A DNA stretch of 64,000 nucleotides from positions 124,001-188,000 of the forward strand of contig CATLOT010000001.1 of NCBI GenBank assembly GCA_950054155.1, in the 5' to 3' direction. The translations under genes were made by a program, and so were the position numbers. Within the stretch, counting starts at the first letter, position 1. Each line of letters opens with the position of its first letter. Origin of the DNA: an uncultured Bacteriovoracaceae bacterium. Lineage in GTDB: Bacteria; Bdellovibrionota; Bacteriovoracia; Bacteriovoracales; Bacteriovoracaceae. Shown here in pieces: positions 1 through 64,000 of the stretch. Under the pieces are notes generated by a model that saw only the letters and a program-made list of their open reading frames with translations, did no database searches and had not been told where the DNA came from.

Positions 1-1005
1 ATGGTTGATAAGTCCTCTTATATGTTTGTAACTGGACCTGATGTCATTAAGACTGTGACTCATGAAGAGGTTACAAAAGAAGACCTTGGTGGGGCAGCCT
101 CACATAATGAAAAGTCTGGTGTTGCTCAATTTAAGTGTGCTGACGAGGATGACTGTTTTGAACGCGTGCGTGAGCTCATGGCCTATGTACCTGCATCAAA
201 CTATCGCAAGCAGACACTTAAGGAAACAGGTGACAATGTTTTCAGAGATAATACTAAGCTTAAGGATTTGATTCCAGCTAATCCTAAGAAACCGTATGAT
301 ATGAAAGAAGTGATCATTGACGTCGTTGATGATGGCTCTTTTCTTGAGGTTCATAAAGACTTTGCGAAGAATATCATCTGTGGTTTTGCTTCAGTTGGTG
401 GAATTAAAATAGGTATCGTAGCAAACCAGCCTCAAGTTCTTGCTGGGGTTCTGGATATTGATTCTTCAAGAAAGGCTGCGCGTTTTGTTCGTTTTTGTGA
501 TGCTTTCGATATACCAATTCTAACACTTGTTGATGTCCCTGGTTTCCTTCCAGGTACAACACAAGAATATGGTGGAATTATTACTCATGGTTCAAAGCTA
601 CTCTTTGCTTATGCTGAGGCCACTGTTCCTATGATTACGCTTATCACACGTAAGGCATATGGTGGTGCATATGATGTTATGGCATCAAAGCATATCAAGG
701 CGGATGTAAACCTTGCTTATCCTACTGCTGAAATTGCTGTGATGGGTGCTGACGGGGCAGTAAATATTATTTTTAGAAATGAACTTAAGGGCCTTGAGGG
801 TGAAGCTTATGACAAAAAGAAAGCTGAGCTTGTAAAAAATTACGAGGAAAGGTTTAACAATCCTTATCGTGCGGCAGAGCAAGGCTATTTGGACGCTGTT
901 ATCTATCCTGAAGAAACACGTAAACGACTCTATGAGTATTTTACAGTTCTAAAAGATAAGAAGGTTGAGTTACCACAGAGAAAACACGGGAATATCCAGC
1001 TATGA
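1..1005 (+). CDS. pccB: Propionyl-CoA carboxylase carboxyltransferase (beta) subunit, 5'-truncated
   Basis: This is the carboxyltransferase subunit of an acyl-CoA carboxylase. It moves the carboxyl group from carboxybiotin to propionyl-CoA, giving methylmalonyl-CoA. Only the last 334 residues are present, against about 510 in the family. The ATG at base 1 is an internal methionine, so the gene starts before the window. The crotonase-like core is clear, with the GGAASHNEKSGVA loop near residue 31 and a GGAYDVMASKHIKAD glycine-rich oxyanion segment near residue 220. The stop overlaps the next start (ATGA), which implies translational coupling with the biotin carboxylase. Acetyl-CoA is another possible substrate, but the carrier arrangement and the methylmalonyl-CoA mutase nearby favour propionyl-CoA. 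Confidence 0.93.
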   Translation: MVDKSSYMFVTGPDVIKTVTHEEVTKEDLGGAASHNEKSGVAQFKCADEDDCFERVRELMAYVPASNYRKQTLKETGDNVFRDNTKLKDLIPANPKKPYDMKEVIIDVVDDGSFLEVHKDFAKNIICGFASVGGIKIGIVANQPQVLAGVLDIDSSRKAARFVRFCDAFDIPILTLVDVPGFLPGTTQEYGGIITHGSKLLFAYAEATVPMITLITRKAYGGAYDVMASKHIKADVNLAYPTAEIAVMGADGAVNIIFRNELKGLEGEAYDKKKAELVKNYEERFNNPYRAAEQGYLDAVIYPEETRKRLYEYFTVLKDKKVELPQRKHGNIQL

Positions 1006-2453
1006 ATATACGATTACGTGAATCAGAGCCAAAAAGAATTCTCATTGTTAACCGCGGAGAGATTGCATCTCGAGTGGCCAAAGCTTGTCGCGAGCTAGGG
1101 CACACTGCTGTTGGTATTTTTACTGACAATGAAATGAATGCAGCTCACTTAGAGTTTTGTGATGAGTGGATTCACATGAAGGGCTCAACGAATGCTGAGA
1201 CTTATCTTAATGTGGAAGGTCTCCTTAAAATTATTAAAGATAATAATATCGATGGTGTTCATCCCGGGTATGGTTTTCTTTCAGAAAATGGTGCTTTTGC
1301 CAAAACTCTTGAGAAGGAAGGTGTGGCCTTTATTGGCCCTCATGCCGAAGCCATTCGTGTGATGGGAGATAAGGCCACTTCTAAAGCACTTGCTCGCGAT
1401 GCTGGAGTTCCTGTTGTTCCAGGAACAGCAGAAGCCGTGCCAACAGTGGAAAAGGCTTTAGAGGTTGCTCAAGAAATTGGTTACCCCGTACTTCTTAAGG
1501 CTGTTGCTGGCGGTGGTGGTCGTGGTATGCGTGCCTGCTTAAATGATGAGGAAGTGAAGGCCCAGTTTGAAGCTGTGGGAAGAGAGGCTGTGTCAGCCTT
1601 TGGTAATGGTGATCTTCTTGTAGAAAAGTTAATTGTTAATCCCCATCATATTGAAGTTCAAATCATGGCCGATAAGAATGGAAATGTTTTTCATTTCTAT
1701 GAGCGGGAGTGTTCGATTCAGCGTCGCCACCAAAAGATTGTTGAAGAGGCCCCTTCTCCTTTTATCGGTGAGGATGAGGAACTGAGAAAGCGTATTTGTG
1801 ATACTGCTGTGAAACTTGCGAAGGCCGTGAATTATGACAGTGCAGGTACTGTTGAATTCATTATGGGAGAAGATAAGAACTTTTATTTTCTTGAAATGAA
1901 TACTCGTATTCAGGTTGAGCATCCTATCACTGAAGAGATTACGGGAGCTGACCTCATTATTTGCATGATTCAATCTGCATTCGGTGAAGATCTTCAAATT
2001 CCTAGTCAAGAATGGATTAAGAAAACAGGTCATGCGATTGAGTGTCGAATTTGTGCAGAAGATCCAATAACGATGCTTCCTGCTCCAGGAAAGGTGACGG
2101 GTTTTGAGACCAACTTTCCACAGGGAGTTCGTTTCGATCATTGTCTCTATCGAGGACTAGATGTCACGCCAGACTTTGATCCTATGGTTGGTAAACTTGT
2201 AGCTAAGGGACTTGTTCGCGATGTTGCAATTAGAAAAATGAGAGCTGCTCTTGATGGTCTTTATATTGAAGGTCTGAAAAACAATATTCCACTTCATAAA
2301 GTCATTATGGATGAGGAAGAGTTTAGAGAAGGCTCATACACAACAGACTATATTAAGAAAGTTGCTCCTCAGGAGAGAATCAATACTGATGTTGATTTTG
2401 GCTCTGTATATAAAAAACTTGCTGCTGCAGAAGCAAGAAATATGGGAATGTAG
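1002..2453 (+). CDS. pccA: Acyl-CoA (propionyl-CoA) carboxylase biotin carboxylase subunit
   Basis: This ATP-dependent biotin carboxylase charges the carrier biotin with bicarbonate. It has 483 residues. The ATP-grasp fold shows the glycine-rich loop GGGGRGMR near residue 168 and the EMNTRIQVEHPITE catalytic segment near residue 297. The length matches a stand-alone AccC-type subunit. Typical alpha subunits of propionyl-CoA carboxylase are about 660 residues because they also carry the biotin domain, which here is the next gene. The ATG overlaps the upstream stop by four bases and the next gene begins 9 bases later, so the three subunits form one operon. Acetyl-CoA carboxylase AccC is the main alternative identity. 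Confidence 0.92.
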   Translation: MNIRLRESEPKRILIVNRGEIASRVAKACRELGHTAVGIFTDNEMNAAHLEFCDEWIHMKGSTNAETYLNVEGLLKIIKDNNIDGVHPGYGFLSENGAFAKTLEKEGVAFIGPHAEAIRVMGDKATSKALARDAGVPVVPGTAEAVPTVEKALEVAQEIGYPVLLKAVAGGGGRGMRACLNDEEVKAQFEAVGREAVSAFGNGDLLVEKLIVNPHHIEVQIMADKNGNVFHFYERECSIQRRHQKIVEEAPSPFIGEDEELRKRICDTAVKLAKAVNYDSAGTVEFIMGEDKNFYFLEMNTRIQVEHPITEEITGADLIICMIQSAFGEDLQIPSQEWIKKTGHAIECRICAEDPITMLPAPGKVTGFETNFPQGVRFDHCLYRGLDVTPDFDPMVGKLVAKGLVRDVAIRKMRAALDGLYIEGLKNNIPLHKVIMDEEEFREGSYTTDYIKKVAPQERINTDVDFGSVYKKLAAAEARNMGM

Positions 2454-2462
2454 GGGGTCGAG

Positions 2463-2969
2463 ATGAGAAGTTATTTAATCGATTCAGAACAGAACGAATA
2501 CATTGTTGATCTTCGCAAAACGATAAAGCACTCAAGTGAGCTTGTTGAATTTGAGTTTTCAACAATTGAAGATAATAAGGTTGTAGATTCAAAGAATGTT
2601 TTCATTAGAAAACTTGCGGGAAATTACTACTGCAGTTTTGATAATAAGGCATGGAGAAAGCTTGCGAGACAACATGTTCCTAAAAAGCTTTTAAATGTCG
2701 ATAGAGTTTTTGACCTCTATCGTGGATATAAGCCTTCCGGCTTAAGTTCAGGTGCTTCTGGGGATCTCTTAACTCAAATGCCAGGAAAGATTGTGAAAAT
2801 CAATGTTAAAGAGGGTGATACTGTTGAAGCCGGAGATTGCGTTTTAATTTTAGAGGCCATGAAAATGGAAAATGAAATTAAAACATCAATTGGTGGTACG
2901 GTGAAAACAATTCACGTGTCAGAGGGAGATGCACTTGATTCAGGTGTACTCATGATGGAAATCGAATAA
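2463..2969 (+). CDS. Biotin carboxyl carrier protein of the acyl-CoA carboxylase
   Basis: This 168-residue protein carries the biotinyl domain at its C-terminus. The biotinylation motif EAMKMEN is at about residues 131-137, so the modified lysine is K134. The first ~95 residues contain a predicted beta-rich part that may correspond to the BT linker of fused carboxylase alpha chains; that is inference. The start is preceded by GGGGTCGAG. It lies between the biotin carboxylase and hflK (12-base gap). The BirA-type ligase encoded at 36922-37599 would attach biotin. Confidence 0.88.
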   Translation: MRSYLIDSEQNEYIVDLRKTIKHSSELVEFEFSTIEDNKVVDSKNVFIRKLAGNYYCSFDNKAWRKLARQHVPKKLLNVDRVFDLYRGYKPSGLSSGASGDLLTQMPGKIVKINVKEGDTVEAGDCVLILEAMKMENEIKTSIGGTVKTIHVSEGDALDSGVLMMEIE

Positions 2970-2981
2970 GAGAGGAATTAG

Positions 2982-3959
2982 ATGAATAATGATTGGGATA
3001 GGGCAAAGGCTGACTTACAAAAAGGGATGAAATTTGTCGTTCCTTTAATAGGTCTTCTCTTTGTCGTTGGGTTAATTAGGACAAGCTTTTACACTGTTGA
3101 CCCTGATGAGGAAGCAGTTATTATTCGCTTTGGTCAGTATGTGGGAACATCGCAGCCGGGTCTTCATTTTAAGCTCCCTTTGGGAATTGATGATGTCATT
3201 CTGGTAAAAACTAAACGAGTGCTTCAGCAGGAGTTTGGTTTTAGAACGAGAAATACCTCTGGGCGTAGAACGACTTATGATGAAAAGAACTTTGATATTG
3301 AATCACTAATGCTGACTGGAGATCTTAATGTCGCCGATGTTGAGTGGGTTGTTCAGTATCAAATTGCTGATCCTTTTAAATATCTGTTTCAGACGTCGGC
3401 TCCAGAGAGGAATATCCATGACGTTTCTGAGTCAATTATGAGGAGAGTTGTAGGGGATAGACTTGTAACAGAGGTCCTTACGACAGGTCGTGTGGAAATT
3501 GCCACAGAGGCGAAAGACCTCATGCAAGAGATTCTTGATAAGTATGATATGGGGGTAAAGGTTGTGACGGTGAAGTTGCAGGATGTGAACCCACCTGATG
3601 TCGTTAAGAAGTCTTTCAATGAAGTTAACGCTGCTAAACAAGAGCAGGAAAAGGTTATTAATCAGGCTGAGGAAGCTTATAACCGTGTTATTCCTGAGGC
3701 ACGAGGTAAGGCGGAGAAGCTGATTAGTGAGGCAGAGGGTTATGCTAAGGCCCAAGTCAATGAGGCTGAGGGTGATGCTCAAAAGTTCAGTGCTATTTTA
3801 ACTGAGTATAGGCGTGCACCTTCTATCACAAGGAAGAGAATTTATCTTGAGACGATGGAGAGCATTTTAAAGAAAGTAAAAGATATTACTGTTGTTGATG
3901 AATCTGTAAAAGGTGTCCTTCCTGTTTACAGTGGAAAAGGAGCTATAAATGGGAAATAA
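2982..3959 (+). CDS. hflK: HflK-type SPFH/Band 7 membrane protein
   Basis: HflK and HflC form a large periplasm-facing inner-membrane complex that surrounds and modulates the FtsH protease. The protein has a short cytoplasmic N-terminus, one membrane segment at about residues 16-34, then the SPFH domain with the FGQYVGTSQPGLHFKLP segment, and an alanine/glutamate-rich coiled coil (about residues 215-265). Its start follows AGAGGAATTAG. The hflC ATG lies inside its last codons, an 11-base overlap that indicates tight coupling. At 325 residues it is shorter than E. coli HflK because the glycine-rich N-terminal arm is missing. Confidence 0.92.
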   Translation: MNNDWDRAKADLQKGMKFVVPLIGLLFVVGLIRTSFYTVDPDEEAVIIRFGQYVGTSQPGLHFKLPLGIDDVILVKTKRVLQQEFGFRTRNTSGRRTTYDEKNFDIESLMLTGDLNVADVEWVVQYQIADPFKYLFQTSAPERNIHDVSESIMRRVVGDRLVTEVLTTGRVEIATEAKDLMQEILDKYDMGVKVVTVKLQDVNPPDVVKKSFNEVNAAKQEQEKVINQAEEAYNRVIPEARGKAEKLISEAEGYAKAQVNEAEGDAQKFSAILTEYRRAPSITRKRIYLETMESILKKVKDITVVDESVKGVLPVYSGKGAINGK

Positions 3960-4926
3960 ATCGGTTCTACTTTTAGTTCTTTTGTTTTTGGTTGGGATTG
4001 TACTTAAGTCTACATTCTTTGAAGTGAATGAAGGACGTCAGGCCATCATCACTCAGTTTGGTAAACCTGTTGGAGAGCCTATTACTGATGCTGGTCTCCA
4101 TACAAAGATTCCCTTTATTCAAGAAGCTCGCTTTGTTGATAAGAGAATCTTAAGTTGGGACGGTTATCCGAATCAAATCCCTACGAAGGATAAAAAATAT
4201 ATTAAAGTTGATACAACTGCACGTTGGAAAGTTGTTGATGCTCTTAAGTTTATTCAAACTGTTCGTAATGAAAGCGGAGCAAAAGCTCGTCTCGATGCCA
4301 TTTTAGATTCTGCTACTCGTGATGTGATCTCGAATCATAATCTTGTCGAAGCGGTTCGTAACTCTAATGCTATTATTCAAAAGATTGAAGAGAAGAAAGA
4401 AGAGATTCAGCGCATGAAAGCGGAAGGAAAGCCCGTTATTGAAGAGGGTGTTTCTGGAGAAATTGAGAAGATTCTTGTTGGTAGAGAAAACCTAAGTGGG
4501 ATGATCGTCAAGTCAGCTGAGCCTGAACTTACTGCTTTTGGAATTGAGCTCATTGATGTCCAGTTGAGACGCATTAGTTATGAGAAATCAGTTGAATCAA
4601 AGGTTTATGAAAGAATGACCTCTGAAAGACAAAGAATTGCTCAGAAAATTCGATCTATTGGCCAAGGTGAAAAAGCTAAGATTGAAGGAAGGCTTGAACG
4701 AGACCTACGTGAAATTCGCTCTCAGGCTTATAAAAAAGCACAGATTCTAAGAGGTAAGGGAGAGGCGAAAGCTGTAAAGATTTACGCGCAGTCACTTTCT
4801 GCTGATCCTAATTTCTATCAATTCTTAAAGACAATGGAAGTTTATAAGAACTCTATTCAGGAAAGAACGAAGTTCTTAATGAGCTCTGACGGAGAGCTCT
4901 TTAAGTTTTTCAAGAAAATAAATTAA
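3949..4926 (+). CDS. hflC: HflC-type SPFH/Band 7 membrane protein
   Basis: This is the partner of HflK in the FtsH-modulating complex. It has an N-terminal membrane segment (about residues 4-20), then FEVNEGRQAIITQFGKP at the start of the SPFH domain, and a long charged helix near residues 215-275. The last part (SLSADPNFYQFLKTMEVYK) is typical of HflC. At 325 residues it has a usual length. It overlaps hflK by 11 bases and converges with speA, sharing four bases of stop region (4923-4926). No terminator hairpin was seen in this junction. Confidence 0.93.
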   Translation: MGNKSVLLLVLLFLVGIVLKSTFFEVNEGRQAIITQFGKPVGEPITDAGLHTKIPFIQEARFVDKRILSWDGYPNQIPTKDKKYIKVDTTARWKVVDALKFIQTVRNESGAKARLDAILDSATRDVISNHNLVEAVRNSNAIIQKIEEKKEEIQRMKAEGKPVIEEGVSGEIEKILVGRENLSGMIVKSAEPELTAFGIELIDVQLRRISYEKSVESKVYERMTSERQRIAQKIRSIGQGEKAKIEGRLERDLREIRSQAYKKAQILRGKGEAKAVKIYAQSLSADPNFYQFLKTMEVYKNSIQERTKFLMSSDGELFKFFKKIN

Positions 4927-6827
4927 TTCCTGAGATACGTGTAGCTCGTGAGGCAATCTTCATAGAAGTCCACGAGCTTTACTCCTAAGCGTGGGGGAAT
5001 CTTCCCTTCGCTCACAATCTTATTCATTTTCTTTTTAAGTCTCTGGGCCATGAGTTCAGGATTGTACTGCATCGTTGAAAGAACGGTTGATGAAGTATTT
5101 CCTTTGATGATTTCTTCAATATAAAAGCCTTGAGGATCATCGTTGTCGCCATAGACATGGACTTCGTGCAGACGACCAAAAAGGTTATGCATGTCACCCA
5201 TAACGTCTTGGTAGGCACCAGTTAAAAACATTCCAATAAGATACTCTTGTTCTTTATCAAGCTCGTGGATTGCCATTGTTGATGAAATCCCTTCTCGATT
5301 GATGAATTTATCAATAATTCCATCACTATCGCAGGTGATATCGGCAAGGGAACAATTTACAGTCGGCCGCTCGTTAAGCCTTGAAAGAGGAACAACGGGA
5401 AGGAGTTGATCAATGGCCCAGTGATCGGCTGCCGATTGAAAGACTGAGAAGTTACAAAGGTATTGTGGGGCGAGGGAATCTTCTAAATTCGTGAGAAATT
5501 CAGGAACAAATTCAATCTCTTTACAGAAGTTTTGAAGTTTCTCAATGATTTGCCAATAGAGCGTCTCAAGAATGGCCCTGTCTTCTAATGAAATAACCCC
5601 AAGGTTGAAAGCACTAAGGCCTTGCTCCTTAAGTTGGACGGCCTCATTGTAAATCTCTTGGAAGTTATCCTCCTGCATATTCCAGCTGTGCATTTCCCTC
5701 ATGTTTTTGATGAGGTGATGCTCGTTATCGTGTTTGGTTGTATCATGATTGGGTTGTTTGACATTGATTTGATCAATTACATTTGTCACAACTAGAGAGT
5801 GGTGAGCTGTAATGGCACGGCCACTTTCTGTCACGATATTGGGGTGAGGTACTTTCTCAAGATCACAAATTTGCTTAAGACCGTAAACAATATCTGAGAC
5901 GTATTCTACGAGTGTGTAGTTACAAGAGCTGTCTGAGTTTGAACGGGAACCATCATAATCAATACCGAGACCACCGCCAGCATCAAAGTATTCAAGGGAA
6001 CATCCCATCTTAAAAAGCTGGGTGTAGATGCGTGCACCTTCACTAATCGCTTGCTTAAACGTTCTGATATCTGAAATCTGTGAGCCAATATGAAAGTGAA
6101 AGAGCTTAATACAGTCTTTGAGTCCGTGTGACTCCATAAGTTTTACAGCTTTGATCATTTCAGAGATTGAAAGGCCAAATTTTGCTCGGTCGCCTGTGGA
6201 TTTTGCCCATCGGCCTTGACTTTTAACAGACATCTTTCCACGTAGACCAATGAGAGGTTTTACCTGCATCTCTTCAGAAATTTTGAGGAGCTTTGGGAGT
6301 TCTGAAAATTTCTCAATAACAACGACCACTTTTCTGCCAAGCTGGCGCCCAAGAAGAGCGAGACGAAGGTAGTCTTCATCTTTGTAACCGTTGAGAACAG
6401 TGAGTGCTTCAGGATGGGTATTGTAGGCGAGAACTGAAAGGAGTTCAGGTTTAGAGCCAGCTTCAAGTCCATGACCGAACCCATCACCGGCATCGACGAT
6501 CTCTTCTACAACCTCTCGCATTTGGTTTACTTTAACGGGGTAAACTCCACAGTATTTTCCTTGGTACTTTGCCTCAGTTACGACATCACGAAAGGTAGTA
6601 TTTAACTTTATAACTTGAGAGCGAAGAATATCGTGGAAGCGGATAACGGCAGGAAGACTTACTCCCTGTGAGTGCATCTCTTGCACGACTTCTTTTATAC
6701 TAATGGGCTTAGCTTCAGGGTTTGGTCTAACAATGAGATCCCCTTCGTTACTAATATCAAAGTAACCCTCACCCCAAGTATTTATATTATATGTTTTTTC
6801 AGCTTCTTCTTTTGTCCATTCTTCCAT
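4923..6827 (-). CDS. speA: Biosynthetic arginine decarboxylase SpeA
   Basis: SpeA is the PLP-dependent enzyme that converts arginine to agmatine, the first step of putrescine synthesis by this route. The start is placed at the ATG beginning MEEWTKEEAEK, 16 bases after the speB stop and behind AAGAGAAG. A longer reading to 6899 would overlap speB and has no family support. With this start the protein has 634 residues, close to the family. The PLP lysine lies in the PVKVNQ segment, followed by GLEAGSKPELL and the HFHIGSQ and DAGGGLGIDYDGS motifs of fold-III decarboxylases. speB is directly upstream, so both steps to putrescine are co-transcribed. Confidence 0.95.
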   Translation of the reverse strand: MEEWTKEEAEKTYNINTWGEGYFDISNEGDLIVRPNPEAKPISIKEVVQEMHSQGVSLPAVIRFHDILRSQVIKLNTTFRDVVTEAKYQGKYCGVYPVKVNQMREVVEEIVDAGDGFGHGLEAGSKPELLSVLAYNTHPEALTVLNGYKDEDYLRLALLGRQLGRKVVVVIEKFSELPKLLKISEEMQVKPLIGLRGKMSVKSQGRWAKSTGDRAKFGLSISEMIKAVKLMESHGLKDCIKLFHFHIGSQISDIRTFKQAISEGARIYTQLFKMGCSLEYFDAGGGLGIDYDGSRSNSDSSCNYTLVEYVSDIVYGLKQICDLEKVPHPNIVTESGRAITAHHSLVVTNVIDQINVKQPNHDTTKHDNEHHLIKNMREMHSWNMQEDNFQEIYNEAVQLKEQGLSAFNLGVISLEDRAILETLYWQIIEKLQNFCKEIEFVPEFLTNLEDSLAPQYLCNFSVFQSAADHWAIDQLLPVVPLSRLNERPTVNCSLADITCDSDGIIDKFINREGISSTMAIHELDKEQEYLIGMFLTGAYQDVMGDMHNLFGRLHEVHVYGDNDDPQGFYIEEIIKGNTSSTVLSTMQYNPELMAQRLKKKMNKIVSEGKIPPRLGVKLVDFYEDCLTSYTYLRN

Positions 6828-6843
6828 TTGGCTTCTCTTGTAA

Positions 6844-7746
6844 TTATGAGTTGAGGGCGAGAATTGTTTCTCGAGTGACCTTGGTCGCAAAAACGTCACT
6901 ATTACCTGTTGGATCGATAGTCGGTGCTAGTTCGACGATGTCGGCACCGACAAAGTTTTTATTTCTAAGAATCTTCATGAGCTTTATGAAGGAATGAAAG
7001 GTCTCTCCTCCGGCTTCAGGGGTTCCCGTACCTGGAAGAAAGCTTGGGTCGAAGTAATCGAGATCAAGTGTAAGGTAAATAGGTCTTTGGTCGTCAATGT
7101 CTTTAACGCTTGTGAGGAAGTCCTCAAGACTTTTACGGATTGTTTTATGTTCATTCATCCACACATACTCTTCTTTAGTTCCTGAGCGGATACCGTATTG
7201 AATAAGCTGGTGCTTGTCGGTCATGTGATCGAGCGCTCTTCTTATGATGCTAGCATGACTATAGTGATAGCCTTCGTAGCCATCACGAAGGTCGGCGTGA
7301 GCATCAAGATGGAGAACGACGAGGTCTTCATAGTTTTCTAGATATGTTTTTAAGGGAGCGTAAGAAATAGAATGCTCTCCACCAAGAGTGAGAACTTTTA
7401 TATTTTTTTCTTTTAGGGAAATGCCTTCGCAGAGTTTGAGAAAGGAGTCTGTACCTGCTTGCCAATTCTTTTCCTGGTCCTCTGTATTGAGTACAGGAAC
7501 GTTTCCAAGGTCATAGAGACCTTGAATATCTTCGAGATCAGCATCGAGATACGGTGAGTATGATTCAATTCCTGTACTTACACTGCGAATGGCATCTGGA
7601 CCATGCTTTGTTCCCTTTCTAAAGCAGGCAGTTCCATCAAATTCAAAACCGATAAGATAGGTACCGGGATGATTTATATCTTTTGTAAATTCAAAGAAAT
7701 CGTATGGCCCGATTTCGGGGTGAATGGGATCATGACTCATTGGCAA
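6844..7746 (-). CDS. speB: Agmatinase (ureohydrolase family) SpeB
   Basis: This manganese ureohydrolase probably hydrolyses agmatine to putrescine and urea. It has 300 residues. The metal-binding motifs of the arginase/agmatinase family are present: GGEHS, HLDAHADLRD and LDLDYFDPSFLPGTGTPEAGG-like, in the expected order. The assignment as agmatinase rather than arginase or formiminoglutamase rests on the speA gene directly downstream. The start ATG is followed by MSHDP; a second reading from MPMS is two codons longer. The 85-base gap to meaB upstream may contain its promoter. Confidence 0.92.
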   Translation of the reverse strand: MPMSHDPIHPEIGPYDFFEFTKDINHPGTYLIGFEFDGTACFRKGTKHGPDAIRSVSTGIESYSPYLDADLEDIQGLYDLGNVPVLNTEDQEKNWQAGTDSFLKLCEGISLKEKNIKVLTLGGEHSISYAPLKTYLENYEDLVVLHLDAHADLRDGYEGYHYSHASIIRRALDHMTDKHQLIQYGIRSGTKEEYVWMNEHKTIRKSLEDFLTSVKDIDDQRPIYLTLDLDYFDPSFLPGTGTPEAGGETFHSFIKLMKILRNKNFVGADIVELAPTIDPTGNSDVFATKVTRETILALNS

Positions 7747-7831
7747 GCCTCTCTATGATTCTAAAGTGTTATAGGAGATTTTTAACCCAAGCTTGCGTCC
7801 ATGGGAAGGTAATTTTAAGCGAATTCGGTGC

Positions 7832-8809
7832 CTAGGAAATGTTTTCACGCAGAGCGTTTAGCATTTCGAGAGAGCCCTCGCGAGCAGTTAATTTTTGGCT
7901 TAGAACTTTGTTTTCTATTGATTGAAAGGTTTTCTTTATCTCGTCTGAGCCTTCAATAAGAAACTTGAGTTCTCTTTGGAAAAGACTGTGAAGCCAGGCC
8001 TTTGTTTGGCCAAGTCTATGATCTTGAAAGTGACCTTTTTCTTGAGATAATTCTTTGAAATTATTCATATGATCAATGATTTTATCAAACCCCTGCTTTT
8101 CTAAAGCGCTACAGGTTAAAACGGTAGGACTCCAAAAGCGCTCTTTTTTGATGATGTTGAGGGCATTTTGATAGTGAGTTTTAGCGTTTTCTGCGAGGAT
8201 CTTTGTCTCGCCATCAGCCTTGTTGATGATGAGAAGGTCAGCTAACTCAATAATTCCTTTTTTTATTCCTTGGAGTTCATCTCCTGCATTGGGAACCATA
8301 AGAACCATGAAGAGGTCGACCATTGAAGCGACTTCGTATTCAGATTGACCGACGCCAACAGTTTCAATAAGGACAATGTCGTAGCCAGCTGATTCACAAA
8401 GAAAAATAGATTCTCGCGTTTTATTGGCAACACCCCCTAGGCTTCCCGTGGTAGGAGAGGGACGAATAAAGGCGTTTGAGTTTTGGGAAAGTTCCTCCAT
8501 TCGTGTTTTATCACCAAGAATACTACCTCCCGAAAGGGGTGAGCTTGGATCAACTGCAAGAACTGCAACTTTATGTCCTCGCTTTATAAGCTCAAGACCA
8601 AAGACTTCGATAAAGCTTGATTTACCAACACCGGGTATACCTGAAATTCCTATTCTTAAAGATTTCCCAGAGCTTGGGAGAGTTTCTTTAAGAATCTCAT
8701 CGGCAAGACCTCTATCAGAACTCTTTGTCGACTCAACTAAAGTAATCGCCTTGGCGAGGGCCCTGCGATCAGCAGCCTTAAGTTTTTGAGAAATTTCTTT
8801 TGTATCCAC
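7832..8809 (-). CDS. meaB: MeaB/ArgK-type GTPase, methylmalonyl-CoA mutase chaperone
   Basis: MeaB is a G3E-family GTPase. It protects methylmalonyl-CoA mutase and gates loading of adenosylcobalamin. The 325-residue protein has a P-loop [13 protein letters not shown] at about residues 53-65, the [20 protein letters not shown] switch region typical of MeaB/Arg[10 protein letters not shown], and an NKADGE guanine-specificity motif. It begins 8 bases after the mutase stop on the same strand, which is the usual arrangement and supports the chaperone role over an unrelated GTPase. Confidence 0.95.
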
Positions 8810-8817
8810 CGTCGACC

Positions 8818-10965
8818 CTACTTCTGAGCTTTTCTGATTTCGTCGAGAACAGAGCGCGCTGAGACTGGGATAGGAGTACCTGGCCCAAAGATTCCTTTAA
8901 CTCCCGTTTGCTCGAGAAAGGGGTAATCCTTTTTAGGTATGACACCACCAACGACAACAATAATATCCTCAGCACCTAACTTCTTAAGTTCATCGATAAG
9001 TGCTGGGACTAAGGTCTTGTGACCAGCAGCTTGTGAGCTTACGCCAACAACGTGAACATCGTTATCGACAGCTTGTCTCGCGACTTCTTCGGGAGTTGAG
9101 AAAAGAGGAGCAAGATCAATATCAAATCCTACATCGGCAAAAGCTGTTGCAATGACTTTAGCTCCACGGTCGTGACCATCTTGACCCATTTTAGCGACGA
9201 GCATTCTTGGGCGACGGCCAAAGTCTTTTTCAAAGCTTTCAATATCTTTTTTAATTTCCATCCAATTTTCATCCTCAGAAAAGGCACTGCCATAAACACC
9301 ACTCACTGTACGGGCCTGATCTTTAAAGCGACCCCAGTGATTTTCTAGAGCTGTGGTAATCTCACCAACAGTTGCTCTTAAGCGTGCCGCTTTTACGGCG
9401 AGATCAAGGCCATTTCCATTACCTGTTTTAGCGTATTCCCCAAGTGCTTGAAGGGCTTCTTTTACAGCTTCATTATCTCTTTTATTCTTGAGGACCTCGA
9501 GACTTTTTAACTGACCTTCTCTCACTTTAACATTATCAACTTCAAGGACTTCAAAGGGCTCATCATTGGGATTTAGGTACTTATTAACACCAACGATAAC
9601 GTCTTCACCACGGTCAATCTTTGCTTGTTTAGCAGCTGCAGACCTTTCGATGTTTAATTTTGGGACACCTTTTTCAATGGCCTTAGCCATTCCACCGAGT
9701 TCATCAATCTCTTTTATGATCTCACGAGCCTTGTCTGCGATTTCCTTTGTGAGAGTTTCCATCATATAAGATCCACCCCATGGATCGACCACTCCGGTGA
9801 TTCCCGTTTCTTCCTGAAGAATAATTTGAGTGTTCCTTGCAATACGAGCAGAGAACTCTGTGGGAAGAGCGATGGCCTCATCGAAGCTATTGGTGTGAAG
9901 TGATTGAGTTCCACCAAAGACAGCTGCCATAGCTTCAATTGTTGTTCTGACAACGTTGTTATAGGGGTCTTGTTCGGTTAGAGACCAGCCTGAGGTTTGG
10001 CAGTGAGTCCTTAGCATTGTTGACTTGGGGTTTGTTGGATTAAACTTCGAAACAATCTCATGCCATAGAAGTCTTGCTGCTCTTAGCTTTGCGACTTCCA
10101 TGTAAAAATTCATGCCAATTCCAAAAAAGAAGGAAAGGCGAGGGGCGAAGGAATCGATAGCTAGGCCAGACTCAATAGCAGTTTGAATATATTCTTTTCC
10201 ATCTGCAAGAGTGTAGGCGAGCTCAAGTGCATTGTCGGCACCGGCCTCCTGCATATGATAACCAGAGATAGAAATACTATTGAACTTAGGCATATTCTCT
10301 GAAGTGTAAGCAAAAATATCAGAGATCACTTTCATTGAAGGTTTTGGAGGATAGATATAAGTGTTCCTCACCATGAATTCTTTAAGGATATCATTTTGAA
10401 TAGTGCCACTGAGTTTCTCTGCAGAGACTCCTTGCTCTTCGGCAGCAACAATATAGTTAGCGAGAATAGGAAGGACGGCACCATTCATAGTCATTGATAC
10501 GGAAACCTTATCAAGGGGAATGCCATCAAAAAGGATTTTCATATCTTCGACAGAATCAATGGCAACGCCCGCTTTTCCGACATCACCAACGACACGAGGA
10601 TGGTCTGAGTCATATCCACGGTGAGTGGCGAGGTCAAAAGCAACAGAAACTCCTTGCCCACCGGCGGCGAGGGCCTTGCGATAAAAGTCATTTGATTCTT
10701 GTGCAGTAGAAAAACCAGCGTATTGGCGAATAGTCCAAGGACGTCCCGTGTACATGGTTGCACGGGGGCCACGAATGAAGGGAGCTTGGCCCGGGGTTGT
10801 ATTCGTTAGAGGATTGTCCTTAACATCTTCATGAGTGTAGAGGGGCTTAATGCCAATGCCTTCGGCACTTTGGCGGGTGAGGTCCTGTGATGATTTACCT
10901 TTGGTTTCCTTGGTAACCAATTTTTCCCAATTTTCTTTGTTGAACTGATTAGACTCTTGAGTCAT
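8818..10965 (-). CDS. mcm: Methylmalonyl-CoA mutase, B12-dependent, catalytic subunit
   Basis: This adenosylcobalamin enzyme isomerises L-methylmalonyl-CoA to succinyl-CoA, feeding propionyl-CoA carbon into the TCA cycle. The chosen start ([10 protein letters not shown]) is preceded by AGAGAGGAAG at good spacing; the longer reading to 11010 is not. The resulting 715 residues match the single-chain or large-subunit length. The N-terminal barrel contains [20 protein letters not shown], and the C-terminal B12 domain has the cobalt-ligand motif DGHDRG near residue 593, followed by [10 protein letters not shown]. There is no small-subunit gene next to it, so a homodimer is likely. meaB follows directly. 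Confidence 0.96.
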
Positions 10966-11091
10966 ACAACTTCCTCTCTGAATGATTTTTCTAGGCTTCT
11001 TAAGTACCAAATAAGGGCTAAAAGCTCAAAAATGGGCCAAAGAAAGCCTTGAAATTAGGCAGGAATTACCAAGATTATCTTGTGGCGCGTA

Positions 11092-11691
11092 ATGTCTGAT
11101 ATACTAGGTAGAGAGAAGTTGTTGAAACTTGGAGGTAGCGTGGACCAAAGTGGAAAGAATAATAAGTCCTTTACTCTAGAATCATCATTGCAGTCCTATT
11201 TCTATACTCAACTGCAGGAAATCAATGAAAAGTCTCAGGAGCCTCTACCGAATGAGACAATCTATTATTCAAGTCTTGTTATGGATTCTTTTGGCGATGC
11301 TGAAAAGTATTTTGAAAAGGAAGAGGGAAAAGTCAGGGATAAGATTCTTGGCATCAAGTTATTAAAAACATCTCACATGACAAAAGAAGAGAGAAAGAGA
11401 AGTCTCAAAGATATCGGGGACACAGCCCTTCTCATTTGTGGTTTCTTTTCAGACTCTCTTAATAAGAAAATTCTTGATACTAAATACTACCAAGAGCTGG
11501 GGCAGACTGCCTATCGCCGCCTTAATAGTGAAGTGCCACAAGCTTACGATATACCATCATTCTTTGATCTTATTTCAATGCGTTTTGATCAATTGACGAC
11601 GGTGATGAATTTGGTATCGGCCCAAACATTGGGCCGAGATGATTTATTAGATAGCGCTTATCTTATAACGAATAAGAAGCTTGCTGTTTAA
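11092..11691 (+). CDS. Hypothetical protein, alpha-helical
   Basis: I do not recognise this family. The protein of about 199 residues appears soluble and mostly helical, with no signal peptide, membrane segment or cysteine cluster. It contains FTLESSLQSYFYTQLQEIN near the start and a TSHMTKEERKRSLKDIGDTALL stretch in the middle. The ATG at 11092 is preferred over a TTG four codons earlier; both ribosome-binding sites are weak. It is divergent from the methylmalonyl-CoA mutase gene and converges with the M16 peptidase gene, overlapping its end by four bases. Confidence 0.7.
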   Translation: MSDILGREKLLKLGGSVDQSGKNNKSFTLESSLQSYFYTQLQEINEKSQEPLPNETIYYSSLVMDSFGDAEKYFEKEEGKVRDKILGIKLLKTSHMTKEERKRSLKDIGDTALLICGFFSDSLNKKILDTKYYQELGQTAYRRLNSEVPQAYDIPSFFDLISMRFDQLTTVMNLVSAQTLGRDDLLDSAYLITNKKLAV

Positions 11692-14264
11692 GATTCAAAG
11701 GGATTTTCTCTTCCCACAATAATCGTGGCCCATTTCTGAGAAAGGATTCTTTTGAGTCCTTTTAAAAACGCTTGATATTCTAATTTTTCAACGGCTTGGT
11801 TTGTCGTGTGGTAATAATCTAGCTTCTTTCCCTGCAACGTTGTAACACTATAGATATTCGCGTAATCATCATTCGTTTGAATGTTGAGTAAACTCTGTCC
11901 AGCAATCATTCTTTTAATTCTTTCAAACTCTTCTTGGGAAAGACCATTTTCTTTTATGTTGTTGAGAATCTTTCTTAAGGCCTCAATCGCCGCAGGGACT
12001 TTATCGTGTCCACTTGCCATATAGATGCCCCAGTAGCCAGCCTCAAGTGCCGTGAAGTGAATGGGCTGAGCTGTATAGCAAAGGCCTTGCCTATCTCTTA
12101 CCTCAACAAAGAGCTCTGAGCTTTGACCAGAGAGGTGGGTTGTAAGCATCTTTAGAATGAGATTATCTTTGTGCCCGAGAGGTTTTGAAGGAATACCTGT
12201 GAAGATTTGTGTTTGTTCTCTATCAAAGTAAAGAAACTTCTCCTCTCCAATCTTTGGTTTTGCAAGACCTGCTTTAGGGGCTTTTTCCTTTCTTCCTTTC
12301 AGTTGATCAAAGAGAGGCTCAAGCTTGTGATAAATTTCATCAAGGCTCTTGTCCCCACAATAGGTAATCAAGATTTCATTATTTCTTAGATTCTTTTGGT
12401 GGGTGTCTTTGATTAATTTTCCCGTAATTTTTTTGATGCTATCAAGTGTACCCATGACAGGCATTGCATAGGGATGGCCGTTAAAGAAGGTTTCACTCAC
12501 CATGCTAAAGGTTCTTTTTATGGGATCTTTTTCATAGTTGTGAATAGCTCTCTTGGTCATCTCTTTCTCTTGCTTAATATGCTCTCCCTTAAAAGTTGGA
12601 GTTAGGAGAGAGCCTTCAAAGTGCTGAAGAAGAGGGGTGAGGTGTTCGCTTTGACCATGGAGGGTGATACCATAGGCGTTTTTTCCACTAAAGGCGGAGA
12701 GTGCTGCTGAAAGATTATCAAGTTCCCCTTTTAACTTTTTATAAGGGGTTCTTGCGTAGCCCTTAGTGAGAGTGGCTCCAATAAGTTGGTAGAGTCCATT
12801 CGTATTTTTCTTCTCTTCTGTGATGCCACCTTTTATGTAGGCATGAAGGACAAATGTAGGATTGAGTGGGTTGTGACGATATATAAACTTAATGCCTGGT
12901 TTGATTTGATAAAGCTCAACCTGAGGGTCAAATTTACTCGCCTTCGGTTTCGGTAGATTAGAGCGCCTGCCCTTAAGGGTTGAAATCTTCTTTTCAAGGC
13001 GTTTTTGAAAGGCTTGAAAGTCTTTTTGAATGGCCTGAGTTTTCTTGCCTTCAGGCAGTTGAGTACACAGATGGAGTCCTCTTTTAAACATGCGCTTTAG
13101 GCAGTCATTGACTTCATTTACACTTGTCTTCTTAATTCTTTGGATGAATTCATCTTCACTACCAATATCTCCGGTAGAAGCAAAACTGTGTCCAAGAGAG
13201 AAGGCATAGGACTCTAAAGATTCCATGTCATAAACTTTAGAGGCAATATATTGGTTTTTTATTTTTTGAATTTCTTCGTCTGAAATACCTTCAGAGAGGG
13301 TTTGAATGAGTACATCTTCAAGTTGTTTGAGAAGCTTCTTTGTATTTTCGATGGGAAAGATAAACTTAAGGTAGTGAAGCCCGCCCTTATTCATAAACAT
13401 CGTGCTTGAACCACAGCTTGAAGCGAAACTTGTGTTGGCCACAAGTTCTTGATAGAGGCGACTCGACTCGCCGTGGCCCAAGCAGTTTATAGCGAGGTCC
13501 TCTTGAGGCGCAGAGGGATCCTCAAACTTTGGAGCTTGGAGACAAATACTCATTTGAACAAGGTGAGTATCTTTCTCATGAATATCTGTCGTTGATTCCT
13601 TTTTGAGTTTGAACTCTGGGAATTCAGAACGAGGACCCTCAGGAAGTTGATACGACTCAATGACCTTTATGATTTCTTCTTTATCCTTTAGGTCACCTGC
13701 AATAACAAAGAGGGCGTTACTGAGGTTGTAATAATTCTTACGAAAGGAGACAAGTTGCTCCCTACTAAAATTAAGAATTGTTCCTTCATTTCCTAGAATA
13801 GGGTGAGAGTAACCACCAGTGAAAGCGGAGTTTTGAAGCTTTAAGAAAGAGTATTGATTGGGGTTATCAATTGTTCTTCGATACTCCTCAAAAACAACAC
13901 CCCTCTCAGGGATGAGATCTTCCTCTTTAAACATAGGATTAGAAACCATGTCGAGAAGGATTTCTGTAGTCGTTTTAATCTCGCTATTTGGTGTATTGAT
14001 GTAATAGCAGGTGTAATCAAAGCTCGTGAAAGCGTTTATCTCTCCACCGAAGCTTTCGACTTCATGAGCGACAGCGGCACCTGGCCTTTTTTGTGTTCCT
14101 TTAAAAAACATGTGCTCTAGAAAGTGAGCAATGCCGTGATCTTTCTTTTCTTCAAGAGCAGAGCCTGCGCGAAACCATATCTGGGCAGAGGCAGCTGTGC
14201 TCCCTGGAGAGTGTACAAAAAGAGTTTGAAGGTTGTTTTTAAGAGTTATAAGCTCGTGTTGCAT
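11688..14264 (-). CDS. M16-family zinc metallopeptidase (two M16 domains)
   Basis: This is a pitrilysin/processing-peptidase-type protease in one chain. The inverted zinc motif HFLEH is at about residues 46-50, with the third ligand in the VVFEEYRR helix about 76 residues later. The second half repeats the fold without an HxxEH motif, as in other full-length M16 proteins. The start is taken at MQHELITLKNN, preceded by TAGGATAC. Longer readings to 14318 or 14417 lack a ribosome-binding site and overlap the divergent hemW-like gene. The length of 858 residues fits. No signal peptide is visible with this start, so it may act in the cytoplasm. The substrate is unknown. Confidence 0.9.
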   Translation of the reverse strand: MQHELITLKNNLQTLFVHSPGSTAASAQIWFRAGSALEEKKDHGIAHFLEHMFFKGTQKRPGAAVAHEVESFGGEINAFTSFDYTCYYINTPNSEIKTTTEILLDMVSNPMFKEEDLIPERGVVFEEYRRTIDNPNQYSFLKLQNSAFTGGYSHPILGNEGTILNFSREQLVSFRKNYYNLSNALFVIAGDLKDKEEIIKVIESYQLPEGPRSEFPEFKLKKESTTDIHEKDTHLVQMSICLQAPKFEDPSAPQEDLAINCLGHGESSRLYQELVANTSFASSCGSSTMFMNKGGLHYLKFIFPIENTKKLLKQLEDVLIQTLSEGISDEEIQKIKNQYIASKVYDMESLESYAFSLGHSFASTGDIGSEDEFIQRIKKTSVNEVNDCLKRMFKRGLHLCTQLPEGKKTQAIQKDFQAFQKRLEKKISTLKGRRSNLPKPKASKFDPQVELYQIKPGIKFIYRHNPLNPTFVLHAYIKGGITEEKKNTNGLYQLIGATLTKGYARTPYKKLKGELDNLSAALSAFSGKNAYGITLHGQSEHLTPLLQHFEGSLLTPTFKGEHIKQEKEMTKRAIHNYEKDPIKRTFSMVSETFFNGHPYAMPVMGTLDSIKKITGKLIKDTHQKNLRNNEILITYCGDKSLDEIYHKLEPLFDQLKGRKEKAPKAGLAKPKIGEEKFLYFDREQTQIFTGIPSKPLGHKDNLILKMLTTHLSGQSSELFVEVRDRQGLCYTAQPIHFTALEAGYWGIYMASGHDKVPAAIEALRKILNNIKENGLSQEEFERIKRMIAGQSLLNIQTNDDYANIYSVTTLQGKKLDYYHTTNQAVEKLEYQAFLKGLKRILSQKWATIIVGRENPFES

Positions 14265-14369
14265 ATTGTTGTATCCTAAAATCCTTGAGGGATTACTTGT
14301 CTTGTTATTTCTCTTCATTATAGAAGATTTAACAGTTAAAACCACCTCATTGTTAAAGAAGGAAGCTAA

Positions 14370-15488
14370 ATCCAAAACATAAACTCCCTCTACATTCACT
14401 TTCCCTACTGCCGGCACCTTTGTAATTATTGTGATTTTTATAAAACGATACCAAAGGATGGCTCTTATAGTGACTTTGAGCGGCTTTTCTTAGAAATGAT
14501 GAAAAAGAATCAAGAGCTCTTTGAAAGTCATTCTTTGGAAATGAAAAATCTTGAGACTCTTTATATTGGGGGCGGGACTCCTAGTTTATGGGGAGAGCGG
14601 GGAGCTACATTTCTTAATGAGCGCTTTAAGGATTATGAGATAAGTCTTTCTGCTGAAGGAGAATTTACTTTAGAGGTGAACCCTGGCTCTTGGACGAGAG
14701 AGGGAATAAAAGAGTGGCAAAACTTTGGGATAAACCGTTTTTCTCTAGGAATTCAGTCACTTAGGGGTGACTACTTAAAGCTCTTAGATCGAGTTCATTC
14801 AGTTGAAGATGTTTTTGAAACCCTTGAATACTTTAAAGAAATACAGGCTTCGTTCTCGGTAGACTTCATGCTTGGGCTTCCTTGGAGCCATGAAAAAGAG
14901 AGAAATATTCTTGAGGAGCTTGAGGAGATCTTGGCTTACGGACCAGAGCATCTTTCATTGTACATCCTGACCGCAAAAGGGGGATATCCTCACAAAGAGT
15001 TTCTTCCGGATGAGGAATTTATTGAGAATGAGTATCTTAAGGTGGCGAGGCATCTTAAGGATCAGGGCTATTTGCACTACGAGGTCTCAAATTTTTCGAA
15101 GCCTAATAAAGAGTCTCTTCACAATAAGAGGTATTGGCAAAGTCGTTCTGTAGCTTCATTGGGTCCGAGTGCCGTTGGTTTCTTGGCGACAGAGCAGCTT
15201 CGTTATAAATGGAAAGTCACCAAAGCAGAGTACGAAGAAGAGCTTTTGAGTGAAGAGTCTTTTAAATTAGAAAAGCTTTATATGGGCCTTCGTATTGATG
15301 AAGGGATTTTTATAAAGGATCACTTCTCTCCTCGGGAGGCTGAAAGGCTAGAACCGTTGCTACATAATTGGTGTAAAGAGGGTTTCTCTGTTTTTGACCG
15401 AGATAATGACCACTTGAAATTAACGAGTCATGGTTTTTTAATTCTTGATGGCTTGGTGCAGCAATTGTTCTCCATTCAAAATGCTTAA
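14370..15488 (+). CDS. hemW: HemW-like radical SAM protein, start codon not ATG/GTG/TTG
   Basis: HemW is a radical SAM haem chaperone related to coproporphyrinogen III dehydrogenase HemN. The first in-frame ATG (14496) would give a protein that lacks the iron-sulfur cluster. Reading the same frame upstream recovers SLYIHFPYCRHLCNYCDF, which contains the C-x3-C-x2-C cluster motif (codons at 14409, 14421 and 14430). The frame closes at a TAA at 14367. Only ATC (14370) or ATA (14379) can then serve as a start close to the expected N-terminus. An AAGGA at 14359-14363 is 6 bases before the ATC and 15 before the ATA. From 14370 the product is 372 residues, a normal HemW length. GGGTPS and a C-terminal HemN-like domain follow. 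The CxF after the third cysteine fits HemW better than HemN. Confidence 0.85.
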   Translation: MQNINSLYIHFPYCRHLCNYCDFYKTIPKDGSYSDFERLFLEMMKKNQELFESHSLEMKNLETLYIGGGTPSLWGERGATFLNERFKDYEISLSAEGEFTLEVNPGSWTREGIKEWQNFGINRFSLGIQSLRGDYLKLLDRVHSVEDVFETLEYFKEIQASFSVDFMLGLPWSHEKERNILEELEEILAYGPEHLSLYILTAKGGYPHKEFLPDEEFIENEYLKVARHLKDQGYLHYEVSNFSKPNKESLHNKRYWQSRSVASLGPSAVGFLATEQLRYKWKVTKAEYEEELLSEESFKLEKLYMGLRIDEGIFIKDHFSPREAERLEPLLHNWCKEGFSVFDRDNDHLKLTSHGFLILDGLVQQLFSIQNA

Positions 15489-15546
15489 AGCAGCCTTTAA
15501 ATATTAAGCACTTATAAATACTTGTAAGAGAATTTAAGTCATAACA

Positions 15547-15575
15547 TTGACAAAAATAAGATGCATCCCATCTTA
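15547..15575 (+). promoter_or_regulatory. Sigma-32-like heat-shock promoter of grpE-dnaK-dnaJ
   Basis: TTGACA (15547-15552) is followed, after 14 bases, by CCCATCTTA (15567-15575). This resembles the RpoH consensus (CTTGAA, 13-15 bases, CCCCATnT) and stands directly before grpE-dnaK-dnaJ. A CIRCE element, the HrcA operator, was looked for and not found. The assignment rests on pattern and context only. Confidence 0.6.
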
Positions 15576-15618
15576 GGGAGGAATAACGCGAACCTTATTT
15601 AAAAGGGAATTAAGAACA

Positions 15619-16173
15619 ATGTCTGATCAAGAAAAAATGGAAGAAGTTGTAACAGAACAAGAAGAAACTCAAGCTGAAGGCGAAGTTGAATCTGAAGAAG
15701 GTGTAGAAGCTGCAGGCGAAGAAACTGAAGAGAATTCAGAGGAAGAGGACTTTAAGCAAAAGTTCTATTATCTCGCTGCAGAGATGGACAATATGAAGAA
15801 GAGATTTGATCGCGAGAAAGACAATCTCTTAAAGTTTGGTAATGAAAAGGTTCTTTCTGGTCTTCTTGAGGTCGTCGATAATCTCGATAGAACAGCAGAT
15901 GCGATTTCTTCTGATGAAGATGAAAAAGTAAAAAATATCTTTAATGGAATTGAGATGGTGAGAAAACAATTTCTCGATGTTTTAAAGAATAATGGATTAG
16001 AAAAAGTAGAAGCACTTGGAGAGATTTTTGATCCCAATGTCCACGAAGCTATGGCCCAACAGCCAGCTGAGGGAAAAGAAGATCAAGAGATTATTCAGGT
16101 TTTTCAACATGGATATAAGCTCAACGGAAGACTCCTCAGAGCGGCGAAAGTAGTAATTGCGAATAATAATTAA
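15619..16173 (+). CDS. grpE: Nucleotide exchange factor GrpE
   Basis: GrpE releases ADP from DnaK. The first ~50 residues of this 184-residue protein are strongly acidic and probably disordered. They are followed by the long coiled coil ([22 protein letters not shown]) and the C-terminal beta domain, which ends in [19 protein letters not shown], a typical GrpE signature. The start follows AAAAGGGAATTAAGAACA. It is first in the grpE-dnaK-dnaJ operon, 23 bases before dnaK. Confidence 0.96.
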
Positions 16174-16196
16174 GAAATATTTTAAGGAGAAAAGTA

Positions 16197-18119
16197 ATGG
16201 GTAAGATTATTGGTATTGACTTAGGTACGACGAACTCTTGTGTTGCCGTTCTTGAAAACGGTAAATACAAAATTATTCCTAACAGTGAAGGGCATAACAC
16301 AACTCCTTCTGTCATTGGTTTTGGGAAGAATGAAGAAACTCTTGTGGGACAGGTTGCAAAACGCCAAGCTGTTACAAACCCAAGTAAGACACTTTATGGG
16401 ATCAAGAGACTTATTGGACGTAAATTTGATACTCCAGAAGCAAAGAAGTTTGCTGAAGTGGCGCCTTTTGAAATTTTTGCAAATAAGAATGGCGATGCTT
16501 GGGTAAAAGTAGATGGAAAAGAAATGTCTGCTCAAGAAATTTCAGCGAAAGTCCTTCAAAAAATGAAAAAGTCTGCTGAGGATTATCTTGGTGAGACAGT
16601 AACTGAAGCTGTTATCACGGTTCCTGCTTACTTTAACGATGCTCAGAGACAGGCGACGAAAGATGCGGGTCGAATTGCAGGTCTTGAAGTTAAGCGTATT
16701 GTAAACGAGCCGACAGCTGCTGCTCTCGCTTATGGTCTTGATTCAAAACAAGACAAGAATATTGCTGTTTTTGACCTTGGTGGTGGTACCTTTGATATTT
16801 CGATTCTTGAAATCACAGGTGACGGCGTTTTTGAAGTTAAGGCAACTAACGGTGATACTTTCCTTGGTGGTGAAAACTTTGACGAGCAAATCATCAACTT
16901 CCTTGCTGATGAATTTAATACTCAAGAAGGAATCGATCTTAGAAAAGATCAAATGGCACTTCAAAGACTTAAAGAAGCTGCAGAGAAAGCAAAGCATGAG
17001 CTTTCAACAACTTCAACGACAGATATCAATCTGCCTTTCATCACTGCTGATGCTTCAGGTCCTAAGCACCTTAACATCAACCTAAGTAGAGCGAAGTTTG
17101 AGTCTTTGATTGGTGATCACCTAAAAGCCCTTTCTATTCCTTGTGAAACAGCAATTAAAGATTCTGGTCTCGCAAAGAATGAAATTCATGAAGTAATTCT
17201 TGTTGGTGGATCTACACGTATTCCAGCTGTTCAAGAAAGAGTAAAAGAAATCTTTGGTAAAGAAGCTTCAAAAGGTGTTAACCCTGATGAAGTTGTTGCT
17301 GCGGGTGCTGCAATTCAAGGTGGAGTTCTTGCTGGTGACGTTAAAGATGTCCTTCTTCTTGATGTAACTCCTCTTTCACTTGGGATTGAGACTCTTGGTG
17401 GAGTTCTTACTAAAATTATTGAAAAGAACACGACAATTCCTACTAAGAAGTCACAGGTCTTTTCAACGGCTGCTGATAATCAGCCAGCGGTTAGTATTCA
17501 TGTACTTCAAGGTGAGCGTGAGTTTTCAAAAGACAATAAGACTCTTGGGAAGTTCGACCTTACAGGTATTTCTCCAGCTCCACGTGGTGTTCCTCAGATT
17601 GAGGTTACTTTCGATATCGATGCTAACGGTATCGTAAATGTTTCAGCTGTTGATAAAGCAACTGGTAAGTCTCAGGAAATTAAGATTACTGCAGGTTCTG
17701 GTCTTTCAGACGAAGAAATTGAAAGAATGGTTCGTGAAGCAGAGGAAAATAAAGAAGAAGATCAAAAGCGTCGTGAAGTTGTTGATACAAGAAATAGTCT
17801 TGATGCAATGATTCTTGCTGCTGAAAAAATGCTTAAAGATGGTGAAGGTAAAATTTCTGCTGAAGCCAAAACGGAAGTTGAAAATGCCGTTACTGAAGCA
17901 AAAGGTAAGCTTGAGTCTGAAAGTCTCGATGAGCTTAAGGCAGCTTCTGAAGCCCTTCAAACTGTTACTCACAAAGTAGCGACTGAGATGTATCAGCAAC
18001 AAGGTGGTCAACCTGGTGCTGAACAGCAAGCTGAAGCTGCTGGTGGTGAGCAGGCTTCTGCTGGAGGCGAAAAGAAAGACGACGATGATGTTGTCGACGC
18101 TGACTTCAAAGAAGTATAA
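16197..18119 (+). CDS. dnaK: Chaperone protein DnaK (Hsp70)
   Basis: This is the ATP-dependent Hsp70 chaperone. The 640-residue protein opens with the phosphate-1 motif [13 protein letters not shown], then [11 protein letters not shown] (phosphate-2) and [12 protein letters not shown] (adenosine). The substrate-binding domain and helical lid follow, with a glutamine/glycine-rich tail ending in [11 protein letters not shown], the typical bacterial DnaK terminus. It is preceded by TTTAAGGAGAAAAGTA, an excellent ribosome-binding site. It is separated from dnaJ by a terminator-like hairpin. Confidence 0.98.
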
Positions 18120-18143
18120 AAGAATAAAGTCGTAAAATTTCAG

Positions 18144-18169
18144 GGAGGGCCTAACGTGCCCTCCTTTTT
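18144..18169 (+). terminator. Attenuator/terminator hairpin between dnaK and dnaJ
   Basis: A perfect 7-bp stem (GGAGGGC at 18144-18150 with GCCCTCC at 18158-18164) and a 7-base loop are followed by five Ts. It is a normal intrinsic terminator in form, but dnaJ starts 16 bases after it on the same strand. It therefore probably reduces rather than stops dnaJ transcription, giving less DnaJ than DnaK. Confidence 0.75.
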
Positions 18170-18184
18170 GTTTAAGGAAAACCA

Positions 18185-19327
18185 ATGAGTAAAAGAGATT
18201 ACTATGAGGTGCTTGGTCTTAGTAGGGGGGCATCTAAGGATGAGATTAAGAAGGCATATCGTAAGCTTGCTTTGAAATACCATCCTGATAGAAATCCTGA
18301 TGACAGTGAGGCTGAAGCAAAGTTTAAGGAAGCTTCAGAAGCAGCTGAAGTTCTTCTCGATGAAGGAAAGAAATCTCGATATGACCAATTCGGCCACGCC
18401 GGTGTTGATGGTCAAACTGGTGGTTTTGGTCAAGGTGGCTTTGGTGCCGGTGGTGACTTTGGCGATCTTGGTGACATTTTCGGTGATATTTTTGGTGACA
18501 TCCTTGGTGGTGGACGAAGAGGTGGTGGCGGCCGCCGTCGAAGCAGAGGAACACCGGGTAATGATCTCCAGATGGGACTTGACGTGACTTTTGAAGAGGC
18601 TGCTTTTGGCGCTGAAAAAAGTATTTCTTTAACTCGCTATGTAGAGTGTGGAACATGTTCTGGTTCTGGTGCGAAAGCAGGTACTCAACCTTCGACATGT
18701 GACATGTGTAATGGAATGGGTGAGGTGAGAAGGCAGCAAGGATTCTTTACTGTTGCGACAACCTGTCCAAAATGTCAGGGCAGTGGACAAATGATTCAGG
18801 ATCCTTGTGGAGACTGTCATGGCCAAGGCCGTAAACGCGAAAAAGTTGATCTTGCTGTTAAGATTCCCGTTGGAATCGATACGAATCAAAGACTTAAACT
18901 TTCTGGTGAGGGTGATAGTGGGACTCAAGGGGCACCTAATGGAGACCTGTATGTTGTCATCAATGTTCAAGATCATGCAATTTTTGAGCGTGATGGTTTT
19001 AATCTTCACTGTACAGTGCCCATTAGCTTTTCTCAGGCAACTCTTGGTGATGAGATTGAAGTACCTACTCTAGATGGGAAGGTTTCAGTTAATATTCCTG
19101 AAGGGACTCAGTCTGGTAAGAAAATGCGTTTAAAAGGAAAGGGAATTCAGCGCCTCGGTGCCTATGGGGTAGGGGACTTGATTTTGACTATTCATGTCGA
19201 AACTCCGACTAAGCTCACGAGTGAACAACGTGAAATTTTTAAGCGTTTGAGTGAGCTTGAGAATAATGAAAAGAGCCATCCGATGAGTCGGGGCTTCTTT
19301 GATAAGGTGAAAGACCTCTTCCATTAA
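18185..19327 (+). CDS. dnaJ: Chaperone protein DnaJ (Hsp40)
   Basis: DnaJ delivers substrates to DnaK and stimulates its ATPase. The 380-residue protein has the J domain with HPD at residues 33-35, a glycine/phenylalanine-rich region (about 75-115), and four zinc-binding CxxCxGxG repeats between about residues 155 and 215 ([32 protein letters not shown]). The C-terminal substrate-binding domains follow. It is a complete type-I DnaJ. A strong terminator lies 30 bases after the stop. Confidence 0.97.
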
Positions 19328-19356
19328 TTACCACAATAAAAATTTCTTATTACTAA

Positions 19357-19381
19357 CCCCCAGCATAGCTGGGGGTTTTTG
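19357..19381 (+). terminator. Intrinsic terminator after dnaJ
   Basis: A perfect 8-bp stem, CCCCCAGC (19357-19364) with GCTGGGGG (19368-19375), has a 3-base loop and is followed by TTTTTG. It ends the grpE-dnaK-dnaJ operon. Confidence 0.9.
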
Positions 19382-19385
19382 TTTC

Positions 19386-19529
19386 AGAAAACAAGGTACT
19401 CAACCGCTAGGTTGAGATTCTTGTGTTCCTTACCTGTAAGGGTAGGGTGCCCACAGGCAAAAAGTTATAAAGAAAACAAGGTACTCAACCGCTAGGTTGA
19501 GATTCTTGTGTTCCTTACCTGTAAGGGTA
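19386..19529 (+). repeat. Perfect 59-bp direct repeat, two copies, structured
   Basis: The same 59 bases occur at 19386-19444 and 19471-19529, separated by 26 unrelated bases. Each copy contains two perfect inverted repeats: CTCAACC-GCTA-GGTTGAG and CCTTAC-CT-GTAAGG. After the second copy, TATAGAAT could be a -10 box with TTGTGT inside the repeat as a -35 (spacing 16-18), so that copy may form the promoter region of the following lipoprotein gene. I do not recognise the element. A small RNA, a duplicated leader element and a short dispersed repeat are all possible. Confidence 0.9.
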
Positions 19530-19561
19530 TAGAATAACGACTCAGAAAAGGACTTTTGGGG

Positions 19562-21565
19562 ATGTTAATGAATCGATTTACTCAAGTACTATTAGTATTA
19601 GTTTGTTTGACCTTTGTAGGATGCGGCGGAATCAAAATGCTCTCACCGGGTTCAAACAAAGACCTCTATACAGAGACTTTCCTTTCTAAAATTGAAGACA
19701 TTAAGAAAGAGTATCGCCGCGGTGACGGAGCTTTAGCCTTAAATAAACTCAAGTCTTTTAATGAAGCAGAGTTGATGCCAGCAGAAAAAGCGTTGCGCCG
19801 AAACTTAATTGGTGTGATTTACTTTGGTCAACAAAACTATGAGCAAGCAATTTTTAATTTTAATCAAGCTTTAACGACCTCTACCGAAGATGAGAATCTT
19901 ACGGGACAGATTAAGCTTAACCTCGCGAGTTCCTATTATAAGTTAAAAATGAATGATGAGGCTTATAAAGTCATCAAGGACGCACCCTTTAGAAGCCTCT
20001 CTCCTAAGGAAATTGTTAAGTTTCACGTCCTTCGTTATCGATTAGCCAATGAGGCAGGCGATGAACAAGTTGCCATGGACTCACTTGTGTGGACCCTTAG
20101 TCAGAAGGATAAAATTAGTGAACTTAGAATTGATTCTAATTATGAGGTTCTTCTCAACAAGTTTAGACAGCTTGAGCAAAGAGAGAAGTATCGTTTTCTA
20201 GAGGTATATGAAGAAGAAAAGTTTTTCGTGGTGGGTTACCTTTCTTATTTAGAAGCTGAAAAGGTTTATTACGACGGAGACAAAGACGGTGCTAACGATC
20301 TGATCTCTTGGACTAATACTCACTTTTCTGAGTACCCAGAAATTAAAACACTGCTTGAGAACTTTACATATAAAGTAGAAAACTATGCAAAACTCAATTC
20401 TCTTGCCATAGGTATTGTTTTACCATTGTCTGGTGACAAGGCCGACTATGGAAAGAGGGCCCTTCTCGGTATAGATGCTGCTTTAAGAAAGTTTGAAGAG
20501 ACTCATCCTGAAGTTCCTAAGTTTCAAGTCATTATTAAAGACTCTAAGGGGAGTGGGGTTGTCGGCGCCCATCACATAAAGGAACTTGTTGAAAAGAATT
20601 ATGTGGCTGCCATAATCGGTGGCCTTTTCTCGAATGAAGCGACGAAAGAGTTTGAGGTGGCGAAGAAGAGTGGTGCATTCTTTATTAGTTTATCTCAAAT
20701 CTATGCAGATAAAGAAGATAAGGACCACTTGCTCCTTGAGGTACCAGGTTCCATTGAATCACAAATTGATCAGCTTCTCTCGTCCAATATTGTTAAAAAC
20801 TTTGGCCCAAGAGCAGCCGTCGTTTATCCAGACTCTAAACGTGGGAAAGCTTATGTGAATGAGTTTTGGAGAAAAGCGAACCTTTTAAACTTTCCTGTCG
20901 TTGGTCTTTATAATTATGAGGGCAAGCCAGGAAGCTATAGTGAACCTATAAAGAACTTACTTGGCCTTAAGTTTCCACGAACGAGAGCAGAAGAATATAA
21001 ACTGCTTGAGGAGATACACTCACTAGAGGGAGCTAAGTCTACTAGACGAGTCCAAACTCTTCCTCCACAGATTGACTTTGATTGGGTCTTCATTCCAGCC
21101 TATCCACTTGAAGCTGTTCAAATTATTCCAACATTTACTTATTATGATGCTTTCGCCATTCCTATCGTTGGTGGTCCTAGCTGGAGAAGTCAGCGCTTAA
21201 GTCGTGAAAGTTATAAATTTAGAAATATTTTCTTTGTTGGGGATGATGTTCAAGAGGTAAGTTCTAACTTATCTGAATATTTTAGAGAGAAGTATGATTC
21301 AAAGCTTCGTCTGATAGAACTGCGCTCTTTTGATAGCATGGGAATTGCTCTCAATCTTCTTAATGCTCAAAAATATGAATCGCGTGATGAGTTAGATATG
21401 GCAATTAGAGGAATGGAAGAAATAAAGGGGCAAACAGGAAGTTGGAATCTTAGAGACAGTATTTGGCTTAAGAATATGGCCAGTCTTCATTTAAGAAATG
21501 GTAAGATTTCAGAAGTTGCGCTTAAAGAAGAAGAGCCAAAAGGGGAGGCGAAGGAGACCCCATAG
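19562..21565 (+). CDS. LpoA/LppC-like lipoprotein (TPR plus periplasmic-binding fold)
   Basis: The protein looks like the penicillin-binding-protein activator family (LpoA), whose members stimulate peptidoglycan synthases from the outer membrane. A signal sequence ends at FVGC, so C21 would be lipidated; the -3 Phe makes the lipobox slightly unusual. Helical TPR-like repeats span about residues 30-260. From about residue 285 (LAIGIVLPLSGDKADYGKRA) it has a type-I periplasmic-binding fold. The ATG at 19562 lies 9 bases after AAGGA and is preferred over a TTG two codons earlier. An amino-acid ABC transporter binding protein is the alternative, but no transporter genes are nearby. Its last 57 bases overlap the opposite-strand glycosyltransferase gene. 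Confidence 0.8.
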   Translation: MLMNRFTQVLLVLVCLTFVGCGGIKMLSPGSNKDLYTETFLSKIEDIKKEYRRGDGALALNKLKSFNEAELMPAEKALRRNLIGVIYFGQQNYEQAIFNFNQALTTSTEDENLTGQIKLNLASSYYKLKMNDEAYKVIKDAPFRSLSPKEIVKFHVLRYRLANEAGDEQVAMDSLVWTLSQKDKISELRIDSNYEVLLNKFRQLEQREKYRFLEVYEEEKFFVVGYLSYLEAEKVYYDGDKDGANDLISWTNTHFSEYPEIKTLLENFTYKVENYAKLNSLAIGIVLPLSGDKADYGKRALLGIDAALRKFEETHPEVPKFQVIIKDSKGSGVVGAHHIKELVEKNYVAAIIGGLFSNEATKEFEVAKKSGAFFISLSQIYADKEDKDHLLLEVPGSIESQIDQLLSSNIVKNFGPRAAVVYPDSKRGKAYVNEFWRKANLLNFPVVGLYNYEGKPGSYSEPIKNLLGLKFPRTRAEEYKLLEEIHSLEGAKSTRRVQTLPPQIDFDWVFIPAYPLEAVQIIPTFTYYDAFAIPIVGGPSWRSQRLSRESYKFRNIFFVGDDVQEVSSNLSEYFREKYDSKLRLIELRSFDSMGIALNLLNAQKYESRDELDMAIRGMEEIKGQTGSWNLRDSIWLKNMASLHLRNGKISEVALKEEEPKGEAKETP

Positions 21566-22498
21566 GACTCCGAGCCCGTAAAAGAAGTTCATTAATATCT
21601 GGTAAATAATCACGAGGGGAAGAAGTGCCCCTCTTTCCATCGATACTTTCATACTGATAAAAAGAGTCAATGTGATATACATGGTAAGAAGATGATGACT
21701 TGCATATCCTAGAGTGAACAATCCTAAATAGACGACCCAAACAGCAGGAATAAGAAAGAGGAAGCTAAAGAGCTTCTTACTCAGGCTGAAAGATTTTACC
21801 CGATGAAACCCACTGCTAAAGACAGCTTGCGCTAAATGATCGATACGAGTCTTTCGATAATGGTAGACAAAAAGCTTTGAGCTATAGAGGGCTTTTCCTT
21901 GATGTTGAATAATTTGATTGATCAGGTAGTTTTCTTCATTCCTAAAGAGATGTCTACTAAAGAAGAGTTTATTCTTTCTTTGAAAATCCATCCTCATCCA
22001 TAGGTGGCAGAGAATAAGATTACTTTCATGACCTTGGGTGATCTCTTTTGTCATTCTATCGTGGCGTAGACGTGTATGGGCAGTGGCCATTGGCGATCGA
22101 AGCGTAAGGCTGAGGGCCTCCTGAAAAATACTTCCATTCAGAGGAGAGTGATCAGGGCCGCCAATACAAATGGTATCTTTTGAAGCATTTTCAATGGCCG
22201 CGAAACTTGATGAAAAGTAATCATTGGGTAAGACAATGTCATCATCTAAGAAGAGCACCCAGTCTGTACTGACTTTCTTGAGGGCTTCATTTCTCGCCAT
22301 ACCTGGTGTTTCAAAGTTACCTTGAAGCCAATGAGTATGAGGGCATAAGTTCTTTAAGTCTGTGTACTGATCGAGGGCCTCTCCATTGACAACGATATAC
22401 TTTGTGGTCTGCTGGCACAGTTCATTCAGTTGGAGAAGAAGGGCTTTGAGGCGATCTTTCCTTTTATAAGTGACAATAATAATTGAAAAACTAGGCAA
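21509..22498 (-). CDS. Family 2 glycosyltransferase with C-terminal membrane segments
   Basis: This GT-A fold glycosyltransferase probably moves a sugar to a lipid or cell-surface acceptor at the cytoplasmic face of the membrane. The 329-residue protein starts with SFSIIIVTYKRKDRL, and the metal/nucleotide-sugar motif LDDD is at residues 84-87. Two or three hydrophobic segments lie in the last third (around residues 240-325). The start is TTG, preceded by AAGGGGATCG at good spacing. It is divergent from the HPr-kinase-like gene and shares a 53-base promoter region with it. It overlaps the 3' end of the LpoA-like gene by 57 bases. The acceptor is unknown. Confidence 0.82.
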   Translation of the reverse strand: MPSFSIIIVTYKRKDRLKALLLQLNELCQQTTKYIVVNGEALDQYTDLKNLCPHTHWLQGNFETPGMARNEALKKVSTDWVLFLDDDIVLPNDYFSSSFAAIENASKDTICIGGPDHSPLNGSIFQEALSLTLRSPMATAHTRLRHDRMTKEITQGHESNLILCHLWMRMDFQRKNKLFFSRHLFRNEENYLINQIIQHQGKALYSSKLFVYHYRKTRIDHLAQAVFSSGFHRVKSFSLSKKLFSFLFLIPAVWVVYLGLFTLGYASHHLLTMYITLTLFISMKVSMERGALLPLVIIYQILMNFFYGLGVLWGLLRLPFWLFFFKRNF

Positions 22499-22533
22499 AC
22501 GATCCCCTTAATGAATAATTCCCCTTAAAGCAA

Positions 22534-22542
22534 TGGTATCAT
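22534..22542 (+). promoter_or_regulatory. Extended -10 promoter, possibly giving a leaderless mRNA
   Basis: TGG-TATCAT is an extended -10 element ending 9 bases before the ATG at 22552. Transcription would start around 22549-22551, almost at the start codon. No Shine-Dalgarno sequence is visible before this ATG, which fits a leaderless or nearly leaderless message. Confidence 0.4.
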
Positions 22543-22551
22543 TATAGCTAA

Positions 22552-23589
22552 ATGGAAAGGTATTTAAATTTAAACTTTTATGGCTACAAAGTGATCATTA
22601 AGACGGCGTGGCCAGATCTTCGAGAACGCTTAAGAAAGGATTTTTCATTCTTTGTTGACAGTAATCCTGGAGAGCAGAGTCAGCTTACTCTCACCATTAC
22701 TAGAGAGGATCTGCTCGATAAGCACTATGCTAATAAGAGCTTTTCCTCTAGTACGGAAAAAGTATCTTTTTTTGATGAGAGCAAATTTCGTTATTGCCTG
22801 TATCCAACAGGAGTAAAGACGAGGTTTAATTTTTCTGAAAATGAAGCCATCGTTACAGGCGAAGAACTTCATTCCGTTCATGAGGTTTCGTACTTAATGA
22901 TTTTGAGTCGTGTAGGAAAAGGACTCGACTTATTAGGGCTTCATCGAGTCCATGGAGCAGCCTTTGAATATAAAGGAAAAACCTCTCTCCTTGCTTTTAG
23001 CTCTGGTGTAGGGAAGACGACCCTTCTGAATGAGGTGATGAAAAAAGAGGGTGTAAAGCTCTTAAGTGATGATAGTCCGCTTATCGACTCTAAGGGGAAG
23101 CTCTATGCTTTTCCATTAAGGCTAGGATTTGAAAAAGAACTCCCCTTTAACTTAAAAGACGCTCCTCACTATGACCTAAATCGGTTTCATTTTGGGCTTA
23201 AGAAGCTCGTCAGCATTGAAGACCTGAACTATGAGATTTCAACTAGTCCTGGGGCCGGTTATATATTTACAGGTGAGCGAGGTAAGAGGCGTGCTGTGAA
23301 AAAGGTGATGGCCTTTAGTCACGTTTCTCATCTTATAAGAGAATCGCTGGTGGGCTATGGACTCCCCATTCTCATTGAATATTTTTGGGAACCAGGTCTT
23401 AGGGATTATGGGGTTAAAACAAGGATTGTCTTATTAAGAGCTCGTGCCCTAATTTGCTTTTTCCTGAGGAATAATAAAAGAAGGCTTATCTTAAAGGAGA
23501 AAAGTGCAGGCAAAGAAGAGCCAGCTTTTCATAAAGATAAGCCTGATAAGAATGCAGTAATGCTAATTGATTATTTGGAAAGCTCTTAA
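22552..23589 (+). CDS. HPr kinase-like P-loop ATPase
   Basis: The protein resembles HprK-related ATPases. The P-loop SSGVGKTTLL lies at about residues 150-159, after LHRVHGAAFEYKGKTSLLAF, the layout seen in HPr kinase-type folds (LHAS...GpSGsGKS). LLSDDSP, about 15 residues later, resembles the Walker B-like segment. Classical HprK phosphorylates HPr of the sugar phosphotransferase system, but no HPr gene is present here. HprK-like proteins in surface polysaccharide clusters have no settled role. The first 130 residues are not recognised. The C-terminus is lysine-rich. It is divergent from a glycosyltransferase gene, which suggests a joint role in glycan assembly. Confidence 0.72.
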   Translation: MERYLNLNFYGYKVIIKTAWPDLRERLRKDFSFFVDSNPGEQSQLTLTITREDLLDKHYANKSFSSSTEKVSFFDESKFRYCLYPTGVKTRFNFSENEAIVTGEELHSVHEVSYLMILSRVGKGLDLLGLHRVHGAAFEYKGKTSLLAFSSGVGKTTLLNEVMKKEGVKLLSDDSPLIDSKGKLYAFPLRLGFEKELPFNLKDAPHYDLNRFHFGLKKLVSIEDLNYEISTSPGAGYIFTGERGKRRAVKKVMAFSHVSHLIRESLVGYGLPILIEYFWEPGLRDYGVKTRIVLLRARALICFFLRNNKRRLILKEKSAGKEEPAFHKDKPDKNAVMLIDYLESS

Positions 23590-23592
23590 AAA

Positions 23593-23703
23593 TTAAGAGT
23601 TTTTCTTTCCAGCTTCAATTCTTTTAAGGATTCTAGCCTTTTTCTTAGCTTGACCTTTTTTACGATTCATTTTGATTGTCTGTTTTTTTCTACCACGACC
23701 CAT
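23593..23703 (-). CDS. 36-residue highly basic small protein
   Basis: A short complete reading frame starts at the ATG complementary to 23701-23703 and stops at 23593. The product begins MGRGRKKQTIKMNRKKGQ and ends RIEAGKKNS. Over 40 percent of the residues are lysine or arginine and there is no acidic stretch. AGAGG lies 10 bases before the start. Size and composition resemble small ribosome-associated or nucleic-acid-binding proteins. I do not recognise the family. It converges with the HPr-kinase-like gene (3-base gap) and is divergent from the AMP nucleosidase gene. Confidence 0.68.
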   Translation of the reverse strand: MGRGRKKQTIKMNRKKGQAKKKARILKRIEAGKKNS

Positions 23704-23909
23704 TTGACACAACCTCTGCTGCTATTTGTTAAGATGTTAAAAGTAGGCGCTCATCATAGAACTAGAGTACCGCCTTGGCAAGGGAAACGGCCAGTAAAGG
23801 TAGTTTTTAGCACCTTTCAGGCGTTTGAAAGTTGTCATAGAATCTCTGTAAGTGTTAAATTTTACGTACAATTCCTAAAGGATGGGAAAGTCGATTCTCA
23901 AGGATGACG

Positions 23910-24851
23910 ATGAGCATCAGTAAAAAGAAAGCAACTCGCAAGAAAGTGGCTAAGAAAAAGGTCACTAAAAAAGCGACAAGAAATTCAAAATCAAAATTAA
24001 AGGAAGACGAAGACTTTCTCAATAATCCTTTTGCTGTGAAAAAGTCTCTTCTTCACTCGATGCGTATTCATGGAAATGATGACAAACGGAAAATTGCAAT
24101 CGACATGCTTGAGCGCTACACGGGTCATAATTTTGAAGATTTCCAAAAGCAAGTCATTCTCACCAATTTTCATTACTATGTTGAGCGCTTCAACACAATT
24201 TTAGATGACGCTCATTATACACAGGGCTCGGCTTTTAAGGCTTCTTCAAGTAAGAAAGCCCAGGTGACAATCATTGAATTTGGAGTGGGTTCTGCAATGG
24301 CCGCTTTGATCGGAGAGTTACTGGCGGTTGTAAAACCTAAGGCCGTTCTCTTTCTTGGTCTATGTGGGGCTGTTCACCCCTCATTAAAGGTAGGGGATTT
24401 TATCCTTCCCATTGCATCGATTCGTGCAGAGGGTGTATCGCGACACTTTCTTCCTCCTCAAGTCCCAGCTCTTCCGACATTTAAAGTTCAAAAATTTGTA
24501 AGCCAAATTTTAGTTGAGCATGGACATGACTATAGAACGGGAACGATCCACTCAACGGACTTTAGGTTTTGGGAATTTGATGAAAAATTTAAACTCAATC
24601 TTATCGAAGAGAGAGTTTTAGCCGTTGAGATGGAAACGGCTGCATTATTTACAACTTGTTTTGTGAGTAAGGTTAATATTGGAGCTCTTTTATTAGTCTC
24701 TGATTGTCCATTGAAGCCTGGTGGAATTAAAACGAAAAAATCCGCTAAGTCAGTATTTAAGAAATTTACAGATGTTCACATAGAACTTGGCATTGAAGCA
24801 ATGGCTGATATTGCTGAGCGAGGTGAAAATATTAGGCATTACCACTGGTAA
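23910..24851 (+). CDS. amn: AMP nucleosidase with lysine-rich N-terminal tail
   Basis: This nucleoside-phosphorylase-fold enzyme probably cleaves AMP to adenine and ribose 5-phosphate. The core has EFGVGSAMAAL, LFLGLCGAVHPSLKVGDFILP and the VEMETAALF signature of the family, in a protein of about 313 residues. The last part, ERGENIRHYHW, is typical of Amn. E. coli Amn is longer (about 484 residues) because of an extra N-terminal domain that is absent here. Residues 5-35 are instead a histone H1-like run of lysines with K-K-A-T and K-K-V-T repeats. AAGGA lies 5 bases before the chosen ATG; another ATG is two codons upstream. Confidence 0.85.
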   Translation: MSISKKKATRKKVAKKKVTKKATRNSKSKLKEDEDFLNNPFAVKKSLLHSMRIHGNDDKRKIAIDMLERYTGHNFEDFQKQVILTNFHYYVERFNTILDDAHYTQGSAFKASSSKKAQVTIIEFGVGSAMAALIGELLAVVKPKAVLFLGLCGAVHPSLKVGDFILPIASIRAEGVSRHFLPPQVPALPTFKVQKFVSQILVEHGHDYRTGTIHSTDFRFWEFDEKFKLNLIEERVLAVEMETAALFTTCFVSKVNIGALLLVSDCPLKPGGIKTKKSAKSVFKKFTDVHIELGIEAMADIAERGENIRHYHW

Positions 24852-24874
24852 AATAGTTAATAAGGGTATGAGTT

Positions 24875-25912
24875 ATGTTTAAGAAGTTTCTCGATTGGTT
24901 TTCAAATGATCTTGCAATTGACCTTGGGACCGCAAACTGTCTTGTTTATGCAAAGGATCGTGGGATCATTGTTAACGAGCCATCAGTGGTCGCTGTTCAT
25001 CAAGGTGTGAAGGGTGTTTCAAAAGTTCTTGCTGTCGGTAAAGAAGCTAAAGAAATGCTAGGACGTACCCCTGGTTCTATTAAAGCTATTCGTCCTATGA
25101 AGGATGGAGTTATTGCTGACTTTGAAGTGACTCAGGCGATGCTTCGTTACTTTATTCAAAAATCGCTTGCTGGATCAAAGCTTGTGAAGCCAAGAATAAT
25201 TATCTGTATTCCTTTTGGTATTACTCAAGTTGAAAAAAGAGCTGTAAAGGAATCGGCAGAGCAGGCAGGGGCCCGTGAAGTTTACTTGATCGAAGAACCG
25301 ATGGCCGCCGCGATAGGTGCGGGACTTCCCATTACTGAGCCAAGCGGTAATATGATTGTTGATATCGGTGGGGGAACAACTGAAGTTGCTGTGATCTCTC
25401 TTGGCGGTATTGTCTTTTCTAAATCTGTTAGAGTTGCCGGTGATAAGTTTGACGAGGCGATCACTCAATACATTAAAAAGAAGTATTCTCTTTTGATTGG
25501 TGAGAGAACTGCCGAAGCTATAAAAATTAGTATTGGTAACGCCTATCCCTTTGATGAAGAAGTGAAGTCTTTTGAGGTTAAAGGTCGTGACCTCATTGCT
25601 GGTGCTCCTAAAATTATTGAAGTCACAAGTGATGAGATCAGAGATGCTCTTAGTGACCCAATTTCAGAAGTTGTTGAAGCTATTAAGATCTCTCTAGAGA
25701 AGACACCTCCTGAACTTGCCGCGGACATTGTTGATAATGGAATTATTCTAGCGGGTGGGGGTTCCCTTCTTGCAAACCTCGATATTCTCATTAAAGAGAA
25801 AACAGGTCTTCCTGTGAGCTTAGCTGAGGATCCACTCACTTGTGTTGTTCGTGGTTGTGGTAAAGCTCTAGAGTCAATAGACCTTCTTAAGCAAGTGACT
25901 ACTCTTTCTTAA
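24875..25912 (+). CDS. mreB: Rod shape-determining protein MreB
   Basis: MreB is the bacterial actin that directs lateral wall synthesis. The 345-residue protein has the actin-fold motifs [13 protein letters not shown] near residue 14, [27 protein letters not shown] and [13 protein letters not shown]. The N-terminal [12 protein letters not shown] forms an amphipathic membrane-binding helix as in Gram-negative MreB. mreC and mreD are not adjacent. The PilZ gene starts 14 bases after it on the same strand. Confidence 0.97.
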
Positions 25913-25926
25913 TAGGTGATTGAATA

Positions 25927-26787
25927 ATGACTAAGAAGAAAGCAAATTTTCTCAAATTATCCGTTGAAGAAATGGGAACAAAGCTTTCTGTTTTAGCGAA
26001 GCAAAAAGAAGTGATCAAGGTCTGGGAGAAGGGCGAAGATGCCTTTGTCTATAGAGTCACTGATTATACTGTCATGAAGCTTCCCGATAGCTCGAATTAC
26101 TTTTTAACTCTCTTTAGTGAGGGTAAGGAAAGTGATGATGCTTTAATTGGAAAACGAGTTCTGATTAATTTTAGTATTAAGGACTCCGACTATTTTTCTG
26201 ATGGTGTCGTTGCTGCTGATGATGTTAATAAAACACTTCATATTCAACTTTCAAGAACTTTCTATCGCACAGAGAAGCGGGGCAATGAGCGTCTCCTCAC
26301 TTTTCCTCATCATCAAGTCTATGCTTACTTTAAGGTTTTGACAGAAAAAGAGGAAAGCAATGTCATCGAACTGAAAAGAGATGAAGACCGTAATTACATT
26401 GACTACAAGGTTAAAAAGAAACAAGAGTTAAAAGAGCGTCTTAAGCAAAAGATTAGTGACGTTGAAGACCTCATTGGATTTAGGGCACTTGATATTTCTC
26501 GTTCGGGAATTGCCTTTATTATTAATGAAGATGAATCAAAGTATTTTGCAGAAGATAATAAGTACAGTTTCTATATTCTTTTTGACGGTGACATTTTTGT
26601 CGTGAAAGGCGCAGATCTTGTTTACAAGGTTAATTATGTGGGTGGCCCCCAGGGGACCAAGCGCTTTAAGGTTGGCTTAAATTTTACGCCTGTCGAAAAA
26701 CTGACAAAACACATCACAGATATCCTTAGCAAAGATAATGATAAAGGGACAACAAAAGAAGAATTTGAGGACTTGGTAGAGGAATGA
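25927..26787 (+). CDS. PilZ-type c-di-GMP-binding protein
   Basis: The c-di-GMP contact motifs of PilZ domains are both visible: RxxxR at residues 114-118 (RTEKR) and DxSxxG at residues 189-194 (DISRSG). The gap between them is about 70 residues, longer than usual, and contains a charged helical insert rich in lysine and glutamate. An N-terminal YcgR-like beta domain may cover residues 20-110. There is no membrane segment. The gene lies just after mreB and overlaps the next lipoprotein gene by four bases, so c-di-GMP control of wall growth or surface functions is a plausible but unproven role. Confidence 0.72.
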   Translation: MTKKKANFLKLSVEEMGTKLSVLAKQKEVIKVWEKGEDAFVYRVTDYTVMKLPDSSNYFLTLFSEGKESDDALIGKRVLINFSIKDSDYFSDGVVAADDVNKTLHIQLSRTFYRTEKRGNERLLTFPHHQVYAYFKVLTEKEESNVIELKRDEDRNYIDYKVKKKQELKERLKQKISDVEDLIGFRALDISRSGIAFIINEDESKYFAEDNKYSFYILFDGDIFVVKGADLVYKVNYVGGPQGTKRFKVGLNFTPVEKLTKHITDILSKDNDKGTTKEEFEDLVEE

Positions 26788-27563
26788 TTCATATTAATAA
26801 AAGGTTTCTTTTATTAAGTATGTTGGTTTTTAACCTTCTGGCTTCTTCCTGCTCATCTACATCTGTTCCAAAACCCGGCGCTCTACCTGAATACTCCGTT
26901 AGTATGAATCTTGAAGATAAGTCAGGATCCTTTCTTGTAAAGAGGTCTTCAGGATTAACGAAGAGTAAGAAGAGTCTCTATTCTAAGTATGAGGTTTTTT
27001 CAGAAGCTTCTGGAGAAGCAAAAGTTTTAGAGCAAGCCGTTGTTATGGCGACACCTGGATATGTTGGAAAAAACTTACCTGTTCTTAGACCTTTTCAAAG
27101 TCGCTATAAAGTTTGGTTTGATGGAAAGTTATATCAGACGGAAACTAAAATTGATGTGAAAAATAGAACTTTAAGAGTTGCTATGGAGAGCCCTGAAAAA
27201 CAGTGGAGTGGGCGTAAAGATTTTATTTTTCCTGGAGGCAATGGAATCTTTTGCTATTTCTCACAACTTGTTGAATGTATTTCCTTTACGGGTTTTATAA
27301 AAAAGGCGATTTCGCAGAAGAAAGGAAAGACTGAATTAACTGTGATTTGGGATGGTTATCCTTACATTCAAGAGCAATACTTAAATTTAAAGAATGAGCC
27401 ATTTGCGCCTGCGGTAATTGAGTATGATGGTTCTACTAAAGAGGGAGATCATCGATTTTCTCTTAATATATCGGGAAGTGTTATTTTTTACCTCTTTAAC
27501 GAAAATTATGAATATGCCAAAATCTTTTGGCCAGCGCAGGGATATTCTCTCTATCACAGATAA
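26784..27563 (+). CDS. Hypothetical lipoprotein
   Basis: A signal sequence ends in LLASSC, so this is probably a lipoprotein of about 235 mature residues. The rest is mixed beta with no recognised domain; the middle contains YKVWFDGKLYQTETKID and the end IFWPAQGYSLYHR. Its ATG overlaps the stop of the PilZ gene (ATGA) and nagZ follows 11 bases later, so the three are probably co-transcribed. Its function is unknown. Confidence 0.75.
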   Translation: MIHINKRFLLLSMLVFNLLASSCSSTSVPKPGALPEYSVSMNLEDKSGSFLVKRSSGLTKSKKSLYSKYEVFSEASGEAKVLEQAVVMATPGYVGKNLPVLRPFQSRYKVWFDGKLYQTETKIDVKNRTLRVAMESPEKQWSGRKDFIFPGGNGIFCYFSQLVECISFTGFIKKAISQKKGKTELTVIWDGYPYIQEQYLNLKNEPFAPAVIEYDGSTKEGDHRFSLNISGSVIFYLFNENYEYAKIFWPAQGYSLYHR

Positions 27564-27574
27564 AGGTGATCATA

Positions 27575-28660
27575 ATGAATGAATTAGGCCAAATGATTAT
27601 GACAGGAATTTCTGGAACTTCTTTAACAAAAGAAGAATCGGCATTTCTAGAGAGTGAAAATATTGGGGGAGTTCTCCTCTTTGCTCACAATTATGAAAGT
27701 CCCGCTCAGTTAGCAGAGCTCGTGAATAGTATCCAGCAAGCAAGAAAAGAATATCCTCTTTTTATTGCTGTTGATAATGAAGGCGGGAGAGTCTTTAGAT
27801 TCAAGGATAAGTTCACTCAAATGCCTTCTATGTATGATGTCGGCTTAACAAATAGTCCTAAGCTTTGTTTTCATGTAGCTAAAATAATGGCTGATGAGCT
27901 AAGTGCTTGTGGCGTGAATGTAAACTTTTCGCCTGTTTGTGACATTTGGAGCAATCCAAATAATAAGGTAATAGGTGACAGAGCATTTGGAAAAGATGAA
28001 GAAACCGTATCTAAATTTGTGTCTTCAATCGTAAGAGGGCTTCAAACAAACGGAATCTTAGGGTGCGCAAAACATTTTCCTGGTCATGGTTCAACCACAA
28101 AAGATTCTCATTTTGATCTTCCCATTGTGAAGAGAACGAGAGAAGAGCTCAATGATGAAGAATTTAAGCCTTTTATAAAGGCAATCAAATCTAGAGTCGA
28201 ATTTGTTATGGTTGCTCACCTTATTGTTGACTCGATTGATTCAGAATTACCAACATCACTTAGCGCGAAGTCATATGAAATCATCAGAAATGAATTGAAG
28301 CACAGTAAGCTAATAATTACAGATGATATGGAAATGAAGGCGATCACTGATAATTTTGGTGTTGAAGAAGCGGCAGTGAAAGCTGTTAATGCGGGTGCCG
28401 ACATTGTTGAGTATCGAAGTATGGAAATGGCCCAAAGAGCATTAGAAGCACTAAAGGAAGCAAAGAAGACTAAAGTGATTAAGAATGACCGTTTTAAAGA
28501 ATCACTTAGTCGTATTGAAGAAGCGAAGAAAGAATACTTGAGTGAATACAAGCCAGTTTATATTCCAGATATTGCGAAAAAAATTAATACTGGTGCAAAT
28601 CAGTCCCTCATGGCAGAGATTCAAGAAAAGATCGATGAGGCCAAGAAGGCCCAGGCCTAA
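27575..28660 (+). CDS. nagZ: Beta-N-acetylglucosaminidase NagZ (GH3)
   Basis: This glycoside hydrolase family 3 enzyme removes terminal N-acetylglucosamine, typically from muropeptides during cell-wall recycling. The 361-residue protein has the catalytic-loop signature KHFPGHG followed by TKDSH, and ITDDMEM, whose first Asp is the nucleophile. AAAGGTGATCATA is directly before the ATG at 27575. A longer reading to 27527 would overlap the lipoprotein gene and has no ribosome-binding site. No signal peptide is visible, as in cytoplasmic NagZ. In a predator it could also process prey wall fragments, which is speculation. Confidence 0.92.
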   Translation: MNELGQMIMTGISGTSLTKEESAFLESENIGGVLLFAHNYESPAQLAELVNSIQQARKEYPLFIAVDNEGGRVFRFKDKFTQMPSMYDVGLTNSPKLCFHVAKIMADELSACGVNVNFSPVCDIWSNPNNKVIGDRAFGKDEETVSKFVSSIVRGLQTNGILGCAKHFPGHGSTTKDSHFDLPIVKRTREELNDEEFKPFIKAIKSRVEFVMVAHLIVDSIDSELPTSLSAKSYEIIRNELKHSKLIITDDMEMKAITDNFGVEEAAVKAVNAGADIVEYRSMEMAQRALEALKEAKKTKVIKNDRFKESLSRIEEAKKEYLSEYKPVYIPDIAKKINTGANQSLMAEIQEKIDEAKKAQA

Positions 28661-28666
28661 GAAAGA

Positions 28667-28689
28667 GGAGGGGACTTTCTTTCCCCTCC
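28667..28689 (+). other. Hairpin between nagZ and the tadC-like gene
   Basis: A perfect 8-bp stem, GGAGGGGA (28667-28674) with TCCCCTCC (28682-28689), has a 7-base loop but no run of Ts after it. It may mark the nagZ mRNA end or work with Rho. Confidence 0.55.
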
Positions 28690-28747
28690 ACGAGTCCCTA
28701 TAAAACCTTTTGATATTCTATAGTTATACCACGGCTAGGAGTGTCGT

Positions 28748-29653
28748 ATGTTAATGTACGCGTCATTGGCGCTGACAGGTCTTTCTATTTTCTTGGTGAC
28801 GAATTTAATGTTCCAAGAAGAGGATGAGTATAAGGCCCAAGAAAAACTAGAATCAGGAGCTGGCTCTGATAAGGAGTCTCTTGCCCAGCATGGAATCGTG
28901 TTGCGCTATTCGCGTCCTTTCTTCAGGCGCTATGTAACTCCTATTGTTTCAGGGTTTAAAAATAAGAAGAAAATCAGAGAGCGCTATAAAAGAAAATTAG
29001 CGTCTGCAGGCTTAACAGAAGTGTTAAGTCCTGAAGACTTTTTTAGTTTTAAGTTATTTTTGATTGTTGGATTTCCTATTATGTTTCTTCTTCTAAGAAC
29101 ATTTTTAGAAGAGACATGGCCCCTTAATTACATTTTCTTTATTTCTATATTTGGTTTCTTCTATCCAGATTTTTGGATTAAAGGGAAAATTCAACAACGT
29201 CAGCAAGAAATTATCCGTAATATGCCCTTTGCTGTGGATATGCTTGCCTTAAGTGTTGAGGCTGGTCTGGATTTCATCGCAGCAATGTCAAAGGTGAACG
29301 AAAAAGCGAAACCGTCAGCTCTAACAAATGAATTTCAAATTCTTATGAAGGAGATTCAAATTGGTGCCTCCAGAGCGGAAGCCCTGAGAAATATGGCCTG
29401 GCGAGTTGATCTCATTCAAATTTCATCATTCTGTGCCACCTTGATTGCAGCAGATTCTGTTGGTGCAAGTATTGGCCCTATTCTTAAAGCTTTGTCTGTT
29501 GAAATCAGACAAAAAAGATCATCAGAAGTTGAGAAGGCTGGTGCAACTGCAGCTACTAAGATTCTCTTCCCAATGCTCTTTCTTATTGTTCCTGCCGTTT
29601 TTATTGTTGTGGGTGCCCCTCTTATATTAGAAGCAATGGGGGGAGGTAAGTAA
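28748..29653 (+). CDS. TadC-like type II secretion system F-domain membrane protein
   Basis: TadC proteins are inner-membrane platform components of Tad/Flp pili and related secretion machines. The 301-residue protein has an N-terminal membrane segment, two near residues 100-135, and a C-terminal one (ILFPMLFLIVPAVFIVVG). Between these is the T2SSF domain with MPFAVDMLALSVEAGLDFIAAMSKV and the ADSVGASIGPILKALSVEIRQKR helix typical of TadC. TAGGAGTGTCGT precedes the ATG. TadA, TadB and pilin genes are not in the window. The stop overlaps the DUF192 start by one base (TAATG). Confidence 0.88.
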   Translation: MLMYASLALTGLSIFLVTNLMFQEEDEYKAQEKLESGAGSDKESLAQHGIVLRYSRPFFRRYVTPIVSGFKNKKKIRERYKRKLASAGLTEVLSPEDFFSFKLFLIVGFPIMFLLLRTFLEETWPLNYIFFISIFGFFYPDFWIKGKIQQRQQEIIRNMPFAVDMLALSVEAGLDFIAAMSKVNEKAKPSALTNEFQILMKEIQIGASRAEALRNMAWRVDLIQISSFCATLIAADSVGASIGPILKALSVEIRQKRSSEVEKAGATAATKILFPMLFLIVPAVFIVVGAPLILEAMGGGK

Positions 29654-30009
29654 TGAGTAGTAAATTCTATGAAGTAAAACTAGGTCAGGATGTAATCGTA
29701 AAGAGATTGCAACTGGCTGATAGTTTCACCACACGATTAGTGGGTTTGATGTTTAAGGGACCTCCGGCGGACAAGGATGGACTTCTTTTTGAAGACTGCC
29801 GCTCTCTTCATACTCATTTTATGACCTATCCCTTAGATGTTGTTTTTCTTGATAAGAATGATCGTGTTGTGCGCGTAATAAAAGAAATGAAGCCCTGGCG
29901 AATGACGAGACCTTACTTTAAAGCAAGTAAAGCTTTTGAAGTTAAGGTTGGGTCACTGGCGAGGGAGGTTAAACCTGGTGATCAACTGGAAGTGAAATGT
30001 ATAAGTTAG
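29653..30009 (+). CDS. DUF192-domain protein
   Basis: This 118-residue protein belongs to the DUF192 family, whose fold is a small beta barrel of unknown function. Family features are visible: TTRLVGLMFKG, then LLFEDCRSLHTHFMTYPLDVVFLDKNDRVVRV (the M-x-F/Y-P-D pattern), and FEVKVG near the end. Many relatives are exported, but no signal peptide is seen here. It overlaps the tadC-like stop by one base and the first FHA gene by 13 bases, so it is firmly part of this operon. Confidence 0.85.
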   Translation: MSSKFYEVKLGQDVIVKRLQLADSFTTRLVGLMFKGPPADKDGLLFEDCRSLHTHFMTYPLDVVFLDKNDRVVRVIKEMKPWRMTRPYFKASKAFEVKVGSLAREVKPGDQLEVKCIS

Positions 30010-31559
30010 TTGTGGTAGCCGGCAAAATGCGTGGCTCTGAATTTGTTTTAGAAGAAGGAGAGAATAGCTTAGGTCGCGATGAAAGCTGTTCGATTCATTT
30101 TCCAGTTCAAGGTGTTTCGAAGAAACACTTTTCGATTTCAGTGACAGGTGACACTTGCTATATCTCTGATCTGGGAAGCTCAAATGGTACTTTTCTTAAC
30201 GGAAAGGCAATTAAACGGGCTACTGTCACCAATGGTGATAAAATTGCGCTTCCCGATACCATTATCCAAGTCGTTTACGTTGAAGAGAAAAAGGTTGTTA
30301 TCCATAAGAGAGCACAAGCTGAAGAGGATGATGAAGTTGATTTTATGGACCCGGGTAATCCTCCGGACTCACTTGTTGCTAAGATCTTTTGGGCATTCAA
30401 ATTTAAGGTAATGCCCATTCTTCATGGGATTAACGAGGAGTATGAGTGGCATCATCTCTTTGGAATTCTGTGTGCGGTGTTTTCAGTTTCAGCAATTTCA
30501 TTAACAATATTTCCCGCTCTTCAAGACTCGAAGAATATTCTTATTGTGGAGACAGCGAAACGGGGTAGCTCCTATGCGGATATGGTTGCTCGAATGAACA
30601 ACCGTGCTCTTGAGAGCCGAGAGCTTGAAAAGGTAAATGTTAATTTCATCAAAAATGAAGAAGGGGTTAAGAGCTTTAAGTTATTTGATATGCAGGGGAG
30701 GATCGTTCGTCCTATTGAAGAGTTAAATGACAATATTGGTGGAGATGCCTTTTACTCAGGAGCTCTACAGTGGGCTATTCAAACGATGGATAAGAAGACT
30801 GCAGTTCTTCGAAAACTCCTCGATGATGGTGAGATTGGTATTGCTAAGAAAATTATGGCCTTTAATCCTCGAACGGCCTCAGAAGAAGCGGTGGGTGTTA
30901 TCGCCATTAAATTTGAACCTACTGCCTTAAAGGTTGAGGCTGCTAAATCACGTAAAGCTTATTTAGAGTCTCTTGTTACAACATCTCTTGTCGCTATTTT
31001 CTTCTTTGGTTTTGTATATTATCTAACGGTTAGACCAATAGAGGAAATTACTTTTCAAATTGAAGAAGCGATTCGTGGCAGACGTAAGAACTTAGATAGT
31101 CGTTTTCTTTTTAGAGAATTATCACCTCTTCGAAATAGTATTAACGCTCTTCTCTCTCGAATTAGAGAGCTTAATAATGAGGAAGACGATGAATTCGCAG
31201 AAGAGGAGAGTGACGAAAGCTATGTAAGACAGCTTCAAGAGTTTATGCTCGGGTGCGCTGGACCTGCATTAATTCTAGATTCACAAAAAAACTTGGCAAC
31301 TATCAATGTTGAAGCTGAGGATGTTACTGGGATTCGTGAAAGTGCGTCTCAGGGTATGAGCCTCTTAGATGTGTCCCGAGAACGGGGGTTTGCGGCTACG
31401 ATAATCGAACTTTGTGACAATAGTGCCAATAATATGGGGACGAATCAGCAAGGTGAATATGATTTGCAGGGGATACCTTATACTATTCATGTTGCTTCCT
31501 TGGTTGGAAAAGATAGTTTTGCGAAAGCGTTCTATATAACGTTTGTTAAGGTAGATTAA
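29997..31559 (+). CDS. Membrane FHA protein with HAMP-like and PAS-like regions
   Basis: FHA domains bind phosphothreonine peptides. Residues about 15-90 form one, with SLGRDESCSIHF, VSKKHF and SSNGTFLNG giving the conserved Gly-Arg, Ser/His and Asn positions. A membrane segment lies near residues 155-175 and another near 325-345. Between them are ~150 residues that may face the periplasm and sense a signal. After the second segment comes VRPIEEITFQIEEAI (HAMP-like) and then a PAS-like region. There is no kinase or methyl-accepting domain. It is part of the operon with DUF192 and the following FHA gene, whose start overlaps its stop by one base. Confidence 0.82.
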   Translation: MYKLVVVAGKMRGSEFVLEEGENSLGRDESCSIHFPVQGVSKKHFSISVTGDTCYISDLGSSNGTFLNGKAIKRATVTNGDKIALPDTIIQVVYVEEKKVVIHKRAQAEEDDEVDFMDPGNPPDSLVAKIFWAFKFKVMPILHGINEEYEWHHLFGILCAVFSVSAISLTIFPALQDSKNILIVETAKRGSSYADMVARMNNRALESRELEKVNVNFIKNEEGVKSFKLFDMQGRIVRPIEELNDNIGGDAFYSGALQWAIQTMDKKTAVLRKLLDDGEIGIAKKIMAFNPRTASEEAVGVIAIKFEPTALKVEAAKSRKAYLESLVTTSLVAIFFFGFVYYLTVRPIEEITFQIEEAIRGRRKNLDSRFLFRELSPLRNSINALLSRIRELNNEEDDEFAEEESDESYVRQLQEFMLGCAGPALILDSQKNLATINVEAEDVTGIRESASQGMSLLDVSRERGFAATIIELCDNSANNMGTNQQGEYDLQGIPYTIHVASLVGKDSFAKAFYITFVKVD

Positions 31560-32551
31560 TGGCGATGGCAGAGAAGATGTCTGTGAAAATGGTAAAGAGT
31601 GTAAAGGCCCCAAAGGAGCCTGGCACCTATTATCGTCTTCTCTGCATGACTGGAAAGAATAAAGGCTTCTCCTATTTCCTAAATTCTAAACGTGTCGTTA
31701 TGGGAAGAAGTGAAAAGGTTGATATTCAAGTCCTCGATGGGAAGTCGTCTCGGGAACATGCGGAGCTCGCCCTCGTTGGAGATCAGTACGTTCTGACTGA
31801 TTTAGGTAGTCAAAATGGGATTGTTATAAATGACCTCAAGGTAAGTCAGCACCGTCTTGTAAATAACGACAAAATTATTATCGGCCAAACAGTATATCGC
31901 TACAACAAGCTAGAAATAGAAAATAAAGAGGTTGTTGCTGTAGACGATGATGAAGATGAGTTAGAGGAATACGAAGAGGAAGAAACAAAGAAAAGCTCAA
32001 AGAAAAAGGATAAGCCTAAAAAGAAAAACAATATCATGGTGATTGCTATTGTCTTACTTGGCGTTGTTTTTCTCCTGCCAGAGGAAGAAGCTCCTCGAAA
32101 TACAAAGAGAAAAGGCGCTGCTATTGGTGCCGTTCAAAATGATGTTTTAAAAATTAAGGCTTCAGGGAATGATGGAATCACAGATCCCGAGGTGAGAGAT
32201 AAGTTTCGTGCTTTTATGCATAGGGGACAAAGAGAGTATCGTGAAAGAAATTACTTTAGAGCGATCGAGCAATTTGAACTAGCTCTGATATTGGTGCCAG
32301 GCCAGGTAGACGCGATTTCTTATAGTGAAAAGGCTAAAGAAGCCCTTGATCAGTACCTTAAGTCCCTGAAAAGCCAAGCTGAACAGGATCGTGGGGCCCT
32401 AAAGTACCGATCCGCACTGAATAAGTATTGTACAATAATATCATTCCTTCAGAATTATCCGGAGGATGAACGCTATAAGGCCGCAGAAAAAGAAGTAGAA
32501 GTGGTCGAAGAGATTTTAGGATACCAGAAAGGTGAATATAAGTGTTTCTAG
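31559..32551 (+). CDS. FHA protein with membrane anchor and TPR-like C-terminus
   Basis: The FHA domain covers about residues 20-120 (VVMGRSEKVDIQV, SSREHAEL, LGSQNGIVIN), with all key positions present. It is followed by an acidic then lysine-rich linker, one membrane segment near residues 158-176 (NIMVIAIVLLGVVFLLPEEE), and a helical TPR-like C-terminus of about 110 residues. A cytoplasmic FHA reader joined to a periplasmic repeat domain is the likely topology. The next gene, a longer version of the same design, starts with GTG inside its last 20 bases. Confidence 0.82.
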   Translation: MAMAEKMSVKMVKSVKAPKEPGTYYRLLCMTGKNKGFSYFLNSKRVVMGRSEKVDIQVLDGKSSREHAELALVGDQYVLTDLGSQNGIVINDLKVSQHRLVNNDKIIIGQTVYRYNKLEIENKEVVAVDDDEDELEEYEEEETKKSSKKKDKPKKKNNIMVIAIVLLGVVFLLPEEEAPRNTKRKGAAIGAVQNDVLKIKASGNDGITDPEVRDKFRAFMHRGQREYRERNYFRAIEQFELALILVPGQVDAISYSEKAKEALDQYLKSLKSQAEQDRGALKYRSALNKYCTIISFLQNYPEDERYKAAEKEVEVVEEILGYQKGEYKCF

Positions 32552-34844
32552 AGAAAATGAACCTGTCTTCAATGTAGATCTCTCTCAAGAGATCGAAGGC
32601 AATAATGGGGCTCCTCTCACATTCTTTGTGGGAAGGGGAGACTCATGTCAAATTGTTCTGGATGATAAACAAGTTTCAAGGGAGCATGCGAAGCTGACTT
32701 ATAGTGCTGGTCAGTGGGTACTTCAAAAAGCGAGTGAGTTTAATATGCTCGCTGTGAATGGAAGTAACTGTAATGAGTCTCAACTTAAAAATGGAGACCT
32801 TATTACAATTGGTCCTTTTGCCTTAAATGTTTCCTTAAAAGACATTCCTACTCCAATAGAGGAGAGTCAAACTGATGAAGACCTTGGCTCACCTTTTGAT
32901 ATTCCCGCAGATGAAAATCCAACACTTTCTTCTGTTGATGTGGGACTCGGAAGCGATGAGGTTACAGAGCTCTTAAACGAAGATCTTGAAACACCTGAAG
33001 AAGATGATGGAGAAAGTCTTGATGATCCAGATCTCAGTGCAGATGCAGAAACCCAAGCCTTGGATGATCTGGGTGACCTAGATGATATTGATCAAGAGCT
33101 TGGAGATGGTGAGGAACAATTTAACGAAACTCAAAATGAGTTTGCTGATGACTTTTCTGGAGAAGGTGAAGAGGACTTTTCAGAAGGATTTGAAGAGGGT
33201 GGTGAAGAAGAAGGGCTTGATGACTATGGAGAAGGCTACGATGATAATTATGAAGTTGATGAGTATGATGATGAGAAAACTCAAGTCCTCAAAAGTTTCG
33301 CTAACTTTAAATTAGAGCTTCTTGGAGAATTTGCGCCCTACGATACCTTTAGTATTGATAAGCCTGAAACATTTATCGGTCGTGACCCTGAAAAGTGTGA
33401 CATCGTTTTAAATGACCCTGAAGTTTCTGGGGTTCATGCCGTTATTAAAAAAAATGCGATTACGTGTACTCTTGAGGATTTAAAGTCTGCCAATGGTACT
33501 TTGCTTAATGGCGAGCGAGTTAATTCTCATGAGTTAACGTCCGAGGATGAGTTTTTAATAGGCTCTACCGCTTTCACAGTAAAGATTCAGTCTGACTTCA
33601 TTGAGCAGGAAAAAGATAGAATTATGCCAGTTGATGAAAATCAAGTGGTGGAAGTTCAAGAGGTTGTCGAAGTTGATGAGAACTTTGAAGACCCTGATGG
33701 AATCGTGATTGAGGGAGACGGTTTAGGCAGTGGGGCGCTTGATGATAAGCCTAAGTCACTCTTTTCAAAGGAAGCATTAAAAGATCCTCAGCAGCGAAAG
33801 AAGCTTCTCTATGTCGTTGTTGGACTTCTTGCTCTTTGGGTATTGCTCGATGAGGAAGAGCCTGCAAAGGCACCCGTCCAACCTAAGAAGGTGGTAAAGA
33901 CTGAAGAGAAAAAGCCAGTAAATGAAAATCAAAAGATTTTAACTCCAGAAGAAAAACAGTACGTCGAACAACAGTACCTTCTTGCTAAACAGTATTTTGA
34001 AGAAGGAAAGTATTCTGAGACGATAATGGAGTTGGATAAGATTTTTGCCATCACACCGGACTATAAAAATGCTAAGCAAATTAAAGCGCTTGCTAAGGAA
34101 GGCCTCGAAAAGCTATCTCGTATCTTAGAAGAAGAGAGAAAAGAGAAGGAACGAAAGATAAGAGAACTAAAGGTAAAAGAACTTTTAGTTAAAGCGAGAA
34201 AGGCTGTTAAGGAAAATAAAACGGATCTCGCTGAGAACTTATTTAAAGAAATTCTAAGTCTTGACCCTGAGAACTTTGAAGTAACTCAACTTAAAATTCA
34301 AATCAATGCCTATAAAAAAGAGCAAGAAAGAATAGCGCTTGAAAAAGCACAGAAGGAAGCCGAGAGAAAGAGACAGTTACAAGATCTCTCTCCGGGGAAG
34401 ACCTACTACTTATCAAAGGAATGGTATAAGGCGATTTTGAAACTTCAAGATTTCTTAAAAGGTGAAAACTTAGATGAAGATTTAATTCGTGAAGCTTCAG
34501 ACATGCTTGATAAGTCTAAGAGCAATCTCAACAAAGTCGTGAATCCACTCATTGGTAAGGCCCGTTCTTTAAAAGAAGGTCAAGACCTCAAGGGAGCGTA
34601 TCAGCTTTACTTGGATATTCTTAAGTATCATCCTGCTCATGAGGAAGCCCTCAATGAAATGGATCAAATTAGGGAGCAACTTGAACTACGCTCTAAGCGT
34701 GTCTATCGTGAAGCTATTATTGCGGAGTCTTTGAGTTTATATAATTCTGCTAAGGAAAAGTTTCAGGAAGTTCAGCAAATTAGCCCTACGGATAGCGAAT
34801 ACTATAAAAAAGCAACAGATAAGCTTAAGGACTACTTGGATTAG
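32532..34844 (+). CDS. Double-FHA membrane protein with TPR/coiled-coil C-terminus
   Basis: This 770-residue protein contains two FHA domains, near residues 15-105 (VGRGDSCQIVLDD, VSREHAKL) and 260-355 (FIGRDPEKCDIVLNDPEVSGVHA, SANGTLLNGE). About 140 strongly acidic residues separate them. A single membrane segment follows near residues 423-442 (KLLYVVVGLLALWVLLDEEE), then roughly 300 residues of TPR and lysine/glutamate-rich coiled coil. The GTG start overlaps the previous gene by 20 bases. The PP2C gene begins two bases after the stop. It looks like a scaffold that reads phosphorylation on one side of the membrane and binds partners on the other. Confidence 0.84.
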   Translation: MNISVSRENEPVFNVDLSQEIEGNNGAPLTFFVGRGDSCQIVLDDKQVSREHAKLTYSAGQWVLQKASEFNMLAVNGSNCNESQLKNGDLITIGPFALNVSLKDIPTPIEESQTDEDLGSPFDIPADENPTLSSVDVGLGSDEVTELLNEDLETPEEDDGESLDDPDLSADAETQALDDLGDLDDIDQELGDGEEQFNETQNEFADDFSGEGEEDFSEGFEEGGEEEGLDDYGEGYDDNYEVDEYDDEKTQVLKSFANFKLELLGEFAPYDTFSIDKPETFIGRDPEKCDIVLNDPEVSGVHAVIKKNAITCTLEDLKSANGTLLNGERVNSHELTSEDEFLIGSTAFTVKIQSDFIEQEKDRIMPVDENQVVEVQEVVEVDENFEDPDGIVIEGDGLGSGALDDKPKSLFSKEALKDPQQRKKLLYVVVGLLALWVLLDEEEPAKAPVQPKKVVKTEEKKPVNENQKILTPEEKQYVEQQYLLAKQYFEEGKYSETIMELDKIFAITPDYKNAKQIKALAKEGLEKLSRILEEERKEKERKIRELKVKELLVKARKAVKENKTDLAENLFKEILSLDPENFEVTQLKIQINAYKKEQERIALEKAQKEAERKRQLQDLSPGKTYYLSKEWYKAILKLQDFLKGENLDEDLIREASDMLDKSKSNLNKVVNPLIGKARSLKEGQDLKGAYQLYLDILKYHPAHEEALNEMDQIREQLELRSKRVYREAIIAESLSLYNSAKEKFQEVQQISPTDSEYYKKATDKLKDYLD

Positions 34845-34846
34845 TT

Positions 34847-35587
34847 ATGATTAATTTAAAGAGCTTTGCTGCAAAAACTGACCAAGGTCCCTATTTGCAG
34901 ATCAATGAAGATGGCCATGAAATTGACCTTAATCACCATCTCTATATGATTTTTGATGGCTTTGGGGGAAGTAGTGTCGGAGATAAAGCGGTCGACCTTG
35001 TTAATAATACGGTGAAATCTTTTTATACACGAATAGGTGGTGACCCTGATTCCACATTACCTTTCTATTTTAGTCCTCGCTATCTTATTGAGGGAAATGC
35101 ACTTGTTAATGCTATGGAGTATGCCCACTTTCTCTTAAAAAAAGAAAATAAAGATAAGGATATGAATAGCCGTGGAGGTGTTTCCTCAATTGCAGTCGCT
35201 CAAGCGGAAAATATTCTTACTTTTGCCTCCACTGGTAATTGCCTCGGTCTCTTTTATTCAAAAGGCGAACTGAGAACAGTATGTGAGCCTGATAGCTTTG
35301 AGCTTATTTCTGGAGATCATTTTGAAAGACATTTTACAACCGCTCCCGCATCTGGTTTTGGCCTCTTTGATCAACTTCATTTAAAGATTCAAGAAGTTCG
35401 CGTTAATAAAGGGGATAAGGTGATTCTCTTAACTGATGGGGTCTATGCCAGAGTAAAAGAGTCTGAAATAAAGGATGTTCTTCAACGAGAAGGCGCTAAT
35501 AATCAGGAAAAGATTGAAGAGCTCTTTAATCTCGCCAATGGAAGAGGAAATCTTGATAATCAGACTGCAGTAATTTTAAATTTCTAG
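34847..35587 (+). CDS. PP2C-family serine/threonine phosphatase
   Basis: This 246-residue protein has the metal-dependent phosphatase pattern: TDQGPYLQINED near the start, IFDGFGGSSVG (usually DGMGG), TGNCLGLFY, LLTDGVY and LDNQTAVIL (the DN motif) near the end. It would remove phosphate from serine or threonine and so oppose an unknown kinase whose products the three FHA proteins bind. It lacks a membrane segment. It is the last of a set of genes with almost no spacing beginning at 28748. No eukaryote-like kinase gene is in the window. Confidence 0.88.
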   Translation: MINLKSFAAKTDQGPYLQINEDGHEIDLNHHLYMIFDGFGGSSVGDKAVDLVNNTVKSFYTRIGGDPDSTLPFYFSPRYLIEGNALVNAMEYAHFLLKKENKDKDMNSRGGVSSIAVAQAENILTFASTGNCLGLFYSKGELRTVCEPDSFELISGDHFERHFTTAPASGFGLFDQLHLKIQEVRVNKGDKVILLTDGVYARVKESEIKDVLQREGANNQEKIEELFNLANGRGNLDNQTAVILNF

Positions 35588-35609
35588 TCTCCTCACTCAT
35601 CCTCTATTG

Positions 35610-35624
35610 ATTAGCCAGGCTAAT
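35610..35624. promoter_or_regulatory. 15-bp palindrome upstream of the response regulator gene
   Basis: ATTAGCC-A-GGCTAAT is a perfect 7-bp inverted repeat with one central base, 28 bases before the response regulator ATG. It could be a regulator's operator, perhaps for autoregulation. It has no T-tract, so it is unlikely to terminate the PP2C message. Confidence 0.4.
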
Positions 35625-35651
35625 TAAGCGAAAATAATCAAGAGGTTATCT

Positions 35652-36929
35652 ATGAGTGAAAAAATATTAGTGGCTGATGACAGCCCAACAATTCAAAAAG
35701 TCGTTGGTATTACATTAGCGAAAAGTAATTATGAGCTTTATGAAGCTTTGAATGAGGATGAACTCTTTCAAATGCTAGAGTCTGACCATTATGATCTGGT
35801 ACTTCTCGATTTTAACCTCTCTGAAGAAAATGATGGTTACCAAGTCTGTGAAAAAATACGCTCTATAACGGGAACAACAAGAATTCTTGCGATGCTTGGT
35901 ACTTTTGATACTGTTGAGGATTCAAGGCTCGAGGAGCTTGGTGTTTCAGAGAAAGTTGTTAAGCCATTTGAAAGTACAAAGTTTATTCAAAAAATAAAAG
36001 ACAGTCTTGCTGAAGAACTTGGCTCACCACAGTCATCGGATAATGTCGCACTTGATTCATCTCTTACGGAAGACCAAGAAGATGAAGATGAGTCTTCTAA
36101 TATTTTCGACGTAAAGGATGACGATCAGGATGAGTGGTCAATATCTGGGTTGGAAAATGGTAGTGACTTTTCAATTGAGGATGAGGACGACAGGAATTCA
36201 TTTGATAGTGGAGAAGTGAATCCTTTGGATGAACTTAAAAGTGAAGTCGAAGGGTGGGGCATGAGTGTTCCCGGAGTGATTGGCGAAGAAGATGAGCAAG
36301 CCCTTATGCCTTCGCCCCTTACAGAAGCTTCTTCAAAGTCGGATGAAGATATCGCTGCCCCTAAGAGCAATCTTGTCTCCCTTGATGAGTTGATGAGCGA
36401 TGATGATGATGAAGAAGAGCTTGATAATACAGACCCTGCCATCAGAGTGAATTTAAAAGAAGATGACGTTAATCTTGAAAGTGAGATAAATGAAGACGTA
36501 AGCCCTGATGATTTTTGGGCCGTTGATGAAGAGACGCCAGCCGAAGATGTCCAGCACGTAAGAATCGACCTCGAAGATGGTGACGAAAATGATTTCGTTG
36601 TTGAGGAGCATCCTATCGTTGAGGTGGGACCAAAGCTTGAAAAAGACGAGGCCTATGAGCCTACAATTGAGGCCCTCAATGAGTTAAGTGAAGTTTCACC
36701 AGAGGCTGACGGAGATTTCAAGAGTTATACACCTGTTGATGCCAAAGCTATTCTTGAAGAGTTGAGACCGCAGCTTAAAGAGATGATTAAAGAAATTCTT
36801 CAAGAAATGGGAGCTGAAGCGACTGAAAAGGTGGCTTGGGAAGTTATCCCTGATTTAGCAGAGAATTTAATCAGAGAAGAAGTAAAGTCTCTCTCTAAGA
36901 AAGTTCAGGATAAGCACTCACTCAATTAA
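35652..36929 (+). CDS. Response regulator with long acidic tail
   Basis: An N-terminal CheY-like receiver covers residues 1-120. It has the acidic pair D9/D10, the phosphoacceptor D53 (LLDFNLS) and the conserved lysine in KVVKPFE. About 230 very acidic, low-complexity residues follow. The C-terminal helix region (about residues 362-425) contains ILEELRPQLKEMIKEILQ and EKVAWEVIPDLAENLIREEV, a pattern I associate with receiver proteins of delta-proteobacterial type. There is no DNA-binding or enzymatic output domain, so it probably acts by protein contacts. AGAGGTTATCT precedes the start. It is 64 bases after the PP2C gene and may be a separate unit. Confidence 0.85.
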   Translation: MSEKILVADDSPTIQKVVGITLAKSNYELYEALNEDELFQMLESDHYDLVLLDFNLSEENDGYQVCEKIRSITGTTRILAMLGTFDTVEDSRLEELGVSEKVVKPFESTKFIQKIKDSLAEELGSPQSSDNVALDSSLTEDQEDEDESSNIFDVKDDDQDEWSISGLENGSDFSIEDEDDRNSFDSGEVNPLDELKSEVEGWGMSVPGVIGEEDEQALMPSPLTEASSKSDEDIAAPKSNLVSLDELMSDDDDEEELDNTDPAIRVNLKEDDVNLESEINEDVSPDDFWAVDEETPAEDVQHVRIDLEDGDENDFVVEEHPIVEVGPKLEKDEAYEPTIEALNELSEVSPEADGDFKSYTPVDAKAILEELRPQLKEMIKEILQEMGAEATEKVAWEVIPDLAENLIREEVKSLSKKVQDKHSLN

Positions 36930-37599
36930 ATCTTAGGCTTCCTGTGAGATGGGCTTCAATGAGACCATCTTGTTTTTTTAGAAGGGCTTCACCATTCTTT
37001 CCAAGACCGACAAAGAGACCACTTTCTTTGTTTTTCCCATTGAGAATAATGACTTCTTGATTTTGATGAACACAGTAGTCTTGAAATTCGTTGATAACAC
37101 CTTCAGAGGTTAGGCGATGCGAATGAATAAATTCGACAATTTCAAAAGGGAGTTCTTTCTTATATTGAGACGAGAGTTGCTCCTCGAAATTGAAAAGGCT
37201 TCCAACAGGGTAGTCAAAATTTAATTTTGTTGTATCTGCTTTAATATTGAGCCCTATACCAACAGCTACTCTCTGACCAACAAGTTGGCACAGTATTCCA
37301 CCGATTTTTTCCCGCTTCTTATTGATGAGATCATTTGGCCACTTAAGTGAAAGCTTAGGTCTAAAGAATCGAGATAATAATATTCCAATTTCTAGTGGGG
37401 TGAGTGTAATCGTCGGATTGGGAGAAATATCAAAGCTGAAGGCGAGTGCTTCATCTAAATGTGACCAAGGAGCTCCTTGGCGACCGACACCTGCACTTTG
37501 ATGGTCAGTTGAAACGAGGATATCTGTATTTCCCTGAGAGAGAAATTCTTTAACACGTGTTTGGGTAGAATCAGTTTGTTCTAAATGGACATGATGCAT
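36922..37599 (-). CDS. birA: Biotin-protein ligase BirA (no DNA-binding domain)
   Basis: BirA activates biotin with ATP and attaches it to carrier lysines, here probably the carrier at 2463-2969. The 225-residue protein has the biotin-binding loop AGVGRQGAPW and the KWPNDL motif with IGGIL and GIGLN. It lacks the N-terminal helix-turn-helix of E. coli BirA, so it is a ligase only and not a repressor. It overlaps the response regulator's 3' end by 8 bases (convergent). Confidence 0.92.
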   Translation of the reverse strand: MHHVHLEQTDSTQTRVKEFLSQGNTDILVSTDHQSAGVGRQGAPWSHLDEALAFSFDISPNPTITLTPLEIGILLSRFFRPKLSLKWPNDLINKKREKIGGILCQLVGQRVAVGIGLNIKADTTKLNFDYPVGSLFNFEEQLSSQYKKELPFEIVEFIHSHRLTSEGVINEFQDYCVHQNQEVIILNGKNKESGLFVGLGKNGEALLKKQDGLIEAHLTGSLRFN

Positions 37600-37668
37600 A
37601 ATGGTTCTTTAATTCTAATAAGCCTTTTGGTAAAAAGATAGTATTACTCCTCATACGAAAGGTTAACT

Positions 37669-38373
37669 ATGTCACTCATCCAAAGGGCTACTCCCCGTAA
37701 AGTTTCATTTACGACTAATATTAATCCCTATGCCGCAGGTTCTGTTATTGCTGAATTTGGTCAAACTAAGGTTCATATTACGGCCACAGTAGAAGAAAAT
37801 GTTCCGCCTTGGATGAGAAATCAAGGAAAGGGCTGGGTAACTGCAGAGTACAATATGCTTCCTGGTTCAACCCATACAAGAAGCCGTCGTGAAAGAAGTA
37901 AGGTTGGCGGAAGAACTTACGAAATTCAAAGACTCATTGGACGCAGCTTAAGGGCTATTGTCGACCTGGAAAAGTTGGGGGAAAGAAGTATAAATATTGA
38001 TTGCGATGTTCTTGTTGCAGATGGTGGCACGAGAACAACATCTATTTCAGGTGCCTATGTAGCACTAGCACTTGCCGTTAAGAAGCTTCAGGCAGAGGGC
38101 TTAATTAAAGAGAGTCCCCTTGACTCTCAACTTGGAGCAATTAGTGTTGGTGTCAATACAGATGGAAAAATCATTGCTGACCTCAACTATGAAGAGGACT
38201 CAAGCTGTGAGACTGATATGAATATTGTTATGACGAGAGAAGGGCAATTCATTGAAATCCAAGGGACTGCTGAAGAGAAGCCATTTAATAAAGATCAGTT
38301 AGCAGCCCTTCTTGAAGCGGCTGAAGAATCTTTAAAGGTTGTTTTCACTGAACAGGATAAGGCGCTGTCATGA
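37669..38373 (+). CDS. rph: Ribonuclease PH
   Basis: RNase PH is a phosphate-dependent 3' exonuclease that trims tRNA precursors. The 234-residue protein shows GKGWVTAEYNMLPGSTHTR, the basic RLIGRSLRA helix and INIDCDVLVADGGTRTTSISGAYVAL, all close to the family consensus. Its stop overlaps the next start (ATGA), the common rph-rdgB pairing. AAAGGTTAACT precedes the ATG. Confidence 0.96.
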   Translation: MSLIQRATPRKVSFTTNINPYAAGSVIAEFGQTKVHITATVEENVPPWMRNQGKGWVTAEYNMLPGSTHTRSRRERSKVGGRTYEIQRLIGRSLRAIVDLEKLGERSINIDCDVLVADGGTRTTSISGAYVALALAVKKLQAEGLIKESPLDSQLGAISVGVNTDGKIIADLNYEEDSSCETDMNIVMTREGQFIEIQGTAEEKPFNKDQLAALLEAAEESLKVVFTEQDKALS

Positions 38374-38969
38374 GCCTTGAGATAACTCTCGCCTCGGGAA
38401 ATGCTCACAAAGCTGAAGAGTTTGCGAGCCTCTTTCCTGGTAATATTCTCAGTATTGTTGCTGCTTCTGAAAAAATAGAGGTCATCGAAGATGGTGCTAC
38501 TTACCGTGAAAATGCTCTAAAAAAAGCTATGGGGTATTACGAAAAATTCAAGTGCCCTGTAATGTCAGATGATTCTGGCTTAGATGTCGAAGCTCTGCCT
38601 GGAGAGCTCGGTATCCACACCGCCCGCTTTGGGGGAGATGATTTAAGTTCCCAAGAACGCAATGCACTTCTATTAAAGAGGCTTGAAGGAAAAGAGGGGG
38701 AGGAGAGAAGAGCGCAATTTGTCTGTGTTCTTTGCTTTTACTTGAGCCCTGAAGAAATTTTCTTTTTTGAGGGAAGGCTAAAGGGAGAAATTTCTCTTGA
38801 ACAGCAAGGAGAAGAGGGTTTTGGCTATGATCCTGTATTTTTTCCAGAGAAGGCTCCTGAGGGGAAGACTTTGGCCGAAGTGCCCGACTGGAAAGGGCTT
38901 AATGGCCATCGCAGCCTGGCCTGTCAGGCGGCATTAAAATTCTTTGCAGAAAGGATTGGACAAAACTGA
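38370..38969 (+). CDS. rdgB: XTP/dITP diphosphatase (RdgB/HAM1 family)
   Basis: This enzyme removes non-canonical purine nucleotides (ITP, dITP, XTP) from the pool by releasing pyrophosphate. The 199-residue protein has TLASGNAHKAEEF at the start, SDDSGLDVEAL in the centre (metal-binding Asp) and GFGYDPVFFPE and HRSLACQAAL near the end, all characteristic. It is translationally coupled to rph by a four-base overlap. tRNA-Pro lies 37 bases downstream. Confidence 0.95.
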   Translation: MSLEITLASGNAHKAEEFASLFPGNILSIVAASEKIEVIEDGATYRENALKKAMGYYEKFKCPVMSDDSGLDVEALPGELGIHTARFGGDDLSSQERNALLLKRLEGKEGEERRAQFVCVLCFYLSPEEIFFFEGRLKGEISLEQQGEEGFGYDPVFFPEKAPEGKTLAEVPDWKGLNGHRSLACQAALKFFAERIGQN

Positions 38970-39006
38970 TGCCCTCCATTATAAAAAGCTACTCAATTGA
39001 AATGAT

Positions 39007-39083
39007 CGGAGCGTAGCGCAGCTTGGTAGCGCACTTGCTTTGGGAGCAAGGGGTCGCTGGTTCGAATCCAGTCGCTCCGACCA
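39007..39083 (+). tRNA. tRNA-Pro, anticodon TGG
   Basis: A complete 77-nt cloverleaf has acceptor arms CGGAGCG and CGCTCCG, a D-arm with GCGC stems, an anticodon stem CTTGC/GCAAG with loop TTTGGGA (anticodon TGG), a T-arm GCTGG-TTCGAAT-CCAGT (allowing a GT pair), discriminator A, and an encoded CCA end. It decodes proline CCA and probably other CCN codons. Confidence 0.97.
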
Positions 39084-39157
39084 TCTTCAATTAATAGGCT
39101 TTCCTTTTTTGATACAATCCCAGCTATTTTAAGTTCCTTTTTTTTAGACGCGACTGT

Positions 39158-39201
39158 CTTTGATGCTAATCGTATGCTGTCGCATACGCTCATCATCAAA
39201 G
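39158..39201. other. Long two-part imperfect hairpin
   Basis: CTTTGATG (39158-39165) pairs with CATCAAAG (39194-39201), and CGTATGC (39171-39177) with GCATACG (39182-39188) around a TGTC loop. The two stems are separated by a symmetric 5-by-5 internal loop. There is no T-tract on either strand. It lies between tRNA-Pro and the convergent secreted-protein gene and may be a bidirectional transcription end or a structured RNA. Confidence 0.65.
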
Positions 39202-39221
39202 CGCCTGTGAGTCAAAGCACT

Positions 39222-39635
39222 TTAGGGGAGGGTGAGGGCTATTCCGGTGAGTCCTTTGTATTGGGTGCTTCGACCTGCGCATGAACCGACCATTTTTTCT
39301 TCAAAGGTTTCGAGGGCTTCGTAGCGGGAGCAAAGGGCGAAGGCTTGACCATCGTGAAGGTCTTGGATTTCTATTTGGAAGGAGTAGTAGCCGCCAGCAT
39401 CTTGTCTTTTGGCGAGGGTGAAGAGGACGCGGTAGTGGTTGAAGTAGGCTTCTGTTTGGCTAAAGCTTTGAAAGTCGGGCTCTGGGATAAGAATTGTTTT
39501 TACTTCAGAGGTGGCTTCAGGGAAGCAAGTCTGGTGAGGAGGACAAAACTCCTTTTGCCACATATTTGCCTTGATTGTGTAGGCGTAGGAAGAAGGGAGG
39601 ATTGCTATGCTCAATAAAAGTAAAAAAAATTTCAT
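39222..39635 (-). CDS. Small secreted protein, unknown
   Basis: I do not recognise this protein of about 137 residues. The start is taken at MKFFLLLLSIAILPSSYA, a clear signal peptide, with AGG seven bases upstream. An upstream in-frame start at 39677 would add an unlikely extension. The mature part has four cysteines (EFCPPHQTCFP, ALCSRYE, GSCAGRS) that may form disulfide bonds in the periplasm. It is divergent from another small secreted protein gene. Confidence 0.68.
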   Translation of the reverse strand: MKFFLLLLSIAILPSSYAYTIKANMWQKEFCPPHQTCFPEATSEVKTILIPEPDFQSFSQTEAYFNHYRVLFTLAKRQDAGGYYSFQIEIQDLHDGQAFALCSRYEALETFEEKMVGSCAGRSTQYKGLTGIALTLP

Positions 39636-39693
39636 TATAAACCTAATTTCAAAGGGTATTTCCATAAAGCTAAACATTGGTTAGCCTAGCCGG

Positions 39694-40260
39694 ATGTTAC
39701 GAATTCAGATCCTCCTTTTATCACTCTTTTTTTCCTTTTCAATATTTGCCTTGCTGCCAGGTGAATATTCGTCAAATTGTTTTCCTCATGGAGAAGGTCT
39801 AAAGGACTCCTTTCAAAGCTCTGTCCTTGTGAGTGAAGAGCGTTTTGAGGGAAAGTTTATTCTCTTTGAAGGACCGGGCTGTAAAAAGTCAGTACTAACT
39901 GTTGATTTTACTGCGGAGATGAATTTCCCCGAGGAAAAGGAATTTGGTCCTTTGGACTTGAGGGTAGGTAAAGCCTTTATGGTTGTAATGGATGAGAAAT
40001 TGCGCCAAGAATTTATGATGCGTAGTTTATGTGGGGACTTGCAGCTTGAACTCTATGTTCCTTTTGAGATTCAAGGTCTACAAAAGTGCGGACCATTTCC
40101 GGTTCCTGCATCGGGGACTCTTGTTTATGATTACTTTAAAAAAGAGGGCCATGATTTTTCATTAGGTGGTTACCCCCTCCTTTGGATTCTTGATGAGAAT
40201 AGGCGCCCTGCGCTAACAAGCCGTATTGTTTATCGCAAGAAAGTACCCCATTCGAACTAA
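39694..40260 (+). CDS. Small secreted protein, unknown
   Basis: This 188-residue protein has a signal sequence (MLRIQILLLSLFFSFSIFA) and a mature part with cysteines around YSSNCFPHG, GPGCKK, SLCGDL and QKCGPF, suggesting disulfides in an oxidising compartment. It contains LPGEYSSNC right after the signal sequence, as small lipocalin-like or uncharacterised secreted proteins may do, but I cannot assign a family. The 191-base gap after it holds the smc leader. Confidence 0.65.
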   Translation: MLRIQILLLSLFFSFSIFALLPGEYSSNCFPHGEGLKDSFQSSVLVSEERFEGKFILFEGPGCKKSVLTVDFTAEMNFPEEKEFGPLDLRVGKAFMVVMDEKLRQEFMMRSLCGDLQLELYVPFEIQGLQKCGPFPVPASGTLVYDYFKKEGHDFSLGGYPLLWILDENRRPALTSRIVYRKKVPHSN

Positions 40261-40451
40261 AAAATCGGAGTTTGCGCGCTGTCTAAAGTAGCCGATTCCT
40301 TGTATTTAACGCCCTTTGGGCCTTCAAATTCCCTATTATTTCTTGTACACTTTGTGAGTGCTGTCATAAGCTTGAGAGTACACACAACACACAAAAAACA
40401 CGAACACACACATGCAACGAACAGACACGAAGCAAAGCAAAGGATTCGCTT

Positions 40452-43400
40452 GTGAAGCTTAAGAGACTAGTTATTCAGGGCTTTAAGTCATTTAAAGACC
40501 GCACCACTATAAATTTTGATGACGGTATTACCGGAATCGTAGGCCCTAACGGCTGTGGTAAATCTAATATTGTTGATGCCCTCTTTTGGGTAATGGGTGA
40601 GCAGTCGGCGAAGCACCTTCGTGGTAAGTCGATGAAGGATCTTATCTTCTCGGGTTCATCCAAATATTCTCCCGGTGCTTTTTCTGAGGCAACACTCGTT
40701 CTTGAAAATACCAATGGAAAACATATTCATATTGGCTCAAAGGTAAGTTCTCCCACGGAAATTCAGCTTACTCGTAAGCTTTATAGAAATGGTGAAACTG
40801 AGTATCGTATTAATAATGAGCCTGCCCGCTTAAGAGATATCCAAGAAGTTTTCATGGATACTGGTGCTGGTGCAAAATCTTATTCAATTATCGCTCAAGG
40901 TGAGATTAATAGACTTGTTCAAGCAAAGCCTGAAGAAAGAAGGGTAATGATTGAAGAGGTTGCTGGAATTACTAAGTTCAAAGCACGTAAAAGAGAGTCA
41001 TTGAGAAAGATTGAAGCGACTCAGTCTAACCTCAGTCGTCTTAATGACCTTCAGGTTGAAATCGAGAAGAATTTACGTGCCCTTCAAAAGCAGGCTGAGA
41101 AAGCTGAGCGCGCAAGAAGTCTAAAAGAAAAGATTAAGCGCAATGATATTGTTGTTCATGCTCATAAGGTTTTTGAAGGTCTTAAGACTTATAGAGATGA
41201 TCAGACTCGTGCCAATGAATTAGAGCTAGATATTGAAACGGCTAAGACAAGAAAGAATAGCCTTGAAGTGTCTCTTGAAGATGAGAGAATTCAAAAGGAC
41301 GAGCAAACTGAGAAAATTGAAGCTCTTCAAAGCGAATATAATGAAATCTCAAGAACTTTAGCGGCCTCTGAAGAAAAGCTTAATTATCTCTGTAAAACTG
41401 TTACTGAGAAAGAAAGTCTTGTGGAAACTCGTCACAAGGAAATGACTGAGATTCACGAGGAAATTAATAATAGAGAAGAACGTCTCACTCAGCTTAAAGC
41501 AGAGAGAGAGAATCTTGAAAGCCAGCGAGAAGAGGGCTTTGACTTTTCTGAACTTGAAGAAGTAGTCGAAAATTTAAAAGAAGAAATGGAGCTTAAAGCT
41601 GAAGGACTTGATCAGCTTAAGGAAGAACTTTCAACGGCTAGGGAAGAGCTCAATGAGCTTGATCAAACAGTGTTTAGAAATTCTTCACGAATGGAAGAAT
41701 TTGCTTCTTCACTTCAAGACATTACGACAGAGATTGAAGCTCTTGAAAAACAATATTCTGGTGTTAGCAAGGACATTGCTGATGAGAGAGAAGCTTCCTT
41801 AAAAGCGAGTGAAAAAGCCGAAGAGCTTAGCAATGAAGAACGAGAAGTTCGATCATCATTGGATGAGCTTAAAGTTCAACTCAAAGAAAAAGAGCAAAAA
41901 CTAAAAGAGAAGCAAAAAGAGTTAATTCAAAAAGAAAGTAAACTCACTTCTCTCGTGGAGATTAGAGAATCTTTAGAGGGGACTAAGGAAGGAATGGCAA
42001 AGTTGATGGAAGACCATCCACAAGGCTTTGTTCTTCTTGGTACCCTCATTAAATGTGCTGACGAATTCGCTGCTGGTGCACAGGCCCTTTTAAGAGATTA
42101 CCTTCAGGTGGCAGTTTGTAAGAGTAATGAAGCTAAAATGGATCTTCGCTCTTGGCTTGAAGCAAATGCCAATTTAGGTCTTGATGTTCTTATTCCCATG
42201 GCAGATTCATCAATAACTGATGAAACGTTAGAGAGATTAAGAATTAAGTTCCCCGAAATTAAGGCCCTCAGTGAAGTGCTTGAAATGGAAGGTGAGCTTA
42301 AGTCTGAGCTATCAGCTTTTCTTAATGGACTTTATCTCGTGTCTGACCTTGAATCTGAAAAGGTTCTAGGACTTGAGGGATCCTTTAAAGCAATCTCGAC
42401 ATTTGATGGTCATAAAGTTGTAAGAAACGCTCAAGGTGCAAACCTTATTGATTTTACGAACCCTGAGAATACCGGGGCTGGTGTTGTTGCCCGTAATAAT
42501 CAAATCGAAGAACTCACAATTGAGGTTGAGGCCTTAAAAGAAGAAGTTCCTCAAATCGAAGAGGCCACGTCATTCTTAGAGAAAGATCTTGAGGCCATGT
42601 CATCTCGTTACGATCAGATTAGAGATGACCTCTCTGATAAAAAATCAGAAGCGGCTTCTTTAAGTTCTGCTCTTGAATCGAAGCTTGCCAATATGGAGGC
42701 AGGGAATGCTCGTCTTGAGATTTTAAAAAATAGAAAGACTGAAATATCTAAGCAACGTTTTGATCTTCTCGAAAATGAAGAAGGGATGAATAAGCAGTTA
42801 GAAGAGGCTAAGGAGCGAGTGGAAGACCTCTCTGCTCAAGTTGAAGATATTGAAGAGAGCACCAGTTTCTTAAGAGATGAGTATTCAACAAAGAAAGAAG
42901 AGCTTGTTGAGAAACAAGTGCAAGCAAAGTCATTTAATGAAAGACTTGAAAATACTGATCGTCAGATTAGTGATGTTGAGTCACAGATTGAAAGACAAAA
43001 TCAAAAGCTTGAATCTCACAAAGAGCTTATTGAAAATTACCAAACTGAAATGGAGAATATGACGGTTGAAATGGAGGAGCTTGAACAAGCAAATCTTAAT
43101 ACGGCCGAAGGTCTTCAAGATAAAGAAGAGGTTCTTAACAATCTAAAAGACTCTCTCGGAGAGTTGCTCCTTGCAATGAAAGAGAGAGAGGATGAAGCGA
43201 AGAAGCTGACAACCGAAATCAGCAAGAATGAGAAAACGCTTGTTGAAATTGATAGTAAGCGCTCTCGTATTGTTGAGGATGAAGAGCAAACAGTTCGCAA
43301 TATTTTTGAAAAATATAGAATCAACCTGAGAGAATCTCTTGGACGTTTCCTCGAATATGAAGAGGACGACTATCGTGGTCTTGGTGATATTTCATCAATG

Positions 43401-44123
43401 TTCTTCATGGAAACGGAGAATGGGACGATTGAACTAGAATGCGAGCCCTATGAGTTTAATCGCCGTTATGGACAAGATTTAAAAGACTGCGAGTACAAAC
43501 TTAAGAATTATAAAACTGAGCTCAATAGGCTTGGTGAAATCAATTGGCAGGCCATTGAGGACTATGAAAGACAAAAATTACGTTTTGATTTTCTCAAGGT
43601 TCAAGAAGAGGAGCTAAAGACTTCTCTAGAAGATCTTGAAAAGGCTATTGAGCATATTGATGAGAAATCTCGCCAGAGATTTAAGATTGCTTTTGAAGAA
43701 GTTGATGTTCGCTTTAGAAAAGTATTCCCAATCATCTTCGGTGGTGGTTCAGCTCAGCTGAAGGTTACAGGAGACATGAACGATCCAGAGTGTGGTGTAG
43801 AGATTATTGCCCAACCTCCTGGTAAGAAAATGCAGAATATCAACCTCATGTCAGGTGGCGAAAAGGCCATGACAGCAGTAAGTTTGATCTTCTCAATTTT
43901 TCTTGTGAAGCCAAGTCCATTCTGTCTTCTTGATGAGGTTGATGCGCCACTTGATGACGCCAACGTCGGCCGCTTTAACGAGCTTCTTCGTGAAATGAGT
44001 AAGGAATCTCAATTTATTCTTATTACTCACAATAAGAAAACGATGGAACTCAATGATACTCTCTATGGGGTGACGATGCAGGAGCCTGGTGTATCAAAAG
44101 CTGTTAGCGTTCAACTTCACTAG
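40452..44123 (+). CDS. smc: Chromosome segregation protein SMC
   Basis: SMC is the ATPase of the bacterial condensin complex. The 1223-residue protein has the Walker A motif GPNGCGKSN at residues 31-39, long coiled coils either side of a hinge (about residues 505-660), and the C-terminal signature NLMSGGEKAMTAVSL with LLDEVDAPLDDANV (Walker B and D-loop). The start is GTG, with AAAGGA upstream. It ends 10 bases before the lolA-like gene. The upstream leader is unusually rich in A and C. ScpA and ScpB genes are not in the window. Confidence 0.97.
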   Translation: MKLKRLVIQGFKSFKDRTTINFDDGITGIVGPNGCGKSNIVDALFWVMGEQSAKHLRGKSMKDLIFSGSSKYSPGAFSEATLVLENTNGKHIHIGSKVSSPTEIQLTRKLYRNGETEYRINNEPARLRDIQEVFMDTGAGAKSYSIIAQGEINRLVQAKPEERRVMIEEVAGITKFKARKRESLRKIEATQSNLSRLNDLQVEIEKNLRALQKQAEKAERARSLKEKIKRNDIVVHAHKVFEGLKTYRDDQTRANELELDIETAKTRKNSLEVSLEDERIQKDEQTEKIEALQSEYNEISRTLAASEEKLNYLCKTVTEKESLVETRHKEMTEIHEEINNREERLTQLKAERENLESQREEGFDFSELEEVVENLKEEMELKAEGLDQLKEELSTAREELNELDQTVFRNSSRMEEFASSLQDITTEIEALEKQYSGVSKDIADEREASLKASEKAEELSNEEREVRSSLDELKVQLKEKEQKLKEKQKELIQKESKLTSLVEIRESLEGTKEGMAKLMEDHPQGFVLLGTLIKCADEFAAGAQALLRDYLQVAVCKSNEAKMDLRSWLEANANLGLDVLIPMADSSITDETLERLRIKFPEIKALSEVLEMEGELKSELSAFLNGLYLVSDLESEKVLGLEGSFKAISTFDGHKVVRNAQGANLIDFTNPENTGAGVVARNNQIEELTIEVEALKEEVPQIEEATSFLEKDLEAMSSRYDQIRDDLSDKKSEAASLSSALESKLANMEAGNARLEILKNRKTEISKQRFDLLENEEGMNKQLEEAKERVEDLSAQVEDIEESTSFLRDEYSTKKEELVEKQVQAKSFNERLENTDRQISDVESQIERQNQKLESHKELIENYQTEMENMTVEMEELEQANLNTAEGLQDKEEVLNNLKDSLGELLLAMKEREDEAKKLTTEISKNEKTLVEIDSKRSRIVEDEEQTVRNIFEKYRINLRESLGRFLEYEEDDYRGLGDISSMFFMETENGTIELECEPYEFNRRYGQDLKDCEYKLKNYKTELNRLGEINWQAIEDYERQKLRFDFLKVQEEELKTSLEDLEKAIEHIDEKSRQRFKIAFEEVDVRFRKVFPIIFGGGSAQLKVTGDMNDPECGVEIIAQPPGKKMQNINLMSGGEKAMTAVSLIFSIFLVKPSPFCLLDEVDAPLDDANVGRFNELLREMSKESQFILITHNKKTMELNDTLYGVTMQEPGVSKAVSVQLH

Positions 44124-44133
44124 GATTGTTTCA

Positions 44134-44745
44134 ATGCCACGTAATGCAATAATTGTTCTTCTTATTTTAACGGGAAGCCTCTTTGCAAAAGCAAAGAGTA
44201 GCTTCCTTCCTAAGACCTTTGAAGCCAACTTTGTAAAAGAAGAGAAGGCGATTCTTTCTGGAAAAACTTTAAAAGTTGAAGGCCAAATCTTTTATAAGTA
44301 CCCGAGTCGTATTCGTCTTGAAGAACAAGGCAATGAGAAATCAGTTTTTGTAAGTAACCCTTTTAAGACATTCTATTATAAGCCACCAGTTTTTGAGGGA
44401 GTTCCAGGTGAACTCACCGTCAATAAATCAAATAGCTATCCCTTGACGCGTTTTCTGGACTCTTTGAGAAATGGACTTGAGTCAAACGACCTTTATAAAG
44501 TTAAGAAGAAGAAGGAATTAATTGATTTCACTTTCACAAAGAAAGGAATTAATGAACTCAAGATCGCTAAAGCACAAATTGGCTTTACGAATAAGATAGA
44601 TTTTCATCATGTTAAGTACGTCGAAATCGTTCTCGATAACGATAAGAAAGTTCGCTTTGTTCTCGATCATGTTAAGGTTGGTGGGAAATTAAAAGAGGGG
44701 CTTTTTGACTTCAAAGCCCCAAAGGGAACGAGAGTTTCTCAATAG
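44134..44745 (+). CDS. lolA: LolA-like outer-membrane lipoprotein carrier protein
   Basis: LolA-type periplasmic carriers shuttle lipoproteins from the inner to the outer membrane. The protein of about 203 residues has a signal sequence (NAIIVLLILTGSLFAKA), then FEANFVKEEKAILSGKTLKVEGQIFYKYPSRIRLE, a typical LolA core, and a C-terminus LKEGLFDFKAPKGTRV. AGGA lies eight bases before the ATG at 44134. A longer in-frame reading starting with GTG at 44089 overlaps smc and is unlikely. It converges with the lytic transglycosylase gene with a two-base gap. Confidence 0.83.
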   Translation: MPRNAIIVLLILTGSLFAKAKSSFLPKTFEANFVKEEKAILSGKTLKVEGQIFYKYPSRIRLEEQGNEKSVFVSNPFKTFYYKPPVFEGVPGELTVNKSNSYPLTRFLDSLRNGLESNDLYKVKKKKELIDFTFTKKGINELKIAKAQIGFTNKIDFHHVKYVEIVLDNDKKVRFVLDHVKVGGKLKEGLFDFKAPKGTRVSQ

Positions 44746-44747
44746 CT

Positions 44748-46865
44748 TTAGAAAAAGAATTTCTCCTTAAAGAAATCCTCGCTCTGATTCCATCCATAAT
44801 TTAAGAGGCGAGAATAAGTCGCGTAATTTCTAAGAACGAGCTTGATATAATTTCGAGTCTCTTTGTAGGGAATCATCTCGATAAATTCAAAGGGATCCTC
44901 TCTCTTACGCTCTTTTAACCAGGATTTAACTGGTCTCTCTCCTGCATTATAAGCAGCCACTGTAGGGATAAAGAGACCGTTGTAACGTTTTGCTAGGTTT
45001 TTAAGAAGCTCTCCTCCAAGAGTGACGTTAGTCTGTACATCATAGAGGTCGGAGAAGTTTTTGTAGCTGACACCTGTCTTCTTAGCAAGGCCCTTAGCCT
45101 TTTCTGGTGTTAGCTGAAGAAGTCCAAAGGCATCTGCCCAACTTCTCACTTTTGGATTAAAAGCCGATTCTTGTCTCGCTATGGAATAAATAAAAGCGGC
45201 TGGTAATTTAGATCTTTTTTGCTCAGAGAGAATGATATTTTTATGGGGGAGTGGATAAGCAGCCGGGAGATGTTCCTCTTGAATATCTTCAATATCTTCT
45301 GAGGGAATCTTAAAGAATTTAAAAATACCTCCTTCGTACCATTGAGCGAAGTGATAAAGGGGAAGGATGTTTTCGATTTCGTCAGTTGAAGAGTGCTTCT
45401 TTTGAAGATCTTTTAAAAAGGCTTTAGCCTCCTCATAGCGGCCAAGTGTGATAAGCCAATTGAGAATAGGATAGGCTGTTTCTTGTTGGTTATAGGATGT
45501 GGGTGCTTCAAGCTTAAGGGGTTTTTTTAAGACCATAGCCGCTGAAATACCATAGTATCCAAAGCGATCTTCTTCCATGAGGGTTTCGTAGAGGTCGTTA
45601 GCATTACTTGTTCGGCCCAGTTTCTCAAGTGTCTTGGCCTCCCAGAACGTAAGTTTCCTCTTGAAGCTTCTCTCTTCACTTCTTTTCTTATTTCTCTGGA
45701 ATACATTGAGAGCTAATTTATAATTACCATCAAGGTAATGAGACCAGCCTAAGCTCCATGATAGATATTCAAGGATGGAGTCCTCGATTTCAGGTTGATC
45801 AAGTCCAAGCTCATAATTGTTACGGGCTAAGACGTAATTCTTCTTTTCAACCTCTATCTTACCTAAAATAAAGTAAGCATTGGCCCTTGTCTTTGAACCA
45901 CATAGAGGGTGAGAAATAGTTTCGGAGAGTGTTTTTTCAGCCCGAGTTCTATAGTTAACTGTCCACTGAGCACGAGCTGTTTGAATTCTTAGATCAAAAT
46001 ATTCTTCACGCAAATTCTCATCTTTAAACCAATCTTTATGCGCTTCAAACCATTTGATAACTTTCTCTAGTTCCCAGCTGTATTTCTTCTTATTTCTTTC
46101 AAGCTTGTAACTAAATGCTTTGCTCTTGTATGCTTTTAAGCGATCTTTAGGAGCGAGCTTTGAGCTAGCTATCACTTTATTAAAATATTTTCTCGCCTGT
46201 TTGAATTGCCTATTTCTACTAAAGTCTAAGGCCACTTCAAGAAACTTGTCTGGCTTAGGTTTGGGAATAAAGCGCGGGCTAAGCTCATAGAGGGCTTGCA
46301 TAACGCGAATATTTTGAACTGTTTCCTTCTTAAGCTTTAGGAGGAACTTCTCTTTTTCAGTACGAGTCTCTAAAAGGGGAAAGTACTCAAGAGCAAAATC
46401 TATATAGTGGTCTTTAAGGTCATTTTTTTTCGCAAATGCCATTGAGTTGATAAGAAATTCTTTTTTCCATGCGGGATGAACTTCTTTAAATTCTGTTTTC
46501 CAGAGGTGGCGCACTTTCAACGTACTGTAGTCGCAGACGTTGAATGACTCTACTAAGGCTAACTGCCTTAGTGGAAATGATTTGTCCTTTGAAAGGTATT
46601 TTAGGCGATCACAAGTGGCGCGGTCTTTACCCGATTTACGAAAAGAATCTGCACTTAAAAAGACGACAGCTTGTCTTTCGCTTTCACTAAGACGATTGAG
46701 ATCAAGATCCCTTAGAAACTTTGGATTTTTAGAGAGGTCAGAAGTTGTTGTCTTGATGAAGTCCGACGATGGGGGCTTGGTTAAACCGGAGGCGCACGAC
46801 AAAAGAAAGATGGGCAATAAGATAATCATCCGTTGATTGGTGAGGATCTTCATTGTCTTTTTCAT
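44748..46865 (-). CDS. Soluble lytic transglycosylase-like lipoprotein (Slt70 type)
   Basis: This enzyme probably cleaves peptidoglycan glycan strands in the periplasm to 1,6-anhydro-muropeptides. A lipobox LLSC puts the lipidated cysteine at about residue 24. About 500 residues of helical repeats follow, as in Slt70's superhelical U domain. The C-terminal SLT domain starts at LPAAFIYSIARQESAFNP (catalytic Glu near residue 566) and continues with AFGLLQLTPEKAK and PTVAAYNAGERPV. The length of 705 residues is close to Slt70. AAGGAAAGCACG precedes the start. It is a likely wall-remodelling enzyme. Confidence 0.92.
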   Translation of the reverse strand: MKKTMKILTNQRMIILLPIFLLSCASGLTKPPSSDFIKTTTSDLSKNPKFLRDLDLNRLSESERQAVVFLSADSFRKSGKDRATCDRLKYLSKDKSFPLRQLALVESFNVCDYSTLKVRHLWKTEFKEVHPAWKKEFLINSMAFAKKNDLKDHYIDFALEYFPLLETRTEKEKFLLKLKKETVQNIRVMQALYELSPRFIPKPKPDKFLEVALDFSRNRQFKQARKYFNKVIASSKLAPKDRLKAYKSKAFSYKLERNKKKYSWELEKVIKWFEAHKDWFKDENLREEYFDLRIQTARAQWTVNYRTRAEKTLSETISHPLCGSKTRANAYFILGKIEVEKKNYVLARNNYELGLDQPEIEDSILEYLSWSLGWSHYLDGNYKLALNVFQRNKKRSEERSFKRKLTFWEAKTLEKLGRTSNANDLYETLMEEDRFGYYGISAAMVLKKPLKLEAPTSYNQQETAYPILNWLITLGRYEEAKAFLKDLQKKHSSTDEIENILPLYHFAQWYEGGIFKFFKIPSEDIEDIQEEHLPAAYPLPHKNIILSEQKRSKLPAAFIYSIARQESAFNPKVRSWADAFGLLQLTPEKAKGLAKKTGVSYKNFSDLYDVQTNVTLGGELLKNLAKRYNGLFIPTVAAYNAGERPVKSWLKERKREDPFEFIEMIPYKETRNYIKLVLRNYATYSRLLNYGWNQSEDFFKEKFFF

Positions 46866-47066
46866 CGTGCTTTCCTTAGCTAGAGACCAACCCTTATTAT
46901 AGGTGACATCTCTTGAGGACTCAACCTATTGAAATTAGAAGATTTTTTTACTCCCTAAAAGGATTCTCTTTAAATTTAAAAGTGACGTAATTCTTTCATA
47001 ACTCCTTGTAATTTGGTCATATAAGCTGTTAAACCTAGGCACCGGCTTTTTCTATAGGAAGATTTT

Positions 47067-48470
47067 ATGAGTGACTCTCTCTCAAAGACTCAATTCAATG
47101 AGCGAACTGTTTATTTTACTAGCTTAGGGTGTTCTAAGAACCTCGTGGATTCCCAAGTGATGCTTGGTTATATGGGTCTTGATGGTTTTTCTGTCGCGAC
47201 AGACCCTTCTGAGTCAGAAGTAATTATCGTTAACACGTGCTCTTTTATCGAAGCCTCAAAGAAAGAGAGTATTGATACTATTTTAGAACTTGCTGACTTT
47301 AAAGATCCCGAAGTTGGTAGGTGTAAGGCCCTTGTTGTTTCTGGCTGTATGGCGCAGAGGTATAGCCAAGCCTTAGAGGATGATCTTCCTGAAGTTGACC
47401 TAATTATAGGAACTGGAGAGTATAACAAGATAGTGCCTTTACTCTCTGCTTTAGAAGATGGAAAGCTTGAGGCAAAGAGCCACGTTGAAATTCCAAAGTT
47501 TATTCATACCGAGTTTGATCCTAGGTTAAATACATCTCCGTTCTACACAGCATGGCTCAAGATTTCAGAGGGCTGTAACCGCAATTGTACCTTTTGTATT
47601 ATCCCTACACTCAGAGGGCGTCTTCGTTCTCGTACAGTAGACTCTCTTGTTAAAGAAGCCGAAAAGCTTGTTACGACTGGGGTGAGAGAACTTAACCTGA
47701 TCTCTCAAGATCTCTCGGATTATGGCGTAGACTTGGACGAAAATAATAATCTGTATAATCTTCTTAAAGGCTTAGAAGAGGTTGAGGGAGTGGATTGGAT
47801 TCGTCTTTTCTATTTCTATCCCGATGAATTAACCGATGAGGTGATTCAACTGATGGCAGACTCCAAAAAGATTTGCTCTTATCTTGATATGCCCGTTCAG
47901 CACTTTTCAAGTGCGGTTCTTCGTCGAATGAATCGCCGTATTACTGGGGAGAAGATTCTTGAGCGTATTGCGAAGCTTCGAGAATTAAATCCAGGGATCG
48001 TAATTAGAACATCAATAATTGTTGGTTTTCCTGGTGAAACTGAAGAAGATTTTAACGAACTTCTTGAAGGGGTAAAGAAAGCGAGGATTAATCACCTAGG
48101 AATTTTTCGCTATTCTGATGAAGAGGGGACACCTGCCTTCAGACTACCAGAGAAAGTTGATCAGGATACGATTGAAGAGCGTTTTGATAGGCTTCACGAA
48201 GTACAAAAAGAAATTGCCGAAGAGCTTAATGAAGCCTTCATCGGAAAAGAAATCGAAGTCCTCGTCGAAGGAAAGCATGAGGAAACGGATCTTCTTCTTA
48301 CTGGACGTCATGCTGGTCAAGCACCTGATATCGATGGCTCTGTCCTTATTAACGATACCGGAGATATTCCCTTGAGCGTGGGTGATATTGTAAAGGTTAA
48401 GGTCACTGAGGTTCATGAATATGACCTTGTTGGTAGTATCGTTGCTCCCGACCAAAGGAAATTACAGTAA
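47067..48470 (+). CDS. rimO: Ribosomal protein S12 methylthiotransferase RimO
   Basis: RimO is a radical SAM enzyme with two iron-sulfur clusters that methylthiolates an aspartate of ribosomal protein S12. The 467-residue protein has SLGCSKNLVDSQ (C22), VNTCSFIEASKKESIDTIL and SGCMAQR as N-terminal cluster ligands, then the radical SAM motif EGCNRNCTFC, IPTLRGRLRSR and a C-terminal TRAM domain. SLGCxKNLVDS and CSFIExAxxES distinguish RimO from MiaB. TAGGAAGATTTT precedes the ATG. Confidence 0.94.
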   Translation: MSDSLSKTQFNERTVYFTSLGCSKNLVDSQVMLGYMGLDGFSVATDPSESEVIIVNTCSFIEASKKESIDTILELADFKDPEVGRCKALVVSGCMAQRYSQALEDDLPEVDLIIGTGEYNKIVPLLSALEDGKLEAKSHVEIPKFIHTEFDPRLNTSPFYTAWLKISEGCNRNCTFCIIPTLRGRLRSRTVDSLVKEAEKLVTTGVRELNLISQDLSDYGVDLDENNNLYNLLKGLEEVEGVDWIRLFYFYPDELTDEVIQLMADSKKICSYLDMPVQHFSSAVLRRMNRRITGEKILERIAKLRELNPGIVIRTSIIVGFPGETEEDFNELLEGVKKARINHLGIFRYSDEEGTPAFRLPEKVDQDTIEERFDRLHEVQKEIAEELNEAFIGKEIEVLVEGKHEETDLLLTGRHAGQAPDIDGSVLINDTGDIPLSVGDIVKVKVTEVHEYDLVGSIVAPDQRKLQ

Positions 48471-48535
48471 GGCTCTGTTAAAAAATTCTTTTTTGATTAG
48501 AATAGAAGAAAATTACTCACTAAGGATGGTGAATC

Positions 48536-49339
48536 TTGAAAAACCTTTTGGCATTATCATGTCTCTTTCTTCTCTACACTCAACCCACTCAGGCTAGTCT
48601 TCTCGATGATGTTAAATCGAGTATTAGACCGCATCTTGTAAAAATTCTTGGTGAAGAAACGACCAATAAAATTCTTGGAGTTGATCCCAATGGAATCAAG
48701 CTCCCTGTAATTCCAAAGGTTGTGAGTAATGCTAAGGATAGTAATAGCATCGGGCTTGGAAATAAAAACAATGTGAAGTTCAGTGCTGATGAAGAAGAGC
48801 GATTTAATTACTTCTTTGTAAAAGACCTTATTAAAACGGTTCAGCAAAGACAGGCTACTGATAGTGATTTCAATAAATGGATGAATGTACTTAGTCAAAA
48901 TGGGTCACGCTCTGGGGTTTATCGCGCCCTTGTACTTGATGCACGCTACATGAGGCTAGAGCAGGAGCCTTATCCAGTAAGTGAAAAGGTCATCGAGTTT
49001 ACTGAAGACTTTATTGGTAAGTATTTAAACAAGTCGATTAGTAGGAAAACGTTGGAGTCGGCTAATTTCTATACAGTAAAGCGTGACATTACTGAGAAGA
49101 CACTTGAAGTAATGAATGAGCTTTTTAAACTAAAGGGCGAAGAAATTTATGATTGGTATGCAGTTCTCTCTCAGGATCTCGCCGTTAAATATCCGGAAGC
49201 TATGGATAATGAAACGAGAAAGGTGAACAGTGCGAAGGCCCACAAGAGATGGGCAATGAATGTGCCGGATCAGTATTTAAGATCAGAAATATTTATAAAA
49301 CTTCACAAAGTGTTTAATCGCTTACAAGTGGCCCCCTAA
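48536..49339 (+). CDS. Hypothetical secreted protein
   Basis: I do not recognise this 267-residue protein. It starts with TTG, well placed after TAAGGATGGTGAATC, and a signal sequence (KNLLALSCLFLLYTQPTQA) is clear. The mature part is helical, without cysteines, and includes EERFNYFFVKDLIKTVQQRQATDSDFNKWMNVLSQNGSRSGVYRALVLDARY-like sequence. It lies between rimO and the fimbrial operon. Its function is unknown. Confidence 0.72.
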   Translation: MKNLLALSCLFLLYTQPTQASLLDDVKSSIRPHLVKILGEETTNKILGVDPNGIKLPVIPKVVSNAKDSNSIGLGNKNNVKFSADEEERFNYFFVKDLIKTVQQRQATDSDFNKWMNVLSQNGSRSGVYRALVLDARYMRLEQEPYPVSEKVIEFTEDFIGKYLNKSISRKTLESANFYTVKRDITEKTLEVMNELFKLKGEEIYDWYAVLSQDLAVKYPEAMDNETRKVNSAKAHKRWAMNVPDQYLRSEIFIKLHKVFNRLQVAP

Positions 49340-49482
49340 AGGCTAAACAATCCGTATCCATTTTTGAGGCAAAATGTCCCTACTGGTGCCTATTATTTAC
49401 TTAGTGTCACAATAGTAGACAGTTAAGCCGAGTATATTGAACGAACTTTCAGTGTCTTAGGTGAGTAAATGTTCAAAGAAAT

Positions 49483-49507
49483 TTGGCATGGAACTTGTAA
49501 CTATAAT
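49483..49507 (+). promoter_or_regulatory. Candidate promoter of the fimbrial operon
   Basis: Two overlapping candidates lie about 40-60 bases before the fimbrial subunit gene. TATAAT (49502-49507) is a perfect sigma-70 -10 box without a good -35. TTGGCATGGAACTTGTA (49483-49499) matches the sigma-54 pattern with correct -24/-12 spacing but has two mismatches, including T for C in the -12 GC. I cannot tell which is used. Confidence 0.35.
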
Positions 49508-49543
49508 TAGCAGCATTGTTAAGAACCAAAAGGGGAATAGAAA

Positions 49544-50011
49544 ATGAAAAAAATCACGACACTTGCACTTGTACTTCTTGCTTCACAAACTTTTGCAGAC
49601 ACAACAGGAACACTTCTTCTTCAAGGTGAAGTTGCTGAGGAGCTCGCAATCGTTGTAACGCCTGAAGCAGGTCACGACTCACTTGATCTTTCAGCTTCTC
49701 CAACAGACCTCAAGGTTGCTTCTGTAAATGAGAAGTCAAACAGCAATACAGGCTACAATATCCAAGTAAAGTCAGCTAATGCAGGTGAGCTTAAGAATGG
49801 TACTTTAGACAGTCTGGCGTATGAAATTAGCTACGATGGAGGCTCTTTCGTCTCTCCTACGGCTGTGGATCAAGTTGTTAAGACTCAGTCTGGTGGCGCT
49901 ATTTATGACAATGACTCTGATGTTGATATCAAATACACTGGTAAGCCAGCTGCAAGCATGGTTGAAGGTGTCTATGAAGATACCCTAACCTTCACGATTT
50001 CAGCTAATTAG
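49544..50011 (+). CDS. Major fimbrial subunit, spore-coat-U/Csu-like
   Basis: The 155-residue protein has a signal sequence cut after QTFA and a mature N-terminus DTTGTLLLQGEVAEELAIVV, which has the alternating hydrophobic pattern of a donor strand. The C-terminus YEDTLTFTISAN is the closing beta strand typical of chaperone-usher subunits. It has no cysteines. AAAGGGGAATAGAAA precedes the start. Being first in an operon with chaperone, usher and tip genes, it is most likely the main pilus rod subunit. A terminator-like hairpin directly follows it, which fits high expression. Confidence 0.8.
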   Translation: MKKITTLALVLLASQTFADTTGTLLLQGEVAEELAIVVTPEAGHDSLDLSASPTDLKVASVNEKSNSNTGYNIQVKSANAGELKNGTLDSLAYEISYDGGSFVSPTAVDQVVKTQSGGAIYDNDSDVDIKYTGKPAASMVEGVYEDTLTFTISAN

Positions 50012-50036
50012 AAATAAGTATTAAAGTTTTAAATTC

Positions 50037-50079
50037 AAATAGCCGACAATTTTACTATGGTATTTTGTCGGCTATTTTT
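50037..50079 (+). terminator. 13-bp terminator-like hairpin holding the next start codon
   Basis: AAATAGCCGACAA (50037-50049) pairs perfectly with TTGTCGGCTATTT (50065-50077), followed by two more Ts (50078-50079). The 15-base loop contains the ATG (50057) of the next gene, and the 3' arm encodes part of its signal peptide. It would terminate most transcripts after the major subunit gene or hide the next start. Confidence 0.82.
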
Positions 50080-50320
50080 ATTTATATCCCTTCTCTTTTC
50101 CTTAAGCAGCCAGGCGGGCCAAGGCTCACTTGTTCTAAGGGCCCATGTCTTTCCAACGATACAAATCTCCATTGCAGGTGGCATATCCGAGGGGCCTGAT
50201 AACGAGGTGATAAAGGTAAAAAGTAATATGGAGAAGGATAATTATAAAGTCTATCAAGAGAGTCGGTTAAGAGGCGATAGTTCAAATAAATTTCGTCAAT
50301 TGGTGGTTGAAGCCAACTAA
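50057..50320 (+). CDS. Miniature fimbrial subunit-like secreted protein
   Basis: This 87-residue protein has a signal sequence (CRLFLFISLLFSLSSQA) and a mature N-terminus GQGSLVLRAHVFPTIQISI that resembles the major subunit's. The end RQLVVEAN corresponds to TFTISAN. The middle strands of the subunit fold are missing. It may be a reduced minor subunit or pilus terminator; a decayed gene is possible. No Shine-Dalgarno is visible: the ATG is inside a terminator hairpin loop. Confidence 0.65.
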   Translation: MVFCRLFLFISLLFSLSSQAGQGSLVLRAHVFPTIQISIAGGISEGPDNEVIKVKSNMEKDNYKVYQESRLRGDSSNKFRQLVVEAN

Positions 50321-50338
50321 AACCGATAAAATAATAGC

Positions 50339-50361
50339 AGCCTTTAATGACTAAAGGCTTT
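50339..50361 (+). terminator. Hairpin between minor subunit and chaperone genes
   Basis: AGCCTTTA (50339-50346) pairs with TAAAGGCT (50352-50359), with a five-base loop and a short T run after it. It may be a second, weaker attenuator reducing expression of the chaperone and usher genes, or an mRNA-stabilising end. Confidence 0.5.
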
Positions 50362-50384
50362 CACATACTCAAGGACTGAGATTC

Positions 50385-51098
50385 ATGAAATTTTCCATTT
50401 CTCTCATTTTCTATTTCCTCTTAAGTACCACCTACGCTTTTAAACTTAGTCCAATGACTCACACATTGGAGTTAACCGAGAAGAAGAGAAGCGCACTCTT
50501 TTATGTCGATAATAATAGCGATAAGCCTCAGGCTATTCAGATAACGATGACGACTCGTCAGATGGATGAAAAAGGCAAGGAAACGAATAAAGATATTGGT
50601 GATGACTTTCTTATTTTTCCTGATCAAATCATTTTAAAGCCCAAGGAAAAGAAGGCTGTCAAGGTGACCTATACGGGGGATGATGTCTTAAAAGAGGAAA
50701 GAGCCTATCGTTTTATCGCTGAGCAAATGCCACTCGACTTTTCCAAAAAAAAGAAAGGACAAACAACAAATATAAAAATTCTTCTTAAATATAGAGCAGC
50801 CTTCTATGTCGCCCCTGAAGGCGTCAAGCCAGATCTTAAAATCGTCCCCTCAGAGATCAAGGTTAATAAGGGTAGGGTTTCATTTGATATTGAAAATAAA
50901 GGCAGCGCTCATAAAGTACTTACGCGTATGGGCTTAAGAATAAGTGAGGGTAAGAAAAGTAAAGAGCTGACGACTTTGAAGGGCGTTCTCGGTGAGAATA
51001 TCCTTGCGCACTCTAAGAGGCATTTTTCTTTTATGTTACCCGAAGATTTTTCAACATCAAAGAAAGTAAAATTGGAGCTATTTAAAATAAAAAAATGA
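50385..51098 (+). CDS. Periplasmic fimbrial chaperone (PapD-like)
   Basis: This family folds pilus subunits by donating a strand, then delivers them to the usher. The 237-residue protein has a signal sequence ending near STTYA, and the first immunoglobulin-like domain contains LELTEKKRSALFYVDNNSDKPQAIQI and IFPDQIILKPKEKKAVKVTY, the G1 strand region of chaperones. The second domain includes GVKPDLKIVPSEIKVNKGRVSFDIENKG. AAGGACTGAGATTC lies before the ATG. The stop overlaps the usher start by four bases. Confidence 0.88.
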   Translation: MKFSISLIFYFLLSTTYAFKLSPMTHTLELTEKKRSALFYVDNNSDKPQAIQITMTTRQMDEKGKETNKDIGDDFLIFPDQIILKPKEKKAVKVTYTGDDVLKEERAYRFIAEQMPLDFSKKKKGQTTNIKILLKYRAAFYVAPEGVKPDLKIVPSEIKVNKGRVSFDIENKGSAHKVLTRMGLRISEGKKSKELTTLKGVLGENILAHSKRHFSFMLPEDFSTSKKVKLELFKIKK

Positions 51099-53524
51099 AA
51101 ATTCTCCTATCATCTCTTCTATTCATGAGTTCTTTGAACGCTCAAAGTTTGAGTGAGGCTGAACTTTTTGAAAAAGCCTTCAAGAGAAAAGCAGTTAAGA
51201 ATGTAATGATTCCACTTTTCTTTGAAGGGCAGCTTTTAGGAGAAGTGCAATTCAAAGTCTTAAATGGAGATCAGTTAGTTGAAGTTAGACAGGGGCAACT
51301 AAGGCAAGAGCTTACACCATTCTTATCAAAAGAAATTCTCAAATCCTGGGAAAAACAAAATGGCCTAAAGAATATTGATCTTATTAAGGAAGATGGTGTA
51401 GATCTGACTTTTGATCCCAAGAACTTACTTGTAAAAGTTGAGATTGATCCTAATAAAAGAAACCTCTCTACAGAGGATATTGCTTTTAATCGGGTTCCGA
51501 AGTGGGCGAGAAGAGCGAAACTCTCGACGGGTTTGTCAGGGTTTCTGAATACCTATAACTATTATAGAAAAGACACGGGAAGTGACACGGAATCTCTGAC
51601 TAGTGATCAGAACCTTAATCTTAATTTCGGAAAGTTAAGCTTCCTCGCTCAAACATCTTGGCAACGTGATAATGAAGAAAGTGATTTCTTTCGCCAAGAT
51701 GTACGCTTCACTTATGATGACCCCAAGAGGCTAATTCGTTATCAACTTGGAGATCTCAACTATAATGTGAATCAATTTCAAAGTTTTCAGCCAGGTCTTG
51801 GATTTCTTGCGAGTTCCAATTTTAGCTTAGATCCTTATAGGCTTTTTAACCCAATGACTTTTAGGGAGATCACTCTTAATACGCCATCTCGTGTTCGTGT
51901 ATTTGTAAATGGTGTACTCGTCCAAACATTGAATCTTCCAACGGGGCGTCATCGACTTGATAATTTACCCCTCAATGAAGGGATTAATAATATTCGTCTT
52001 GAAATTCAGGATAATCGTGGTCGACAAGAAGAAATTAGCTTTAAGGGTACGACCTCTTATAACCTTATATCTAATGGGATTCATGACTTCACTTACGGTG
52101 GGGGGGTTCCCGCTAAAAATCAATTTGGTGATCGCGAGTACGATAGTGAAGACCGTAAGTACTTTGGAATCATCAATCACCTCTATGGCTTCTCTAATAA
52201 CTTAAACCTTGGTTATGGCGCTAACTTTAATTCAAGGCAAAGGGTTGGCATTTTTAGGTTTTTAACTCAATCTCTTCTCGGGTTTACTAACTTAAATTTC
52301 AGCTACAGTCGTTTGATGAAAGCAAGTGACTCTATTGAGGGCGAAGGCGTAGGCTTTAGATTAGGTCATACCTTCAGAGATTATGCGACAGGTGATACTA
52401 GGCAATTGAGAACCTTTGATATTGCTCTTGAGTATCTTGGACCCGAGTTTACTCCCATGGAGAAACTAACAATAGATCATGGTGGGAGCTTAAATACAGA
52501 AATCGGAGTCACTCAATTTGTGACAGATCATTTTAACTATAGAGTCAGAGGGAATTATCGAAGTTATTCTAGAGATAGTAACCAAAATAATTTAACAGGA
52601 AGTGTTGGATTAACTTATCTCTGGAAGCGAAATTATCAGATTACAGGGCAGTATTCCTACTCTCAATTTCGCTCGGGCAATGATGATCACCAGATGCTCT
52701 TTAGCTTTACTTATACAGCACCAGAAAACGGACAATCTTTTTCTGCTTCATACAATACAACTCGTGAGGAATTTAATTCAGGCGTTTCTTATACTGGAAA
52801 AGGGCGACCAAGTAATATTAGGGCCCAAGCAAACTACAGGAATGCAGCGAGTGAGGATCAGTACGAAGCTGAGCTTGGCCACCAAAGCCAGTGGTATGTC
52901 GCTAGTGCGAACTGGCTTAAGAGGAATCCCGAAAACTCCCAAAATAGTGATCTCTACACTTTTAACGTGAATTCTTCTCTGGTCTTTGCTGGTGGGCGTG
53001 CCTCATTAAGCCGACCGGTGAACCAATCTTTTACAATGGTGACGGCGGGAGAAGCACTGGAAGGTCATAACCTCTATCTCAACAAGAATGGAGAACGTTA
53101 TGAAGCAAGTACGGGCTTTTTCAATAGTGGCGTTGTCCCATCACATCAAGCCTACCGCTATTATCCTGTAAGAATTGATAGTAGTGAACTTCCTCTTGGG
53201 GTTAAGTCACCTCCTCAGGAAGTCGTCGTTTCTTCTCCTTTTAGAGGAGGAATTAGACTGGATTATAGCTATGAAAAAACATACGCCTTTGTTGGAAAGA
53301 TTAAATGGAAGGGAGCTGCTCTTGCTCTGAAGACAGGTGAGCTTGTATTAAAGGATGACCCTAAGAGGTCTTATGCATTTTTCACCAATAGAAAGGGGCG
53401 CTTTCTTATTGAGTCAATTCTTCCAGGGAAGTATCTGCTTGTGGTCGATGGAAAACCTCTCGATGATCTCGTTATTGAGAAGGCGCAAAATGGATTTATT
53501 AAATGGGAAAAGAATTATGAATAA
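51095..53524 (+). CDS. Outer-membrane fimbrial usher
   Basis: The usher is the outer-membrane pore and assembly platform. The 809-residue protein has a signal peptide (about residues 1-17) and an N-terminal domain with PLFFEGQLLGEVQFKVLNG. The barrel follows, with a plug-region signature RVRVFVNGVLVQTLNLPTG and NDVRLE-like INNIRLEIQDNRGRQEE near residues 268-310, and many short amphipathic strands. The last ~80 residues resemble carboxypeptidase-like C-terminal domains (YAFFTNRKGRFLIESILPGKY). The length is typical of the Csu/archaic class. It overlaps the chaperone gene by 4 bases and the tip gene by 8. Confidence 0.9.
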   Translation: MKILLSSLLFMSSLNAQSLSEAELFEKAFKRKAVKNVMIPLFFEGQLLGEVQFKVLNGDQLVEVRQGQLRQELTPFLSKEILKSWEKQNGLKNIDLIKEDGVDLTFDPKNLLVKVEIDPNKRNLSTEDIAFNRVPKWARRAKLSTGLSGFLNTYNYYRKDTGSDTESLTSDQNLNLNFGKLSFLAQTSWQRDNEESDFFRQDVRFTYDDPKRLIRYQLGDLNYNVNQFQSFQPGLGFLASSNFSLDPYRLFNPMTFREITLNTPSRVRVFVNGVLVQTLNLPTGRHRLDNLPLNEGINNIRLEIQDNRGRQEEISFKGTTSYNLISNGIHDFTYGGGVPAKNQFGDREYDSEDRKYFGIINHLYGFSNNLNLGYGANFNSRQRVGIFRFLTQSLLGFTNLNFSYSRLMKASDSIEGEGVGFRLGHTFRDYATGDTRQLRTFDIALEYLGPEFTPMEKLTIDHGGSLNTEIGVTQFVTDHFNYRVRGNYRSYSRDSNQNNLTGSVGLTYLWKRNYQITGQYSYSQFRSGNDDHQMLFSFTYTAPENGQSFSASYNTTREEFNSGVSYTGKGRPSNIRAQANYRNAASEDQYEAELGHQSQWYVASANWLKRNPENSQNSDLYTFNVNSSLVFAGGRASLSRPVNQSFTMVTAGEALEGHNLYLNKNGERYEASTGFFNSGVVPSHQAYRYYPVRIDSSELPLGVKSPPQEVVVSSPFRGGIRLDYSYEKTYAFVGKIKWKGAALALKTGELVLKDDPKRSYAFFTNRKGRFLIESILPGKYLLVVDGKPLDDLVIEKAQNGFIKWEKNYE

Positions 53525-54440
53525 GTCGTTCCTTGCTCTTTTGTTTCTAAGTCTCTTTCTTATTACACCTGCTATGGGTCAAGGGGTTAACTGTAGTTAC
53601 TCGCTAACAGTAGATAACACGACTTTGAATTGGAGTGGTTCTAATCTCGTTAAGTCGATTAATATTCGTGTCACAAGAGGTAACCGCAATAGGCGTTGTG
53701 ATAATGCTCGAATTGGTATTACGAAAGGTTTTTCGGGTAATTACAATCGGCGCGTTTACTCATGGTTTAATGGGTTGGAATATAACGTCTATAAAAATAA
53801 TTCCACGAGTAATCAGCTAAAAGAGCTTGCAGATATTAACACCAACACTGATTATATCGATGCCACGTTTTCAAGTGGTCAAACAAGTACGACAACATCA
53901 TTTGAAATTCGAGTTCCTTACCCAAACTTAGGGCGGACAACTGTCCCTCAAGGATCTTTTATTGACTTTCTAAGGGCCGAAATTGCTTCAACCCAAAGTC
54001 CTAATCGGATCGTGAGTGAAGGCTTTATGGTCCTTATCAATTCAAACAGTGAGATCGCCGTCTCTCTTGTGAATACGGGGGGGAGCTTTGATCAGTCCTC
54101 AACATCTTTTTTAATGGACTTCGCGACTCTCTTTCAAGGGGATGCCAAGGGGATGGACTTGATTGTAAAAACCAATACAGACTATACGATCTCTATCTCT
54201 TCTCAAAATGGAGGCCGCCTAAAGCATGTGAGTGCAAATTACTTTGTGCCATATATTTTTAAGCTTGATGGAGGAACGCGAAGTTTAAGTGGTGGCTCAT
54301 TTAGTTTCTCTGGTAATGCTCCTGGGGGATCTAATAATGAAAGACGCTACTCTGTAGAAATCTCGATAGGTAGTGTCGCCAATAAACTTGCTGGTGAATA
54401 CCAAGACACAATTACGATTACAGCGACTTCTAATAATTAG
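53517..54440 (+). CDS. Tip adhesin-like fimbrial subunit (CsuE-like, two spore-coat-U domains)
   Basis: The start is the ATG of MNKSFLALL, overlapping the usher stop by 8 bases and followed by a signal sequence cut after AMG. A longer in-frame reading to 53355 runs inside the usher gene and is rejected. The 307-residue product has an N-terminal domain starting VNCSYSLTVDNTTLNWSG with a likely disulfide (C near residues 24 and 60) and a C-terminal domain ending YQDTITITATSN, the subunit closing strand. Two such domains at the end of the operon fit the tip adhesin of archaic pili (CsuE). What it binds is unknown. Confidence 0.8.
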   Translation: MNKSFLALLFLSLFLITPAMGQGVNCSYSLTVDNTTLNWSGSNLVKSINIRVTRGNRNRRCDNARIGITKGFSGNYNRRVYSWFNGLEYNVYKNNSTSNQLKELADINTNTDYIDATFSSGQTSTTTSFEIRVPYPNLGRTTVPQGSFIDFLRAEIASTQSPNRIVSEGFMVLINSNSEIAVSLVNTGGSFDQSSTSFLMDFATLFQGDAKGMDLIVKTNTDYTISISSQNGGRLKHVSANYFVPYIFKLDGGTRSLSGGSFSFSGNAPGGSNNERRYSVEISIGSVANKLAGEYQDTITITATSNN

Positions 54441-55408
54441 CGGTAAAAGGGATTAACTTCTTCTCTCAAAAGTCCCATATAGAGTCTTTCAACTCCAAGA
54501 GCGTTGCCGGCACTCTTAGGCAAACCTCTTTCTAAGGATTCATAGAGTCTTTGGGGCTCTCCTAGATGATATCCGTAGAGATTTTTCTTTTTACTAGCCT
54601 CTTCTTTAAAGCGTGCTCTTTGTTCATCTAAGTTTGTGAGCTCGTTGAAGCAGTTGCACAGTTCGATACCGCTTAAGTAAACTTCAAACCTCTCACAAAC
54701 CTTGGGATTGTCGCTTTTTAAAGTAGAAAGAGCGGCGAGTGGTGCTGGGAACTCGTCCACAACAACAATGGTGCCCTTCTTAAAGGTTGATTCAATTTTA
54801 TTAAGAAAAAGAAGGAAGAAATAATCTTCCCATGGCCATAGGTTATCTTTATCCACTGTGCTTAGAAGTTCGGGATATTCGTGGTGAATTTTTTGAGCAA
54901 AGGATAAGGGAGTTTCGTAGTCGATGGCCTGAAATCCAATGTATTCCTCAAAAAGTTCTACCACTGTAAACTTCAACGTCTCTAAATTCTCATAGACGGG
55001 GAGACCTACGCTCTTGAGCTGATGATGAACATAGTTGATGAGGCTAAGGGTATCTTTGAGGATCTCGTGATAGTAAGCACCATTTCTATACCATTCCAGC
55101 ATGAGAAATTGCGGGCGATGGGTGTGGCTTGAGGGCTCATCCCTAAAGCAATAACCAAGGTGATAGATATTCTCAAAACCTTGGCTTAATAACGACTTCA
55201 TTTCAAACTCAGGACTCGTATGAAGATAGAGGGGGAGCAATTCATTCTTATAAACACTCTTCACCTGAAAAGGATGAAGATGAGTTTCCATACCCGGATG
55301 CTCCACAAGTGGGGGTGTTGGCGTTTCGAGAAAACCATTTTCAGAGAAAAATTGGCGGCACGCGCCAATCGTTTGAAAGAGTCCTTTTTGCGTCACTAAG
55401 ATCTCCAC
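54437..55408 (-). CDS. epmA: Elongation factor P-lysine ligase EpmA (GenX/PoxA)
   Basis: EpmA attaches (R)-beta-lysine to a lysine of elongation factor P. The 323-residue protein is a class-II lysyl-tRNA synthetase-like core without the anticodon domain. It includes FLETPTPPLVEHPGMETHLHPF near residue 28, LHTSPEFEMK, FRDEPSSHTHRPQF-type motif 2, and a C-terminal AGNALGVERLYMGL motif 3. Length and motifs match EpmA. EF-P and EpmB genes are not in this window. The end overlaps the fimbrial tip gene by four bases (convergent). Confidence 0.9.
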   Translation of the reverse strand: MEILVTQKGLFQTIGACRQFFSENGFLETPTPPLVEHPGMETHLHPFQVKSVYKNELLPLYLHTSPEFEMKSLLSQGFENIYHLGYCFRDEPSSHTHRPQFLMLEWYRNGAYYHEILKDTLSLINYVHHQLKSVGLPVYENLETLKFTVVELFEEYIGFQAIDYETPLSFAQKIHHEYPELLSTVDKDNLWPWEDYFFLLFLNKIESTFKKGTIVVVDEFPAPLAALSTLKSDNPKVCERFEVYLSGIELCNCFNELTNLDEQRARFKEEASKKKNLYGYHLGEPQRLYESLERGLPKSAGNALGVERLYMGLLREEVNPFYR

Positions 55409-55477
55409 AAAAGTATTGGAAGTTGCTTTTTAAGCTGCCTTGGGTATTATGGCCAAAAAAAAATAAGGAGATCATCG

Positions 55478-56665
55478 GTGATCGATTTAATACAAAGTAT
55501 TTATAGTGCTTTAGGCGTTTCTACTAGTGCAAATATTGGTGACGTCTATGGCCTTTTTTCTACTCTTTTTATAGCCGTTTCCGGCGTTTTTATGTTCTTC
55601 CAAGGAGGGACATCAGCTGAAAGGATTGAAGCTCCAAAGACAGAAGTTAAAAAGGAAGCTGCACCCGAAGTTAAGCCTGAGCCCAAAGAAGAACTTGAGC
55701 AAAAAAGGGAGCCAGTTGTTCCTGAAGTCTCTTGGTCAGAGCGACTTAAGAAAGGCCTGTCTCGTTCGCGTGGTCAGGTTTGGGGCAGACTGGGGAGTCT
55801 CTTTAGTGGAGGAGCGCTTACTGAAGAGCAACTAGAAGAAATTGAAGAGCTTCTTTACAGCGCCGATATTGGGCCTGCGACGGCAACTGAACTGACAGAG
55901 GCCGTAACAGAGAGAGCTAAGCAAGGGGACTTTGGGGAAGACGAGTTTAAGAGTTTTCTCTTTAACTTTCTCAAAGAAAAGATGGCTGCGATTCATGACG
56001 GTGTTGATACTGATCTCTATCAATTTGATGAGAGTAAGCGTGGTAAGACGAAAGTTATAATGGTTGTAGGTGTTAATGGTGCCGGTAAGACGACGACGAT
56101 TGGCAAGCTTGCGACAAAGCTAACTTCTCAAGGAGCCAATGTTGTCGTTGGTGCTTGTGATACTTTTAGAGCGGCTGCTGTTGATCAGCTTCAGGTTTGG
56201 TGTGATCGCGCCGGTGCTACGATGATCAGAGCGAAAGAGGGAAGCAATCCAAGTGGTGTTGGTTATGAAGCCCTCCAGACAGCCCTTACCCAGAAAGCTG
56301 ATTACTGCATTTTAGATACTGCTGGGCGTCTTCATACTAAGGGTAACCTTATGGATGAATTGGCCAAAAGTAAGAACGTTCTCAAGAAGCTCGATGAGAA
56401 TGCACCTCATCAAGTTTTATTGGTTATTGACGCGATTACTGGTCAGAATGCAATTCGTCAGGCAGAGGAATTTAACAAAACACTTGATCTTACCGGTCTG
56501 ATATTTACCAAATGTGACGGCTCGTCAAAAGCAGGTAGCGCTGTGTCTATTGTGCAAAGCTTAAAAGTTCCCATTACTTACATTGGAGTAGGCGAGAGCG
56601 TTGAGGATTTGAATAATTTTAATCTGGATGAGTACCTTGGAGCCTTGCTCGATTTACAGGTTTAG
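55478..56665 (+). CDS. ftsY: Signal recognition particle receptor FtsY
   Basis: FtsY is the SRP receptor GTPase for co-translational membrane targeting. The start is GTG, seven bases after AAGGAG. The 395-residue protein has a membrane-associating N-terminal hydrophobic segment (about residues 22-44), then an acidic linker, the N domain, and the G domain with GVNGAGKTTTIGKLA near residue 197, DTFRAAAVDQL, DTAGR near residue 281, and TKCDGSSKAGSA. It is first in a set with zapA, the folate ligase gene and rny. Confidence 0.96.
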   Translation: MIDLIQSIYSALGVSTSANIGDVYGLFSTLFIAVSGVFMFFQGGTSAERIEAPKTEVKKEAAPEVKPEPKEELEQKREPVVPEVSWSERLKKGLSRSRGQVWGRLGSLFSGGALTEEQLEEIEELLYSADIGPATATELTEAVTERAKQGDFGEDEFKSFLFNFLKEKMAAIHDGVDTDLYQFDESKRGKTKVIMVVGVNGAGKTTTIGKLATKLTSQGANVVVGACDTFRAAAVDQLQVWCDRAGATMIRAKEGSNPSGVGYEALQTALTQKADYCILDTAGRLHTKGNLMDELAKSKNVLKKLDENAPHQVLLVIDAITGQNAIRQAEEFNKTLDLTGLIFTKCDGSSKAGSAVSIVQSLKVPITYIGVGESVEDLNNFNLDEYLGALLDLQV

Positions 56666-56681
56666 CGTACTCTAGATAGGT

Positions 56682-56987
56682 ATGGACAATAAAACGAGTA
56701 GCGTTGAATACGAGATTTTAGGTTACAAAGTAAAACTTCGCGAAGAGGAAGGAAGCCTTTCGTCTTCTGCTAATGAAGTCGTTGACCTTGTGAGACAAGA
56801 GTCAAATAAAATTATGGATAAAGCCCCTCACCTTGATCGCGGAGAAGTTGCCCTTTTGGTTGCTCTCCAGCTAGCTGAAGAAAAGCTTAGGGTCGAGAAT
56901 CAATATCATACTGAAGTTTCTCAACTTAAGGAAAAGGCCTCTCAGGCCCTTGATTTGATTGAAGAGGTCACCCCATCAACTATGTAA
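56682..56987 (+). CDS. zapA: Cell division protein ZapA-like
   Basis: ZapA stabilises FtsZ bundles at midcell. The 101-residue protein has the ZapA N-terminal beta domain (YEILGYKVKLREEEG) and the helix-coil dimerisation region (VVDLVRQESNKIMDKAP, then VALLVALQLAEEKLRVE). The sequence after residue 80 is typical coiled coil. Its neighbour is a 5-formyl-THF cyclo-ligase gene, as in many proteobacteria, which supports the call; sequence similarity alone is weak. Confidence 0.75.
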   Translation: MDNKTSSVEYEILGYKVKLREEEGSLSSSANEVVDLVRQESNKIMDKAPHLDRGEVALLVALQLAEEKLRVENQYHTEVSQLKEKASQALDLIEEVTPSTM

Positions 56988-57037
56988 CTTCTGAAAGTCT
57001 CACCTTGCTCGTTTGAGTTTTTAATAAGGTGGAGTTT

Positions 57038-57601
57038 ATGGGCATCAACGATGAAAAGATCGCCCTAAGAAGAGAGATTAAAAAACGTTTAAAAGATATT
57101 TCTCAATTAGAGAAAAAAAAGAAGAGTTCATTGATTTGTGGAGAACTTTTCAACCTTCTAAATAGTCTTAAACTTTCCCCAAACTTTACCTTAGGTGTCT
57201 ATGCACCACTAAAGGAAGAGGTCCACATCGGCCTTGAGCCTTTAAAAGGATTTGTTCAACGTTGGGCATTTCCAGACATTGACCAAGAGATGATGATTTT
57301 TCGTCAGTGTCATTTTGAGGATTTAAAAGAGAGTGAAGACTTTGGAGTACGTCTTTTGACACCACCAAAAGAAGCGCCACTCGTGAATCCAGAAATTCTT
57401 CTTATACCGGGCTTAGCCTTTAATGATAAAGGACAGCGCTTGGGAAGAGGAAAGGGTTTCTATGATCGCTTTCTTGAAAACTATCAAGGGGCGACGATAG
57501 GAGTCTGTTTTAGTGAACAAATAGAGGAAAGTATTCCCGTTGATGACCATGATGTTCTTGTTGATTACGTTGTAAGTGAAAGTGGAAATCTAAGGAATTA
57601 A
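57038..57601 (+). CDS. 5-formyltetrahydrofolate cyclo-ligase
   Basis: This ATP-dependent enzyme converts 5-formyl-THF to 5,10-methenyl-THF. The protein of about 187 residues has KIALRREIKKRLKDIS near the start, YAPLKEEVHI in the centre, and LIPGLAFNDKGQRLGRGKGFYDRFL, the ATP/folate-binding signature. The chosen ATG (57038) follows AAGGTGGAG; a GTG three codons earlier is part of that Shine-Dalgarno sequence. It lies between zapA and rny. Confidence 0.92.
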   Translation: MGINDEKIALRREIKKRLKDISQLEKKKKSSLICGELFNLLNSLKLSPNFTLGVYAPLKEEVHIGLEPLKGFVQRWAFPDIDQEMMIFRQCHFEDLKESEDFGVRLLTPPKEAPLVNPEILLIPGLAFNDKGQRLGRGKGFYDRFLENYQGATIGVCFSEQIEESIPVDDHDVLVDYVVSESGNLRN

Positions 57602-57647
57602 TTAAATAAAATGCTAGGGATGACCTAGCCTGTAAGGAGAAAGCACA

Positions 57648-59207
57648 ATGGATATATCAGTTATTCTCGCTTCAATCCTTTTCTTAATTGTTGGTTTGGC
57701 ACTTGGATTCTTTGTCAGAAACAAGCAAGCGCTTGCGGATGTTAAAGAGAGAGAGGAAAAAGGCGATCAAATTATTGAAAAGGCAAAAGAAGCGGCCAAC
57801 GACATTAAGTACAAGGCACGTAAAGAAGCCAAGGAAATAATCAAAGAAGAGCGTGAGCAGTTTGAAAATGAGCTGCGAAACCGCGAGAAAGAGTTCAAAT
57901 CTCAAGAGAGAGAACTTGCTCAAAAAGAAGCAAAACTCGAATCAAAGCTTGAGAGTACAAAAGAGAAATCAGAAAAGCTTGATCGCGCTCAAAGTGATGT
58001 TGAAGCGGCGAAGAAGAGAGTTGAAAAAGAAGTTGAAAAGTATAGAGAACGTCAGTCGGAAATTTCACAAAAACTAAGTGAAGTTGCAAGCATGACTCAA
58101 GACCAAGCAAAGCAAGAGCTTCTTAAAACAATGGAAGAAGAAGCTAGAGTTGATTTTGCAAAAATGGCGAAGAGGATTGAAGAAGAAGCTAAAGAAGAAG
58201 CTGAAGGACAGGCTAAGCGAGTTGTCGGTATAGCTATCCAACGCTTTGCTGGCGAGTACGTTGCTGAGAAGACAATCTCAACAGTTGACCTTCCTTCGGA
58301 TGATGTAAAAGGTCGTCTCATTGGACGTGAAGGGCGAAATATTCGTGCCTTTGAACAAATCTGTGGAGTTGACCTCATTATCGATGACACTCCAGAAGTT
58401 GTTGTTATTTCTTCTTTCAATGTTGTTCGTCGTGAGATCGCTCGAAGAACAATTGAAAAGCTTATCGCCGATGGACGTATTCATCCTGCTAAGATTGAAG
58501 AGTTTCATGACAAAGCGAAGAGTGAAATGGATAAGCAGCTTCTTGATCTTGGTCAAAAAGCTCAAATGGAAATTGGTGTTCACGGTATTCACCCAGAAGT
58601 TCTTAAGCTTGTGGGAGCGCTTAACTGGCGTACATCTTATACTCAAAACCAATATCAGCACGCGATTGAAGCGGCTTTTATCTGTGGGGCCATGGCTTCA
58701 GAGATGGGCCTCAATGTTAAGCAAGCAAGACGTGCAGGTCTTCTTCACGACATTGGAAAAGTTCTCGATGCTTCGGCTGAAGGGTCTCACGCTGTGATCG
58801 GAGCTGACTTTGCCAAGAAGTATGGTGAACCTGCTGATGTTGTTCATGCTATTCGTGCTCACCACGATGATGAGAAGCCAGAATCAGTTCTTGCTCCCCT
58901 TGTTGCTGCAGCCGATGCTCTCTCTGGTGCTAGACCAGGGGCTCGTAAAGCAATGATGGAATCTTATGTTTCACGCCTCACAGATATTGAAGAGATTGTT
59001 AACTCATTTGATGGTGTAAGCCGCTCTTATGCAATTTCCGGTGGACGTGAAGTTCGTGTCTTTGTTGAAAATGATAACGTTAGTGATGAGGAAACAGTTC
59101 TTCTTTCACGTGACATTGCTAAGAAGATTGAAGAAGAAATGTCTTATCCTGGAACGATTAAAATTACCGTTCTTCGTGAGACAAAAGCTGTTGGTGTTGC
59201 ACGCTAA
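57648..59207 (+). CDS. rny: Ribonuclease Y
   Basis: RNase Y is a membrane-anchored endoribonuclease that starts mRNA decay. The 519-residue protein has an N-terminal membrane segment (residues about 4-22), a long charged coiled coil, a KH domain (about residues 205-270, with GRLIGREGRNIRAFE), and the HD domain with HDIGKVLD near residue 366 and AHHDDEKPESV. TAAGGAGAAAGCACA precedes the ATG, and a strong terminator follows. Confidence 0.97.
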   Translation: MDISVILASILFLIVGLALGFFVRNKQALADVKEREEKGDQIIEKAKEAANDIKYKARKEAKEIIKEEREQFENELRNREKEFKSQERELAQKEAKLESKLESTKEKSEKLDRAQSDVEAAKKRVEKEVEKYRERQSEISQKLSEVASMTQDQAKQELLKTMEEEARVDFAKMAKRIEEEAKEEAEGQAKRVVGIAIQRFAGEYVAEKTISTVDLPSDDVKGRLIGREGRNIRAFEQICGVDLIIDDTPEVVVISSFNVVRREIARRTIEKLIADGRIHPAKIEEFHDKAKSEMDKQLLDLGQKAQMEIGVHGIHPEVLKLVGALNWRTSYTQNQYQHAIEAAFICGAMASEMGLNVKQARRAGLLHDIGKVLDASAEGSHAVIGADFAKKYGEPADVVHAIRAHHDDEKPESVLAPLVAAADALSGARPGARKAMMESYVSRLTDIEEIVNSFDGVSRSYAISGGREVRVFVENDNVSDEETVLLSRDIAKKIEEEMSYPGTIKITVLRETKAVGVAR

Positions 59208-59232
59208 GAGCGAAACGAAATTTTTAAAGACG

Positions 59233-59260
59233 AAAGCCCGCTTAAAAGCGGGCTTTTTTT
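59233..59260 (+). terminator. Intrinsic terminator after rny
   Basis: AGCCCGCTT (59235-59243) pairs with AAGCGGGCT (59246-59254), with a two-base loop, and is followed by a run of Ts to 59260. It ends the ftsY-zapA-rny unit. Confidence 0.92.
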
Positions 59261-59341
59261 ATCTAAATATCAGGGACTTGCTTTGGGGGGTAAGACTCTG
59301 CCGCCTATCGTGGAGAGGAGCCTCTAGGATAAAATTATTGT

Positions 59342-60280
59342 ATGAAAAAACTAATAATTTTACCTATTCTGCTCTTTTCTTGTTCTAATTCTCATCATCA
59401 TGATTCGAAGGAGCGACCTTTGGTCGTCGATATCGAAAGACCAGCTGATTATTACGAACACCATGATTGTGATAAGGCCGGTAGGGGAAAACCTCTTGTT
59501 AAAGTTGAACGAAAGAAAAACCCTCAGCGAAAAATAGCTAGTTCTTCTGACCTCTACAGTATGGCCAAGAGTAAATCATGCCCCGATCTAACGAGGGGTG
59601 AGCTTGATGATCTCGAGGAGGCGGCAAGAAGGTTTGATGGAGACCTCATTGATCCTAGTGACTACGGATATAGTGGCTCAGACCTTCAAGCATTCTTAGA
59701 TGCCAGTGGAGTTATTAGTAAGTTTTCAGCTTCAGAAATGATTAGCCCCCATCGTCCAGCAGCTGCCCAAAAGTGTGGGAAGAGGGTTCTATTGCCACCT
59801 AAGTGTCGTTGGCCAAGCGGTGCTATTCAAGGACTTCTCGCTGGTAAGCTAAGAGAGGTTATTAATGATGGAGATGCCTTTGGAAGTAACGGGATTACTT
59901 TGAGAAATTGGTATCGTCCTAGTTGTTATAATTCAAAAGTTGGTGGAGTGAAATCAAGCGATCATATGCAGGCACGAGGCTTTGACTTAGACTTTGCAAC
60001 ACCAAGGCAAAGAGCAAAAGCTCAGAAATACCTATGTGATCTTTACCGTAAAAAGCCCTTTAGTCTTCAGGTCGGAATTGGGTGTCAGACGCTTCATATT
60101 GGCATCGGTTCTCCAAAGAGATTGAAAAATCATCATAGTGACGGCTCTAGGTTCTGGACTTATAGCTCTCTCCAAAGCTGTGGGTTAAAGAGGCTTAAGA
60201 CTGATAAGTGTTGGCTCACAAGTGATGGTTGGAACAAGAGAATTTATACGAGTGCAAACGGTTGGCGTGGCGCCCTTTAA
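59342..60280 (+). CDS. M15-type D,D-peptidase lipoprotein
   Basis: The metallopeptidase motifs of the M15 D-alanyl-D-alanine carboxypeptidase/VanY group are visible: SSDHMQARGFDLDF (S-x-H-x4-G-x-D-x-D) and LHIGIG near the end, in the expected order. An FSC lipobox puts the lipidated cysteine near residue 14. The ~120 residues between the signal and the catalytic part are unrecognised and basic/acidic low complexity. It probably trims peptide stems of peptidoglycan in the periplasm. It converges with an L,D-transpeptidase gene, so the two wall enzymes sit together. Confidence 0.78.
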   Translation: MKKLIILPILLFSCSNSHHHDSKERPLVVDIERPADYYEHHDCDKAGRGKPLVKVERKKNPQRKIASSSDLYSMAKSKSCPDLTRGELDDLEEAARRFDGDLIDPSDYGYSGSDLQAFLDASGVISKFSASEMISPHRPAAAQKCGKRVLLPPKCRWPSGAIQGLLAGKLREVINDGDAFGSNGITLRNWYRPSCYNSKVGGVKSSDHMQARGFDLDFATPRQRAKAQKYLCDLYRKKPFSLQVGIGCQTLHIGIGSPKRLKNHHSDGSRFWTYSSLQSCGLKRLKTDKCWLTSDGWNKRIYTSANGWRGAL

Positions 60281-60301
60281 GGAGACACCACGCTTTATAC
60301 T

Positions 60302-60934
60302 TTAACGGTGAATGTAGTAAAGACTTCCACCCTTTAGTTTGTCGATAAGAGATCTTGAGATACTTCTTGCGACAGCAGGACATCCCCAGCTTCTTCCAAT
60401 TCTCCCCGCTTGTTTCTTAGACGAGTTTGGAACATAGTCAGCTCCATGAATAACAATAGCTCTTTTTCTGGCCTTACTATTTGTGCTTTCAAGCCCATCC
60501 ATTCTTAGAGAGTAGCCATGTTTTCCATGGTAAGTCTCAGCAGTTTGATAAAGACCTGGACTACTCGCTTTACTATTAGGTGTATTTGAAAAGCGAATAG
60601 CATTTCCATTGCCGTCGCCACTACCAACTCCATGAGACACATGCATTGATTTCGTTTTACCGGTTTTCATGTTGATGAGGTAACCGCGTGGATAGCGTGA
60701 GTTTTGGGTGAAGTCTGCGACAAAGGCCCATGTCGTTGATTCGAGCTTCCTTTGTCTGTGGTAGCTGGCCTTATCCAGAAATTCTTCAAGAGCATCAGCG
60801 GGAACATTTTTAGCACATCTGCTGCCACCACAGCTGGCGTGAGGAAAGTAGCTCTTCCAAATTCTCTGTGATCTATTGGCGAGAACTTGGGCGGAGGTAC
60901 AAAAGAGAAGCGCAGCTATAACTAGAGTTTTCAT
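60302..60934 (-). CDS. L,D-transpeptidase family protein (YkuD-like, secreted)
   Basis: The protein belongs to the murein L,D-transpeptidase catalytic-domain family (YkuD-type). The catalytic segment GRSWGCPAV is near the C-terminus, with HGADYVP about 20 residues before it, and the fold includes GYLINMKTGKTKSMHVSHG upstream. A signal peptide ends near QVLA, so it is exported. AAAGGA precedes the ATG. It could crosslink stem peptides or exchange their terminal residues. It converges with the M15 peptidase gene. Confidence 0.85.
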   Translation of the reverse strand: MKTLVIAALLFCTSAQVLANRSQRIWKSYFPHASCGGSRCAKNVPADALEEFLDKASYHRQRKLESTTWAFVADFTQNSRYPRGYLINMKTGKTKSMHVSHGVGSGDGNGNAIRFSNTPNSKASSPGLYQTAETYHGKHGYSLRMDGLESTNSKARKRAIVIHGADYVPNSSKKQAGRIGRSWGCPAVARSISRSLIDKLKGGSLYYIHR

Positions 60935-61075
60935 TATGGGGGTCCTTTGTTGTGTGTTGTGTGACGCGACACTAACAACAGAGCCCCTCTCGATTCAATG
61001 CGAATGTAGAGTTTTCACGTTTGTGAAAAGTGGGCGACTTTAGAGACGAGATAAGTATTTAAAAATCTGTATTTT

Positions 61076-61084
61076 TGGTATGAT
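61076..61084 (+). promoter_or_regulatory. Extended -10 promoter of the SDR gene
   Basis: TGG-TATGAT is an extended -10 element 36 bases before the SDR start, with no good -35. AAAGGAAG then lies before the TTG start. The context supports it as the promoter. Confidence 0.45.
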
Positions 61085-61119
61085 ATAAGGAGTAAAAGTT
61101 TGAGAAAGGAAGTCTTAAA

Positions 61120-61803
61120 TTGAGAACAAAGTATGCCTTAGTGACTGGCTCTTCAAGTGGCCTTGGCTTTGAAATTGTCCAGTACCTCTTAGAAGAGGGC
61201 TTTATCGTCTTTGGAGCGAGTCGGAGTGAAACTGAAATTAATCACTCTAACTTTATCGACCTCTGTGTTGATGTCACAGATGAGGAAGCTGTCCAGACAA
61301 TGTATGACGAGATTGGGAAAGAGACTTATGGTCTTCATCTCATTGTAAATAATGCGGGAATTTTTGAAATGGGTTCCGTGCTTGAGACTGAGAGCGAAAC
61401 TTTCATGGACCACCTGAAGACGAATATTTTAGGTCCTTTTCATATTCTTAAGTACGGCCATGACTTTGTAATTGAAGACGTTACTCATCTCATTCACATT
61501 TCCTCAATCGCTGGTAAGAAGGGCTTTGAAAATGTATCGGCTTACTGCGCTTCTAAGTTTGGTCTTAATGGACTAATAGAATCATGCCGTGAAGAGTGGA
61601 AGGGTTTAGGGGTACGTTTCAGTACTCTAATGCCTGGTGCAGTGGATACACCGGTTTGGGAAAATATAAGTGACGATTTTGAGCGCTCAAAAATGCTTGA
61701 TCCTGAAGATTTTATTCAGGTTTTTGATATGGTGATAAAGAGTCCGCCCAATATGCAATTTCCCGATATCACTTTCCTTCATAAGAGTGGGGCTTTAGAA
61801 TAG
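61120..61803 (+). CDS. Short-chain dehydrogenase/reductase
   Basis: This NAD(P)-dependent oxidoreductase of the SDR family has 227 residues. It has the cofactor motif TGSSSGLG (TGxxxGxG) near residue 10, NNAG in LIVNNAGIFEMG, and the catalytic serine plus YxxxK in SSIAGKKGFENVSAYCASKFG. The start is TTG after AAAGGAAG. Its substrate cannot be read from the sequence. The next small membrane protein gene begins four bases after the stop and is probably co-transcribed. Confidence 0.9.
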   Translation: MRTKYALVTGSSSGLGFEIVQYLLEEGFIVFGASRSETEINHSNFIDLCVDVTDEEAVQTMYDEIGKETYGLHLIVNNAGIFEMGSVLETESETFMDHLKTNILGPFHILKYGHDFVIEDVTHLIHISSIAGKKGFENVSAYCASKFGLNGLIESCREEWKGLGVRFSTLMPGAVDTPVWENISDDFERSKMLDPEDFIQVFDMVIKSPPNMQFPDITFLHKSGALE

Positions 61804-61807
61804 AGAT

Positions 61808-62224
61808 ATGGACCACAAAAAGAAGCTTCAAAAGTACTACCTTTATGGCCTTGTCCCTGCACTTGCTGTTTGGGTTCTGATCTCGTTCTCACTTGATCAT
61901 GTATATGGCGTCTTCTTTATGCTCGGTTATATCTGGCCCTATATGTACCATACACCTGGTTTTGATGAGAGAGCTTTAAGTAGAAATTATCGCTTCTCTT
62001 TCTTAGGTAACCTCTTTCGTTTTCAGCAGCAAATTTTTTCAATGGTGCCAGAAGGAAAGGCAGCTTTTTTAAAGCCACTTGCTAGGTTGGTGATTCCTTT
62101 TTTGATTACAGGTCTTCTAAGTATCATCAATCCGACGTGGAGCCCTCTTTGGACCATTCTAGGGTGGGCCAGTTTCGAGGGCTTCAACTATCTCAATCGA
62201 AAATTTAAATGGGATTTAATGTAG
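61808..62224 (+). CDS. Small membrane protein, unknown
   Basis: I do not recognise this 138-residue protein. Three hydrophobic segments (about residues 13-30, 32-48 and 92-112) suggest a membrane protein. The middle region has GFDERALSRNYRFSF, and the end is basic (NYLNRKFKWDLM). It follows the SDR gene closely and may act with it. Confidence 0.7.
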   Translation: MDHKKKLQKYYLYGLVPALAVWVLISFSLDHVYGVFFMLGYIWPYMYHTPGFDERALSRNYRFSFLGNLFRFQQQIFSMVPEGKAAFLKPLARLVIPFLITGLLSIINPTWSPLWTILGWASFEGFNYLNRKFKWDLM

Positions 62225-62328
62225 TTTAGTAATCCCACTCAACTGAAGTTCTACAAGCGTAGAGGCCAACTTCTTTCCCTTGAGTTAGGGGGAATTGAAA
62301 ACTTTTCGTCGTTCCTAACAATATCTTG

Positions 62329-63324
62329 TTACTTGAGACAGCTTAGTTTTTCCTTAAATTCATTAAGTGTACGTGATCTTAAGAATTGAGACCTGATACT
62401 TTCAGAATTCTCATAGTCGTCAAAGAGGTAACGGCTAAAAGCCTTAAAGCGTCTCAGAAGTTGATCATCATCTAAGTCTCTTTTGCGATAATTACGCTCA
62501 AGTAGATGAAAGTAATAATCGAGATAACCTTTACGCTCAAAGAGCAGACTCTCTTCGTTGACGGCAAAGAGGCGATCACGATGCTCTTCATAAATGGTTG
62601 CCATCCATGGGGTTTTAAGGGCGCCTCTTCCAAGCATAATGCCATGGCATCCTGTCTCATCAAACATTCGTTCAATATCGAGTAGGCTCCAGCAGTCCCC
62701 ATTTCCAATGAGTGGGATGGAAAGCGAATTGACCGCTTTCTTAATATAGCTCCAATCAGCAATTCCTTCGTAGAGTTGGTCTCGGGTTCTCCCATGGAGA
62801 GTGACGGCCTCGACTCCTTCATCTTCAAGAAGCTTAAGGATATCGAGAAATTTACTATCATCGCGATAACCAATTCTAATTTTTGCAGTAAAGAGGCCTG
62901 TAAAGTTTGAGCGAATATCCCGAATTACTTTTTGTAGACTGGTAAGATCATCGAGAAGGTAGGCACCTCCTTTATGAGAGTTCACTTTCTTTGAGGGACA
63001 GCCCAGGTTGATATCAAGATGGTCAAAGCCAAGCTCTTCGATTCTTTGGATATGAGGAGCTGTGTTGGCGTGGGCTGTGGTCAAAATTTGATAGCCCGTT
63101 TTCTTTTTAAGAACTTGATTTGAGTAACAGTGATGACCGAAGTGCTCTAGGATTTTCTTGTCGCTATATTGGCCTTGAGAGGGAAGACGCAAGAAGTCCG
63201 TTGAGAGGTAATTCCACTCTGGAAAGGCCTCTTGGATGGCGAGGCGGTAGGGCTCATCTGTAATGCCTTCCATTGGGGCGAAGAGTAGGGAGCCTTGGGG
63301 GATGCGTTCGGTAAAGCGACTCAT
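62329..63324 (-). CDS. tRNA-dihydrouridine synthase, DusC-like
   Basis: This flavin enzyme reduces a uridine of tRNA to dihydrouridine. The protein of about 331 residues has APMEGITDEPYR at the start, LDINLGCPSKKVNSHKGGAYLL (catalytic Cys region), VTLHGRTRDQLYEG and GIMLGRGALKTPW. The VNSHKGGA context and the GRGAL phosphate site look more like DusC than DusA or DusB. Two start codons are possible: ATG at 63324, preferred from the MSRFTERIP start, or ATG at 63342. It converges with the small membrane protein gene. Confidence 0.9.
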   Translation of the reverse strand: MSRFTERIPQGSLLFAPMEGITDEPYRLAIQEAFPEWNYLSTDFLRLPSQGQYSDKKILEHFGHHCYSNQVLKKKTGYQILTTAHANTAPHIQRIEELGFDHLDINLGCPSKKVNSHKGGAYLLDDLTSLQKVIRDIRSNFTGLFTAKIRIGYRDDSKFLDILKLLEDEGVEAVTLHGRTRDQLYEGIADWSYIKKAVNSLSIPLIGNGDCWSLLDIERMFDETGCHGIMLGRGALKTPWMATIYEEHRDRLFAVNEESLLFERKGYLDYYFHLLERNYRKRDLDDDQLLRRFKAFSRYLFDDYENSESIRSQFLRSRTLNEFKEKLSCLK

Positions 63325-63505
63325 CCAGCCTGTATAACACATAAACTGACCCCTGTAATTGGTGCTATGAAAATGGGTAAGCCATTAACCCATAATGAAA
63401 TTGATGGCTTAGTTAATGAATCTGATTTTGATCATTTGGGGTAAGGGTTCTCTTTTAGATAACACCAATTAGGTGACTAAGTAGCTAGTTTTATTTGGAG
63501 ACCTC

Positions 63506-63528
63506 TGGTGGCGATGAAGCCGCCACCA
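63506..63528. other. Hairpin beyond the last gene's stop
   Basis: TGGTGGCG (63506-63513) pairs with CGCCACCA (63521-63528), with a seven-base loop. It lies 14 bases past the stop of the minus-strand gene at the window end and lacks a T-tract. It may help end that transcript. Confidence 0.45.
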
Positions 63529-63542
63529 TTTAAGTAGGTCAG

Positions 63543-64000
63543 TTAAATCGTTGTGGAAGAGAGGAGGTGGGCGAAGTGGGCACTGAGGGCTTTGGTCGAT
63601 TGATAAAAGTGACGGAACTCAAATACTGGAGTGGTCGTCCGTGATCTGACCGTATCCCGAAATAAGATGAATTGATTTTCAGATTGAAGAATAGCCCGAG
63701 AAAGAGCGACGAGGGTTGGTGAGTCTGCCTTTAAGGAGTTGGTAGAGATGAGCTTTCGCAGAAGAACGGCTTGGGCATTGAGGACAAAGGGGCTTCCGGT
63801 ATTTGAAATATTCTCTTTTATTTTCGAGTAGATTTCCTTCGTTATGGCCTTTTTTTTCTCCGGGCTAAAGGTCCATTGGTCTTCGAGAAAGTCCATGGCT
63901 ACGGAAAAGTAAGTGATAGAGAAGCAGGGAGTACTTTCTTCTAAAGGGCTATAATTTACGTGCTTCCACAATTTGGGGTCGTGGGAAATATAATGATCGA
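63543..64000 (-). CDS. Unknown protein, C-terminal fragment cut by the window end
   Basis: The minus-strand frame is open from the stop at 63543 to the window end with no start needed, so the gene begins outside. The visible ~150 residues include WKHVNYSPLEESTPCFSITYFSVAMDFLEDQW and later SENQFILFRDTVRSRTTTPVFEFRHFYQS. No domain is recognised. A TTG at 63971 looks like a start but is more likely internal because the frame continues upstream. Confidence 0.6.
   Translation of the reverse strand, partial: DHYISHDPKLWKHVNYSPLEESTPCFSITYFSVAMDFLEDQWTFSPEKKKAITKEIYSKIKENISNTGSPFVLNAQAVLLRKLISTNSLKADSPTLVALSRAILQSENQFILFRDTVRSRTTTPVFEFRHFYQSTKALSAHFAHLLSSTTI

Follow-up and report, generated by a model that had tools for sequence, protein, structure and literature searches.

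A hemW-like gene of the Bacteriovoracaceae is very probably translated from a nonstandard AUH start codon

A hemW-like gene in the 64,000-nucleotide stretch of Bacteriovoracaceae DNA analyzed here (the window) has no standard start codon ahead of its catalytic motif and is very probably translated from a nonstandard AUH codon, most likely the AUC at position 14370. This would be a weak start that is positioned by a Shine-Dalgarno (SD) sequence, sensitive to IF3, and low in output. The sequence features that point to it are the absence of a standard start, the recurrence of that absence in relatives, the SD itself, and a matching start at infC. Under this proposal, the ordinary initiator tRNA would read AUC 14370, and the AAGGA SD 6 nt upstream would position the ribosome on it, a strong SD rescuing a weak codon. 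IF3 would destabilize initiation on the weak AUC; the yield of HemW would then be low and would follow IF3 activity, the same relation that holds for IF3, whose gene infC starts with AUU.

The hemW reading frame

The hemW frame opens right after an in-frame TAA and stays open up to a stop whose last base is 15488. The features considered below, including two neighboring genes used as controls, are as follows (window coordinates).

11688-14264, minus strand: M16 peptidase-like gene (MQHEL...), divergent, control
14359-14363, plus strand: SD AAGGA, 6 nt before ATC; duplex with the anti-SD of -6.2 kcal/mol
14367-14369, plus strand: TAA, in-frame stop, upstream bound of the hemW frame
14370-14372, plus strand: ATC, proposed hemW start codon, at the codon position of ATA/ATT in genus relatives; SD spacing of 6 nt
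14370-15488, plus strand: hemW, radical SAM heme chaperone-like, frame of 372 aa (TIGR00539, PF04055, HNxxYW)
14379-14381, plus strand: ATA, second and less likely candidate start, 15 nt from the SD; sister genomes use the other position
14409-14432, plus strand: CRHLCNYC, [4Fe-4S] cluster motif CxxxCxxC, conserved in the genus
14496-14498, plus strand: ATG, first standard in-frame start; a start here would remove the cluster motif
15619-16173, plus strand: grpE, downstream neighbor, control

The codons after the TAA read ATC CAA AAC ATA AAC TCC CTC TAC ATT CAC TTT CCC TAC TGC, the last of these being the first Cys codon (14409), and from there the frame continues TGC CGG CAC CTT TGT AAT TAT TGT. 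From TAA 14367-14369 up to the cluster motif LYIHFPYCRHLCNYCDF, the hemW frame contains neither ATG nor GTG nor TTG; an ATG first appears at 14496, 87 nt beyond the codon of the first Cys. These findings bear out the preliminary description, which had reported a frame opening after a stop, a motif 87 bases upstream of the first ATG, and AAGGA 6 bases before ATC 14370. It had also warned that a gene caller restricted to standard starts would drop the cluster, and this holds, as the first such start lies past the motif.

A search for a stable 5' leader structure masking the hemW SD found none (fold z of +1.2), and no Rfam element was found. The string CATTATA at 14315-14321 is the reverse complement of TATAATG and lies about 50 nt upstream of the ATG of the M16 gene; it is possibly the -10 box of that divergent gene, and relatives have comparable strings near hemW.

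The best NCBIfam model for the window protein was TIGR00539 (HemW), with 184.1 bits, an E value of 4e-54, and a lead of about 29 bits. This score does not reach the curated cut-off of 205.4 bits; most hemW relatives in the host family also fall under it, which suggests that the window protein is HemW-like and part of a divergent HemW-like group. The PF04055 radical SAM domain was matched, the CxxxCxxC near the N terminus is LYIHFPYCRHLCNYCDF, and the HNxxYW motif, stated to be conserved in bacterial HemW (PMC10320005), is present as HNKRYW and kept in 7/7 genus members. Compared with HemW as defined by TIGR00539, the protein is alike in CxxxCxxC-x-F and HNxxYW and unlike in its score (184 bits, under the curated 205) and its nonstandard start. 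Among solved structures, sequence matches were confined to radical SAM enzymes, of the HemN type and others.

Start codons of hemW, its neighbors, and infC

We compared hemW across seven genomes of the genus, the window genome (G000) together with G092, G079, G086, G044, G096, and G068, with codons numbered backward from the Tyr in SLYIH. Four of the seven (the window genome, G092, G079, and G086) lack any standard start in the stretch from the preceding stop to the conserved N terminus. The preliminary description had considered an ATG at the same place in relatives, but G092, G079, and G086 carry ATA, ATT, and ATA, respectively, at codon -7, where the window genome has ATC; G068 has an ATG at -8. 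The four -7 codons sit 5 to 6 nt after an SD, with duplex energies of -3.9 to -6.6 kcal/mol. G044 has ATA at -7 but also TTG at -11. In G096 (L005), codon -7 is GTC, 5 nt after AAGGAG, and the sole standard start is an ATG at -12 whose SD is poor; translation could in fact begin at the GTC, as in Streptomyces sigR. With a possible standard start in each of G068, G096, and G044, the absence of one is not fixed in the genus.

Outside the genus, a standard hemW start is also missing in G006 (ATT at -6) and G046 (CTG at -8). The G046 gene (L049/L223) is the sole CTG case seen, with the CTG, 5 nt after TAGGA, as its best-placed candidate. Among 110 hemW genes of the family, 79 have ATG, 21 TTG, 3 GTG, and 1 a far-upstream GTG only, leaving 6 with none, versus 0/30 in other families of the phylum. 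The genus appears as a single clade on the hemW tree, and its end branches are long, at about 0.1 to 0.5 changes per site; this suggests that the nonstandard start is old or recurrent rather than one error. The six nonstandard rows require up to six changes on this tree, and the standard assignments of G044 and G096 are uncertain, so that the hemW tree alone would give no safe count of gains and losses.

Neighboring genes differ from hemW in this respect. Over a common set of 50 loci, the M16 gene starts with ATG in 47/47 cases and dnaK in 30/30, and grpE has 34 standard starts plus one flagged case with an ATG just inside the alignment; hemW has 26 ATG, 15 TTG, 3 GTG, and 6 with none. The non-ATG excess of hemW over these neighbors gave a Fisher p of about 7e-12, uncorrected for relatedness. 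We also examined a 374-kb sample of the window genome, comparing about 139 genes that have homologues in the genus. Of these conserved genes, hemW alone truly lacks ATG, GTG, or TTG near the conserved N terminus, and a check of 602 gene instances from all seven members of the genus left the four hemW genes as the sole convincing examples. The idea that the window genome employs nonstandard starts throughout was rejected, as about 138 other genes in the sample have standard starts.

The other flags raised by this comparison were dismissed as an antisense-looking shadow ORF, a contig edge, or a normal start just inside the alignment. Three flagged ORFs of G068 were likewise dismissed, their alignments beginning 60 to 200 residues inside the homologue. 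These ORFs, on G068:C15 (L162-L181) near 26032 (+), 119614 (+), and 277550 (-), are likely interrupted or shortened genes. No special initiator tRNA was detected among the tRNAs found (30 of 32 tRNA loci were scanned), which included three tRNAs with a CAT anticodon and no odd initiator. With the pcnB model, the window genome yielded no more than a weak, partial match.

The analogy with infC drawn in the preliminary description proved apt: infC of the window genome has no standard start and carries ATT behind GGAGG. The infC genes L085, L078, L084, L086, and L088 (G000, G096, G068, G044, and G092, respectively) have no ATG, GTG, or TTG before the conserved N terminus and place ATT behind (T)GGAGG, as does L081 of G002. 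Classical-type self-control by IF3 is therefore probably active in the genus.

Alternative readings of the hemW start

Translation from ATA 14379, which would yield a shorter N terminus (INSLYIH), is unlikely. This codon is also of the AUH type and HemW N termini are short in the family; however, it stands 15 nt from AAGGA, and the SD-spaced codon of relatives that lack a standard start sits three places upstream. Where the preliminary description had left ATC 14370 and ATA 14379 side by side, we favor the former, because the codon at its position is ATA, ATT, or ATA in relatives and because its SD lies at a normal distance. What was found for AUC 14370 is a frame with no standard start, an SD within 5 to 9 nt (AAGGA, 6 nt), and recurrence in relatives. 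A very improbable explanation is that a sequencing or assembly error, either a single-base change or an indel, removed a standard start. The assembly is a draft of 61 contigs, but five other genomes, three of them in the same genus, independently lack a standard start and each has an SD-spaced weak codon, and the defect is absent from the roughly 138 other genes of the window genome.

We give hardly any weight to a programmed frameshift, in which translation would begin at TTG 14350 in another frame and shift by -1 into the hemW frame before the stop at 14380. That TTG does open a short frame (LLKKEAKSKT*) overlapping the hemW frame, but neither a comparable lead-in frame nor a slippery site is shared by G092, G079, G086, G006, and G046; out-of-frame upstream starts exist, none of them shared among the six genomes. 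In addition, AAGGA lies downstream of TTG 14350 and so serves the hemW frame rather than this TTG. The view of the preliminary description that the start is nonstandard, barring an error or a frameshift, gains support from the five genomes that resemble the window genome and from the lack of a conserved out-of-frame lead-in. It is equally hard to credit a start at ATG 14496, whether it gave a truncated protein devoid of the iron-sulfur cluster or marked a decaying gene, even though this is the first standard start and the one that a standard-start gene caller would choose. The frame is open to its end with HNxxYW kept, and the cluster region is conserved as protein across the genus despite many synonymous changes. 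The first 37 codons from SLYIH show 67% amino acid identity to genus relatives versus 60% over the remainder, and their codon differences comprise 73 synonymous and 73 nonsynonymous ones. Such constraint indicates translation of the frame ahead of ATG 14496, and a start at that ATG does not explain the gene.

Start strength and comparison with known nonstandard starts

Beyond the choice of codon, the strength of the hemW start looks tuned across the family. Copies that start with ATG often have little or no SD, and TTG is common, as if weak initiation were favored. SDs are weaker in ATG-started than in nonstandard hemW genes (p of 0.0055), a comparison in which relatives are not independent and in which the nonstandard codon was chosen with SD position in view, biasing those genes toward good SD scores. 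This relation between SD and start codon is consistent with selection for a set low initiation rate. Tentatively, lineages might arrive at low HemW through different means (an ATG whose SD is poor, a TTG, or an AUH codon backed by a strong SD), the AUH start of the genus being kept by selection and hemW and infC forming a small IF3-controlled set; we regard this broader picture as somewhat less probable than not. If it were true, heme handling would be linked to the state of the translation machinery.

To our knowledge, AUH starts are well supported for few bacterial genes apart from infC. Such starts are missed by standard gene callers, and one limited to ATG, GTG, and TTG would, in at least four species, leave HemW stripped of its iron-sulfur cluster. 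The various weak starts of different lineages offer a natural series for the trade-off between start codon and SD, and the hemW series also bears on whether IF3 controls genes besides its own. A literature search that covered few subscription papers returned no paper tying HemW to a nonstandard start.

Several systems are known to have conserved nonstandard starts. In E. coli, infC and pcnB start with AUU (PMC4245954); the infC start is AUA in S. aureus (PMC13009471) and is stated as ATC in Streptomyces (PMC5472188). The AUC proposed here thus lies outside the cited tested examples from E. coli and S. aureus and has its stated counterpart in Streptomyces infC. Like infC, hemW has an AUH codon behind a good SD and no in-frame standard start; unlike IF3, HemW is no initiation factor, so it would be a possible target of IF3 and not an autoregulator by the infC route. 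Streptomyces sigR, which has an IF3-repressed GTC start (PMC5472188), resembles hemW as a non-IF3 gene with a conserved nonstandard start, one that limits the product in sigR. It encodes a sigma factor and its start was established experimentally, whereas the AUH start of hemW is deduced from sequence comparison. The E. coli pcnB gene is likewise a non-IF3 gene with an AUU start, although unrelated to hemW. Further parallels are S. aureus cvfC1 (AUU) and ccpN (AUA), which have strong or extended SDs and in poor medium yield about 10% of what AUG gives (PMC13009471). As in hemW, their AUH starts are conserved among relatives and paired with a strong SD; they are other genes in another phylum, and their starts were shown by ribosome profiling and reporters. 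Together, these comparisons suggest that hemW uses a known kind of start in a gene and a lineage new for it, and that this recurs in other genera.
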